This document shows, piece after piece, positions 1 through 43,382 of a stretch of DNA of 43,382 bases; the first letter of the stretch is position 1; every line of letters begins with the position of its first letter. Origin of the DNA: a bacterium (GTDB lineage: Bacteria; UBP6; UBA1177). The notes beneath the pieces are model-generated. The model made no database searches, was not told where the DNA came from, and saw only the letters and a list, made by a program, of their open reading frames with translations. Where the stretch lies: positions 71,301 to 114,682 of the forward strand of contig JAGCNV010000106.1 in NCBI GenBank assembly GCA_017645765.1, in the 5' to 3' direction. The position numbers and the translations under genes are program-made.

Positions 1-1004
1 TCGGAACCAGAATGGCTCCGATCACAGACAACATTCCGAAACCGCTGATTCCCGTTCTGAACCGTCCGACTATCGAATATAACATCTATTTTCTGAAGCA
101 TTACGGGATAAAAGAAATCTATATAAATCTTCACTCCCACGGTGAAAAAATCGCAAAAGCGCTAGGCAACGGCAGCAAATACGGTGTCAGCATCGAATAT
201 CTGCCGGAACAGGAAATTCTTGGAACAGGCGGCGCGATCGCTTCAATGGAGCCTTTCGTCAAAAAAGAACCTTTCGTCGTAATAAATTCTGACACGATTT
301 TCAACTTCGACCTCGACAAGATGATCGAGAGCCACAACCATTCCGATTCCCTTGCGACTTTGGGTATACTCCCGGCACCGCAAAACGATCCGCGGGCAGT
401 AATCCGCGTTGACGGCAATAAGATCGTAAGGATGCTCAACGAATCGATTTACGACACGATTCCGGAAGGCAACGCTCTTTTCACAGGCATCCACGTCATA
501 AACCCGCAGCTTCTCGAGTTCATTCCGAAAGGATGTTTCGTTTCGATCACGAGCTATGTTTACAAGAGGGCAATAAAGTCTGGAAGAAACCTCAACGCCT
601 TTTATATCAAAGGGAACTGGTGGGATATGGGAACACCTGACGGATATCTTGACTGTTCGTTCGAGCTTCTGCGCACGCTTCCGCTCAAATTTTTCGACGA
701 CACCGATATTTTCGACGACTACTACCACACAAAATACGAAGATTTCGGCAAAAGCAAAAACGAAGACTTCTTCGTTGCGCTCGGTAAAAAACTCAACTTT
801 CCGCCTATCAAGCAGGAACCGCCGATCGTTATAGGCAACAACTGCGAGATCGAAAAAAGCAGCGAAATCGTTCTCGGACCTAATCTCATAGCCGGAAACG
901 GAGCTGTTCTTACGTCAGACCATGACCTTTCCAACGCTATTTATCTTCCGGGTGCCGACGGATCAAGAGTGATCTACGGCAAGAAAGGAAAAATTTACTA
1001 CTGA
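1..1004 (+). CDS. Sugar-phosphate nucleotidyltransferase, 5' end outside window
   Basis: The reading frame is open to the window edge. The residues just before the first ATG (position 12) read GTR, so that ATG lies inside the GxGTRxxPxTxxxPKPL nucleotide-binding signature and the true start is upstream. The family joins a sugar-1-phosphate to an NTP to give an activated sugar for cell-wall, LPS or glycan synthesis in the cytoplasm. Other family marks are LGTGGA after the first half, the VINSDTIF metal-binding aspartate segment and WWDMGTPDGY late in the catalytic domain. The last ~60 residues (PPIVIGNN, then hexapeptide-like IxxGxx turns) look like a short left-handed beta-helix. The sugar and nucleotide cannot be assigned; mannose-1-phosphate guanylyltransferase-like is the nearest resemblance. 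The gene ends just before the riboswitch promoter. Confidence 0.85.
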   Translation, partial: GTRMAPITDNIPKPLIPVLNRPTIEYNIYFLKHYGIKEIYINLHSHGEKIAKALGNGSKYGVSIEYLPEQEILGTGGAIASMEPFVKKEPFVVINSDTIFNFDLDKMIESHNHSDSLATLGILPAPQNDPRAVIRVDGNKIVRMLNESIYDTIPEGNALFTGIHVINPQLLEFIPKGCFVSITSYVYKRAIKSGRNLNAFYIKGNWWDMGTPDGYLDCSFELLRTLPLKFFDDTDIFDDYYHTKYEDFGKSKNEDFFVALGKKLNFPPIKQEPPIVIGNNCEIEKSSEIVLGPNLIAGNGAVLTSDHDLSNAIYLPGADGSRVIYGKKGKIYY

Positions 1005-1029
1005 TTCTTTCAACTTCACAAAACATTAG

Positions 1030-1057
1030 TTGACATCAGTTTTTTTCATTCTATATT
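1030..1057 (+). promoter_or_regulatory. Sigma-70-type promoter of the riboswitch transcript
   Basis: TTGACA at 1030-1035 and TATATT at 1052-1057 are separated by 16 bp. The predicted start near 1064 coincides with the first paired bases of the cobalamin riboswitch, so the promoter and aptamer support each other. Confidence 0.75.
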
Positions 1058-1060
1058 GCC

Positions 1061-1158
1061 GCTGCGATTTGTTTCCTGCGGAAATCGGTGCAAATCCGAT
1101 GCTGTCCCGCAACCGTGATGCTTTAAGCTAAGCCGGATACACAGACTCAAATCACGTT
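1061..1158 (+). promoter_or_regulatory. Cobalamin (B12) riboswitch aptamer
   Basis: The conserved core is visible in order: GGTGCAAATCC (about 1087), then GCTGTCCCGCAACCGTGA (about 1101), a small hairpin GCTTTAAGC, and a B12-box-like AGCCGGATACACAGAC (about 1132). An outer stem can form between GATTT (1066-1070) and AAATC (1149-1153). This matches the established cobalamin riboswitch pattern, in which ligand binding normally turns expression off. The only gene downstream before the next promoter is the lipoprotein at 1250. The aptamer is compact, with few peripheral stems. Confidence 0.88.
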
Positions 1159-1176
1159 AATGAGTACCCCGAGGAG

Positions 1177-1214
1177 GGAAAAATTGCGATTCAAAAGGTT
1201 TGCACAATTTTTCC
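1177..1214 (+). promoter_or_regulatory. Possible riboswitch expression platform hairpin
   Basis: GGAAAAATTG at 1177-1186 is a perfect 10-bp inverted repeat of CAATTTTTCC at 1205-1214, with an 18-base loop. It lies between the aptamer and the lipoprotein ribosome-binding site (GGAGG at about 1239). It could be the switching hairpin, but no classical U-run follows directly, so terminator versus antiterminator is unresolved. Confidence 0.45.
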
Positions 1215-1249
1215 AGTTTTATTCACTTTCCAAAAGATGGAGGAGAAAA

Positions 1250-2467
1250 ATGAAAAAAACCTTATCTCTTTTTGCGCTTGTATTTGTTCTTGTTTTCGTA
1301 GTATCGTGCGGAGGCGGTAAAAGTGACGACACGGATCCGACTGATCCGACAGAGCCGACTACTGAGCCAACCACAGAACCGACAACCGAGCCAACTACTG
1401 AACCAACTACAGAGCCAACTACAGAACCGACAACCGAGCCAACCACAGAGCCGACAACCGAGCCAACCACAGAGCCGACTGATGAACCTATTGAAATTCA
1501 CGAAATTATCGGAAGATACTCCGATGCATGGGGCGGAAGCCACGTTATATCCGCTACAGCATGGTTCCAGCCGTCAGAATGGGGAGACACGCTCTTCCAC
1601 ATCACGAAAGTTGACACTGAAAACGATTTCATAATCGCTCACAATGATGATGAACTGGCTTTCGCAGGTTACGAAGGAAAGTGGAGCAGATTCGACTATG
1701 TCATAAAAGAGGAAAAAATCTACTACTGTCAGATCGCTTCACAAGAGGAAACCGAAGAAGCGGCTCTCTCAGCCACTACAGCCGACAGAACCGATCCGGC
1801 GACATCAGGCTGCGGCACTTATCCGTGGACTGAGCTCATCGAAGTCGTTGAAGAAGGAATCGATAAAGACGACGAAAAAATCGCTGCATGGGCAACCGGA
1901 TACGAAAATTACACCGTCGGAGAAGGTGTTAAGGACGAGTGGAAAACTCCCGAAAAAGCTCTCGGAAAAGCTGTCGGCGATTCTTATGATGTCGTCGTTC
2001 TCGGTGACGGCGGAAGCATAGTCCTTACTTTTGCAAAACCAATAACAGACGGCGAAGGAGCCGATTTCGCAGTTTTCGAGAACAGTTTCAACGACGGTTT
2101 CCTTGAACTCGGAACAGTTGAAGTCAGCAGCGACGGCGAAAACTTTGTTGCATTTGACCACTACTATCTTGGAGTTGAAAAAATCGGAGAAACAGGTTCC
2201 CACGATGCAAGCCTGATTTGGGGATTCGCAGGCAAATTCAAACAGGGGGTCGGTACAATGTTCGACCTCGCGGAACTTGCAGGCAAACCGGAAGTTACGG
2301 AAGGAGCAGTCAAACTTGACGCAATCACACACGTTAAAATCGTTGACGTGATCGGAGACGGTTCCCAGCTTGATTCAATCGGAGATCCGATTTATGACCC
2401 GTATCCGACAACGGGAAGCGCAGGTTTCGACCTTGACGCTGTCGCAGTAATCAACGAACTTCTTTAG
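1250..2467 (+). CDS. B12-riboswitch-controlled surface lipoprotein, two domains on a TTEP tether
   Basis: The start is ATG 1250, behind GGAGG, because the lipoprotein signal begins there; an in-frame ATG at 1160 lies in the leader RNA. The product is 405 residues: signal peptide with lipobox VVSC, a TTEP repeat tether, then two domains. The first (about residues 85-200) carries the pattern KWSRFDY...YYCQ...DPATSGCG, which I associate with deltaproteobacterial lipoproteins. The second (about 205-405) has [25 protein letters not shown] and [18 protein letters not shown]. This strongly resembles the 'cell surface protein' family often found in cobalamin-uptake loci of Bacteroidetes and others. 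With the riboswitch, a role in capturing corrinoids at the cell surface is a good inference. No BtuB/TonB transporter gene is next to it. Confidence 0.82.
1358..1477 (+). repeat. Ten 12-bp tandem units encoding TTEP
   Basis: Ten consecutive Thr-Thr-Glu-Pro units are encoded by 12-bp repeats of the form ACYACNGARCCN. They make an extended, protease-resistant spacer between the lipid anchor and the folded domains. The near-identical units make copy-number change by slippage plausible. Confidence 0.9.
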
Positions 2468-2468
2468 A

Positions 2469-2527
2469 CGCCGCCGAAGCCTGTCGAAATCTCGAAATCT
2501 CGAAATATCGGAATATCGATGGCGGCG
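2469..2527. repeat. Intergenic hairpin element with TCGAAAT core
   Basis: CGCCGCC (2469-2475) pairs perfectly with GGCGGCG (2521-2527). The interior carries repeated CGAAAT/CGAAATATCG motifs. It starts 2 bases after the lipoprotein stop codon. A similar element is at 37559-37611. It may act as a transcript 3' end, although no T-run follows. Confidence 0.6.
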
Positions 2528-2551
2528 ACCAAATTCTTAATCACGATTTCT

Positions 2552-2579
2552 TTCCCATTTTTCTCAAGTGTGCTATAAA
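2552..2579 (+). promoter_or_regulatory. Probable promoter of rsmB
   Basis: TTCCCA (2552-2557) and TATAAA (2574-2579) have a 16-bp spacer. The predicted start is near 2586, just upstream of the CCGGAGG ribosome-binding site of rsmB. Confidence 0.45.
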
Positions 2580-2606
2580 GCAGCGGATTTTGATTCCGGA
2601 GGAAAC

Positions 2607-3917
2607 GTGAGCAATAAAAAGACAAAAGATCCGAGACTTGTGGCAAGTTCTCTGATCCAGGATGTTCTCGACCAGTCGTTTTTCGTAAACGAGCTTCTGA
2701 ACGACACCCTTTCGGCGTTCGATTTTCCGAAAAGACGCTTCATCACGGAGCTTGTCTACGGCACTGTGCGGCACTTGAGCCACCTTGATTTCTGGATTTT
2801 AAAAGTGTTCAAAAAACCGCTCAAACGGATGGACAAGGAACTGCTTTCACTCATCAGAGTCTCACTTTATCAGATACTTTTCATGTCGAACAGAGAGGCT
2901 GCGACAATAGTTTTCGAGGCGGCTGAACTTGCGAAACGCTGTGGAAACGAGAAAACGGCTGGTTTTGTCAACTTCATTCTGCGTGAGATCCTCCGCACCA
3001 ATCCGACACGGGAAAACATGGAAACCGATTTCGGCGACAATCATGACGAGTTTTTGCAGACTTACTATTCTGTTCCGCAGTGGCTTTATGACAGAATAAA
3101 AACACAGGCCTCAACCGTCGGACAGGATATCGAAGATTATCTCAAAATCGTGAACAAACCGCTCGGGATCACTCTCAGGATCGAAGGCGACGAAATTTTG
3201 CGGCAGCAGATAATCGAAAAGCTCGTTTCAAAAGGGGCTTCAGCAGAGAAGGCAAAACTCAGTCCGTACGGAATCTGCACGAATAAAGCAGTCAACTTTT
3301 CGATGCTTAAAGGTTTTGACAACATTTTTATTCAGGATGAATCCTCTCAGCTTTCAGTTCTCGAAATGGATATCAGACCCGGCGACAAAATTTTAGATAT
3401 GTGCGCGGCTCCCGGCGGAAAAACGCTTTTCGCTTCGTATTTAACCGGTGAAAAAGGCTTTGTAACGGCAGCTGACGTCAACGGAAACCGCCTCAATCTT
3501 CTTGCCGACGTCGTTATCCAGCACGGCAAAAAAAATATCGAAATGAAACTTCACGACGCGACAAAGGACAACCCCGAGTGGCATGAAAAATACGACAGAG
3601 TTCTGCTTGACGCTCCGTGCAGCGCCCTCGGAACGATAAGGCGCCACCCAGAAATAAAGTGGATAAAGAACGACAACGACCCGGCGAAAATGGCGGCAGT
3701 TTCGGGAAAAATACTCGAAAGAGCGGTAAAATATCTGAAAAAAGGGGGCATCCTCGTTTTTTCAGTCTGCACTTTCACAAAAGAGGAAACCCTTGAACAA
3801 ATCAAGGCGTTCTCGGCAAAACACCCCGAAATTTCGGTCGAAAAATCGTATTTCACCGTCAAGGAACCAGACGATAACAGAGACATATTTTTCATCTGCA
3901 GAATGAGGAAGAGATAA
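2607..3917 (+). CDS. rsmB: 16S rRNA (cytosine-C5)-methyltransferase RsmB/Sun family
   Basis: This enzyme uses S-adenosylmethionine to methylate a cytosine in 16S rRNA (C967 in E. coli). I choose GTG 2607, directly behind CCGGAGGAAAC, giving 436 residues; an upstream in-frame ATG at 2568 lacks such a site. The first ~140 residues are a NusB-like RNA-binding domain. The catalytic domain has the SAM motif DMCAAPGGKT (about residue 265), DAPCSALGTIRRHPE with the conserved PC cysteine, and a final FSVCTFTKEE carrying the catalytic cysteine. Length and order are normal for RsmB. It appears to be transcribed alone from its own promoter. Specificity for C967 rather than another site is inferred from the NusB-like N-terminus. 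Confidence 0.92.
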   Translation: MSNKKTKDPRLVASSLIQDVLDQSFFVNELLNDTLSAFDFPKRRFITELVYGTVRHLSHLDFWILKVFKKPLKRMDKELLSLIRVSLYQILFMSNREAATIVFEAAELAKRCGNEKTAGFVNFILREILRTNPTRENMETDFGDNHDEFLQTYYSVPQWLYDRIKTQASTVGQDIEDYLKIVNKPLGITLRIEGDEILRQQIIEKLVSKGASAEKAKLSPYGICTNKAVNFSMLKGFDNIFIQDESSQLSVLEMDIRPGDKILDMCAAPGGKTLFASYLTGEKGFVTAADVNGNRLNLLADVVIQHGKKNIEMKLHDATKDNPEWHEKYDRVLLDAPCSALGTIRRHPEIKWIKNDNDPAKMAAVSGKILERAVKYLKKGGILVFSVCTFTKEETLEQIKAFSAKHPEISVEKSYFTVKEPDDNRDIFFICRMRKR

Positions 3918-3956
3918 ATACCTCATCCTAAATCCCTCTCCAATGCGGCGAATGGA
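3918..3956. repeat. CCTC-type dispersed intergenic repeat, copy 1
   Basis: The sequence reads ACCTCATCCTAAATCCCTCT followed by CCAATG. Related copies are at 5458-5480 and, as a fuller palindrome, at 10821-10873. It resembles a CCTCACCC-type intergenic repeat common in many bacterial genomes. Confidence 0.45.
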
Positions 3957-3968
3957 AAAGGTAGAATC

Positions 3969-3987
3969 TGTCGGAGCTTAGGTCTGC
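3969..3987 (+). repeat. Left inverted repeat of lipoprotein cassette
   Basis: TGTCGGAGCTTAGGTCTGC here matches the reverse complement of 5534-5552 at 18 of 19 positions. A separate 6-bp inverted repeat, CTCGCC/GGCGAG, follows at about 3988-4010. The pair brackets the lipoprotein gene at 4085-5455. Confidence 0.7.
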
Positions 3988-4027
3988 TCGCCCGCTGTTA
4001 GGCTGGCGAGTCTGTCGAACCAAAAAC

Positions 4028-4055
4028 TTGCCTTTCTCCTCGCTTTCCCTATTAC
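4028..4055 (+). promoter_or_regulatory. Probable promoter of the cassette lipoprotein
   Basis: TTGCCT (4028-4033), a 16-bp spacer and TATTAC (4050-4055) lie inside the left inverted repeat, about 30 bp before the start codon. The layout resembles the promoter at 43291-43318. Confidence 0.45.
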
Positions 4056-4084
4056 ACATTGTTTTCAATTTTTAGGAGATGAAA

Positions 4085-5455
4085 ATGAAGAACTTTTTGG
4101 TTTTTGCAATTTTTACAGCTTTGGTTTTTGTCGTTTCCTGCGGCGGAGGTTCGTCTTCCGACAACAATTCAGTTGCAAATTTCGGAAAACTCGGTCAGGA
4201 ATGTTACCCTAACAAAAGCTGTGACGAAGGGCTTCTCTGCGAGGAAGAGACAAATCGCTGCATCGAAGATCCCGAAAATCCGTCAAATTCAGACAACGAA
4301 AATAGCGATAATGATTCTACTGAAAACAATGACAGCAATCCTGTCGAAGACAACGATAAAGATAACCAACCAAACGACAACGACAAAGATGATAAAGATG
4401 ATTCAGATGTAATTGATGATAACAATAAAGAAGACAAAGATGATTCAGATTCAAACGATAGCGACACAACCGAAAACAACGATAATGATGATAACCCGTC
4501 TGAAAACGACGATTCCGATAATATCGATAATATCGAAAATCCAAATGTTTTCTTTTACGCTGAAATGGTAGCAACCAAAGAACAACTGGAAAACACCTCA
4601 CAAGATCAGATAAACCACCAAATACAAACAATGCATGCCGGTGCAGAACGATTATGTCCATACAACTACTCACAAAATCCGGAACAATATGACAAAGAAG
4701 GGAACTTGTACGTTGTTGATAATTGTGAAAACGATTTCAGAAACCCAATATGGATAGAAAACGTTGCTCCATTAGTTTTATTCGACAGAAACGGAAAACA
4801 GGCGGTAGTCCAGCACAGAGTAGTCTCTATGACAGTTAATTATTCAAACAAGGGCAGCTCATCCAATATGAAAGTCAGAGTTCCTGGATTAGTTATTGAC
4901 GTTAACTTCTCTTCTGCCAGCTGTTTAAGTCAAGGTAACGAAGACACATCAGTTATCACATCAGAACCAAACCCCACACTCTATGATGGTTGCAAGGTGG
5001 ACGATGATGTTATTCAAGAACCGTCGTTTGAAACAAAAAGCAAAAAACAAACCAAAGCTATAGATAAATATGTGTCTTTGTGTGCAACAATGCCTAATTA
5101 TCACTTTGACGAACAACAAAATACATGTTATACAACAATAGAAGAATTCGTATGGTTGGAAAACGTGATACAAAAATTATTAACTTCAACAAACGATTTA
5201 TCTTGGTTTGATATCCCATTTGAAATTAATCGTATAGAAAGGCATTTAGATACCAATGTTTTCTATATGGATATAACTATTGGCAATAATTCTGTCTCAA
5301 ATAAAAACATGAAAGTACATGTAGAGTTAAAAAATGCGAAAAGCTGTATAGATCAATGTCATGGCCAAGAAGGCTGTACAAGCCATATCGAGCCAAATAT
5401 AAATGCATCAAAAGGTTGCATTATCAATGGCGAAGAAGTCAATGGCAAAGAGTGA
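4085..5455 (+). CDS. AT-rich lipoprotein with acidic tether and duplicated C-terminal module
   Basis: ATG 4085 is chosen over ATG 4079 because TTAGGAG abuts 4079 directly but is properly spaced from 4085. The product is 456 residues. It has a signal peptide with lipobox VVSC, a short disulfide-type module (GQECYPNKSCDEG...NRCIED), an Asp/Asn/Glu/Ser tether to about residue 155, then a globular part. The globular part contains two related modules, each with NMKV, an SCxxQ-type cysteine segment, SxIxxEPN and GC near its end. No function is recognised. The second half uses noticeably more A/T-ending codons than neighbouring genes, suggesting a different origin. The gene sits alone between inverted repeats. 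Confidence 0.8.
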   Translation: MKNFLVFAIFTALVFVVSCGGGSSSDNNSVANFGKLGQECYPNKSCDEGLLCEEETNRCIEDPENPSNSDNENSDNDSTENNDSNPVEDNDKDNQPNDNDKDDKDDSDVIDDNNKEDKDDSDSNDSDTTENNDNDDNPSENDDSDNIDNIENPNVFFYAEMVATKEQLENTSQDQINHQIQTMHAGAERLCPYNYSQNPEQYDKEGNLYVVDNCENDFRNPIWIENVAPLVLFDRNGKQAVVQHRVVSMTVNYSNKGSSSNMKVRVPGLVIDVNFSSASCLSQGNEDTSVITSEPNPTLYDGCKVDDDVIQEPSFETKSKKQTKAIDKYVSLCATMPNYHFDEQQNTCYTTIEEFVWLENVIQKLLTSTNDLSWFDIPFEINRIERHLDTNVFYMDITIGNNSVSNKNMKVHVELKNAKSCIDQCHGQEGCTSHIEPNINASKGCIINGEEVNGKE

Positions 5456-5457
5456 CC

Positions 5458-5480
5458 TCACTTACACCGTCTCCAATGCT
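5458..5480. repeat. CCTC-type dispersed repeat, copy 2
   Basis: CTCACTTACACCGTCTCCAA followed by TG resembles the copies at 3918 and 10821. It directly follows the lipoprotein stop codon. The stretch that follows (to about 5530, GAGATCTTTCACATCG...CAAGATGAC) also looks like a common dispersed intergenic repeat. Confidence 0.35.
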
Positions 5481-5533
5481 TTGCACCACTATAGTTTGAG
5501 ATCTTTCACATCGTTCAAGATGACTGCAGGCGG

Positions 5534-5552
5534 GCAGACTTAAGCTCCGACA
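5534..5552 (-). repeat. Right inverted repeat of lipoprotein cassette
   Basis: This is the inverted partner of 3969-3987, with one mismatch in 19. It ends 5 bp before the stop codon of the convergent rhuM-like gene. Confidence 0.7.
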
Positions 5553-5557
5553 AAAAT

Positions 5558-6385
5558 TTACATTTTTTCCAGCAAAGATTCAGTATCGATTTCCATTCGG
5601 CTGAAAGCAAACCACTTCTTTCCCAAGTCTTTCAGAGATGCACCGATGTGATAAACCGTGTCGTCAATGCAGAGAAAGCGGTCGTGGGAATGAGTAAAAA
5701 CATGAATCGGTATCGGCGTATACTGGCTGTCGTGCCGCTGAATATCAAGCTGAAGCTGAGCATTCGGCGAATGTGTGTAGATTTCTGCCGTGACTCCGCT
5801 TCCGCGCTTGTCAAGCAAAGTCAGGACACTTTCATCAATGTAGTTGTCAATCAGAATGATCTTGCGGACTGCACTTTTGACCAGCTTAGAGGCAAGTTCG
5901 TAGGCATCGTAGATCTGCCCTTCAAAAAACACGCCTTCAACCGGAGGCAGTGCAGTGCGGACAAAAAATTCAATTCTTTCTTCTGTCCGGCTCACACGCT
6001 GTTCCAGCCGTTCAAACCGCTGATTGACGGAATAACCTTTTAGCAGGAATTCTTTCAAAACACTGTTCGCCCACTGTCTGAAAAGTATTCCCTGACTGGA
6101 TTTCACCCTATATCCAACAGAGAGAATCATGTCTAAATTATAAAATTCCACAAATCTTGTTACCTGACGACCACCTTCTTTTTGAACTGTCGCAAAATTT
6201 GCGACAGTTGCCATATCCCGCAATTCTTCGCGCAAAGCATTGTTAATATGTTTTCCGATAGTTTTAACGTCACGCCCGAAAAGAACCGACATTTGATTTC
6301 TGTTCAGCCATACGGATTCGTCTGCCATCCTGACTTCCAAATGGATCGTATTGTTCGGTTGGTAAATCACTATTTCATTTTCCAT
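5558..6385 (-). CDS. RhuM-family protein fused to a PLD-like domain
   Basis: I place the start at ATG 6385 (275 residues) because family members begin a few residues before EIVIYQ; ATG 6397 is an alternative, and neither has a strong ribosome-binding site. Residues 1-125 match the virulence RhuM domain: IYQ, ESVWLNRNQMSVLFGRDVKTI, then FYNLDMILSVGYRVKS and FRQWANSVLKEF, a DNA-binding-like fold common in phage-related and island genes. After a coiled linker (QRFERLEQRVSRTEERI), residues ~150-275 form a PLD-like domain with one HKD-type motif, HDRFLCIDD...GASLKDLG, where Arg replaces the usual Lys. The role is unknown; defence or mobile-element regulation is an inference. It is monocistronic and convergent with the cassette lipoprotein. 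Confidence 0.82.
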   Translation of the reverse strand: MENEIVIYQPNNTIHLEVRMADESVWLNRNQMSVLFGRDVKTIGKHINNALREELRDMATVANFATVQKEGGRQVTRFVEFYNLDMILSVGYRVKSSQGILFRQWANSVLKEFLLKGYSVNQRFERLEQRVSRTEERIEFFVRTALPPVEGVFFEGQIYDAYELASKLVKSAVRKIILIDNYIDESVLTLLDKRGSGVTAEIYTHSPNAQLQLDIQRHDSQYTPIPIHVFTHSHDRFLCIDDTVYHIGASLKDLGKKWFAFSRMEIDTESLLEKM

Positions 6386-6546
6386 TTCAAATTCCATCAA
6401 AACATCGCAGACAAACAAGATAGAAATTTTAATAAATAAATCAAATTTTGTTATAAAAATTTTATTTAACACTTTAACTGTAAGACAAGAAAACCCTACA
6501 GCCAAATCATATTTATCCGGAATTGAACTCTTGTCCCGCTGCTTTC

Positions 6547-6574
6547 TTGCTTTTACCTGTTGTTTGAATATAAA
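6547..6574 (+). promoter_or_regulatory. Probable promoter of rpe-nadC
   Basis: TTGCTT (6547-6552) and TATAAA (6569-6574) have a 16-bp spacer, with a predicted start near 6581 and the rpe ribosome-binding site CAAGGAG at about 6621. The 6400-6545 stretch is AT-rich and must also hold the divergent rhuM-like promoter, which I cannot pinpoint. Confidence 0.55.
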
Positions 6575-6633
6575 ACTTCCTCGTTTTCGCACTGTAACAA
6601 ATGAATTTTTGTGACTTTTTCAAGGAGACAAAA

Positions 6634-7293
6634 ATGATAAAAATTGCTCCTTCGATCCTTTCAGCCGACTTTTTAAAACTTGAGGAAGAAATCCGTTCAA
6701 TCGAAACAAGCGGCGCAGATCTTGTCCATCTTGACATCATGGACGGCCATTTCGTTCCGAACATCACTTTCGGTCCGATGATAGTCAAACAGATCAGACC
6801 ACTCGTAAAACTTCCTTTTGACGCGCATCTTATGATTGAAAACCCGACACAGTTCATCCAGAAGTTTGCCGATGCCGGCTGCGAAATGATCACTGTTCAT
6901 GCCGAGACGGAGCAGCATCTTCACCGCACTCTCCAGTTCATAAAAAGGCTCGGACTCAAGGCAGGAATTTCTGTAAATCCGCACACGGCGGTCGATTTTC
7001 TCCCCTATGTCGGCGATCTGTGCGACCTTTTCCTCGTAATGAGCGTAAATCCCGGTTTCGGCGGTCAGGAATACATAAAAAGCGCTTCCGAAAAAATCAG
7101 AAAAGTTGCCGAGATCCGAGAAAAATATAGCTTTAACTACGAAATTTCGATCGACGGCGGCGTAAACGCAAAAACCCTGCCTGAAATCATTAAAGCAGGT
7201 GCCGACATCGCCGTAATGGGCTCGTATTTCTTCGGCAAACCGGTTGAAGAACGCGCCGAGCTCGTAAGAAACGCGAAAAATATTTCAAAATAG
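6634..7293 (+). CDS. rpe: Ribulose-phosphate 3-epimerase
   Basis: This enzyme interconverts D-ribulose 5-phosphate and D-xylulose 5-phosphate in the pentose phosphate pathway, using a divalent metal in a TIM barrel. ATG 6634 follows AAGGAG and gives 219 residues, the usual length; the in-frame ATG at 6601 would add a non-family leader. Motifs are IAPSILSADF at the N-terminus, HLDIMDGHFVPNITFGP with the metal-binding His/Asp, VHAE, MSVNPGFGGQ, and SIDGGVN with the second catalytic Asp followed by GSYFFG for phosphate binding. nadC starts 10 bases after the stop, so the two are probably co-transcribed. Confidence 0.95.
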   Translation: MIKIAPSILSADFLKLEEEIRSIETSGADLVHLDIMDGHFVPNITFGPMIVKQIRPLVKLPFDAHLMIENPTQFIQKFADAGCEMITVHAETEQHLHRTLQFIKRLGLKAGISVNPHTAVDFLPYVGDLCDLFLVMSVNPGFGGQEYIKSASEKIRKVAEIREKYSFNYEISIDGGVNAKTLPEIIKAGADIAVMGSYFFGKPVEERAELVRNAKNISK

Positions 7294-7303
7294 GAGAAGA
7301 AAA

Positions 7304-8149
7304 ATGAGATGTCCCGATTATGTTACCAAGGAATTTATAGCGCATGTCATCAGAGAGGATCTGGGGCGCGGCGATGTTACGACAAACTTTGTCTGCGATG
7401 AACCGCGCAACAGCAGGGCTTTCATCAAGGCGAAAAGCGATCTCGTTCTCTGCGGAGTCGACCTGGCTGCATATATATTTGAATTTATTGACGAAACTCT
7501 TGATGTTGAACTTCTGGCGCGTGATGGCGAAAAACTTTGCGCAGGCGAAAGGATAATGAATATTTCTGGCAACGCGGCATCGATCCTCAAGGCTGAGAGG
7601 ACAGCTCTCAACTTTCTGCAGAGACTTAGCGGCATCGCGTCGCTCACGGCTGAATACGTGAAAGAAATCGACAGATATTCCGAAACTAAAATTGCCGACA
7701 CTAGAAAAACAACTCCGGGACTCAGAACTTTGGAAAAATACGCGGTCAGAACGGGCGGAGGCAGCAACCACCGCTTCGGGCTTGATGACGGCGTTATGAT
7801 CAAGGACAACCACATCGTTCTCGCAGGCTCGATCACGCAGGCAGTCGAAAACGTAAGAAGTAAAATCCATCATCTTCTAAAAATCGAAGTCGAAACGACA
7901 AATCTCGACGAAGTAAAAGAGGCTCTTGCGGCAAAAGCAGACGTCATCATGCTTGACAACATGGACTATGACATGATGGCTGAAGCTATCGAAATAATCG
8001 GAGACAGCGCAAAAATCGAAATTTCTGGCGGTGTCACCCTTGAAAGAATCAACGAGCTTTCAAAACTCGGTGCGGACTTCATTTCGGTCGGCGCACTCAC
8101 CCACTCCGCTGTCGCGAAAGACATCAACCTCACACTTGAAATTGTTTAA
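7304..8149 (+). CDS. nadC: Nicotinate-nucleotide pyrophosphorylase (quinolinate phosphoribosyltransferase)
   Basis: NadC converts quinolinate and PRPP to nicotinate mononucleotide, CO2 and PPi in de novo NAD synthesis. The 281-residue length is typical. Motifs are EDLGRGDVTT at the N-terminus, ERTALNFLQRLSGIAS, DTRKTTPGLRTLEKYAV, GGGSNHRFGLDDGVMIKDNH in the active site, and IMLDNM plus EISGGV in the barrel. The ATG follows TAGGAGAAGAAAA. nadB, which supplies iminoaspartate for the same pathway, is 24 kb away at 32270; nadA is not in the window. The gene sits between rpe and a VWA-like lipoprotein in a probable operon. Confidence 0.95.
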   Translation: MRCPDYVTKEFIAHVIREDLGRGDVTTNFVCDEPRNSRAFIKAKSDLVLCGVDLAAYIFEFIDETLDVELLARDGEKLCAGERIMNISGNAASILKAERTALNFLQRLSGIASLTAEYVKEIDRYSETKIADTRKTTPGLRTLEKYAVRTGGGSNHRFGLDDGVMIKDNHIVLAGSITQAVENVRSKIHHLLKIEVETTNLDEVKEALAAKADVIMLDNMDYDMMAEAIEIIGDSAKIEISGGVTLERINELSKLGADFISVGALTHSAVAKDINLTLEIV

Positions 8150-8166
8150 AAATATTGGAGAATATG

Positions 8167-9738
8167 ATGAAATTAAAATTTTTGATTCCTGTTTTTGCAC
8201 TTCTTTTCATTTTAAGTTGCGGTGACGACCCCATTTTACCGGAAACAGACTTAGACAATGAAGCATCCGACAACAGTGAAAATATCGTTCCAGACGACGG
8301 AAATTCCGAAAACGGAAACGATTCCGACAGCGACACCTCAACCGATGGCGACAAAAACGATGATAATGCCGATTCGACCTATGATTCAGGTGATTCTCAA
8401 CCAGACAAAGATACAGACAACGCAGATTCAGAAGATGATTCAGAAAACAATGTTACCGATGACAACGACACGGCGGCGGATAACGACAACGATCCGAATG
8501 ACACTGATTCAACCGATGATTCCGGCGATTCGCAAACTGACGATGACGCCGACAGCGATACCGGAGACAATGACGCAGACACCGCATCAGGCGATGACGA
8601 CGCAGATTCCGGCAGCAATACCGGCGAAGAAGACGAACTGGAAGTCGTTCTTCCTTACAACGAAGGAAAGGTTAAAAAAACAATAAATTTTGACACGGAA
8701 ATCAAAAAAATCGATGTTCTGCTTATGGTTGACCTTTCAGTCATCTCTGCCGCTCACGACAACCTGAAAGACAATGTTAAAACTGCAATTATTGACAGAA
8801 TCCTCGCAGAAATTCCAGATTCGGCGTTCGGACTCGTTACATTCGGGACAATCGAACAGAAAAATCCATATACTCTGGTGCAGCCGATTACGACAGACGA
8901 GAACGACATCGGAAACGCGGTTAAAGGAATCGCAAAAGTGACATCAGGTTCTACCACATACCATAATCTCGCTCTTTGGGAAGCTGCAACAGGCGAGTAC
9001 AACTACGAACAAATCGCATATCCAAACAGCATCGGAAATACGGCCTATGACAGGTCAATAACCATTCCGGCTGTTGACTGCAGCGGAGAGGAAGGAAACA
9101 TCGGCGGAGCATGTTTCAGAGAGAACGCAATGCCAATATTCGTTATGGCAAGTGCAAAAGCGTTTACTGATTTTTCCAAGACGGATTACAGCTGGACAAA
9201 CGGCGGAAGTAAAATGAAAACCAAAGCAAAAGCCCTTGAAGAGATGAACAACATACATGCGAAATTCATCGGTTTTTCTTTGGACGGGACATCATCTTCG
9301 ACCAAACCGACCAATGATTTCAAATATTTCTCTGACGGAACAGAAACCACTTATCTCTCAGGAGACAATTTCAATGTCATCATAAATGCCGACGACAGCG
9401 CTTTATCTTATCAGATCGCGGAAGCCGTCAAAAATCTGACCGCAAACATCAAACTCGACGTTAAAGCAGAGTTCAAACATGTCGAAAACGATTATGGTGT
9501 GGAAAACACTGTTCAATTCAAAAAATCGTTCTATCCTGAAGACGGAGACACGGTAAAAGCAGGAGACACCGTATCTTTCGACGTAACTTTCGAGAACAAA
9601 ATCTACGAAAACACAACTTGCGACCCGCACATTTTCTACATAACGGTTGAAGCAGTAGGTGAAGGACTCGTTCTCGACAGCCGAAAAATCAAGGTCGTCG
9701 TTCCGGGCAAAGAAGAAGGCTGCGGATCAGCTCAGTAA
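8167..9738 (+). CDS. Lipoprotein with acidic tether and degenerate von Willebrand A-like domain
   Basis: Among nearby starts (TTG 8155, ATG 8164, ATG 8167) I choose 8167 for its spacing to GGAG. The product is 523 residues: signal peptide with lipobox ILSC, then an Asp/Ser/Asn/Thr-rich tether to about residue 160 made of loosely repeated DSTDDSGDSQ units. Next comes a domain starting with IDVLLMVDLSVIS that resembles the first strand and MIDAS loop of a VWA domain. It continues with FGLVTFGT, a GSTTYHNLALWEA segment and PIFVMASAKAF. The metal motif is DxSxxS rather than DxSxS, so metal binding may be altered. The C-terminal ~120 residues form a separate beta-rich region with two cysteines. 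The likely place is outside or on the outer membrane; the ligand is unknown. Confidence 0.75.
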   Translation: MKLKFLIPVFALLFILSCGDDPILPETDLDNEASDNSENIVPDDGNSENGNDSDSDTSTDGDKNDDNADSTYDSGDSQPDKDTDNADSEDDSENNVTDDNDTAADNDNDPNDTDSTDDSGDSQTDDDADSDTGDNDADTASGDDDADSGSNTGEEDELEVVLPYNEGKVKKTINFDTEIKKIDVLLMVDLSVISAAHDNLKDNVKTAIIDRILAEIPDSAFGLVTFGTIEQKNPYTLVQPITTDENDIGNAVKGIAKVTSGSTTYHNLALWEAATGEYNYEQIAYPNSIGNTAYDRSITIPAVDCSGEEGNIGGACFRENAMPIFVMASAKAFTDFSKTDYSWTNGGSKMKTKAKALEEMNNIHAKFIGFSLDGTSSSTKPTNDFKYFSDGTETTYLSGDNFNVIINADDSALSYQIAEAVKNLTANIKLDVKAEFKHVENDYGVENTVQFKKSFYPEDGDTVKAGDTVSFDVTFENKIYENTTCDPHIFYITVEAVGEGLVLDSRKIKVVVPGKEEGCGSAQ

Positions 9739-9773
9739 ATTCAACAATTATCAAACAATCTTCCAAAATATCA

Positions 9774-10715
9774 TTAAACAGGAACTTTGATATTTTCAAG
9801 AATCGAAGCAACGACTTTTTCTTTCGACATGCCGGAAACGAATGCCGAATTGTCAAGGATCAGCCTGTGCGCAAGTGTCGGCACGGCGTTTGAAAGAATG
9901 TCATCGGGAATCACGAAATCACGTCCGTCGAATGCAGCAGTCGCCTGAGCCGCCTTCATCAGAGAAAGCGCCGCTCTCGGGCTTGTTCCCAATTTTACAT
10001 TCGGGGCTGTCCTCGTGGAATCGACAAGTTTGATTATGAAGTATTTGAGTTCGTCACTTACCTTGATTTCTTCGACTGCACGGATCGCTTCGCACGCCTT
10101 TTCGAAAGAAACCGCAGGCTTAAGTTCTTCAAGCGCAGTCACAAAACCGCGGCCGTTTAAAATCTCCATTTCAGCTTCGGCAGAAACGTATCCGAGCGAA
10201 AGTTTCATCGAAAAACGGTCCATCTGCGATTCGGGAAGAGCGTAAGTGCCTTTTGATTCGATGTTGTTCTGCGTCGCAATGACAAAAAACGGCTTTTCGA
10301 GAACGAACTGCCCCGCATCGGTACTTACCTGCCCTTCGCCCATCGCTTCGAGCATAGCAGACTGAGTTCGCGGAGAAGCGCGGTTGATCTCGTCGGCAAG
10401 GATCATATTTGCGAAAACCGGTCCTTTTTTGAACTCAAAAGATGAGGTTTTCGGATTGAAAATCGAAACTCCGGTAATATCGGAAGGCATCAGGTCGGGA
10501 GTAAACTGAATGCGGCTGAACTTCATGCCGAGCGACTTCGCAAGAGCTTTTGCGAGCGTCGTTTTTCCAGTTCCCGGAACGTCTTCAAGCAGCAGATGAC
10601 CGCCCGAAAAGAAGGCGCAGACCGTTTTTGTAAGGACATTGTCGTGCCCTTTCACCAGCTTTGCAACATTGTTTTTGACATCGTTTAAAATCTGCTGAAG
10701 TTCCAGAATTTCCAT
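9774..10715 (-). CDS. MoxR-family AAA+ ATPase
   Basis: ATG 10715 is preceded by GGAGGGAAC and gives 313 residues, typical for MoxR proteins. Walker A is DVPGTGKTTLA, Walker B MILADEINRASP, followed by TQSAMLEAMGEGQVS, sensor 1 FFVIATQNNIE, and an arginine-containing C-terminal lid (GTSPRAALSL). MoxR ATPases act as chaperones, often for maturation of enzymes or VWA-domain partners. They are usually followed by DUF58 and VWA genes, which are absent here; the convergent neighbour across 35 bp is the VWA-like lipoprotein. The partner is therefore unclear. The gene is divergent from the sulfotransferase-like operon. Confidence 0.9.
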   Translation of the reverse strand: MEILELQQILNDVKNNVAKLVKGHDNVLTKTVCAFFSGGHLLLEDVPGTGKTTLAKALAKSLGMKFSRIQFTPDLMPSDITGVSIFNPKTSSFEFKKGPVFANMILADEINRASPRTQSAMLEAMGEGQVSTDAGQFVLEKPFFVIATQNNIESKGTYALPESQMDRFSMKLSLGYVSAEAEMEILNGRGFVTALEELKPAVSFEKACEAIRAVEEIKVSDELKYFIIKLVDSTRTAPNVKLGTSPRAALSLMKAAQATAAFDGRDFVIPDDILSNAVPTLAHRLILDNSAFVSGMSKEKVVASILENIKVPV

Positions 10716-10740
10716 GTTCCCTCCAATCAAAAGACTGCCG

Positions 10741-10768
10741 ATTTTAGCAGAATTGGAAAAAGTGTAAA
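10741..10768 (-). promoter_or_regulatory. Probable moxR promoter
   Basis: On the minus strand TTTACA (10768-10763) and TAAAAT (10746-10741) have a 16-bp spacer, followed by the moxR ribosome-binding site 20 bases on. Confidence 0.5.
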
Positions 10769-10780
10769 GGCGGCGCAAAA

Positions 10781-10808
10781 TGGATTTTTTCAAAAAATCG
10801 AGTATAAT
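10781..10808 (+). promoter_or_regulatory. Probable promoter of the arylsulfotransferase-like operon
   Basis: A perfect TATAAT at 10803-10808 has a weak TGGATT at 10781-10786 (16-bp spacer). The transcript would begin near 10815, immediately before the palindromic repeat in the leader. Confidence 0.45.
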
Positions 10809-10820
10809 ATTGCGGTTTTG

Positions 10821-10873
10821 ACCTTACCTCTAGCCCCTCTCCATTGTGGAGACGGGAACAAAAGGTGTGAGGT
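10821..10873. repeat. CCTC-type palindromic repeat in 5' leader, copy 3
   Basis: An outer pair ACCTTACC/GGTGTGAGGT encloses TCTCCA-TTG-TGGAGA, a perfect 6-bp hairpin. It is the fullest copy of the element also found at 3918 and 5458. It would be transcribed as a hairpin just ahead of the lipoprotein start at 10893. Confidence 0.55.
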
Positions 10874-10892
10874 TTTATTTGATGAGGTCGAT

Positions 10893-12803
10893 ATGAAAAG
10901 ATTTTTTGTTTTAACGGTAATTTTGGTTGTTTTTTCAATGCTGGTTTCATGCGGCGGAAGCGGCAAATCCGAACATGTGACTGACGGTGACAGTGAAACT
11001 CCGGATGAAGATGCAGATGCAGGTTCAGACGAAGAACCTTATACCGATGAAGAAGGGGTAACGGATACAGATCTTACAGGCTCGGTTTTCTCCATGCCGA
11101 AGATAAATCCTTCGGGAAATATTCCCCTCAGTGCGGCTGTTCCGATGAAATCGGCGGGAATCGCGAAAGTTACGGTGGAAGTTGCCGACATCGATGGAAA
11201 ATCGGCTCCTTTCAAACGTGAATACACTGTTGCGGAAGATGCTTCCGAAAACGTGGAAATTCCAGTTTTAGGTCTTTTCCCGGCTCACAAAAACAAAGTC
11301 ACGGTCGCGGCTCTGGACGCATCTGGCAAGGCGATTGACGGAAAAACTTTCGAGATAACGACAAAATCTCTGCCAAAAGATTTTCCGGCAATCAAAATGT
11401 CAGGAACAATAGATTCGGGCTGGACGATGGTCAACTGGCTCAGGACTCCCCGTTCGAGAACCGAAATGAACGGTATCGCGCTTGATGAACTCGGGCGTGT
11501 CCGCTGGTACACGGATCTGGCGTTTCCTGTATGTTTCCCGATAGTCATAAAAGAGGACACTTTCTACTGCGGCGGCGGCGAAGCTGAAACCCACGTTACC
11601 AAATATGATTTCATGGGTTACGTCCTTGAAGATATCGATGTTGCTCCTCTCGGCTACAAAAACGTTCATCACGAAGTTTTCATCAAGCCTGACGGCAACT
11701 ATCTTCTTGGTGTAGACAAGAAAGACAGCGGATACATCGAAGACAGAGTCATCGAAATCAACCCCGCCGATCCTGCAAATCCGCAGCTTCGCGGTGCGTG
11801 GAACCTCAACGACACCTTCCCCGATGTTGCAGACCTCTTCATTGATATGCAGCCGACAAGTACCGAAATTCCGGGACAGACGAACAATCCGATCCACCAC
11901 AACGCCGTTTTCTACGATGAATCCGACGATTCGATAATAGTCGGCTCTCAGACTGCCGGAATCGTAAAACTTACCCATTCCGGGTATGTAATATGGTATC
12001 TTGCACCGCATCTGTTCGGTCTTATCGACGATGAGGACAAAGACGGAAAAAGCGATTCATTCATGGCGAAATATGATCCGGCAAACCAGATGACATGGAT
12101 CGGCGACTACTCGCAGGAAAAAGACGGCAAAACCGTTGCCGGCGAAAAATACGTCAACGAAAGAGCTCCGATAAACGGGATTCCTTACAAAGTTTACTCC
12201 GATTTTGAGTTCTCCTACCCCGAATTTTTCCTCACTCCTCTTGACAAAAACGGCAAAGAAATCGAAGATTTGTCCGTCAAACAGGGTTTTGCCTCCCACG
12301 AAGACTTTTCGTGGCCTTTCCGAGCACACAACCCGACGATCCTCAAAAACGGAAACCTGATGCTTTTTGACAACGGTCTGGCGAGAAATTTCGGACTTAT
12401 TCCGATTTCGCAAAACCATTTCAGCCGCGTCGTAGAATACAAAATCACACCTGACAAGGACGGCTACGGCGGAACTATCCAGCAGATATGGGAATATGTT
12501 CTCAAAGACGACCCGATGTGGTATTCGATGAGTATTATCGTAAGCGGCGCGAACGAGCTTGAAAACGGCAACCGCCTCATAACTTCGGGCTCTCTCGGTT
12601 CTTCGTTTATCCCGGAAATGTTCAGAAAAGCCTACGGCGACGGTCCGGTCGGAGCATTTATTATCGAAGTCGATCCTACGGACAATTCAGAGAAAAACAG
12701 AATAACATTAGACAGATACATCGATGACGACTATCCGGTAAACGAATTTTCGGCGTTCCGCGCTTACCGTTTTGAAATTTCGGCATCACTGAGACAGAGA
12801 TGA
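10893..12803 (+). CDS. Arylsulfotransferase (ASST)-family lipoprotein
   Basis: ATG 10893 begins a clear signal peptide with lipobox LVSC (636 residues). After a short acidic tether (to about residue 55) there is a beta-sandwich-like N-domain, then a beta-propeller-like region. Segments typical of bacterial aryl-sulfate sulfotransferases are seen: NGIALDELGRVRWY, HHEVFIKPDGNYLLGV, NPIHHNAVFYDE...DSIIVGSQT, and FRAHNPTILKNGNLMLFDNG. The His in RAHNP aligns in context with the catalytic histidine region of ASST. The known family moves sulfate from one phenolic compound to another without PAPS. Whether this member is active is not certain. Its stop codon overlaps the next start (ATGA), so the two genes are translationally coupled. 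Confidence 0.8.
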   Translation: MKRFFVLTVILVVFSMLVSCGGSGKSEHVTDGDSETPDEDADAGSDEEPYTDEEGVTDTDLTGSVFSMPKINPSGNIPLSAAVPMKSAGIAKVTVEVADIDGKSAPFKREYTVAEDASENVEIPVLGLFPAHKNKVTVAALDASGKAIDGKTFEITTKSLPKDFPAIKMSGTIDSGWTMVNWLRTPRSRTEMNGIALDELGRVRWYTDLAFPVCFPIVIKEDTFYCGGGEAETHVTKYDFMGYVLEDIDVAPLGYKNVHHEVFIKPDGNYLLGVDKKDSGYIEDRVIEINPADPANPQLRGAWNLNDTFPDVADLFIDMQPTSTEIPGQTNNPIHHNAVFYDESDDSIIVGSQTAGIVKLTHSGYVIWYLAPHLFGLIDDEDKDGKSDSFMAKYDPANQMTWIGDYSQEKDGKTVAGEKYVNERAPINGIPYKVYSDFEFSYPEFFLTPLDKNGKEIEDLSVKQGFASHEDFSWPFRAHNPTILKNGNLMLFDNGLARNFGLIPISQNHFSRVVEYKITPDKDGYGGTIQQIWEYVLKDDPMWYSMSIIVSGANELENGNRLITSGSLGSSFIPEMFRKAYGDGPVGAFIIEVDPTDNSEKNRITLDRYIDDDYPVNEFSAFRAYRFEISASLRQR

Positions 12804-13405
12804 AAAAAATAGTTTTTCTCCTCACCATTTTACTTTGCGGTTTTTTAAGCGCGCAGCAGGACGAAACGCAGCTTTTTGCCTCCCAGCTTTATAACCAGTC
12901 GGCTATACTTTTGAACAGCGCGAAAAACCAGTGCAAAGAACTTCCCCAGAAAAACAAAGCACTTGCAAACGCCGTTTCGGAGCTTTACAAAAAGGCTCTG
13001 GAACACAAAAACGTGGCTACAAACGTCTTTGCAAATGCCGAATATCTCCTCAATTTCATGCAGGGGAACATCGAAAAAAGCTGCGGACTCGTGAATCTGG
13101 CAAACGATGAATCGATAAAACTCATTATCGCTCAGGAATTCGTGCAGCTTCTCGAAAAAAAGAAGGCTTCAGCTAATTTTGAAGACTTTATCGACAAAAT
13201 CTACGGCACAGAATACGGAAAACTGCTTTATCTCGCGACTTCAGTCTCCACGCTTGAAAAAATGTACACCAAATGGGCGGCAAAAATGATTTCAAACAGA
13301 AACGATATCAAGAAAACCATTTCCAACATCGCCTCAGCCAACACCGAACTGAACAAAGAACTCATTGATTTCAATAAAACTTTCAAACTTTATTACGAAA
13401 AATAG
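12800..13405 (+). CDS. Secreted helical protein of unknown function
   Basis: The 201-residue product starts with MKKIVFLLTILLCGFLSAQQ, a standard signal peptide with a likely cleavage after SAQ. The rest is mostly helical, with Lys/Glu/Ala/Asn-rich stretches, two cysteines (in KNQCKEL and EKSCGL) and no domain I recognise. Its ATG overlaps the stop of the sulfotransferase-like gene by 4 bp, so it may serve that protein, for example as a periplasmic helper. That partnership is an inference from coupling only. Confidence 0.7.
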   Translation: MKKIVFLLTILLCGFLSAQQDETQLFASQLYNQSAILLNSAKNQCKELPQKNKALANAVSELYKKALEHKNVATNVFANAEYLLNFMQGNIEKSCGLVNLANDESIKLIIAQEFVQLLEKKKASANFEDFIDKIYGTEYGKLLYLATSVSTLEKMYTKWAAKMISNRNDIKKTISNIASANTELNKELIDFNKTFKLYYEK

Positions 13406-13415
13406 GAGATTTGTC

Positions 13416-13844
13416 ATGAAAAAATTTTGGGAAGCAATGATTTTTGTTCTCAGCCTGTTCGCGCTTGTTTCGTGCGGCGGCGACGAAGATGTCCAGTGCG
13501 AGGACGTCGGAGAACTGATGTGCCCGGGTTCAGAAGTTACACTCTGTGCGAATGAAAGCAAAGGGACAGGATGGTTCGAGTATGAAGACCAAAAATACAA
13601 ATGCGAAGGCAAAAACGAAAATATTGACTGCGACAAGGCTGTCGAGGAAGTTTACAAAGCCTGCGGCCAGACTAATTGCGAATACGGCACCGGCAGCGCG
13701 TGTGACTACAAAATCTGCGTAGATAAATACGGCAGCAGATGGTATGAATACAACGGTAAAAAATATGAATGCGAAGGTAGCTGGGACTACATCAACTGTG
13801 ACCGGGCAGATGAAGAACTTAACAACGACTGTGAAGGCTACTAA
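13416..13844 (+). CDS. Small Cys-rich lipoprotein with two tandem modules
   Basis: ATG 13416 follows AATAGGAGATTTGTC and starts a signal peptide with lipobox LVSC (142 residues); an earlier in-frame ATG at 13365 lies inside the upstream gene. The mature part is two copies of a ~55-residue module. Each has three cysteines near its start, then a W..YE/FEY segment, KYxCEG, IxCDxAxEE and a final Cys. The spacing is so regular that conserved disulfides are likely. No acidic tether is present. It lies 10 bp after the helical protein and probably closes that operon. Function unknown. Confidence 0.75.
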   Translation: MKKFWEAMIFVLSLFALVSCGGDEDVQCEDVGELMCPGSEVTLCANESKGTGWFEYEDQKYKCEGKNENIDCDKAVEEVYKACGQTNCEYGTGSACDYKICVDKYGSRWYEYNGKKYECEGSWDYINCDRADEELNNDCEGY

Positions 13845-13939
13845 TAATTCGCATGAATCTTCCGGTTTGTCTCAAGAATCACAACATATTGATTTTGTTT
13901 GATTTTTTCAAAGAAAGTTTTCAAACAGGTACAATTTTT

Positions 13940-13967
13940 TTGACTTTTTGCCGTACTTCCGTATAAT
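13940..13967 (+). promoter_or_regulatory. Strong promoter of rpsO-pnp
   Basis: TTGACT (13940-13945), a 16-bp spacer and TATAAT (13962-13967), with a predicted start near 13974. The short leader ends in TTGGAGG before rpsO. Confidence 0.75.
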
Positions 13968-14009
13968 TCCCGCGTTTTTTTTGACCCTTGTTATTGGAGG
14001 ATTTAGGGT

Positions 14010-14276
14010 ATGCTTGATAAAGAAAAAAAATCAGCTGTTATCGCTCAGTTCGCAACAAAAGAAGGCGACACGGGTTCGCCTGAGGTTCAGGTTGCGATTC
14101 TCACCGCTAGAATCAATGAACTTACTGAACATTTTAAAACACACCAGAAAGACAATCACTCAAGACTCGGACTTCTCAAGATGGTTGGCAGAAGACAGAA
14201 ACTTCTCAACTACATCAAGGGGAACAGTTTTGACAGATATACGGCACTTATTAAAGAACTTGGTCTGCGTAAGTAA
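14010..14276 (+). CDS. rpsO: Ribosomal protein S15
   Basis: The 88-residue protein has the full S15 pattern: [54 protein letters not shown] and the final [12 protein letters not shown]. It binds the 16S rRNA central domain early in 30S assembly. It is followed 64 bp later by pnp, the arrangement widely conserved in bacteria. In E. coli S15 represses its own mRNA through a leader structure; a leader of ~35 bases exists here, but I see no obvious copy of that structure. Confidence 0.97.
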
Positions 14277-14340
14277 TCGACATTTTTCTTTCGCGTTTCC
14301 AGTTTTTTTCAATTCACAATCTAATTTTTAAAGAGGCAAA

Positions 14341-16566
14341 ATGAATCCGGTAAAAGAATCTATAGTTTTTAACGGCAAAGATTTATCACTTACAACAGGA
14401 CGTTACGCGAAACAGGCTGACGGCGCAATCTGGTGCAACTACGGCGGAACAGTTGTTCTTGCAACAGTTGTTGCTGCAAAAGGAGATCCGGTCGCTGACA
14501 GCGATTTCTTTCCGCTTACCGTCGACTACACCGAAAAATTCTACGCTGCGGGCAGATTTCCCGGTGGATTTCTGAAGAGAGAATCACAGCCGAGCACGCA
14601 GGAAAAACTCACGTCACGTCTTATCGACAGACCGCTCAGACCTATGTTTGCAGACTGGTTCACAAACGAGACACAGATCCTCGTCAACCTTCTCAGCTTC
14701 GATCCGAACTGCGATCCGAGAGTAATGTCGATCACGGCTGCTTCGGCTGCTCTTATGATTTCCGACATTCCTTTCAACGGTCCGGTTGCAGGATGCAGAG
14801 TCGTCAGAAAGAACGGCGAATTCATGATAAATCCGGCTGTCAGCGACGATGAAGACTACGACATCGATATCACTGTCGCAGGAAACTACGACTCGATCGT
14901 CATGGTCGAAGGCGAATCGAAAGAAGTAAGCGAAGAAGATATGACCCGCGCGATAGAACTTGGTCATCAGGCAATACAACCGCTTCTTGAAATGCAGGAC
15001 AAACTTGCAAAACAGATCAACCCGACCAAAAGGGCTGAAGTTGTAAGGGTAAAAGACGAAAATCTTGAAAAATTCGTCCACGAAACCTGCGAAGAGATCG
15101 TTAAGGAAGCCCTTTCGACAACCGAAAAGCTCAAAAGATACGCTCTTCTTGACGAAGCAAAGGCTGAACTTGTAGAAAGAGTAACCAAAAAAATCGAAGA
15201 AGGTGCGGACTTCATGAACATTGACGAGCCTCAGACCGTCATCACCCGTGCGAAAACCTTCTTCGACGATTACCTCAAATATGCGATGAGACATCAGATC
15301 ATCACCGAAAACAGAAGAATCGACGGCCGTGACCTCACTTCGATCAGACCAATCACGATTGACCTCGGTGTTCTTCCGATGACTCACGGTTCGGCTGTTT
15401 TCACACGCGGCGAAACCCAGTCGCTCGGCGTTCTCACTCTCGGAATCGGCAAAGACGAGCAGAAAGTCGACACCGTTACCGAAGGTTCGAGCAAACGCTT
15501 TATGCTTCACTACAATTTCCCGCCTTTCTCGGTCGGCGAAGTCGCAAGACTTAAATCTCCGGGAAGACGTGAACTCGGCCACGGAAACCTTGCTGAAAGA
15601 GCACTTTCCGCAATCATCCCGCCGAAAGAAGAGTTCCCCTACACTGTAAGACTTGTTTCCGAAATCATGGAATCGAACGGTTCTTCATCCCAGGCGACAG
15701 TCTGCTCGGGCTCGCTCGCACTTATGGATGCAGGTGTTCCCGTTAAAAAGCACGTTGCAGGAATCGCAATGGGACTTATTCAGGACGGAGACGATTTCTA
15801 CATCCTTTCCGATATTCTGGGTGACGAAGACCACTTGGGCGACATGGATTTCAAAGTCGCAGGTTCGAAAGACGGTATCACGGCGATCCAGATGGATATA
15901 AAAATCAAAGGTCTGCCGAAAGAAGTTATGGAGCGCGCTATGCTTCAGGCGAAAGTCGGAAGAATGCACATCATCGGCGAAATGGAAAAGGCTATCGCAG
16001 CTCCGAGACCGGAACTCAGCCCGAACGCTCCGAAACTCTGCCAGCTCAAGATCGATGTTGACAAGATCAAAGATCTCATCGGAACAGGCGGCAAAAACAT
16101 CAAATCAATAATCGAAGAAACCGGTGCAGATGTCGAAGTCGAGCAGGACGGAACAGTCACGATTTCGGCAAAGAATCAGGAAGTTCTTAACGCAACGATC
16201 GCTCTCGTAAAATCGTTCACAGACGATGTCGAACTCGGCAAAGTTTATGAAGGCGAAGTTACAAGAATTGAAGAATACGGTGCATTCGTTGAAATCTGGA
16301 GAGGTACAACAGGTCTTCTCCACGTCAGCAAAATTTCAGACGAAAGAGTTGAAAACGTAAATGATTATTTGCATTTAGGTCAGAAAGTCAGAGTAATAGT
16401 CACCGAAATAGAGGCAGGCGGCAAATTCAAACTCAGCATGAAACCGGGCGACTTCGACAAAGACTGGACGAAAGAAAGACCTGCAAGACCGCCTAGACCG
16501 AGAGACGATTCAAGAAACGGTGAGCGCAGAGGCGGAGACCGCGGTGGCAGAGAAAACCACAGATAA
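14341..16566 (+). CDS. pnp: Polyribonucleotide nucleotidyltransferase (PNPase)
   Basis: PNPase degrades RNA 3' to 5' by phosphorolysis and can add tails. The 741-residue product shows two RNase PH cores (about 10-230 and 325-545), the second with FTRGETQSLGVLTLG, FPPFSVGE and SNGSSSQATVCSGSLALMDAG near the phosphate site. They are joined by an all-helical linker. Then come a KH domain with GTGGKNIKSI (about residue 580) and an S1 domain beginning GKVYEGEVTRIEEYGAFVE (about 627). The last ~30 residues are an Arg/Pro/Gly-rich basic tail, possibly for RNA or partner contacts. dut begins inside its last codons. Confidence 0.97.
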   Translation: MNPVKESIVFNGKDLSLTTGRYAKQADGAIWCNYGGTVVLATVVAAKGDPVADSDFFPLTVDYTEKFYAAGRFPGGFLKRESQPSTQEKLTSRLIDRPLRPMFADWFTNETQILVNLLSFDPNCDPRVMSITAASAALMISDIPFNGPVAGCRVVRKNGEFMINPAVSDDEDYDIDITVAGNYDSIVMVEGESKEVSEEDMTRAIELGHQAIQPLLEMQDKLAKQINPTKRAEVVRVKDENLEKFVHETCEEIVKEALSTTEKLKRYALLDEAKAELVERVTKKIEEGADFMNIDEPQTVITRAKTFFDDYLKYAMRHQIITENRRIDGRDLTSIRPITIDLGVLPMTHGSAVFTRGETQSLGVLTLGIGKDEQKVDTVTEGSSKRFMLHYNFPPFSVGEVARLKSPGRRELGHGNLAERALSAIIPPKEEFPYTVRLVSEIMESNGSSSQATVCSGSLALMDAGVPVKKHVAGIAMGLIQDGDDFYILSDILGDEDHLGDMDFKVAGSKDGITAIQMDIKIKGLPKEVMERAMLQAKVGRMHIIGEMEKAIAAPRPELSPNAPKLCQLKIDVDKIKDLIGTGGKNIKSIIEETGADVEVEQDGTVTISAKNQEVLNATIALVKSFTDDVELGKVYEGEVTRIEEYGAFVEIWRGTTGLLHVSKISDERVENVNDYLHLGQKVRVIVTEIEAGGKFKLSMKPGDFDKDWTKERPARPPRPRDDSRNGERRGGDRGGRENHR

Positions 16567-16996
16567 AATCCAAATAAAATTCAAACTGGCTGAAGGCGCC
16601 ATTCTTCCCGAATACAAAACTTTGGGGGCAGCCGGCGCCGACGTCTCTTCAAACGAAGACTGCTCAATAAATCCCGGCAGTTGGAAAATGGTTTCGACCG
16701 GTCTTTTCCCTGAAATTCCTGAAAATTTCGAGATTCAGGTGAGAAGCCGCAGCGGACTTGCCGCAAAAAACGGCGTTTTCGTCCTCAACTCCCCCGGAAC
16801 AGTCGACAGCGACTACCGCGGTGAAATCAAAGTGATTCTGGCAAATATGTCTGACAAGCCTTTTGAAGTAAAAAAAGGCGACCGCATCGCACAGTTTGTC
16901 GTAACGCCTGTTCATCAGGCTGATTTCTCAATAGTTTCAGAGGTTTCGGAAACTGAAAGATCGACCGGCGGATTCGGCAGCACCGGAATAAGATAG
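16544..16996 (+). CDS. dut: Deoxyuridine 5'-triphosphate nucleotidohydrolase (dUTPase)
   Basis: This enzyme hydrolyses dUTP to dUMP and PPi, keeping uracil out of DNA and feeding thymidylate synthesis. All five motifs are present: GAAGADVSS, RSRSGLA, GTVDSDYRGEIKV, GDRIAQFVV and RSTGGFGSTG, the last a complete P-loop-like tail. I choose GTG 16544 because GGAG lies 6 bases upstream. GTG 16520 would add eight residues and has no site. Either way the start lies within the pnp coding region in another frame (23-bp overlap), implying translational coupling. The length (150) fits the trimeric family. Confidence 0.95.
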   Translation: MAEKTTDKIQIKFKLAEGAILPEYKTLGAAGADVSSNEDCSINPGSWKMVSTGLFPEIPENFEIQVRSRSGLAAKNGVFVLNSPGTVDSDYRGEIKVILANMSDKPFEVKKGDRIAQFVVTPVHQADFSIVSEVSETERSTGGFGSTGIR

Positions 16997-17015
16997 CCGA
17001 AAATCAGCAAAATAC

Positions 17016-17043
17016 TTGACACACAAAACCTTTTGAGTATCAT
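17016..17043 (+). promoter_or_regulatory. Promoter of tRNA-fMet
   Basis: TTGACA (17016-17021) and TATCAT (17038-17043) have a 16-bp spacer. The start would fall about 10 bases before the mature tRNA 5' end. Confidence 0.7.
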
Positions 17044-17061
17044 ACTGCGCGGCAACGAGGT

Positions 17062-17137
<76 letters not shown>

Positions 17138-17199
17138 TTTTTTTTGCCTTCTTTTGACGATTTTCACCAATGTTTCTTGATTTTTGAGCGGAGAACAGA

Positions 17200-18468
17200 A
17201 TGAACAAAGAAGAAGTCCTCATTTATCACAAGAACCCGAAACCGGGAAAACTCGAAGTCGTTCCATCCAAAGTCTGCGCGACACAAGCCGATCTGGCGAA
17301 GGCTTACACGCCGGGAGTCGCCCTTCCCTGCCTTGAAATCAAGGAAAATCCTGAAACTGTCTACGATTACACCGGGAAAGGAAATCTCGTCGGCGTAATC
17401 AGCGACGGAAGCGCGGTTCTGGGACTTGGAAACATCGGCGCGCTCGCAGGAAAACCCGTTATGGAAGGTAAAGCCCTTCTTTTCAAACATTTTGCCGGAA
17501 TCGACGCTTTCGATATCGAGATAGACGAGCATGATCCCGATAAATTCGTTGAAATAGTTAAGTCGCTCGAACCCACTTTCGGGGGCATAAACCTTGAAGA
17601 TATCTCATCTCCAAGATGCTTTGAAATCGAAGAAAAACTTAAAAAGTCAATGAGCATCCCGGTTTTCCACGACGATCAGCACGGAACTGCCGTCATCTGC
17701 GCAGCCGGAGTTCTCAACGGGCTTGAGATCGCCGGCAAAAAACCGGAAAACTGCAAAGTTGTCCTCACCGGAGCAGGAGCTGCTGGTGTCGCAATCGCAA
17801 AACACCTCATAAACTGCGGTGTTAAGAAGGAAAACGTATTCGCATACGACAAAGACGGCGTTCTTTTTGAAGGAAGAAAGGACAATCTTTCGGAATATCA
17901 CAGATTTTTGTACAGAAATACGAAATTCCGCACTCTTGAAGAGCTTTTTGACGGCGCCGATGTCTATGTCGGCGTTAGCGTCAAAGGGCTTGTCAAAGCT
18001 GAAATGCTCAAGAAAATGGCACCGAACCCCGTTATTTTCCCGATGGCAAACCCCGACCCCGAAATCACCTATGAAGAAGTGAAGATTGCCCGTCCCGACG
18101 CGATTGTAGGAACCGGAAGGACCGATTTCCCGAACCAGGTCAACAACCTTCTTGGATTCCCCGCGATTTTCAGAGGTGCACTTGACGTCAGGGCGCGTCA
18201 GATAACCGAAAAAATGAAAATGGCAGCGACACAGGCACTCATAAAAGTGACGAAAATGCCGGTCCTTCCGGAAGTTCTCAAAGTTTACGGGCTTGATTCG
18301 CTCGAATACGGCAGAAACTACATCATCCCGAAACCTTTCGACCCGAGAGTCCTCGTCGAAGTAGCGTTCGCAGTCGCTTCAGCCGCGGTCGAAGAAGGTG
18401 TCAACAGAGTTGAACTTGATCTCGGAAAATACAGGGAAGAACTGGAAAAAAGGTTCTTGTCGAAATAA
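17200..18468 (+). CDS. Malic enzyme (oxaloacetate-decarboxylating malate dehydrogenase)
   Basis: The enzyme converts malate to pyruvate and CO2 with reduction of NAD(P). The product is 422 residues, the short single-domain form lacking the phosphotransacetylase extension of MaeB. Motifs are [10 protein letters not shown] near the N-terminus with the catalytic Tyr, [20 protein letters not shown] and [12 protein letters not shown] with the metal-binding acids. The Rossmann loop is [16 protein letters not shown], followed by YDKDG. Late segments are [10 protein letters not shown] and ATGRTD-like [14 protein letters not shown]. The ATG follows GCGGAGAACAGA. The gene stands between tRNA-fMet and mrp. 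NAD versus NADP preference cannot be read with confidence. Confidence 0.93.
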
Positions 18469-18500
18469 TTCGACGCGCCGAGGAACAGGATCGTTTTTGT

Positions 18501-18532
18501 CGTAACGGCGTGACGGCGTAACGACGTAACGA
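18501..18532. repeat. Four 8-bp direct repeats next to mrp promoter
   Basis: CGTAACGG, CGTGACGG, CGTAACGA and CGTAACGA follow each other with an exact 8-bp period and end 4 bp before the -35 box of the mrp promoter. They could be operator sites or simply a short tandem repeat of a kind seen in other intergenic DNA. Confidence 0.7.
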
Positions 18533-18536
18533 AATC

Positions 18537-18564
18537 TTGTTTTTCTGCTTTTTTTCCTTAAAAT
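18537..18564 (+). promoter_or_regulatory. Probable promoter of mrp-znuA operon
   Basis: TTGTTT (18537-18542) and TAAAAT (18559-18564) have a 16-bp spacer, 30 bp before the mrp start codon with its GGAGGTG site. Confidence 0.5.
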
Positions 18565-18593
18565 CCATTGTTTTTAGTTGATTGGAGGTGAAA

Positions 18594-19475
18594 ATGACTG
18601 ACCACTCTTCTTGTGAAAGTTGCACAAGCACTACATGCAGCGCAAAAAAGCAGATGCAGAATGAAACGGACGAACAGTTTCTTGCAAGGCAGGAGATAAA
18701 GAAAAATCTCTGCAAAATCAAAAACAAAATCCTTGTCATGTCAGGGAAAGGCGGTGTCGGCAAAAGCTCTGTCGCGGTAAATTTAGCGATGAAGCTCGCA
18801 CTGGAAGGCAAAACGACAGGTCTTCTCGATATCGACCTGCACGGACCGAGCATTCCGACTATGTTCGGCATGAAAGACGGCAAAATCAATGTCAATGAAA
18901 ACAACAAACTGCTGCCGGTCACTTTCGGCGCGCTCAAAATAATGTCGGTCGGCTTTTTCCTTCAGGATTCTGACGACGCGATAATCTGGAGAGGTCCGAT
19001 AAAACACGGAATGATCCAGCAGTTTTTCAAAGATGTCGACTGGGGAACGCTTGATTATCTCGTAATCGATTCGCCTCCCGGAACGGGCGACGAGCTTCTT
19101 TCGCTCATCAACACGGTTGACGATCTCACCGGTGCGGTTTTAGTCACGACTCCGCAGGAAGTCGCCGCTGCTGATGTAAGAAAATCGGTCAACTTCTGCG
19201 AAAAAGCGCATATAAAAATTCTCGGAATAGTTGAGAATATGAGCGGTTACGTCTGTCCGCACTGCGGAAAGGTCACCGATATCTTCAAAGTCGGTGCCGG
19301 AACGCAGATTGCAGAAAAATACAACATCAAACTGCTCGGGAAGATCCCGTTTGACCCGGCTATCGGCGAATCGGGCGACTGCGGACTCCCTTTTGTCTAC
19401 GCGGCGGACAGCAATCCGGCTGCAAAAGAGTTTGAATCTGTCACAAGGCAGATCATGGATATTTGTGAGGTTTAA
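18594..19475 (+). CDS. mrp: Mrp/NBP35-family Fe-S cluster carrier ATPase
   Basis: This P-loop ATPase family carries and inserts [4Fe-4S] clusters into target proteins in the cytoplasm. ATG 18594 follows GGAGGTGAAA and gives 293 residues. The N-terminus has a compact cysteine cluster, CESCTSTTC, followed by a helix (EQFLARQEIKKNL). The deviant Walker A is MSGKGGVGKSSVA, followed by DIDLHGPSIPTMFG, a switch region VIDSPPGTGDELL, and the C-terminal YVCPHCGK motif whose CxxC bridges the cluster between subunits. The extra N-terminal cysteines recall Nbp35-type proteins rather than short ApbC. The znuA-like gene follows after 21 bp. Confidence 0.93.
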   Translation: MTDHSSCESCTSTTCSAKKQMQNETDEQFLARQEIKKNLCKIKNKILVMSGKGGVGKSSVAVNLAMKLALEGKTTGLLDIDLHGPSIPTMFGMKDGKINVNENNKLLPVTFGALKIMSVGFFLQDSDDAIIWRGPIKHGMIQQFFKDVDWGTLDYLVIDSPPGTGDELLSLINTVDDLTGAVLVTTPQEVAAADVRKSVNFCEKAHIKILGIVENMSGYVCPHCGKVTDIFKVGAGTQIAEKYNIKLLGKIPFDPAIGESGDCGLPFVYAADSNPAAKEFESVTRQIMDICEV

Positions 19476-19496
19476 TTTTTTAAGGGAGAATGTCTC

Positions 19497-21242
19497 ATGA
19501 AAAAAATCATGAAAATTTTTGTTCTGTTTCTGGCTCTTTTTGTGCTCATTTCCTGCGGTGAAAAAACCGCTTCCAAGGACAGCGCAGCCAGTAGCGAGGC
19601 CAGTACCGCGGCAAAAAAACGGGACATTCTCAATGTAACTGTCAGTATTCCGCCGCAGGCTTTCATAGTCAAAACGGTCGGCAGGGACAAAGTCAAAGTC
19701 AACACGATGATGGATCCCTCAAGTACACCGGAAACTTATGAACCGGGTCCGAAAAAGATGGCTGATCTCAAAGATTCTGCGCTTTACCTCAAAATCGGAG
19801 TCCCCTTCGAAGCAGCTTCTATCGAAAAACTTGCCGCTGACTACAAAAACATCCGTTTTGCCGATATGGCGAAAGGAATAAATTTCCGCAAAATGGAAGG
19901 ACATTTTCATCCTCATCATCACTGCGACAAAGGTTGTGCCGAAGCATGCGCAGACTGCAAATGCGGATGCAAGGAAGGCAGGGAATGCGGATGCAAGCAC
20001 GGTGAAAAGCTTGAAAAAGAGGAATGCGGCGCAGATGCGTGTTCGCTTCCGGGATTCGACGCTCCGAAAGAAGAAAAACACGAGCACAAGGGAATGCACG
20101 AAGGCTGTCCTCACTGCGGCGGCAAAGAATGCCCCTGCAAAGGCGACAAAGGCTGCGGTGAAGGATGCTGCGGCGGAAAATGCGAAGGCTGCGCCGATTG
20201 CAAGTGCGGATGTAAAGAAGGCAAGGGCTGTGACTGCAAAGACGGGAAAGGCTGTGCCGACTGCAAGTGCGGGTGCAAAGAAGGAAAAGAGTGCGGATGC
20301 CACCACGGCGACAAAGGCTGCTGCGGCGGAGACAAAGGATGCGAAGGCTGCGAAAAGTGCGGATGCGGATGCAAAGACGGAAAAGGTTGCGACTGCAAAG
20401 AGGGTAAAGGCTGTGCAGACTGCAAATGCGGATGCAAGGAAGGAAAAGAGTGCGGATGCCACCACGGCGACAAAGGCTGCTGCGGCGGAGACAAAGGATG
20501 CGAAGGCTGCGAAAAGTGCAAATGCGGATGTAAAGACGGCAAAGGCTGTGACTGCAAAGACGGTAAAGGCTGTGCCGACTGCAAGTGCGGATGCAAAGAA
20601 GGAAAAGAGTGCAAATGTCACGACGGAAAAGGCTGTCCTAAGTGCGGCGGCAAGGAATGTCCCTGCAAAGGCGACAAAGAGTGCTGCAAAAAACACGGCG
20701 GATGCGACTGTCTCAACGGAAAAGGCTGCTGCGGACATCACCCCGAAATGCACGATCCTCACGTATGGCTCGATCCGATGAACCTTATCGTTATGACCGA
20801 CAACACCGTTGCGGAACTTTCCACAGCCGATCCCGACAATGCGGCAATCTATCGTGAAAACGGTGAAGCTCTGAAAGCTGAGATCAAAAAAGTGAATGAT
20901 GAAGTTGCGGCTCAGCTCAAAGAAGTTGAAGGAAAAAGTTTCGTAGTTCACCACCCCGCTTTCGGATACTTTGCAGAAAGATTCGGTCTCAAACAGGTTC
21001 CGCTTGAAATTGAAGGAAAAGAACCAGATGCGGTCGATATGGCAAAAGTTATCGATTTTATAAAGAAAAACAATGCAAAAGCCGTATTCATGCAGGCTCA
21101 GATCCCCGATTCCGTCATCAAATCGATAGCTGAAGAAACGAAAGTCCGCGTTATCACTCTTGATCCCCTTGCTGAAAATGTTCTTGAAAATATTAAAAAA
21201 ACTGCGAATGAGATAAAAGGAGCTTTGGTTGATGAAAAGTAA
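19497..21242 (+). CDS. znuA: ZnuA-like metal-binding lipoprotein with ~280-residue Cys-rich insert
   Basis: This is a cluster A-I (ZnuA/TroA) solute-binding protein, 581 residues versus roughly 300 for the family, anchored by lipobox LISC (Cys20). The N-lobe has VSIPPQAFIVKTVGRDKV and PETYEPGPKKM; the C-lobe has HDPHVWLDP (about 419-427), HHPAFGYFAERFGLKQVPLE, VFMQAQIP and TLDPLAENVLENI. The space usually filled by a short His-rich loop (about 138-416) is replaced by a Cys/Gly/Lys/Asp-rich region with, by my count, 70 cysteines. They sit in CADCKCGCKEGKECGC and similar blocks, with scattered His. It looks like a tandem metallothionein-type metal store. The position normally His in PHxYEP is Glu79. 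No znuB/znuC permease or ATPase gene is adjacent. Confidence 0.88.
   Translation: MKKIMKIFVLFLALFVLISCGEKTASKDSAASSEASTAAKKRDILNVTVSIPPQAFIVKTVGRDKVKVNTMMDPSSTPETYEPGPKKMADLKDSALYLKIGVPFEAASIEKLAADYKNIRFADMAKGINFRKMEGHFHPHHHCDKGCAEACADCKCGCKEGRECGCKHGEKLEKEECGADACSLPGFDAPKEEKHEHKGMHEGCPHCGGKECPCKGDKGCGEGCCGGKCEGCADCKCGCKEGKGCDCKDGKGCADCKCGCKEGKECGCHHGDKGCCGGDKGCEGCEKCGCGCKDGKGCDCKEGKGCADCKCGCKEGKECGCHHGDKGCCGGDKGCEGCEKCKCGCKDGKGCDCKDGKGCADCKCGCKEGKECKCHDGKGCPKCGGKECPCKGDKECCKKHGGCDCLNGKGCCGHHPEMHDPHVWLDPMNLIVMTDNTVAELSTADPDNAAIYRENGEALKAEIKKVNDEVAAQLKEVEGKSFVVHHPAFGYFAERFGLKQVPLEIEGKEPDAVDMAKVIDFIKKNNAKAVFMQAQIPDSVIKSIAEETKVRVITLDPLAENVLENIKKTANEIKGALVDEK
20253..20622 (+). repeat. 159-bp tandem repeat encoding Cys-rich units
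   Basis: Units begin at 20253, 20412 and 20571 (third partial), each 53 codons starting CADCKCGCKEGKE. The first two are nearly identical at DNA level. A shorter related block begins about 20190. Recent duplication inside the znuA-like gene is the simplest reading. Confidence 0.9.
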
Positions 21243-22047
21243 GATTATTGAAAAAATTCTGTTTGTTCTTCTGTTTTCGGCACTTTCTTTGTTTGTCGCG
21301 TGCGGCAGTTCAGATGAAAATAAAGATCTGACTGACTCCGATGCAGACACATCGGATACCGATATAACGGATAGCGATAGCAACGATACAACTTCGGACA
21401 ACAGTGATTCAACTGATGATTCAGCCGACACAACGCAGGAGGTCACCGATACGACACCGGATGGCGCAGATTCGACCGATGATTCGGATAAACCTGCCGG
21501 CGATACCGACACCGATACTGATACAGAACCTACAAATCCTACAGAGCCCGAACCTACCGACGAACCTGATCCTGAATTTGAACAGAATGCCGAAGGCTGC
21601 ACGATGATCGAAGTCCCGAAAATAACTATGGGTGGTGCTTACGCCGATGAGATAAACGGCTATTTATCACCGGCGATGGGTGGAAACGCTATCGATATAA
21701 TCAAAATCCTTCTTATGGGAGATATCAAAGAGGGAACATACGAGCTAGGAAAGGGTCTTAACGAGACTTATATGAACTGCGAACAGTGCGTTTTGGTCTG
21801 GATTGATGCAGAATTAGGGGCTGCAAAAGAGTACTATTTCCAGACTCACGGAACTCTGACTATAACGGAAGTCAAGGATGTTGACGGCATAAATAGAACA
21901 GCGGGCAGAATCAAAAATCTTATTCTGAAACAGGCAGAAACAAACGAATACATGTCCGACTTCACACTTATTCCATCCGGAGAGTGTATTGCTGCCGAAA
22001 TAGTCGAATGGGATACAACGAATACTCCCAACAATTCCGGCGATTAG
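21232..22047 (+). CDS. Lipoprotein with acidic tether, coupled to znuA-like gene
   Basis: ATG 21232 lies inside the last codons of the znuA-like gene (stop at 21242), with AAAGGAG 9 bases upstream; a TTG codon before it is less likely. The product is 271 residues: signal peptide, lipobox FVAC, a Asp/Ser/Thr tether (about 22-115) shifting to TEPTNPTEPEPTDEPDPE, then a ~150-residue domain. That domain has TYELGKGLNETYMNCEQCVLVWID, YFQTHGTLTITEV and GECIAAEIVEWDT. I recognise the layout 'NCxxCVLxxxD ... YFxxxGTLxIT' from deltaproteobacterial lipoproteins of unknown role. The overlap with the metal-binding protein suggests joint expression. Confidence 0.78.
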   Translation: MKSKIIEKILFVLLFSALSLFVACGSSDENKDLTDSDADTSDTDITDSDSNDTTSDNSDSTDDSADTTQEVTDTTPDGADSTDDSDKPAGDTDTDTDTEPTNPTEPEPTDEPDPEFEQNAEGCTMIEVPKITMGGAYADEINGYLSPAMGGNAIDIIKILLMGDIKEGTYELGKGLNETYMNCEQCVLVWIDAELGAAKEYYFQTHGTLTITEVKDVDGINRTAGRIKNLILKQAETNEYMSDFTLIPSGECIAAEIVEWDTTNTPNNSGD

Positions 22048-22067
22048 TCTTAACAGCTTAAGATATC

Positions 22068-23672
22068 ATGAGCTTCTTTCTGATTTTTCTTTTTATCTTT
22101 TCGCTGCAGACACTCTCTGACAACGATGATTTTTATCTGATTTTCGAAAGCGATGATGAAAACCCGACTTTTTCGTCCTACCGCCTTAACAATCCGGAAA
22201 GGATAGTTTTTGAAGCGAGCGGAACTTTCAAAGATACCGACCTGGCAAATCTGCCTGACATTGTGAAGTCAGTAGAAAAAAGCGTTTCAGGCGGAATAAC
22301 GAGATTCATTTTTTTCGTTGAATCAGGTGCTCAGTACACTTTTTTCAACCGCAAAGGAACGATTATCATGGGTTTAAGCCGCTCGCTGTTTGTCGATGAT
22401 GAGAATTTTGACTCGATCATAGCGAAATTCAAAGACAAAAGAGAAGCCGAACGTCTTGTACAGGCTGAAAAAGAGCGGAAAATCGAAGAAGAACGCATAG
22501 CGGAAGAAAACAGACGGCTCGAAGAAGAAAAACGGATAGCTGAGCTCAAAAAAGCCGAAGAAGAAAAGCGGATCGCAGAAGAAGAGAAACGGTTAGCCGA
22601 AGAAAGACGTATAGCTGAAGAAAAACGACTTGCTGAACTTAAAAAAGCTGAAGAAGAAAAGCGTTTAGCCGAGGAAAAACGCTTAGCCGAAGAAAAGCGT
22701 CGTCTCGCAGCTGCAAGAGAAACCGAACTTGTCAATTCTCTTATGAACGAACTTGCTGAAGAAGAGCGGCTAGCTGAAGAAAGACGGATCGCAGAACTCA
22801 AAAAAGCCGAAGAAGAAAAAAGAATTGCGGAAGAAAAGCGTTTAGCCGAAGAAAAGCGGATCGCTGAGGAAAAACGCTTGGCAGAACTCAAAAAAGCTGA
22901 GGAAGAGAAACGGATCGCCGAGGAAAAACGCTTAGCCGAAGAAAAACGGCTCGCCGAACTCAAAAAAGCTGAAGAAGAAAGACGGATCGCTGAGGAAAAA
23001 CGCTTAGCTGAAGAAAAACGTCTGGCTGAACTCAAAAAAGCCGAGGAAGAGAGACGGATCGCTGAGGAAAAACGCTTAGCTGAAAAAAAACGTATAGCGG
23101 AACTCAAAAAAGCCGAGGAAGAAAGACGGATCGCTGAGGAAAAACGCTTAACTGAAGAAAGGCGTATAGCTGAACTTAAAAAAGCTGAAGAAGAAAAGCG
23201 TTTAGCCGAGGAACAGCGCATGGCGGAACGAAAGAAAGCTGTCAAATCGGAAGACGGCGAAATCCGTCAGCTTAAAGTCGTAAAAGCTGAAAAAGAACCG
23301 ACTTTGAGCGAAAAACTGCCCGATCTTCCTGTCACAAAACTGGCAAAGAAAGGAAAACTGAAAAACATTTTCTTCAGGAAATTCCCCGAATTCAGCCGGA
23401 TAACGATAGAACTTGACGGCGAAGTTGACTATCAGTTCAGAGAAATAACCGGCGGATTCGTCATTGATGTCCACAACTTTGACAAAATTCCTCAATATTT
23501 GCTGAACATTATCGACACACGTGCTTTCAAGGCCGAGGTAAATTACATCTATCCGAAAAAAGTGAACGGCATTTTGAAAATCTACATAAAAACCGATCCG
23601 GGAATGGCTGTCAGAAAGAGCAAAGACGGCAAATATGTCAACTTTGACTTTTTCAAGCCGACAATCGAATAA
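22068..23672 (+). CDS. Secreted AMIN - charged helix - AMIN protein
   Basis: The 534-residue product starts with a hydrophobic signal (MSFFLIFLFIFSLQ) without a lipobox. Residues ~20-105 resemble an AMIN domain: YRLNNPERIVFEASG and GITRFIFFVESGAQYTFF. Residues ~124-390 are an uninterrupted Glu/Lys/Arg/Ala helix with eight LKKAEEE blocks and many EEKRLAE heptads, broken once by AAARETELVNSLMNELA. Residues ~425-534 form a second AMIN-like domain (FSRITIELDGEVDY, GGFVIDVHNF, INYIYPKK-type strand). AMIN domains bind peptidoglycan or the envelope in PilQ and amidases. The helix could be a rigid spacer tens of nanometres long. No strong ribosome-binding site is visible before ATG 22068. Confidence 0.78.
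   Translation: MSFFLIFLFIFSLQTLSDNDDFYLIFESDDENPTFSSYRLNNPERIVFEASGTFKDTDLANLPDIVKSVEKSVSGGITRFIFFVESGAQYTFFNRKGTIIMGLSRSLFVDDENFDSIIAKFKDKREAERLVQAEKERKIEEERIAEENRRLEEEKRIAELKKAEEEKRIAEEEKRLAEERRIAEEKRLAELKKAEEEKRLAEEKRLAEEKRRLAAARETELVNSLMNELAEEERLAEERRIAELKKAEEEKRIAEEKRLAEEKRIAEEKRLAELKKAEEEKRIAEEKRLAEEKRLAELKKAEEERRIAEEKRLAEEKRLAELKKAEEERRIAEEKRLAEKKRIAELKKAEEERRIAEEKRLTEERRIAELKKAEEEKRLAEEQRMAERKKAVKSEDGEIRQLKVVKAEKEPTLSEKLPDLPVTKLAKKGKLKNIFFRKFPEFSRITIELDGEVDYQFREITGGFVIDVHNFDKIPQYLLNIIDTRAFKAEVNYIYPKKVNGILKIYIKTDPGMAVRKSKDGKYVNFDFFKPTIE
22887..23246 (+). repeat. 72-bp tandem repeat in charged-helix coding region
   Basis: LKKAEEE codon blocks recur exactly every 72 bp at 22887, 22959, 23031, 23103 and 23175. 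Less regular copies lie upstream from about 22540. Each unit encodes 24 residues of the helix. Confidence 0.9.
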
Positions 23673-23710
23673 AAAAATAATGTTCTCCCCTATTTTATTA
23701 TCCAAATTCT

Positions 23711-23738
23711 TTGCACTTTTTTCATAAATCCTTAAAAT
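23711..23738 (+). promoter_or_regulatory. Promoter of slyD transcript
   Basis: TTGCAC (23711-23716) and TAAAAT (23733-23738) have a 16-bp spacer. The slyD ribosome-binding site GGAGGAG follows at about 23780. Confidence 0.6.
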
Positions 23739-23791
23739 ATTGCGATTTTGAGATTAAATCTCGATTTTTTTAATATTCTGGAGGAGAAAAA

Positions 23792-24337
23792 ATGGCAGTT
23801 CAAAAAGGTGACAAAGTGGCGATCCACTACATCGGACGCTTGAAAGACGGAAGCGAATTCGACAATTCCTACGAAAACGGCGAACCGATAAAATTCGAAG
23901 TCGGCGGCGGAATGGTTATTCCGGGTTTTGAGAACGGCGTTATCGGCATGGAAATCGGTGACAAAAAAACAATCGTGATCCCGCCGGAACAGGCTTACGG
24001 CGAAAGGATGGAAGAGTATGTTTTCGATGTCAGCAAATCGGAATTTCCGAAAGACGCAGACATTCACGAAGGAGCCATTTTCCAGATGCAGAGCGATCAG
24101 GGCGAAGTAATTCCGGTAGTCATTTCGAAAATCGAAGGCGACACGGTTTATCTCGATGCAAACCATCCGCTTGCAGGAAAAGAACTCACTTTCGAGATGG
24201 AACTTGTAGCTACAGGAGTTGAAATTCCTCATCATCACTGCGGTTGCGGCTGCGAAGAGTGCGGAGACGACTGCGACTGTGACGACCACGACTGCGATGA
24301 TCATGACTGCAACTGCGGCTGCGGACATCATCACTAA
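23792..24337 (+). CDS. slyD: FKBP-type peptidyl-prolyl isomerase SlyD with metal-binding tail
   Basis: SlyD speeds proline isomerisation, acts as a chaperone and binds metals, helping nickel-enzyme maturation in E. coli. The 181-residue product has the FKBP part (VAIHYIGRLKDGSEFDNS, PGFENGVIGMEIGDKK, PPEQAYGER) split by an insert-in-flap domain (about 70-125), and NHPLAGKELTFE. The last ~35 residues are almost entirely His, Cys, Asp and Gly: GVEIPHHHCGCGCEEC, DCDCDDHDCDDHDC and a final GHHH. This is a rich soft-metal tail, cytoplasmic because no signal peptide is present. It is the second metal-rich protein in this region. Confidence 0.94.
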   Translation: MAVQKGDKVAIHYIGRLKDGSEFDNSYENGEPIKFEVGGGMVIPGFENGVIGMEIGDKKTIVIPPEQAYGERMEEYVFDVSKSEFPKDADIHEGAIFQMQSDQGEVIPVVISKIEGDTVYLDANHPLAGKELTFEMELVATGVEIPHHHCGCGCEECGDDCDCDDHDCDDHDCNCGCGHHH

Positions 24338-24365
24338 TTTTTGAATATTTTACGGAGGTTTTTTT

Positions 24366-25961
24366 ATGAATGCTGCTTCTATTTTAGCTGTCGCGCTTCT
24401 TGTTGCCGGTGTTGTTGCTGCCGGCGTTATTGTATGGAAATATGTCAAAGATCTGCACGAATCGCCTCGCGATATGTGGATTCTTTTCGGATACATGGTC
24501 ATTCAGTACATCGCCTATGCTGCGATGAACCCGGTTCTTACACTCTGGCTTTCGGCTGACTGCGGTGTAAGCGACATCACCGCCGGAAACATCATTATGA
24601 TCTGGTCGATCCTCCTTTCCTGCATCGGTATGGTCGCAGGTGCTCTGGTTGACACGATCGGCGTAAGAAAAGTAATGTTCTTAAGTGTAATATTCCTTTT
24701 CGTTTCGCGTCTGGCAATGACTTTCATTACCAATCCGGTGATCGTTTTCATCGTAGGTTTCATTCCGTTCGCACTCGGTTTCGCGCTTGTTTCGCCCGTT
24801 ATTTCGGTTTCGATCAAAAGATACACGACTAAAGAAGGGGCGGCTCTCGGATTCGGTCTTTTCTACGTCATCATGAACGCGGCTTACGCTGTCGGCGGCT
24901 GGCTTATCGACTTTGTCAGAGACAGATTCGCTGAAAGAGATGCGGCTGGCAAAATCATCAATGAAAACGCCGGAATAGACCTCGCAGGAATTCACCTTTC
25001 AAGTTATCAGATGCTCTTCCTCATCGCTGTCGGACTTACGATCATCGGCGCACTCGTAATCATGTTCATCCGTGATGGTATCGAAGTTGTCGAAGAGACC
25101 GACGAATCGGGTAAAACCTCGTCGAAAATCATCAAAAAACCGGTCGAACAGCACGGAAGCGGCCTTCAGGCTGTCAAAGGTGCAGCAGTTTCAATGGGTA
25201 AAAAGATCGGCGGTGCCGTAAAAGAAAATTACTTCTGGATTTTCATCGGCATTTTGACAATCACCCTCTTCGTCCGTTTCGTTTTCTTCCACCTTCACTA
25301 CACTTTCCCGAAATACGGAATCAGAGTTCTCGGCGAAGGTGCGAAAATCGGCTCGATCTACGGCGTTCTCAACCCAGTTCTTATCATCTACCTCACTCCG
25401 CTCGTAGCTGCTTTCACAAGAAAGACGAAATCTTACAAAATGCTTGTCATCGGCTCGCTCGTTTCGGCTGCAAGCTGCTTTATCGCAGTTCTCCCGGGTA
25501 CGATGTTCTCTTTCCTCAACGACTCAGTTCTGAGTGAAATCATCTTCATCAAATGGCTCGGAATCGCAAAGGATATGAACGGACTTCAGGAGTTCTTCGC
25601 TGCTAATCCGCTTTCGATGCAGTACTGGTCGCTGATTTTCTTCTTCATCATCTTCACAATCGGCGAATCGATCTGGTCACCGAGACTTATGCAGTTCACG
25701 GCTGAAATCGCTCCGAAGGGAAAAGAGGGAACCTACATTTCTCTTTCGGTTCTTCCTTTCTTCTTCGCGAAATTCTTCGTTGCTCCGCTTTCAGGCTGGC
25801 TCGTAAGTTCATACGTTCCGCTTGACGAAGCAGGTAAAATCGCTTCGAGTTATCCGAACCACCACATGGTATGGGTTATAATCGGCGGCATGGCGCTTAT
25901 CACTCCGATCGGACTTCTGGTTTTGAGACCGTTCTTCAAGAAACACATAAAAGAAGCGTAA
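24366..25961 (+). CDS. Major facilitator superfamily transporter
   Basis: The 531-residue protein has about 12-14 hydrophobic helices. After an N-terminal helix come MNPVLTLWLS and an MFS-like loop, GALVDTIGVRKVMFLS, between helices 2 and 3. A long charged cytoplasmic linker (about 235-285, VVEETDESGKTSSKIIKKP) separates the halves. The second half contains FIGILTITLFVRFVFFHLHY. The substrate cannot be read. ATG 24366 follows ACGGAGG, 28 bp after slyD, and the next gene starts directly at its stop, so slyD, this transporter and the regulator may share a transcript. It resembles peptide-type MFS members only in broad outline. Confidence 0.8.
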   Translation: MNAASILAVALLVAGVVAAGVIVWKYVKDLHESPRDMWILFGYMVIQYIAYAAMNPVLTLWLSADCGVSDITAGNIIMIWSILLSCIGMVAGALVDTIGVRKVMFLSVIFLFVSRLAMTFITNPVIVFIVGFIPFALGFALVSPVISVSIKRYTTKEGAALGFGLFYVIMNAAYAVGGWLIDFVRDRFAERDAAGKIINENAGIDLAGIHLSSYQMLFLIAVGLTIIGALVIMFIRDGIEVVEETDESGKTSSKIIKKPVEQHGSGLQAVKGAAVSMGKKIGGAVKENYFWIFIGILTITLFVRFVFFHLHYTFPKYGIRVLGEGAKIGSIYGVLNPVLIIYLTPLVAAFTRKTKSYKMLVIGSLVSAASCFIAVLPGTMFSFLNDSVLSEIIFIKWLGIAKDMNGLQEFFAANPLSMQYWSLIFFFIIFTIGESIWSPRLMQFTAEIAPKGKEGTYISLSVLPFFFAKFFVAPLSGWLVSSYVPLDEAGKIASSYPNHHMVWVIIGGMALITPIGLLVLRPFFKKHIKEA

Positions 25962-27323
25962 ATGAACAGGATAGTCCTTGTCATAGACGACGAGGAGTCG
26001 ATACTCCAGTCGATGAAGTTTATGCTCGGCAATTCGGGCTATACTGTAATGACTGCTGCAGACGCCACTGCCGGTCTTAAGATCATCAAGGAACTGGAGC
26101 ACGAACTCTCCGTTATCGTTACAGACCTTTTTCTTCCCGGCGGCTTTGACGGTTTCGACATAATCGAAGCGGTGAAAGATCTGGAGACGCAGATCCCGAT
26201 AATCATGATAACCGCTTTCGGCAACGTCGAGACTGCCGTCAGGGCGATGCAGAACGGCGCATACACTTTTCTCACAAAGCCGATCGACATGAAAGTCCTG
26301 CTCGAACAGATGAACAAGGCGATCGAAGTCGGCAACCTTATGAAAGAAAACGTTCGTCTGAAAAAGGAAAACCTCGATATTTCGGCAGATAAATACCGCA
26401 TAATTTTCCAGAGCGAAGCGATGGAAAAGCTGCTGAAAAACGCGACAGAAATAGCGAAAACCGACGAAACCGTTCTTATCACTGGAGAAAGCGGAACCGG
26501 AAAAGAACTCGTAGCCCATTTTGTTCTCCGCGAAAGCAGGCGTGTCGGGGCTCCGTTTGTTGCATTCAACGCCGCTGCAGTAACCGAATCTTTGATGGAA
26601 TCGGAACTTTTCGGCTACAAGAAAGGAGCTTTTACGGGTGCAGACAAAAACTCGCCAGGTCTGGTAGGTGCAGCCGAAGGAGGAACACTTTTCATCGATG
26701 AAATCGGCGATATGCCGCCGAGTCTTCAGACAAAACTGCTGCGTTTTCTCGAATCCAAAGAATATCTTCCGGTCGGCAGTTCGACTCCGCTCCATGCTAA
26801 TGTCAGAATAATCGCTGCAACAAACAAAAACCTCGAAAAAGAGGCTGAAAAAGGGAATTTCAGGAAAGACCTCTACTACAGGCTGAGCACTTTCATCCTT
26901 CACATACCGCCCTTGAGAGAGCGCAAAGAGGATATTCCGCTTCTTGTCAAGCATTTTGTCGAAAAAGCATCACTGGAATTTGCGAAAGAAGTCGTTTATC
27001 CCGATCACGAAACGATAAAGGAACTTGTCAAACAGGAATGGAAAGGCAATGTCAGAGAGCTCAAAAGCTATATGAGCCGCTTCGTTCTGACGGGTTCCGG
27101 GCTTCCGTCAGGAGAAAACGGACACCATGCCGCTCAGTCAGAAAACAGCGGCGCGGCAGTTCTTTCATTCCGTGTCGGAGAAAAAACGCTTGATGAAATT
27201 GAAAAGGAGATGCTTGAGGCAACTCTCAAGTTCACAAACGGAGACAAGCACCTTGCCTCTAAACTTCTGGGACGTTCCGAAAGGACGCTCTACCGCAGAC
27301 TTTCAAAAGACGACGAATTATAA
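25962..27323 (+). CDS. NtrC-family sigma-54-dependent response regulator
   Basis: The 453-residue protein has a receiver domain (1-120) with the acidic pair in VIDDEE, phospho-acceptor Asp55 in VTDLFLPGG and the FLTKPID lysine. The AAA+ domain has Walker A GESGTGKE (about 173), the sigma-54 contact loop GAFTGAD (about 221), Walker B GGTLFIDEIGD, and RIIAATNKNL. A Fis-type helix-turn-helix at the end (DKHLASKLLGRSERTLYRRL) binds enhancers. It activates sigma-54 promoters when phosphorylated. It starts immediately after the MFS stop. No histidine kinase gene is in the window, so its partner is elsewhere. Its targets are unknown; the downstream GT-C pair is a candidate. Confidence 0.93.
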   Translation: MNRIVLVIDDEESILQSMKFMLGNSGYTVMTAADATAGLKIIKELEHELSVIVTDLFLPGGFDGFDIIEAVKDLETQIPIIMITAFGNVETAVRAMQNGAYTFLTKPIDMKVLLEQMNKAIEVGNLMKENVRLKKENLDISADKYRIIFQSEAMEKLLKNATEIAKTDETVLITGESGTGKELVAHFVLRESRRVGAPFVAFNAAAVTESLMESELFGYKKGAFTGADKNSPGLVGAAEGGTLFIDEIGDMPPSLQTKLLRFLESKEYLPVGSSTPLHANVRIIAATNKNLEKEAEKGNFRKDLYYRLSTFILHIPPLRERKEDIPLLVKHFVEKASLEFAKEVVYPDHETIKELVKQEWKGNVRELKSYMSRFVLTGSGLPSGENGHHAAQSENSGAAVLSFRVGEKTLDEIEKEMLEATLKFTNGDKHLASKLLGRSERTLYRRLSKDDEL

Positions 27324-27337
27324 ATTCAGGGGCAGTT

Positions 27338-29521
27338 TTGGGAAAAATCAGAATATTTACTGCCGCTATCCTTTTTCTGATTTTTTTCGTCTGGGCGTTT
27401 GCTGGTAATTTTGAATCTCTTTTCTTCTTACAACTTCCGGCAGCAGCACTACTTTTTCTTGTTTCGTCCGCTGTTTTCGCATTTGTTCCGGCCGGAAAAC
27501 TTACCGCTGCGATAAACAGAATCGAACCTTACCGGTTCTATATCTTCCCCGCTCTCGAATTTATTTTTTCGCTTGCAGTTTCACTCTTTGTTTTCCGAAC
27601 TCTTCCTCATGCACCGGATGAAATAAACTACAAATATCTGGCCGAAGTCATTCTTGACGGAAGAATCACCTCGCCGTTGCACCCTCATTATGAGTTTTTT
27701 CATATTTTGTACTCGAAACCAACAATTTCAGGCACTTATTCCATATACCAGATTGGTTATTCAATTTTTCTAGCGCCTTTTGTTTTTTTTAAAGTACCGT
27801 TTCTGTGCAATCCGATGCTGAATGCCGTTTCGGTCTACCTGACCGGAAAAATATCAGAAGAGTTTTTCGGCAGGAAAAATGCGCTCATTGCAATGTTTCT
27901 TGCCTCGTTTTCACTGTTTATCGCGCTTCTGGGCGGAACGCTTATGGCACATTCTTTCTGCGCAGCCTGCACTCTCGGAGCGTTTTACCTCGCAGTGCTT
28001 TCGGTCAAAAACTGCGGAGCACAAAGATATGCGCTTAGCGCTGTCTCGGCACTTCTCATTGCATTTCTTATGTTTGCAAGACCTCAGAACGCATTTTTCA
28101 CGCTCATGTTTATTTTGACATATCTATTTGTTTTTATTGACAAAAAATCGTTTTTCAAAATTATTCCCGTTATGGGCACTGTAATTTTTGTCTTTTTTCT
28201 TCTTTTTGTTTACTCGAACTATACGATAAGCGGAAAAATCACAAAATTAAAGCACGCTGAATACTGGAATGTCTCGGAACCGGTGGACAACTGCATGGGT
28301 TTGGGATTCGGAAAAGGATGCAAATTCGGCACTTACTACGAAATGCCTGACAATGGTCTAACCCCTGCCCTGGCATTTAAAATCACAACTGAAAGGCTTT
28401 ATTCCTTTGTTTCAAAATTCCCGATCAGCCCGTTCGTGCTTCTATTTCTCATACTGGCATTCCTGCTTGCCAAGGATAAAATTGAACTCAAGAAAAGTTT
28501 AGTGCTTTTAAGTGGTTACATCATCTTTTTCATTGTTTATTTTTTCTATTACTATATAGATTTCGGTTACGGCGCACGATATTATTACGAATGTTCGTTT
28601 TTCCTTTTTCCGCTGATTGCACAAGGAATTACGGCAACAGCCGGAAAATCGGAAAAAATATTTTCTAAGCCGTTTTTCAAGCACGGTCTCTTTATCGCCG
28701 CATTTCTGGCATCATCCCTGATTTTCCAGACTTTCATTACTTTGCCTGAAACACTTTCATACTATTCGAAAAAATGGTGGATATCGGACAAACTCCTGTC
28801 TGAGGCACTGGCTGAAAAGAACATACACGACGGACTCGTTTTCATCAGTCCCGACACCTTTTACGCGAATGGCGCCGCCCATATGAATTTCAGCAAAATC
28901 GATGAAAACAGGCTGATTTTCGCCCACGATTTAGGGTACGCATCAAACCAGAATCTGATGGATTATTACAAAGGCAGAAAGTTCTATGCTGCATTTTTCA
29001 GCACAAACGAAGATAAAAAACCTGAAATCATTGAGATAAACCGAGACCAGTCAATTTCATGGATGACTGCCGAGGCCGAAAACAAGTATATTCCTGTTTA
29101 CGGCGAACCGGACTACTGTAACAAATTTCCTCAATATCCTGATTTTGTTAACAAATATTCAGGTTTCACACTACCGGACGATATGATTTCGGAGCGGATT
29201 TTCTTCTTCTGCCGCTTTACCGGGGCAGATCAGTTCTACACTTTGGAACAGAGTTTCGAAAAAGAAGGGATTTACAAAGTCAAAATAACTTTCGCAGCGA
29301 CACCGGAAAGCGGAAAATTTTATTTTGAAACCGGCAAATTCAATAAAAAAATCGATTTTTACTCGCAAAACAGTCATATTGAAAGCGTTGAATTTGATGT
29401 TTTCTTCAAAAAAGGGATGAATTTCATAAAAATTTCACCCGATTTTGATAGAGATCATAATTATTTTATAATTGACAAATTTGAATTTTTCCCGTCGGAG
29501 CAGATTGAGGCATCGGAATGA
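27338..29521 (+). CDS. GT-C-like multi-pass membrane protein, twin A
   Basis: TTG 27338, five bases after AGGGG, gives 727 residues and aligns with the N-terminus of the twin at 29518. About ten to twelve transmembrane helices fill residues 1-460. An early extracytoplasmic loop holds PHAPDEINY followed by HPHYEFF, the acidic-pair position typical of GT-C glycosyltransferases that use polyprenyl-phosphate sugars (PMT/ArnT type). The C-terminal ~265 residues are soluble: GLVFISPDTFYANG, EPDYCNKFPQ, FFFCRFTG, then a jelly-roll-like end (GKFYFETGKF ... FIKISPDFDRDHNYFIIDKFEF). A role in adding sugars to lipid or protein outside the membrane is inferred. It overlaps the next gene by 4 bp (ATGA). 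Confidence 0.72.
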   Translation: MGKIRIFTAAILFLIFFVWAFAGNFESLFFLQLPAAALLFLVSSAVFAFVPAGKLTAAINRIEPYRFYIFPALEFIFSLAVSLFVFRTLPHAPDEINYKYLAEVILDGRITSPLHPHYEFFHILYSKPTISGTYSIYQIGYSIFLAPFVFFKVPFLCNPMLNAVSVYLTGKISEEFFGRKNALIAMFLASFSLFIALLGGTLMAHSFCAACTLGAFYLAVLSVKNCGAQRYALSAVSALLIAFLMFARPQNAFFTLMFILTYLFVFIDKKSFFKIIPVMGTVIFVFFLLFVYSNYTISGKITKLKHAEYWNVSEPVDNCMGLGFGKGCKFGTYYEMPDNGLTPALAFKITTERLYSFVSKFPISPFVLLFLILAFLLAKDKIELKKSLVLLSGYIIFFIVYFFYYYIDFGYGARYYYECSFFLFPLIAQGITATAGKSEKIFSKPFFKHGLFIAAFLASSLIFQTFITLPETLSYYSKKWWISDKLLSEALAEKNIHDGLVFISPDTFYANGAAHMNFSKIDENRLIFAHDLGYASNQNLMDYYKGRKFYAAFFSTNEDKKPEIIEINRDQSISWMTAEAENKYIPVYGEPDYCNKFPQYPDFVNKYSGFTLPDDMISERIFFFCRFTGADQFYTLEQSFEKEGIYKVKITFAATPESGKFYFETGKFNKKIDFYSQNSHIESVEFDVFFKKGMNFIKISPDFDRDHNYFIIDKFEFFPSEQIEASE

Positions 29522-31716
29522 ACATTCTAAGCAAGTCATTGATTGTAATAGTTATTTTCTTCATATTCTTCTTCTGGGCGACATTCGGGAACATATTGCT
29601 GCCGTTTAACACCTTTTTTCCGACATTTCACATTTTTTTCATCTCTTTTCTTGTTCTTTTCTCGGTTCTTTTCATTAAATTTGACCTTCCACGAACAGAT
29701 ATCAACTTCGGCAGATCGCCGTTTTTTATCCTTCCGGCAGCAGCTTTCATACTCTCTCTTGTTGTCGCGTTCTTGTTTTTTCAGGGAATTCCGCACATTC
29801 AGGACAGTGTCAACTATCTGATAATGGCTGAAAATTTCGCAGCCGGAAGGCTTCACAGCAAAATGCCTGAACACTACGAATTTTTCCAGTATGCCTACAT
29901 GATTCCAGACGGAGAAAAGCTGTATTCGGTTTTTCTGCCCGGTTTTTCATTCTTTCTTGTTCCTTTCGTCATTCTCGGGATCCCGGTACTTGTCAATCCG
30001 CTTCTCACAGCGCTGAATGTATTTCTTTCAGGGAAGATAGCGGAAAAACTTTTCGACCGGGAAATAGCAGTCATTTCAATGTTTTTCATGCTTTTCTCGG
30101 TATTTTTCATAGTCATGGGCGGAACATGGATGGCTCATTCGTTCTGCATGACTATGACACTTGCCGCAGTTCTGGCATACATTTACATGATCGAGCAAAA
30201 ATCTGTAAAATATCCTATAATATTGGGAATTTCATTAGGCTGGCTGGCTTTGACACGCCCGCAGAACACACTTTTTACGGGGCTTCCGCTGATTCTGCAC
30301 TACGGTTACATTACTTTTAGAAAACGCGATGCAAAAGTTTTTGCCGAAGCTCTGAAAACAGGTTTTTTTGCACTTCTGGCTTTTGCACCGTTTCTCGCAT
30401 TTCTCCTCTATTACAACTCGATTTATACCGGCAATCCGCTGATTTTCAAGCAGGATCTGTTTTTCAATTACAGCGAACCGCGCAGTTTCTGTCACAGATT
30501 CGGCTTGGGAACCGGCTGTCCCCGATCGAACTGGATAGAACTGCCGCTCGAAGGACTCACTTTATCCCATGCTTTTCTTGTCTCATACCGCAGACTTTCG
30601 TCACTTATTATGAATCTTTTCCTTCATCCGCTTACGTTACTTCTCCTTCCGTTTGGATTTGTTTTTACCAAAAGCAGAAAAGATTTCGGCCGGCTGTTCT
30701 TTTTATTCTCTATATTCTTCGTAAATTTCGCAGGATACTTCTTTTTCTATTTCGACGGAAACGTTTTCGGGCCGCGCTATCTGTATGAAACTTCGTTCTT
30801 TCTCATAATAATTATCGCCTACTCTTTCAACATGATACTTGACGGCGTCTTTGTCAACTCAAAGGCATCTAAGTTGCTTAAAATATTTACATTTTCTTTA
30901 CTTTGCGCAGGATTTTCATATCAGAGCATTTACATTGTTCCGGCCATTAAAAGCAGCTACGAAAAAAGCTTCTGGAACATAAGTGCGGATCTCAAGAACG
31001 CCCTTGATGAAGCAGGGATAAAAGAAGGAGTCGTTTTTACCGGACCGCCAACAATGTACGGATCAGGTTATGCGCTGATGGACCACGCTCATCCTGAAAA
31101 CAACAAAATCATATATGTCCGCGATTTAGGAGAAAAACAGAACCGTCGGATAATGTTCGAATATCCTGACAAGAGATATTACTGGGCACCTTTCAAAAAG
31201 ATGGAACATAACACGGAACCACCTGAGATTATTGAAATTTTTGCACCTGTTGACACCGGAGAGATTCACGTCGAGCTTGAAAGCAAATTTTATCCTCTGA
31301 CAGGAAGCCCTGATTACTGCAACACATTCCCTGAAAGATCTTATCTTGACGCATACCTTGAAATGGAACCCCCTTACAATTATCTTGTAAAATATCAGTT
31401 CCTGATGTTTTGCAGATTTGTAAACATTGAACAATATTACGATTTTAAGCAAAAAGTCAACAAGAGCAGCATCTATGAAATCCGTGTGAAAGGATTTCAG
31501 AGTCCCGACATGGGAAATTTTGATATTTTTATTGACGGAAAGAAAGCGGCACAACTTGATTTCCACAACGCCACAAAAAAAATGACCGATATTTCGTTCA
31601 GCACTCATCTTGAAAAAGGGATGCACGATTTCAGACTCGTTCCGCGGGAACTTGTCAGCAAATACAACTATTTCATGATCGACGCAGTCGATTTTGTGCC
31701 GAAAGAACTGGATTGA
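29518..31716 (+). CDS. GT-C-like multi-pass membrane protein, twin B
   Basis: The 732-residue paralogue of the preceding gene, translationally coupled to it by ATGA. The same features occur in the same order: N-terminal helix with IFFFWATFGN, PHIQDSVNYL and EHYEFFQYAY in the first loop (note Asp-Ser where twin A has Asp-Glu), and MGGTWMAHSFC, RPQNTLF in later helices. The C-terminal domain has GVVFTGPPTMYGSG, SPDYCNTFPE, MFCRFVNIEQYY and a jelly-roll-like end. Conserved cysteines in CNxFP and CRF suggest a disulfide outside the membrane. Duplication followed by divergence is clear; whether both are active enzymes is not. Confidence 0.72.
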   Translation: MNILSKSLIVIVIFFIFFFWATFGNILLPFNTFFPTFHIFFISFLVLFSVLFIKFDLPRTDINFGRSPFFILPAAAFILSLVVAFLFFQGIPHIQDSVNYLIMAENFAAGRLHSKMPEHYEFFQYAYMIPDGEKLYSVFLPGFSFFLVPFVILGIPVLVNPLLTALNVFLSGKIAEKLFDREIAVISMFFMLFSVFFIVMGGTWMAHSFCMTMTLAAVLAYIYMIEQKSVKYPIILGISLGWLALTRPQNTLFTGLPLILHYGYITFRKRDAKVFAEALKTGFFALLAFAPFLAFLLYYNSIYTGNPLIFKQDLFFNYSEPRSFCHRFGLGTGCPRSNWIELPLEGLTLSHAFLVSYRRLSSLIMNLFLHPLTLLLLPFGFVFTKSRKDFGRLFFLFSIFFVNFAGYFFFYFDGNVFGPRYLYETSFFLIIIIAYSFNMILDGVFVNSKASKLLKIFTFSLLCAGFSYQSIYIVPAIKSSYEKSFWNISADLKNALDEAGIKEGVVFTGPPTMYGSGYALMDHAHPENNKIIYVRDLGEKQNRRIMFEYPDKRYYWAPFKKMEHNTEPPEIIEIFAPVDTGEIHVELESKFYPLTGSPDYCNTFPERSYLDAYLEMEPPYNYLVKYQFLMFCRFVNIEQYYDFKQKVNKSSIYEIRVKGFQSPDMGNFDIFIDGKKAAQLDFHNATKKMTDISFSTHLEKGMHDFRLVPRELVSKYNYFMIDAVDFVPKELD

Positions 31717-31760
31717 TCAAAAAATAACCTGATAACCGGGCTATTCTATGTTGGTTTATG

Positions 31761-31789
31761 TGGACTTTAAAATTATATTGGATTATAAT
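31761..31789 (+). promoter_or_regulatory. Probable promoter of pilZ-nadB
   Basis: TGGACT (31761-31766) and TATAAT (31784-31789) have a 17-bp spacer; this is the one clear case in the window without 16. The PilZ ribosome-binding site AAGGAGAGG follows. Confidence 0.5.
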
Positions 31790-31827
31790 TTGCAAGGTAC
31801 TTTTGTATTTTTTTCAAGGAGAGGAAA

Positions 31828-32259
31828 ATGGAAGACCGTAGACAAAACAAAGACCGCAGAGACGGACTTCAGTTCAAACTTCCGAACGATGCGAGAGGCA
31901 AAAAGAAGGACAGGAGACAGCATGAGAGGCGAACTAAAGAACGTATTCCTGTCAAAATGTGGGTGAGAAATATTGACGGAAATGCCGACTATTTTCAGCA
32001 GACAGCAAATCTGAGCACAAGCGGCATGTACATTCTTTCCCCGAATCCGTACGAAGTCGGAACAGTCATCGACATAGAATTTCAGGTTCCGGGAACCGAT
32101 TACATAATCAAATGCGGAGCAGAGATCCTGCGCTGCACAGAGGAGGATCAGGTTATCGGACTCAGCGCAAAATTCGTGAATATGTCGGATTCCGACAAAA
32201 AAGTCATCGAAAAAGCTATGGATGAACTCATAAGCGAATTTTGGTATATAAACGAATAG
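31828..32259 (+). CDS. PilZ-domain c-di-GMP receptor protein
   Basis: The 143-residue product has an unusually Arg/Lys-rich start (MEDRRQNKDRR ... KKKDRRQHERR), then a PilZ domain with RTKER matching the RxxxR motif and NLSTSGMYI matching [D/N]xSxxG, the two c-di-GMP contacts. Later strands (IDIEFQVPG, GLSAKFVNMSDSDKKVIEKAM) and a final helix complete the fold. It is likely a cytoplasmic effector of c-di-GMP signalling controlling motility, adhesion or exopolysaccharide. It precedes nadB by 10 bp and may share its transcript. The basic arm could bind nucleic acid or membrane; that is speculative. Confidence 0.87.
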   Translation: MEDRRQNKDRRDGLQFKLPNDARGKKKDRRQHERRTKERIPVKMWVRNIDGNADYFQQTANLSTSGMYILSPNPYEVGTVIDIEFQVPGTDYIIKCGAEILRCTEEDQVIGLSAKFVNMSDSDKKVIEKAMDELISEFWYINE

Positions 32260-32269
32260 GGCAAAAAAG

Positions 32270-33868
32270 ATGAAGCGCATTTATGCAGACGCCCTCATCA
32301 TCGGCAGCGGTCTTTCAGGGCTTTCGACAGCTCTGAGCCTCGCCGAAAAAGGGCTTAAGACAGTTGTTGTCACAAAAGAGGCGATCGATGTTTCGAACAG
32401 CGCGAACGCTCAGGGCGGAATAGCGACCGTCACCGATTTCGACGTCGATTCGTTTGAAAAGCACATAAAAGATACTATTACGGCTGGAGCCGGACTCAAC
32501 AACGAAAAGGCAGTCCGTTTTTTTGTAGAAAACGGTCCCGACGCGATCAAATATTTTGAAAAACTCGGTTGTCACTTTACTGAAAACGAAGAAGGCAAGC
32601 TCGACCTCGGACGTGAAGGAGGACATTCTGAGCGCAGAGTCGTCCACGCCGGCGACATCACCGGTTTCGAGCTGATAAAAGTCGTAAAAAAAGCAGTTCT
32701 GCTCCACTCGAACATCACTGTTCTCGAAAACCACACAGCTATCGACGTAATCACCGAATCAAAGTTCATGTGCAGCGAAAGCAACAAAATCATAGGTGCC
32801 TATGTCCTCGGCAGAAACGGTGAAATTCTGACAATTACGGCAAAAACAGTGCTTCTGGCGACAGGCGGATGCGGAAGAGTCTACCTTTACACGTCGAATC
32901 CTGACGTTACGACGGGTGACGGCGTTGCGATCGGCTTCCGTGCAGGCGTTCCGGTAGTCAACATGGAGATGATACAGTTCCATCCGACGATCCTCTACCA
33001 CGAAAAAATCAAGTCGATGCTTATTTCGGAAGCTCTTCGCGGTGAAGGCGGCGTCCTCATCAACAAAAAGGGCGAAACTTTCATGGAAAAGTATCATCCG
33101 CTCAAATCGCTTGCCCCGCGTGACATCGTTGCCCGTGCAATCGACCACGAAATGAAGATGAGCGGCGATGACTGCGTTTTCCTCGACATGACGAAACTCG
33201 ACGGTCACTTCCTTCAGCAAAGGTTCCCGAACATTTTCAGGATCTGTATGGATGCGGGAATCGATATGCGGACAATGCCGATCCCGGTCGTTCCGGCGGC
33301 ACACTATTCATGCGGAGGTTTGCAGAGCGAACCGACCGGAAAAACTCTCATTCCGGGACTTTTCGTAAGCGGCGAAGTCGCACACACCGGTCTTCACGGC
33401 GCAAACAGGCTTGCTTCAAACTCGCTGCTTGAAGCTGCTGTAATGGCAAAATATGTTGCCAAAGAAATTATTGCCTATGTGGCAGATTACGCCGGCGAAT
33501 GCCCGGAACCGCCCGAATGGAATCCGGGAAGCGCCGAAGACGAAGACGAAAAGATCATCATCAAGCAGAACTGGGACGAAGTACGCCGCATTATGTGGAA
33601 CTATGTCGGCATCGTCCGCAGCAACAAACGCCTTGAGCGCGCTCTTGCAAGGCTTGAACTGATGAAGCACGAAATCAATGAATACTACTGGAACTTCAAA
33701 GTTTCGAGAGACCTTCTCGAACTCAGAAATATCACTCTCACTGCCGAACTTATCATAAAAAGCGCGATGAAACGGAAAGAAAGTCGCGGTCTGCACTTCA
33801 ATATCGACTATCCCAAACTGCTTGACGAGGCGAAAGACACGGTTTTAATGCCGTCAGAAATATTTTAA
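32270..33868 (+). CDS. nadB: L-aspartate oxidase
   Basis: NadB oxidises L-aspartate to iminoaspartate, the first step of de novo NAD synthesis, using FAD and, under anaerobic conditions, fumarate as acceptor. The 532-residue length fits. The dinucleotide motif is DALIIGSGLSGLSTAL, followed by ANAQGGIA, LGREGGHSERRVVHAGDITG at the substrate site, LATGGCGRVYLYTSNP, EMIQFHPT and YSCGGL with GLHGANRLASNSLLEA. The C-terminal helical domain (RRIMWNYVGIVRS, ESRGLHFNIDYP) is intact. It works with NadA and the NadC encoded at 7304. The first serine-hydrolase lipoprotein begins 19 bp later. Confidence 0.95.
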   Translation: MKRIYADALIIGSGLSGLSTALSLAEKGLKTVVVTKEAIDVSNSANAQGGIATVTDFDVDSFEKHIKDTITAGAGLNNEKAVRFFVENGPDAIKYFEKLGCHFTENEEGKLDLGREGGHSERRVVHAGDITGFELIKVVKKAVLLHSNITVLENHTAIDVITESKFMCSESNKIIGAYVLGRNGEILTITAKTVLLATGGCGRVYLYTSNPDVTTGDGVAIGFRAGVPVVNMEMIQFHPTILYHEKIKSMLISEALRGEGGVLINKKGETFMEKYHPLKSLAPRDIVARAIDHEMKMSGDDCVFLDMTKLDGHFLQQRFPNIFRICMDAGIDMRTMPIPVVPAAHYSCGGLQSEPTGKTLIPGLFVSGEVAHTGLHGANRLASNSLLEAAVMAKYVAKEIIAYVADYAGECPEPPEWNPGSAEDEDEKIIIKQNWDEVRRIMWNYVGIVRSNKRLERALARLELMKHEINEYYWNFKVSRDLLELRNITLTAELIIKSAMKRKESRGLHFNIDYPKLLDEAKDTVLMPSEIF

Positions 33869-33887
33869 CAAATCAGCAGGTTGCGTC

Positions 33888-35651
33888 ATGAAAAAATTTT
33901 TATCCGCCGCAATCGTTTTTTTGATGTTTTTTTTCGGTACAGGTTGCGGAAATTCATCGAAAAACGAAGAAAAAACTCCAGACACCGATGAAACAAATGA
34001 CACCGAAAGAGAAGATTCCGAAGAACCCGACGAAGACGAAACCGCTCCGGAACGATCGCCGGAAGATGAGACAAAACTCGAAAGCATCAGAAATCTTGCC
34101 GAAGAGTATGTCAGATTCTCCCACGGAACCGGCGTCGTGATCGGTTACGGCGTCAACGAGCTCACATCAGTCGCTTACGGCGTGCGCCACAGCAAAACTC
34201 AGGAACCGCTTTCGACCGAAGACCTTTTCGACATTGGAAGCATAACGAAAAATTTCACTGCCGTAACACTGCTTCTCTTGCAGGAAGAGGGAAAAATCGA
34301 TCTCGACGAAACGATTGACAAATGGTTTCCCGACTTTGAAAAAGGTGACATAATCACCGTCAGAATGCTCCTTAATCACACCTCTGGTATTCTGGAGTGG
34401 AACGAATTCGATGACCTGGAAGGCACCTTGGACAAAGTCAACGGAAAATTCAATTTCGAGCCCGGAACCGACTGGTCGTACAGCAACACAAACTTCATTA
34501 TTGCCGGACTTATCATAAACAGAATCGAAGGAAAAGATGCGGTTGAAGTTATCCGCGAAAAGATCCTCGATCCGCTTGAAATGAAGCACACTTTCATGAA
34601 AGAGTTCGAAGAATATCCGCTTGAAGAAAAAGCCCACGGACACACATTCGATGAGTATGGAAACATCGTTCCCTACGAACTGAATGAAAGGTTCTGGACT
34701 GCCGGAGGAATCATTTCCAATGTCGGAGATATGTTCAAATACGCTCATGCGCTTTTCAACGGAGAACTTCTTTCAAAAGAGAGCATGGATCAGATGCTTG
34801 ACATGGTCAAAGTCTCGGGAACACCTGTTTACGGGCTCGCTATAATGTACGGCAACGGTTCCCACGGTAAATTCTACTACCACGGCGGAGATGTCATCGT
34901 CACCTCGGCAATGCTTGCCTACTACCCCGAAACCGGCGAAATACACGTTCTGTTCAACAACGGCGGAAGCAGTTCCAGCACGCTCTTCCTCCTCAACGAG
35001 GAGATCGAATTCGTTCTCATGGACGGTGAAACTGCTGCAAAAGGAAGCATTTTTCCTGATTGGGAAGAACTTATAAGCCATGATGACGACACGCAGATAT
35101 TCGCTCTTTATGCGCCTATGCCGGACTATCCGAAGGAAGAACTGAACGGATCTATAGGATATTTCGTCTATCCGGAAGACTACTATCCGGACTTTTACTG
35201 CGAGCATTATATGTTTAAATCCCAAGGCTATGTAAAAATCATACAGCAGTGCATGGAACCTTTGAGATACTACACTGATGATCTGAAAGTCAGAAGGACC
35301 GATATCGATATGTATCTAAGCGAATTTGAAGCAGCAGCTGAATCTGGTGAAGCAACACAGGATTTCTACGTCACGAAATACGATTATTACTACGATATAG
35401 AGGGCGATTTTGTCACTAAAATATGCTATGACCTTGAAGAGAGCGATCCTGACAAATATATGATGATTTCAAAAGAGAAGCATCCGTCGAATCCTGAATT
35501 TTATCAGCTTTGGGGCAAATCGAAATTGGCCAAAAGTTCAAGAGCGACAGGCTGCATCTGCATGGATGAAAACGAAAAAGAACGCGAATGCACTGAAGAT
35601 GAAACCACGGAAAATAAAAGCATACTTCCGAATTTACCAACCCTGTTATAA
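33888..35651 (+). CDS. Beta-lactamase-fold serine hydrolase lipoprotein, twin A
   Basis: The 587-residue product has lipobox GTGC (Cys20), a short acidic tether (to about 60), and a class C beta-lactamase/esterase-type domain (Pfam Beta-lactamase family). All three catalytic motifs are present: S118-I-T-K121 with the nucleophile, Y198-S-N200, and H332-G-G334 in place of KTG. The segment VRMLLNHTSGI is family-typical. Members hydrolyse D-amino-acid peptides, esters or beta-lactams; the substrate here is unknown. The C-terminal ~200 residues form an extra domain (FPDWEELI ... YFVYPEDYYPDFYCEHYMF ... CICMDENEKERECTED) with several cysteines. The ribosome-binding site is weak. Confidence 0.87.
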   Translation: MKKFLSAAIVFLMFFFGTGCGNSSKNEEKTPDTDETNDTEREDSEEPDEDETAPERSPEDETKLESIRNLAEEYVRFSHGTGVVIGYGVNELTSVAYGVRHSKTQEPLSTEDLFDIGSITKNFTAVTLLLLQEEGKIDLDETIDKWFPDFEKGDIITVRMLLNHTSGILEWNEFDDLEGTLDKVNGKFNFEPGTDWSYSNTNFIIAGLIINRIEGKDAVEVIREKILDPLEMKHTFMKEFEEYPLEEKAHGHTFDEYGNIVPYELNERFWTAGGIISNVGDMFKYAHALFNGELLSKESMDQMLDMVKVSGTPVYGLAIMYGNGSHGKFYYHGGDVIVTSAMLAYYPETGEIHVLFNNGGSSSSTLFLLNEEIEFVLMDGETAAKGSIFPDWEELISHDDDTQIFALYAPMPDYPKEELNGSIGYFVYPEDYYPDFYCEHYMFKSQGYVKIIQQCMEPLRYYTDDLKVRRTDIDMYLSEFEAAAESGEATQDFYVTKYDYYYDIEGDFVTKICYDLEESDPDKYMMISKEKHPSNPEFYQLWGKSKLAKSSRATGCICMDENEKERECTEDETTENKSILPNLPTLL

Positions 35652-35672
35652 AATAATTTAAAGGAGAGTAAC

Positions 35673-37532
35673 ATGAAAAAAATTCTCATTGCAATGATTC
35701 TTCTTTCAATACTCTTTTTCGGAGCGGCCTGCGGAAGTTCTTCAAAAAGCAAAGAAGAAACTCCGGATACCGACAGTTCGGGACCGGATGCCGATACCGA
35801 AGAGGAAGACACTGAGGAAGACAACGACGTAAACAACGAAGAACCTGACGAAGACGAACCGGAGAAACAGGAACTAACCGAAGAAGAAATACTCGAAAGC
35901 ATCAAAAATCTTGCTGAAGAATATGTAAATTTCGCCCACGGAACAGGCGTTGTTGTCGGATACGGCTATGACAAACTTACATCTTTCGCTTTAGGCGTCC
36001 GCAACAGCGAAACGCAAGAAAAACTTCAGCCGGACGACCTTTTTGCTGTCGGCAGCATAACAAAAAATTTCACGGCAGTAACAATGCTTCTCTTGCAGGA
36101 AGAGGGAAAAATCGACCTTGACTGGACTATCAACAAATGGTTCCCTGACTTTGAAAAAGGCAACGAAATCACCGTCAGAATGCTCCTCAACCATACTTCC
36201 GGCATTCAGGAAATGACAGAGATCCTCGATCCGGAAGAAATCGTCGAAAACGTCAACGGCCGCTTCAACTTCGAACCCGGAACTTCATGGGCTTATATCA
36301 ACGCGAACTTTGTTCTTGCAGGTCTCATTATGAGCGAAGTTGCAGGAAAACCGGCACATGAAGTTATCCGCGAGAAAATCATCGAACCGCTCGGACTGAC
36401 GCATACTTTTATGAGAGGTTTTGAAGAACATTCCGAAAAAAACAAGGCACACGGACACGCTTATGACACTCACGGAAATATCGTTCCTTATGAATATGAG
36501 CATAAGGCATGGACTGCGGGATCTCTTGTTTCAAATGTTGAAGACCTTTTCAAATACGGTTACGCTCTTTTCCACGGAGAAATCCTTTCGAAAGAAAGCA
36601 TGGATCAGATGCTTGACATAGTTTATCTTCTGGGAAAGCCGATGTACGGCCTCGGAACTCAGTACGGCGAAGGATCTCACAGCAAATTCTACGGTCACGG
36701 CGGTGATGTTTTCGATTCACATTCAATGCTTTACTATTACCCGGAAACCGGAGAAATACATATAATCCTCAACAATTTCAATGAAAGCAAGGATATGTAT
36801 GTCCTTAACGACGAGATAGAATATGTTCTTATGAACAACAGACCCGCGAAAAAGAAGACCTCTTTCCCTGATTGGAACGAAATTATCGACAACGGCTACA
36901 AAACTCAGATTTTCTCTCTTTATTCGATCATGGAAGACTATCCGGTATATAATCTCGACTACGGTATCGGCTACTTTGCATATCCGGAAGATACTTACAC
37001 CAACTACTACTGCCAGCAGTACATGTTCAGATATCCTGACGGCAAAGGCAACTCGATCGTAAAAATCGCTTCTGAGTGCATCGAACCTAAAGAATATTAC
37101 GTCGGTCCTTTCAAAGTTCAGCGCACCGACATCGATATGTATCTTGACGATTTCAATGCAGCAGTTGATTCAGACAAACCTACGCAGGACTTTTATGTCA
37201 CGAAATACGATTATTTCTACGATCTTGAAAAAGAATATGTCTACAAATACTGCTATTACCTCGAAGACAAGGATTCTGAGAAATACATGATTATTTCAAG
37301 AGATACCAATCCGTCAAAAACCGAATTTTATCATCTTTGGGGCAAGGCAAAAATGGCTGCAAGCGTCAAATTGACAGGCTGCCATTGCTACAACAAAGCC
37401 GGCAAAGAACGCAACTGCACCGAGAATGACGAATATCCGCCGAAAGAAGAAACCGAAGAACCTGAAGAACCCGGCGACGATGATGAAATCACGGACAACG
37501 AAACTCCGGATGAAGAAACACCTGATGAATAG
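35673..37532 (+). CDS. Beta-lactamase-fold serine hydrolase lipoprotein, twin B
   Basis: The 619-residue close paralogue of the preceding gene starts 21 bp after it behind AAAGGAGAG. The catalytic triad motifs are S128-I-T-K131, Y208-I-N210 and H342-G-G344, so both copies look competent. The tether is longer and more acidic, and the protein ends in a second acidic tail (EEPEEPGDDDEITDNETPDE), a possible surface-exposed extension. The lipobox is GAAC. The C-terminal cysteine-containing domain (YYCQQYMF, CHCYNKAGKERNC) is shared with twin A. Strong similarity at the DNA level in the catalytic domain points to a tandem duplication. Likely site: outer membrane or periplasm. Confidence 0.87.
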   Translation: MKKILIAMILLSILFFGAACGSSSKSKEETPDTDSSGPDADTEEEDTEEDNDVNNEEPDEDEPEKQELTEEEILESIKNLAEEYVNFAHGTGVVVGYGYDKLTSFALGVRNSETQEKLQPDDLFAVGSITKNFTAVTMLLLQEEGKIDLDWTINKWFPDFEKGNEITVRMLLNHTSGIQEMTEILDPEEIVENVNGRFNFEPGTSWAYINANFVLAGLIMSEVAGKPAHEVIREKIIEPLGLTHTFMRGFEEHSEKNKAHGHAYDTHGNIVPYEYEHKAWTAGSLVSNVEDLFKYGYALFHGEILSKESMDQMLDIVYLLGKPMYGLGTQYGEGSHSKFYGHGGDVFDSHSMLYYYPETGEIHIILNNFNESKDMYVLNDEIEYVLMNNRPAKKKTSFPDWNEIIDNGYKTQIFSLYSIMEDYPVYNLDYGIGYFAYPEDTYTNYYCQQYMFRYPDGKGNSIVKIASECIEPKEYYVGPFKVQRTDIDMYLDDFNAAVDSDKPTQDFYVTKYDYFYDLEKEYVYKYCYYLEDKDSEKYMIISRDTNPSKTEFYHLWGKAKMAASVKLTGCHCYNKAGKERNCTENDEYPPKEETEEPEEPGDDDEITDNETPDEETPDE

Positions 37533-37558
37533 GCACGCTGCATCGTAGTGACAATTCA

Positions 37559-37611
37559 CGCCGTCGATATATCGAAATGTCGAATATCGATTTTCGACAC
37601 TGGTTTCGGCG
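37559..37611. repeat. Intergenic hairpin element with TCGAAAT core, copy 2
   Basis: CGCCG (37559-37563) pairs with CGGCG (37607-37611). The interior has the perfect palindrome TCGATATATCGA (37564-37575) followed by TCGAAT and ATCGATTTTCGA motifs. It lies between two convergent genes and resembles 2469-2527. It may serve as a shared 3' end. Confidence 0.6.
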
Positions 37612-37622
37612 CGACAAAAAAA

Positions 37623-37946
37623 TCACAGATTTCTTTTGACTAAATCTTCGAGTTCCTCTTTCGGAACAAGACCGACTGAAGTTTCAACTTCTTCGCCGTT
37701 TTTGAAAACTTTGATGCACGGGATTCCGCGGATTTTGTATTTGAACGAGAGTTCCATGTTTTCATCGGTATCGACCTTTACAAATTTGACATTTGCATTG
37801 TCTGAGTAGTCGTTCGAAAGCTCTTCGAAAATAGGTCCCAGCATTTTGCACGGACCGCACCACTGAGCCCAGAAATCGACGATCGCGACACCTTTGAAAT
37901 CAATGACTTCTGCCTGAAAAGTCTCTTCGTTTGCGTGGATAAGCAT
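37623..37946 (-). CDS. trxA: Thioredoxin
   Basis: The 107-residue protein has the active site WAQWCGPCKMLGP, with VDFWAQWCGPC in the usual place near residue 30, the buried-Asp segment VKVDTDEN, and cis-proline IRGIPCIKVFKNGE. It reduces disulfides in cytoplasmic proteins with electrons from thioredoxin reductase. A third cysteine sits just after the cis-proline (PCIKVF), where many family members have Thr; this is a small oddity. ATG 37946 follows TAGGAGGAAAC. It is the last gene of the run that begins with glgC. Confidence 0.95.
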   Translation of the reverse strand: MLIHANEETFQAEVIDFKGVAIVDFWAQWCGPCKMLGPIFEELSNDYSDNANVKFVKVDTDENMELSFKYKIRGIPCIKVFKNGEEVETSVGLVPKEELEDLVKRNL

Positions 37947-37955
37947 TGTTTCCTC

Positions 37956-38489
37956 CTATTTGAAAACCATTTTTTTGATGTTGTTTTTGCTCAGCTCAAG
38001 AACTTCCCTTTCAAGATCGGGATAGTCTTTTTTGCTCTCGTTTCCTTCGTTGCTGACCTGAATTTTGTAGAAAAACGCTGCAACCGGCGATTTTTCACCT
38101 TCAATGTGAATGAAGAAAACCCTGTTGTCTTCGATTTCAACCGGCTCTTTGCTTTCACCTTTTACTTTCGGCACAATGTGATAGAGCGCCTTCATCGAGC
38201 AGAACTTTCTGACAGGAACGAATCTGCCGTCTTCGAAGCACGAAACATCGTCACTGCTTTTGAAATCGATCTCTTTGATGTCTGTGAATTTGAGCATAAG
38301 CTCGTTGACACCCTGAGCCGCAGAAATCGTCGTAGTTTCAGTCAAAGACTTGCTGCCGATCTGCGCAGCCTCGATCTTTACGATTTTACCCGAAACCGTC
38401 TTGCCGTTTTTCAGCGTGATCGTCACATTTTCGGCAAACAGAAGCGACGAAACAAACAAAACTGCAAAAAACATGAAAAATTTCTTCAT
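37956..38489 (-). CDS. Secreted small beta-barrel-like protein of unknown function
   Basis: ATG 38489 follows GGAGGTTGTT, so the product is 177 residues starting MKKFFMFFAVLFVSSLLFAEN, a signal peptide with cleavage after LFA. Residues 20-80 have VTITLKNGKTVSGKIVKIEA ... FTDIKEIDF, the look of a small SH3/Sm-like barrel found in many envelope proteins. The rest has two cysteines (DVSCFED, RKFCSM) close enough to form a disulfide. It lies 9 bp upstream of trxA and 14 bp after the TIGR04552-like gene. Function unknown. Confidence 0.72.
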   Translation of the reverse strand: MKKFFMFFAVLFVSSLLFAENVTITLKNGKTVSGKIVKIEAAQIGSKSLTETTTISAAQGVNELMLKFTDIKEIDFKSSDDVSCFEDGRFVPVRKFCSMKALYHIVPKVKGESKEPVEIEDNRVFFIHIEGEKSPVAAFFYKIQVSNEGNESKKDYPDLEREVLELSKNNIKKMVFK

Positions 38490-38503
38490 AACAACCTCCA
38501 AAA

Positions 38504-39676
38504 TTATTTTATTTCAGTTTCCCAAGGATGCTGTCTCATATACCTGATAACATTCGTAAGGACACGTTTTCTTGCCGCAATCGTCTGATTTTTCTTATAT
38601 TCTTCGTGGTTCGCGCGCCCTGAGCGGCTTTCGATGAAGCTCTCCTCGTCTAAGATCTGCACTTCAAAAGGGAAGAAAAAGCGGTAAGTCGGTTTCGCCG
38701 GATTTATAGGGTCTTCCATAGTTATCAGAAGCCGGCTCGTAAGCTGGATCGAAGAGTACGAAGTCGAAGAATAAAGGTTCGTCTCCTCAATGTTTCTCTT
38801 GGTGATCTCCTCCTTTTCCTCCGGCGGAATTTCGAGGTATTTTTCAAGGAAGTCTGCAACGTCTTCCTGTGACCACGACGAAAGATCGTACGATTTCAGT
38901 TCTTCGACACCCTCAATAAAACGCGGGATGTTGACAACGTTGTTTTTTGTCCTGCTCGGCTTGATGTTGGCGAACGAAATTACATGGTTCGTCGCGAAAT
39001 ACCTGAGCACAAGGATGATATCGAGCTTTGTGTAGGTCACGATCCGCACTCCGACGCGGTCGAAAATATCTGCCGTGACATTCTCCTTTTTGTGGAGAAG
39101 TTTCAGTATCAGGCTGTCACGCGACTTGTCGTTTTTTATCTCGAAAAGTTTTAGTCTGATCGCGTCATCGCCTGTTCCCAGAAAGTATCCTCCGGCAGAA
39201 TTGCCGTTCAAGTGTGCACTGAACCTTTTGTAGATCTGGTTTCTGATGCCCGGCATAAAACTTTTCGCGAGGTCGTTTTCGACATGTGTGATCGTATGTG
39301 CCACCCTCAGAATCGCACAGGCCCAGGCCTGCTCAAGCGTTTTCTCCTTTTCCGAAGCCATGATGAGAAGGCTCACAATATCGTCGTTGCAGAGAATGTC
39401 AGGCGGAATCACTAAAGTTTCGCTTTTTCCTTCGGGATCTTCAAGAAGATAGCTCTGAATGAATGTTTTCGCCTCGCTCAGAATCGCAGAAACGGTTTCC
39501 GCAATTTTAGGATCAGTTATGTCGTAACCGTAATTTTTGATGAAAACAAGTCCCGATTCCCTGTCGTGGACGTTGAGCCTTTCAATGTCGATGAAACTTT
39601 TCTGAGAAAAAATCGCGTCAAAAAGTTCAAAAGGGAATTTCAGGAAATTTTTTTCGAGTTTGTTTTTAAGTTCCAT
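38504..39676 (-). CDS. TIGR04552-like conserved protein (possible RelA/SpoT-like fold)
   Basis: The 390-residue protein matches my memory of the TIGR04552 family of deltaproteobacteria: SFIDIERLNVHDRESGLVFI (about 27-46), WACAILRVAHTITHVENDL, then RDSLILKLLHKKENVTADIF, DRVGVRIVT (about 206-214) and FANIKPSRTKN. The DRVGVRIVT stretch resembles the core of RelA/SpoT nucleotidyltransferases, so a nucleotide-linked activity is possible but unproven. The helical segment with HTITHVEND could hold a metal. It has no signal peptide. Between glycogen enzymes and trxA, its job could be regulatory. ATG 39676 is preceded only by weak TAAGATATGG. Confidence 0.72.
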   Translation of the reverse strand: MELKNKLEKNFLKFPFELFDAIFSQKSFIDIERLNVHDRESGLVFIKNYGYDITDPKIAETVSAILSEAKTFIQSYLLEDPEGKSETLVIPPDILCNDDIVSLLIMASEKEKTLEQAWACAILRVAHTITHVENDLAKSFMPGIRNQIYKRFSAHLNGNSAGGYFLGTGDDAIRLKLFEIKNDKSRDSLILKLLHKKENVTADIFDRVGVRIVTYTKLDIILVLRYFATNHVISFANIKPSRTKNNVVNIPRFIEGVEELKSYDLSSWSQEDVADFLEKYLEIPPEEKEEITKRNIEETNLYSSTSYSSIQLTSRLLITMEDPINPAKPTYRFFFPFEVQILDEESFIESRSGRANHEEYKKNQTIAARKRVLTNVIRYMRQHPWETEIK

Positions 39677-39683
39677 ATCTTAC

Positions 39684-41858
39684 CTACACATCCCACAGTT
39701 TGAAAAGAGCTGCTTCGTCGGGAACAGTCACTTCGATCGAGCCGTTTCCGGGAATTCTTTCGAGTTCGATCCCTTCAAAAGAGAGGATTTTGAAGTAGAT
39801 TCTCACTTTTTCACCCGGTTTAAGACCGATTTTCTTTGCATAAAGCGTAAACTCCATAACTTCGTCGAAAGCGGCTTCTCCGGCGCCCGCGATGTCGGAA
39901 ACTCTGCCGGTTTCGTTGCTGCTGTGGATCAGGAACGGCGTTTTTTCGATCCTCACCATCGGAAGGGCGAAATCTATGCTTTTGTGATCCATAACAAAGC
40001 CTTTGATGAAGTATTTTTTGTGCTCGTAAAAGTGCATCGGGTTTGTCAGTTCGATCCTGAAAAAGAGCATGTCGCGGTTGAAGCCGTAAAGGATTTTGTC
40101 AACGAGTTTGATCGAATTGTACATCGCGCCGCCCGCTTTCTGCGCATTTTCGAAGCGCCCTGCACCAGCCCATTCATAATAACCGTTGCTGTGACCAGAA
40201 ATTATAGGATTTATCTCGCCTGTCGGTTCGACGATGAGACTGCTGCTAAGCTCTGACGAAATCGGAATGTCGAGAAATGTCGGATAGTTCATGCCGAGCA
40301 GATTGTAGACACGGCGCAGATGACGCCTGAAAAGACGGTCGAAAAGCCAGTCGTTTTCAGTCGAGAACTGCGGACCGTACCACCAGAACCAGTCGCTTCC
40401 TTCAGCTCTGTAAAGGCAGCGCATGATTTCGGAATGGATCTGCGGCTCGACAATGTGATTCTGGCTGTATTTCGCGTAAAAATCGCGGACCCGCTTGAGG
40501 TAGCCCCACGCGGCGTTGTCTTCGTCGTTCCCGATCCAGATTTCGTAATTCCCGTTTATCCATGAGCCTGACCACAAGTCGCTGATGACCGGATATCTGC
40601 CGGTTCCGCGAGCGATTATGTCGGAATAAACCGTAGTTTTGATGCCGTTGTCGCTGCTAAGACGCGTGAAAAGTTCTTTCAAAAAGTGCTCGCCGTTGTC
40701 GGGATATGATTCCCACGCGTTTTCGCCGTCCATAATGACCGAAACGACCGGTTCAGAGCCGTTTGACGGGAAGTTTGCCGCCGCATTTTTCACATAGTTC
40801 ACAAAAATATCGGCAGCCTGCTCCGGTTTCATCTGCGAAAAGGAAAATCCGAGAAGATCAGACAAATATTTATCTCTGAAAAATATCGCAACATCCTGAT
40901 TTTTTTCACTTTTCAAAAGATAAGGCGTGTAAAGCACCTGAGATTTGTCGCTGCGGCCGATGGATTTCAGAAGAATAGTTTCATCAGTCGTCATCCATTT
41001 TACCGAAGAATTAGCAGCGGCATCAATTATTTCCGGCGCAACCGAGCCTTCAGCAGGCCACATTCCGTTCAGAGTGCGTCCCCAGACCTCTTCGCTGTAA
41101 CGCTTTCCCTCTTCCATGTGCCATTTTGCGTCTTCGGGATAGGAATACCGCGGCGGAAGCGGTAGTGTTGTGCTTCTTTTCGCGATGTCGCTGTCGTAAA
41201 CGAGCGGAAAAATCGGGTGATAGAAGGGCGTAAACGAAATTTCGATAACGCCTTCACCGGCAAGACGTCTGTAAAGCGGGATTATGCTGCGCAGAACTTT
41301 GCGCTGGATTTCAAGAAGATCTTCCTTGTCCCTTTTTGTAAAGCCGCAGTCCTTGCGTTCGAGCTCGGCAAGACGCTCAAACTCCGCTTTTGCCGTAAAA
41401 CCGAACCATTTTAAGTTGAAAAGAACCTGCAAATCGAGGATCTCGTCATCGGAAAAAAGGCGTGCCGTCTCGTTCCATCCGAGCTTCTTTTCATAGCGCA
41501 GCCGCTTGTTCAAAAGCTCGTTGTAACGCGGCGAAGTCCTTACCAGACGGTCCCAGTTTATCATGAAAAAATTCTTTATGACGAACGCTTTCTGTTCTTC
41601 CTTCATCTCTGACGGATCAGCGATCGTGTGTTCGAGCCATGCATCGGTCACATTGTTTTCGGCGTAGTCTTTAAGCTGCTCGATAAGCGACGGAACAACG
41701 TTCACAACACCTTTGACACCATATTTTTTCATTGCAGAAGGAATGTCGTAATAGCCTTTCAGCGCGTGGAGACGGACCCACGGCATGAGGTAAGTGTTTC
41801 TGATGCAGTCTTTGTAGTAAGGCTGGTGCATGTGCCACAAAAAAACGAGTTCGGTCAT
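39684..41858 (-). CDS. Glycoside hydrolase family 57 enzyme
   Basis: The 724-residue protein has GH57 motifs in order: HMHQP (9-13), GVIEIS (about 203), MWPAEG with the probable nucleophile Glu270, and IMDGENAWESY with the probable acid/base Asp377. The layout fits the amylase/amylopullulanase-like or glucanotransferase branch of GH57. These enzymes cut or rearrange alpha-glucans without a classical GH13 fold. The C-terminal ~250 residues form a beta-rich domain of the kind seen in this branch. No signal peptide is present, so it works on intracellular glycogen. It starts 3 bp after glgC ends, indicating co-expression. The exact reaction is not determined. Confidence 0.9.
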   Translation of the reverse strand: MTELVFLWHMHQPYYKDCIRNTYLMPWVRLHALKGYYDIPSAMKKYGVKGVVNVVPSLIEQLKDYAENNVTDAWLEHTIADPSEMKEEQKAFVIKNFFMINWDRLVRTSPRYNELLNKRLRYEKKLGWNETARLFSDDEILDLQVLFNLKWFGFTAKAEFERLAELERKDCGFTKRDKEDLLEIQRKVLRSIIPLYRRLAGEGVIEISFTPFYHPIFPLVYDSDIAKRSTTLPLPPRYSYPEDAKWHMEEGKRYSEEVWGRTLNGMWPAEGSVAPEIIDAAANSSVKWMTTDETILLKSIGRSDKSQVLYTPYLLKSEKNQDVAIFFRDKYLSDLLGFSFSQMKPEQAADIFVNYVKNAAANFPSNGSEPVVSVIMDGENAWESYPDNGEHFLKELFTRLSSDNGIKTTVYSDIIARGTGRYPVISDLWSGSWINGNYEIWIGNDEDNAAWGYLKRVRDFYAKYSQNHIVEPQIHSEIMRCLYRAEGSDWFWWYGPQFSTENDWLFDRLFRRHLRRVYNLLGMNYPTFLDIPISSELSSSLIVEPTGEINPIISGHSNGYYEWAGAGRFENAQKAGGAMYNSIKLVDKILYGFNRDMLFFRIELTNPMHFYEHKKYFIKGFVMDHKSIDFALPMVRIEKTPFLIHSSNETGRVSDIAGAGEAAFDEVMEFTLYAKKIGLKPGEKVRIYFKILSFEGIELERIPGNGSIEVTVPDEAALFKLWDV

Positions 41859-41861
41859 GGA

Positions 41862-43112
41862 CTATCTGTCCTCCTGGAAATTGTAACCTTTTGGAACAAC
41901 AACTATTCCGTCTTCAGTAACGGTAAAGCCGCGCTCTGCATCCTTCTTGAGGTCGAAACCGATCTTCGTGTCAGGCGGAATGACGACGTTTTTATCAACG
42001 ATGACGTTTTTAAGCTCGCAGTAACGCCCGATTTTGACGTTGTTGAGAATTACGCACTGGTCAAGTTTGCTGTAACTGTTGACTCTGACACCGGGCGAAA
42101 GAACGGAACGGTTCACGCTGCCGCCGCTGATGATGCAGCCTTCCGAAACAAGCGAATCGGTCGCAATTCCCAGCCTTTTGTGCTCCTTGTCGGCAAAAAC
42201 GAACTTCGCCGGCGGCATATTGACTTCCGGAAAACCGAAAATCGGCCAGTGGCGGTTATAGAGATTGATCGCCGGAGAGACCGAAACCAGGTCCATGTGG
42301 GCTTCGAAGTAGCTTTTTATCGTTCCGACATCGCGCCAGTAAGGCTTTTCATACTCGTTTTCGTCCGGCATATAAATCGTGTTTTTGAGGAAATCGTAGA
42401 CATAAACCCGTTTGTAGGGATAAAGTGCCGGAATGACATTTTTGCCGAAATCGTGCTCGCTCATCGGATCTTTGGCATCGTTCGTGACGGCGTTCACGAG
42501 AACATCACGCGAAAAAAGATAATTTCCCATGCTGACAAGGGCATAATCGGGTTTCCCGGGAATCGGCTTCGGATTTTTCGGCTTCTCTTCAAAACCTATC
42601 ATACGGTAATCCTCGTCGATCTCGATAACACCGAAAGCACTCGCCTCTTTGATCGGAACAGGCAGAGCAGCAATCGTCATGTCGGCGTTTTTGATGTTGT
42701 GGTATGTGTACATCTGCGAAATATCCATCTTGTAAATGTGGTCGCCGCTGAAAACAAATACATTTTTCGGAGATTCGTCGCGGACAAGGTTGAGGTTCTG
42801 ATAAATCGCGTCGGCACTGCCCAGATACCAGTTGTCGCCGGTACGCATCTGTGCCGGAACAGAGTCGACATACTGGTTGAAGCGAGGTGACAGCCCCCAG
42901 TTTCTCGAAATGTGCTGGATCAGAGAATCGCTCATGAACTGCGTCAGGACCTTGATCTGCATAAAACCCGAATTGACGAAGTTGCTCAGAACAAAGTCGA
43001 TGATACGGTAGGAACCGCCGAACGGAACCGCCGGTTTCGCCCTGTCAGAAGTAAGCGGAGCGAGCCTTTTGCCCTGACCGCCGGCGAGGATCATTACAAG
43101 TGCCTTTGACAT
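41862..43112 (-). CDS. glgC: Glucose-1-phosphate adenylyltransferase
   Basis: GlgC makes ADP-glucose from glucose-1-phosphate and ATP, the committed step of bacterial glycogen synthesis. The 416-residue length is standard. The nucleotide motif is LAGGQGKRLAPLTSDRAKPAVPFGG, near-perfect, then NSGFMQIKVLTQ, the YLGSADAIYQNL region, FSGDHIYKMD, and FEEKPKNP. The C-terminal beta-helix (SVLSPGVRVNSYSKLDQCVILNNVKIGRYCELKN) is intact. ATG 43112 follows GGAGGAAGAA. It leads a five-gene minus-strand run with gaps of 3, 7, 14 and 9 bp. Glycogen synthase and branching enzyme are not in the window. Confidence 0.96.
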   Translation of the reverse strand: MSKALVMILAGGQGKRLAPLTSDRAKPAVPFGGSYRIIDFVLSNFVNSGFMQIKVLTQFMSDSLIQHISRNWGLSPRFNQYVDSVPAQMRTGDNWYLGSADAIYQNLNLVRDESPKNVFVFSGDHIYKMDISQMYTYHNIKNADMTIAALPVPIKEASAFGVIEIDEDYRMIGFEEKPKNPKPIPGKPDYALVSMGNYLFSRDVLVNAVTNDAKDPMSEHDFGKNVIPALYPYKRVYVYDFLKNTIYMPDENEYEKPYWRDVGTIKSYFEAHMDLVSVSPAINLYNRHWPIFGFPEVNMPPAKFVFADKEHKRLGIATDSLVSEGCIISGGSVNRSVLSPGVRVNSYSKLDQCVILNNVKIGRYCELKNVIVDKNVVIPPDTKIGFDLKKDAERGFTVTEDGIVVVPKGYNFQEDR

Positions 43113-43165
43113 TTCTTCCTCCGATTTATCTGGTTAAAATCAGTAAAACGCCCAAAAAACAAAGT

Positions 43166-43193
43166 ATTATACTTAAATTTTTAGAAATTTCGA
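43166..43193 (-). promoter_or_regulatory. Probable promoter of glgC operon
   Basis: On the minus strand TCGAAA (43193-43188) and a perfect TATAAT (43171-43166) have a 16-bp spacer, about 50 bases before the glgC start codon. Confidence 0.6.
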
Positions 43194-43290
43194 CCTTTTG
43201 CGGAATTTATTTTTTTGCAGTTCAAAACCCTATTTTCAAAATCCTCCTTTCAGCCGCTTCCAGACTCTGCTGAAAGAGTAAAGAAAAAAC

Positions 43291-43318
43291 TTGCCTTTTC
43301 ATTTTGCTCCCATATCAT
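43291..43318 (+). promoter_or_regulatory. Probable promoter for gene entering at window end
   Basis: TTGCCT (43291-43296) and TATCAT (43313-43318) have a 16-bp spacer, divergent from glgC. The 43200-43290 stretch holds no gene I can support. Confidence 0.4.
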
Positions 43319-43350
43319 AGCGCGCGTTTGATTTTTTGAGAGGATTTGTT

Positions 43351-43382
43351 TTGTTAATAGAGAATAAATTTTTCACGAATCA
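43351..43382 (+). CDS. Possible start of a gene cut by the window end
   Basis: TTG 43351 lies 6 bases after AGGA (43341-43344) and opens a frame reading MLIENKFFTN to the edge. The upstream promoter-like pair at 43291-43318 supports a real start. Only ten residues are visible, so the call is weak. Confidence 0.3.
   Translation, partial: MLIENKFFTN

Follow-up and report, generated by a model that had tools for sequence, protein, structure and literature searches.

An arylsulfotransferase-family lipoprotein with an altered active site in the bacterial phylum UBP6

The window, that is the whole stretch of 43,382 nucleotides analysed here, is part of a 2.6-Mb draft genome and encodes a lipoprotein of the arylsulfotransferase (ASST) family: a known kind of enzyme with an altered active site, and not a new system. 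A glutamine stands at the place of Arg374 of Escherichia coli AssT in 28/28 UBP6 proteins of what we call the Q-type, to which the window ASST belongs, against 0/65 distinct ASST-family proteins outside UBP6. This clade-wide change is surprising, as the legend of Figure 5 in PMC13426309 gives the AssT active-site residues, Arg374 included, as conserved in all published ASTs; for this reason the glutamine could stand for a lost or a different chemistry. A clade that breaks the rule so regularly, and that carries a second basic residue near the catalytic histidine, is a natural test of the role of Arg374 in the chemistry of the sulfurylated histidine, and might also supply new sulfation catalysts independent of the AssT disulfide.

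The same ASST protein is found at 80-94% identity in the nearest named relatives, which are rumen or gut metagenome genomes, some of them labelled UBP6 (UBA1177, UBA1196); the rumen lineage itself already appears in PMC7820578 as UBP6 genus UBA1177. ASST-family proteins occur in 24 of 28 UBP6 genomes, and are thus carried by the majority of genomes in this little-studied rumen phylum. A limited literature search found no paper on the Q-type clade. The features discussed below, with positions counted along the window, are the following.

10893..12803, +, ASST-family lipoprotein, 636 aa (PF05935, PF17425; AssT 3elq best by sequence, AssT by model)
10893..10952, +, signal peptide of a lipoprotein, with lipobox LVSC (Cys20), read from the translation
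10953..11072, +, acidic linker, Asp or Glu at 16 of 40 residues (sequence composition)
11100..11363, +, ASST N-terminal Ig-like domain, residues 70-157 (PF17425, Pfam)
11670..11672, +, His260, aligned with AssT His252
11895..11903, +, His335 and Asn337, aligned with AssT His356 and Asn358
11949..11951, +, Gln353, aligned with AssT Arg374
12012..12227, +, clade-specific insert, residues 374-445 (alignment)
12024..12062, +, calcium-loop-like motif IDDEDKDGKSDSF inside the insert (strict pattern)
12321..12323, +, Arg477, aligned with AssT Thr434, two positions ahead of the catalytic His
12327..12329, +, His479, aligned with His436, on which AssT is sulfurylated (PMC13426309)
12800..13405, +, secreted six-helix protein, 201 aa, ATGA-coupled to the ASST (ORF overlap, model)
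13416..13844, +, Cys-rich lipoprotein, 142 aa, lipobox Cys20 and 12 further Cys, 10 bases downstream of the helical ORF

Family, fold and lipid anchor

Membership of the ASST family, proposed in an earlier note on this DNA, is confirmed by scores of 153 bits against PF05935 and 46.5 bits against PF17425 (cut-off 24.2 in both cases), and AssT (PDB 3elq) is the top match by sequence. AssT of uropathogenic E. coli (PDB 3elq, 3ets, 4p05), which comes with DsbL and DsbI, shares the Ig-like and propeller fold: a six-bladed propeller with an N-terminal β-sandwich is seen in the PF17425 match and in the predicted structure, a model of moderate confidence (mean pLDDT 67.1, pTM 0.71, the insert mostly below 50). 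This moderate-confidence model superimposes on AssT 4p05_A with a Z of 32.5 and an rmsd of 3.7 over 458 aligned residues. The second-best fold match is Cpz4, the caprazamycin sulfotransferase (PDB 9kf4, 9kf6; Z 28.9, rmsd 3.3, 330 aligned), which is 17% identical to the window ASST, keeps an arginine at the matching place and lacks an Ig-like domain in the part that aligns.

The enzyme had also been described as a lipoprotein, and the prediction from sequence agrees, with a hydrophobic signal followed by LVSC; Cys20 is invariant in 28/28 rows of the UBP6 ASST alignment, A1. AssT, in contrast to this predicted lipid anchor, has a cleaved signal peptide and is reported as periplasmic (PMC13426309). 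The earlier note went further and presented the anchor as what sets this enzyme apart, a view that does not stand: a lipobox is usual in UBP6 ASSTs, and outside the phylum a crude pattern picks one up in about 8 of 40 ASST-family proteins, with two of the eight doubtful. The anchor is therefore ruled out as the novelty, and the real difference of the window ASST is its active site together with the clade-specific insert. An acidic N-terminus like that of the ASST is common to many lipoproteins of the genus.

Active-site residues and the Q-type clade

The Q-type set comprises 28 distinct full-length UBP6 proteins, of which 15 come from the genus of the window, 7 from other genera of its family and 6 from family f3. 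UBP6 proteins shorter than 440 residues (partial), the duplicate fragments L092_2495 and L093_2550 and the duplicate outside row L195 were left out of the counts, as were rows with identical C-terminal 150-200 residues. The last step took out the copy of genome G001, which is apparently broken near the N-terminus, a break that may be an assembly fault. Outside UBP6, 40 proteins were drawn from 34 of the 39 genomes with a match, the five weak ones being omitted (G110, G144, G161, G270, G303); an added outside set came from two further searches, with matches in 17/392 and 18/396 genomes, and one locus was read per place at 24 places.

In AssT of E. coli, His436 is the sulfurylated residue and the site also holds His252, His356, Asn358, Arg374 and Thr501 (PMC13426309). 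In an alignment with an E. coli AssT among its rows, these residues, taken in that order, correspond to His479, His260, His335, Asn337, Gln353 and Val550 of the window ASST. The question raised earlier, whether the catalytic histidines and arginine are kept, thus receives a divided answer. His260, His335, Asn337 and His479, the counterparts of AssT His252, His356, Asn358 and His436, are present in 28/28 clade members, as in AssT-type enzymes, while Arg374 is replaced by glutamine. The spacing between the His356 and Arg374 places is 18 residues in both the window ASST and AssT, so the glutamine is not an alignment artefact. Valine at the Thr501 place is likewise found in 28/28.

A second basic change accompanies the first. 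Arginine stands two residues before the catalytic histidine in 28/28 Q-type proteins, where AssT has Thr434, and Arg or Lys is found there in 5 of the 65 proteins outside UBP6. At the Arg374 place these 65 carry Arg in 57 cases and Lys in one. A basic residue at the 477 place occurs in 2 of the 7 outside proteins without Arg or Lys at the Arg374 place against 3 of the 58 that keep one; such a trade between the two places is suggestive only, and not significant (Fisher p 0.086). The two proteins with the swap-like pattern, no Arg at the first place and Arg or Lys at the second, are L168 and L200. Within the clade, the residue beside the glutamine is an arginine in 12/28 members, none of them in the genus of the window; this arginine could do the job of Arg374 in those 12, but not in the genus of the window.

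The insert lies between the Gln and Arg477 places and measures 61-73 residues in 28/28 Q-type proteins. The matching stretch of the alignment holds 10 residues in AssT, 0-10 in 64 other rows and no more than 18 in the added outside set. The strict calcium-loop-like pattern is present within the insert in 25/28, against 0/64 others. A maximum likelihood tree, made by a quick method with a midpoint root, several long outside rows and two further partial rows removed, separates the 28 Q-type proteins from all others by a branch with an SH-aLRT of 100. Moreover, the Q-type ASST is under purifying selection: the 78 pairs among 13 genus copies give pN/pS values of 0.07-0.27, with a median of 0.18, and the active site thus appears rewired rather than dead.

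Other ASSTs of the phylum differ from this pattern. The R-type ASST lipoproteins of UBP6 family f3 (L081-L085, L104-L106) share the lipobox and the ASST fold, and carry Arg at the Arg374 place in 8/8, Tyr at the 477 place in 8/8 and no long insert. Of 14 distinct tandem-type ASSTs of the window's family, 9 have Arg at the Arg374 place and 5 have Leu. One tandem pair, of ASST lipoproteins of about 505 aa, lies in the window's own genome on another contig (L110:6874-9919), its first copy having Leu at that place. The nearest outside matches found to the Q-type profile are L205 and L206 (179 and 166 bits); L205 keeps Arg at the Arg374 place; in L206 this residue is Lys, and Ser replaces the catalytic His.

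Proposed mechanism and alternative explanations

We lean towards reading the Q-type ASST as a lipid-anchored, PAPS-independent sulfuryltransferase of the AssT kind, facing the periplasm or the surface, that does without the AssT disulfide and differs from AssT in the donor or acceptor it prefers. The protein would be an active enzyme. His479 would accept a sulfuryl group from an organic sulfate donor and hand it on to an acceptor, in a ping-pong manner, while Arg477 would help to hold this group, supplying the anion contact that went with Arg374. It is plausible that residue 477 points into the site of His479, by analogy with AssT His356 and Asn358, which are two residues apart and both in the site, since 477 stands two before His479. 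The arginine change may alter the choice of donor or acceptor, and the insert may bind calcium beside the active site. A bolder version, which we put forward as tentative and rather doubtful, is that of a UBP6-specific ASST branch in which the active-site arginine has moved from the Arg374 place to two residues before the sulfurylated histidine and which, with a calcium-gated insert, would act on a donor or group outside the range of AssT, such as a sulfated polymer or another oxyanion.

The protein might instead have lost sulfuryl transfer and be kept as a structural lipoprotein, its β-propeller serving for binding or as a scaffold. Propellers often serve as binding modules, and such a loss would fit the absence of Arg374 throughout the clade, the leucine in 5 of 14 tandem-type copies of the same phylum and the serine of L206. 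We nevertheless judge it unlikely: the four other active-site residues, an FDNG stretch and Ser511-Arg512 are all invariant in 28/28, against a mean column identity of 39% over the 28 rows of A1, and an inactive enzyme should have lost its catalytic histidine in some lineage over an order-wide history. At the other extreme, the fold and the histidines, being as in AssT, would suit an ordinary ASST that performs the usual phenol-to-phenol transfer and in which the glutamine is neutral for donor and acceptor choice; the fixation of this glutamine in the clade, together with the second basic change and the insert, makes such neutrality improbable.

Quite unlikely as well is a true three-gene sulfation operon, with the helical and Cys-rich proteins as dedicated partners of the ASST. 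It would account for the adjacency of the ASST and helical genes in 15/15 genus genomes searched (16 loci, G007 having two), with a gap of -4 to +3 bases in the 14 loci measured, but the arrangement does not hold beyond the genus. The two genes lie on different contigs in 4/4 other genomes of the family, and in the family members G017 and G018 the ASST lies beside members of the tandem ASST type instead. Furthermore, the helical protein is present in G019 (94% complete), where no ASST was found, and was not found in 5/5 of the f3 genomes with ASSTs (G020-G024). Being unlinked, present without an ASST and absent from ASST-bearing f3 genomes, the helical gene need not serve the ASST; matches to its profile come from 20 of 386 genomes, all 20 of them UBP6. 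The Cys-rich gene or a shorter relative adjoins in 11/15 genus genomes and was found in 0/46 genomes outside the genus. Thus, of the three-gene conservation that the earlier note wished to see checked, the pair is constant and the trio frequent within the genus, and neither extends to the rest of the family. The "new operon" in which that note saw a distinguishing feature is mostly local, and the helical and Cys-rich proteins would be accessories at most to the sulfuryltransferase that we favour.

Neighbouring genes and Dsb context

The local gene order had been read correctly: the stop of the ASST gene overlaps the start of the helical-protein gene by 4 bases (ATGA), and the Cys-rich lipoprotein gene follows. 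The helical protein has a signal-peptide-like N-terminus, judged by eye, and is predicted to be all-helical (mean pLDDT 92.3). No known fold could be assigned to it, with 0 Foldseek matches at E <=0.001 and a best VIA-align Z of 9.5, which is under the tool's meaningful level for helical bundles; a weak NCBIfam match to MakA (E 0.0074) is far below cut-off. The Cys-rich lipoprotein has no Pfam or NCBIfam match and consists, by eye, of two similar halves (W-F/Y-E-Y...KY-x-CEG), one of which is matched by its short relatives. Among the genus genomes G006, G011 and G012, the helical protein of G006 and G011 is much closer to the window copy than the adjoining ASST is (dN 0.025-0.028 against 0.080-0.088), a contrast that hints at recombination.

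The usual assT-dsbL-dsbI order, as at the Salmonella Senftenberg locus, is not that of the window. Among the ASST neighbours no Dsb match was found by Pfam, and DsbB (PF02600) had no match in the window's genome, in a search whose control matched in 6/14 genomes. The AssT disulfide cysteines (445 and 451 of the precursor) have a Cys counterpart in 0/28 Q-type proteins. DsbA-family domains were found in one protein only, a 648-aa lipoprotein with two CPFC motifs on another contig (L192:2679-4625), which agrees with the earlier observation that no Dsb gene accompanies this ASST. Cys214 and Cys226, both present in 16/28 Q-type proteins, might pair with each other. A sulfatase partner was also sought: the genome holds two PF00884 proteins (651 and 677 residues between stops), neither with the C/S-x-P/A-x-R motif, so that this search yielded no classical sulfatase.

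Upstream of the ASST lies a divergent gene for a MoxR-type ATPase, and downstream of the Cys-rich gene are rpsO and pnp, identified by reading their translations. A promoter-like site precedes rpsO at 13940-13967, in a scan that gave results near chance (7 found against 4.0 expected). Next to the MoxR-type ATPase, positions 8155-9738 encode a lipoprotein with a long linker rich in Asp, Asn, Ser and Thr and a weak VWA match. Further along the window, 33888-37532 encodes two neighbouring proteins of about 600 residues each with beta-lactamase-type domains (PF00144).
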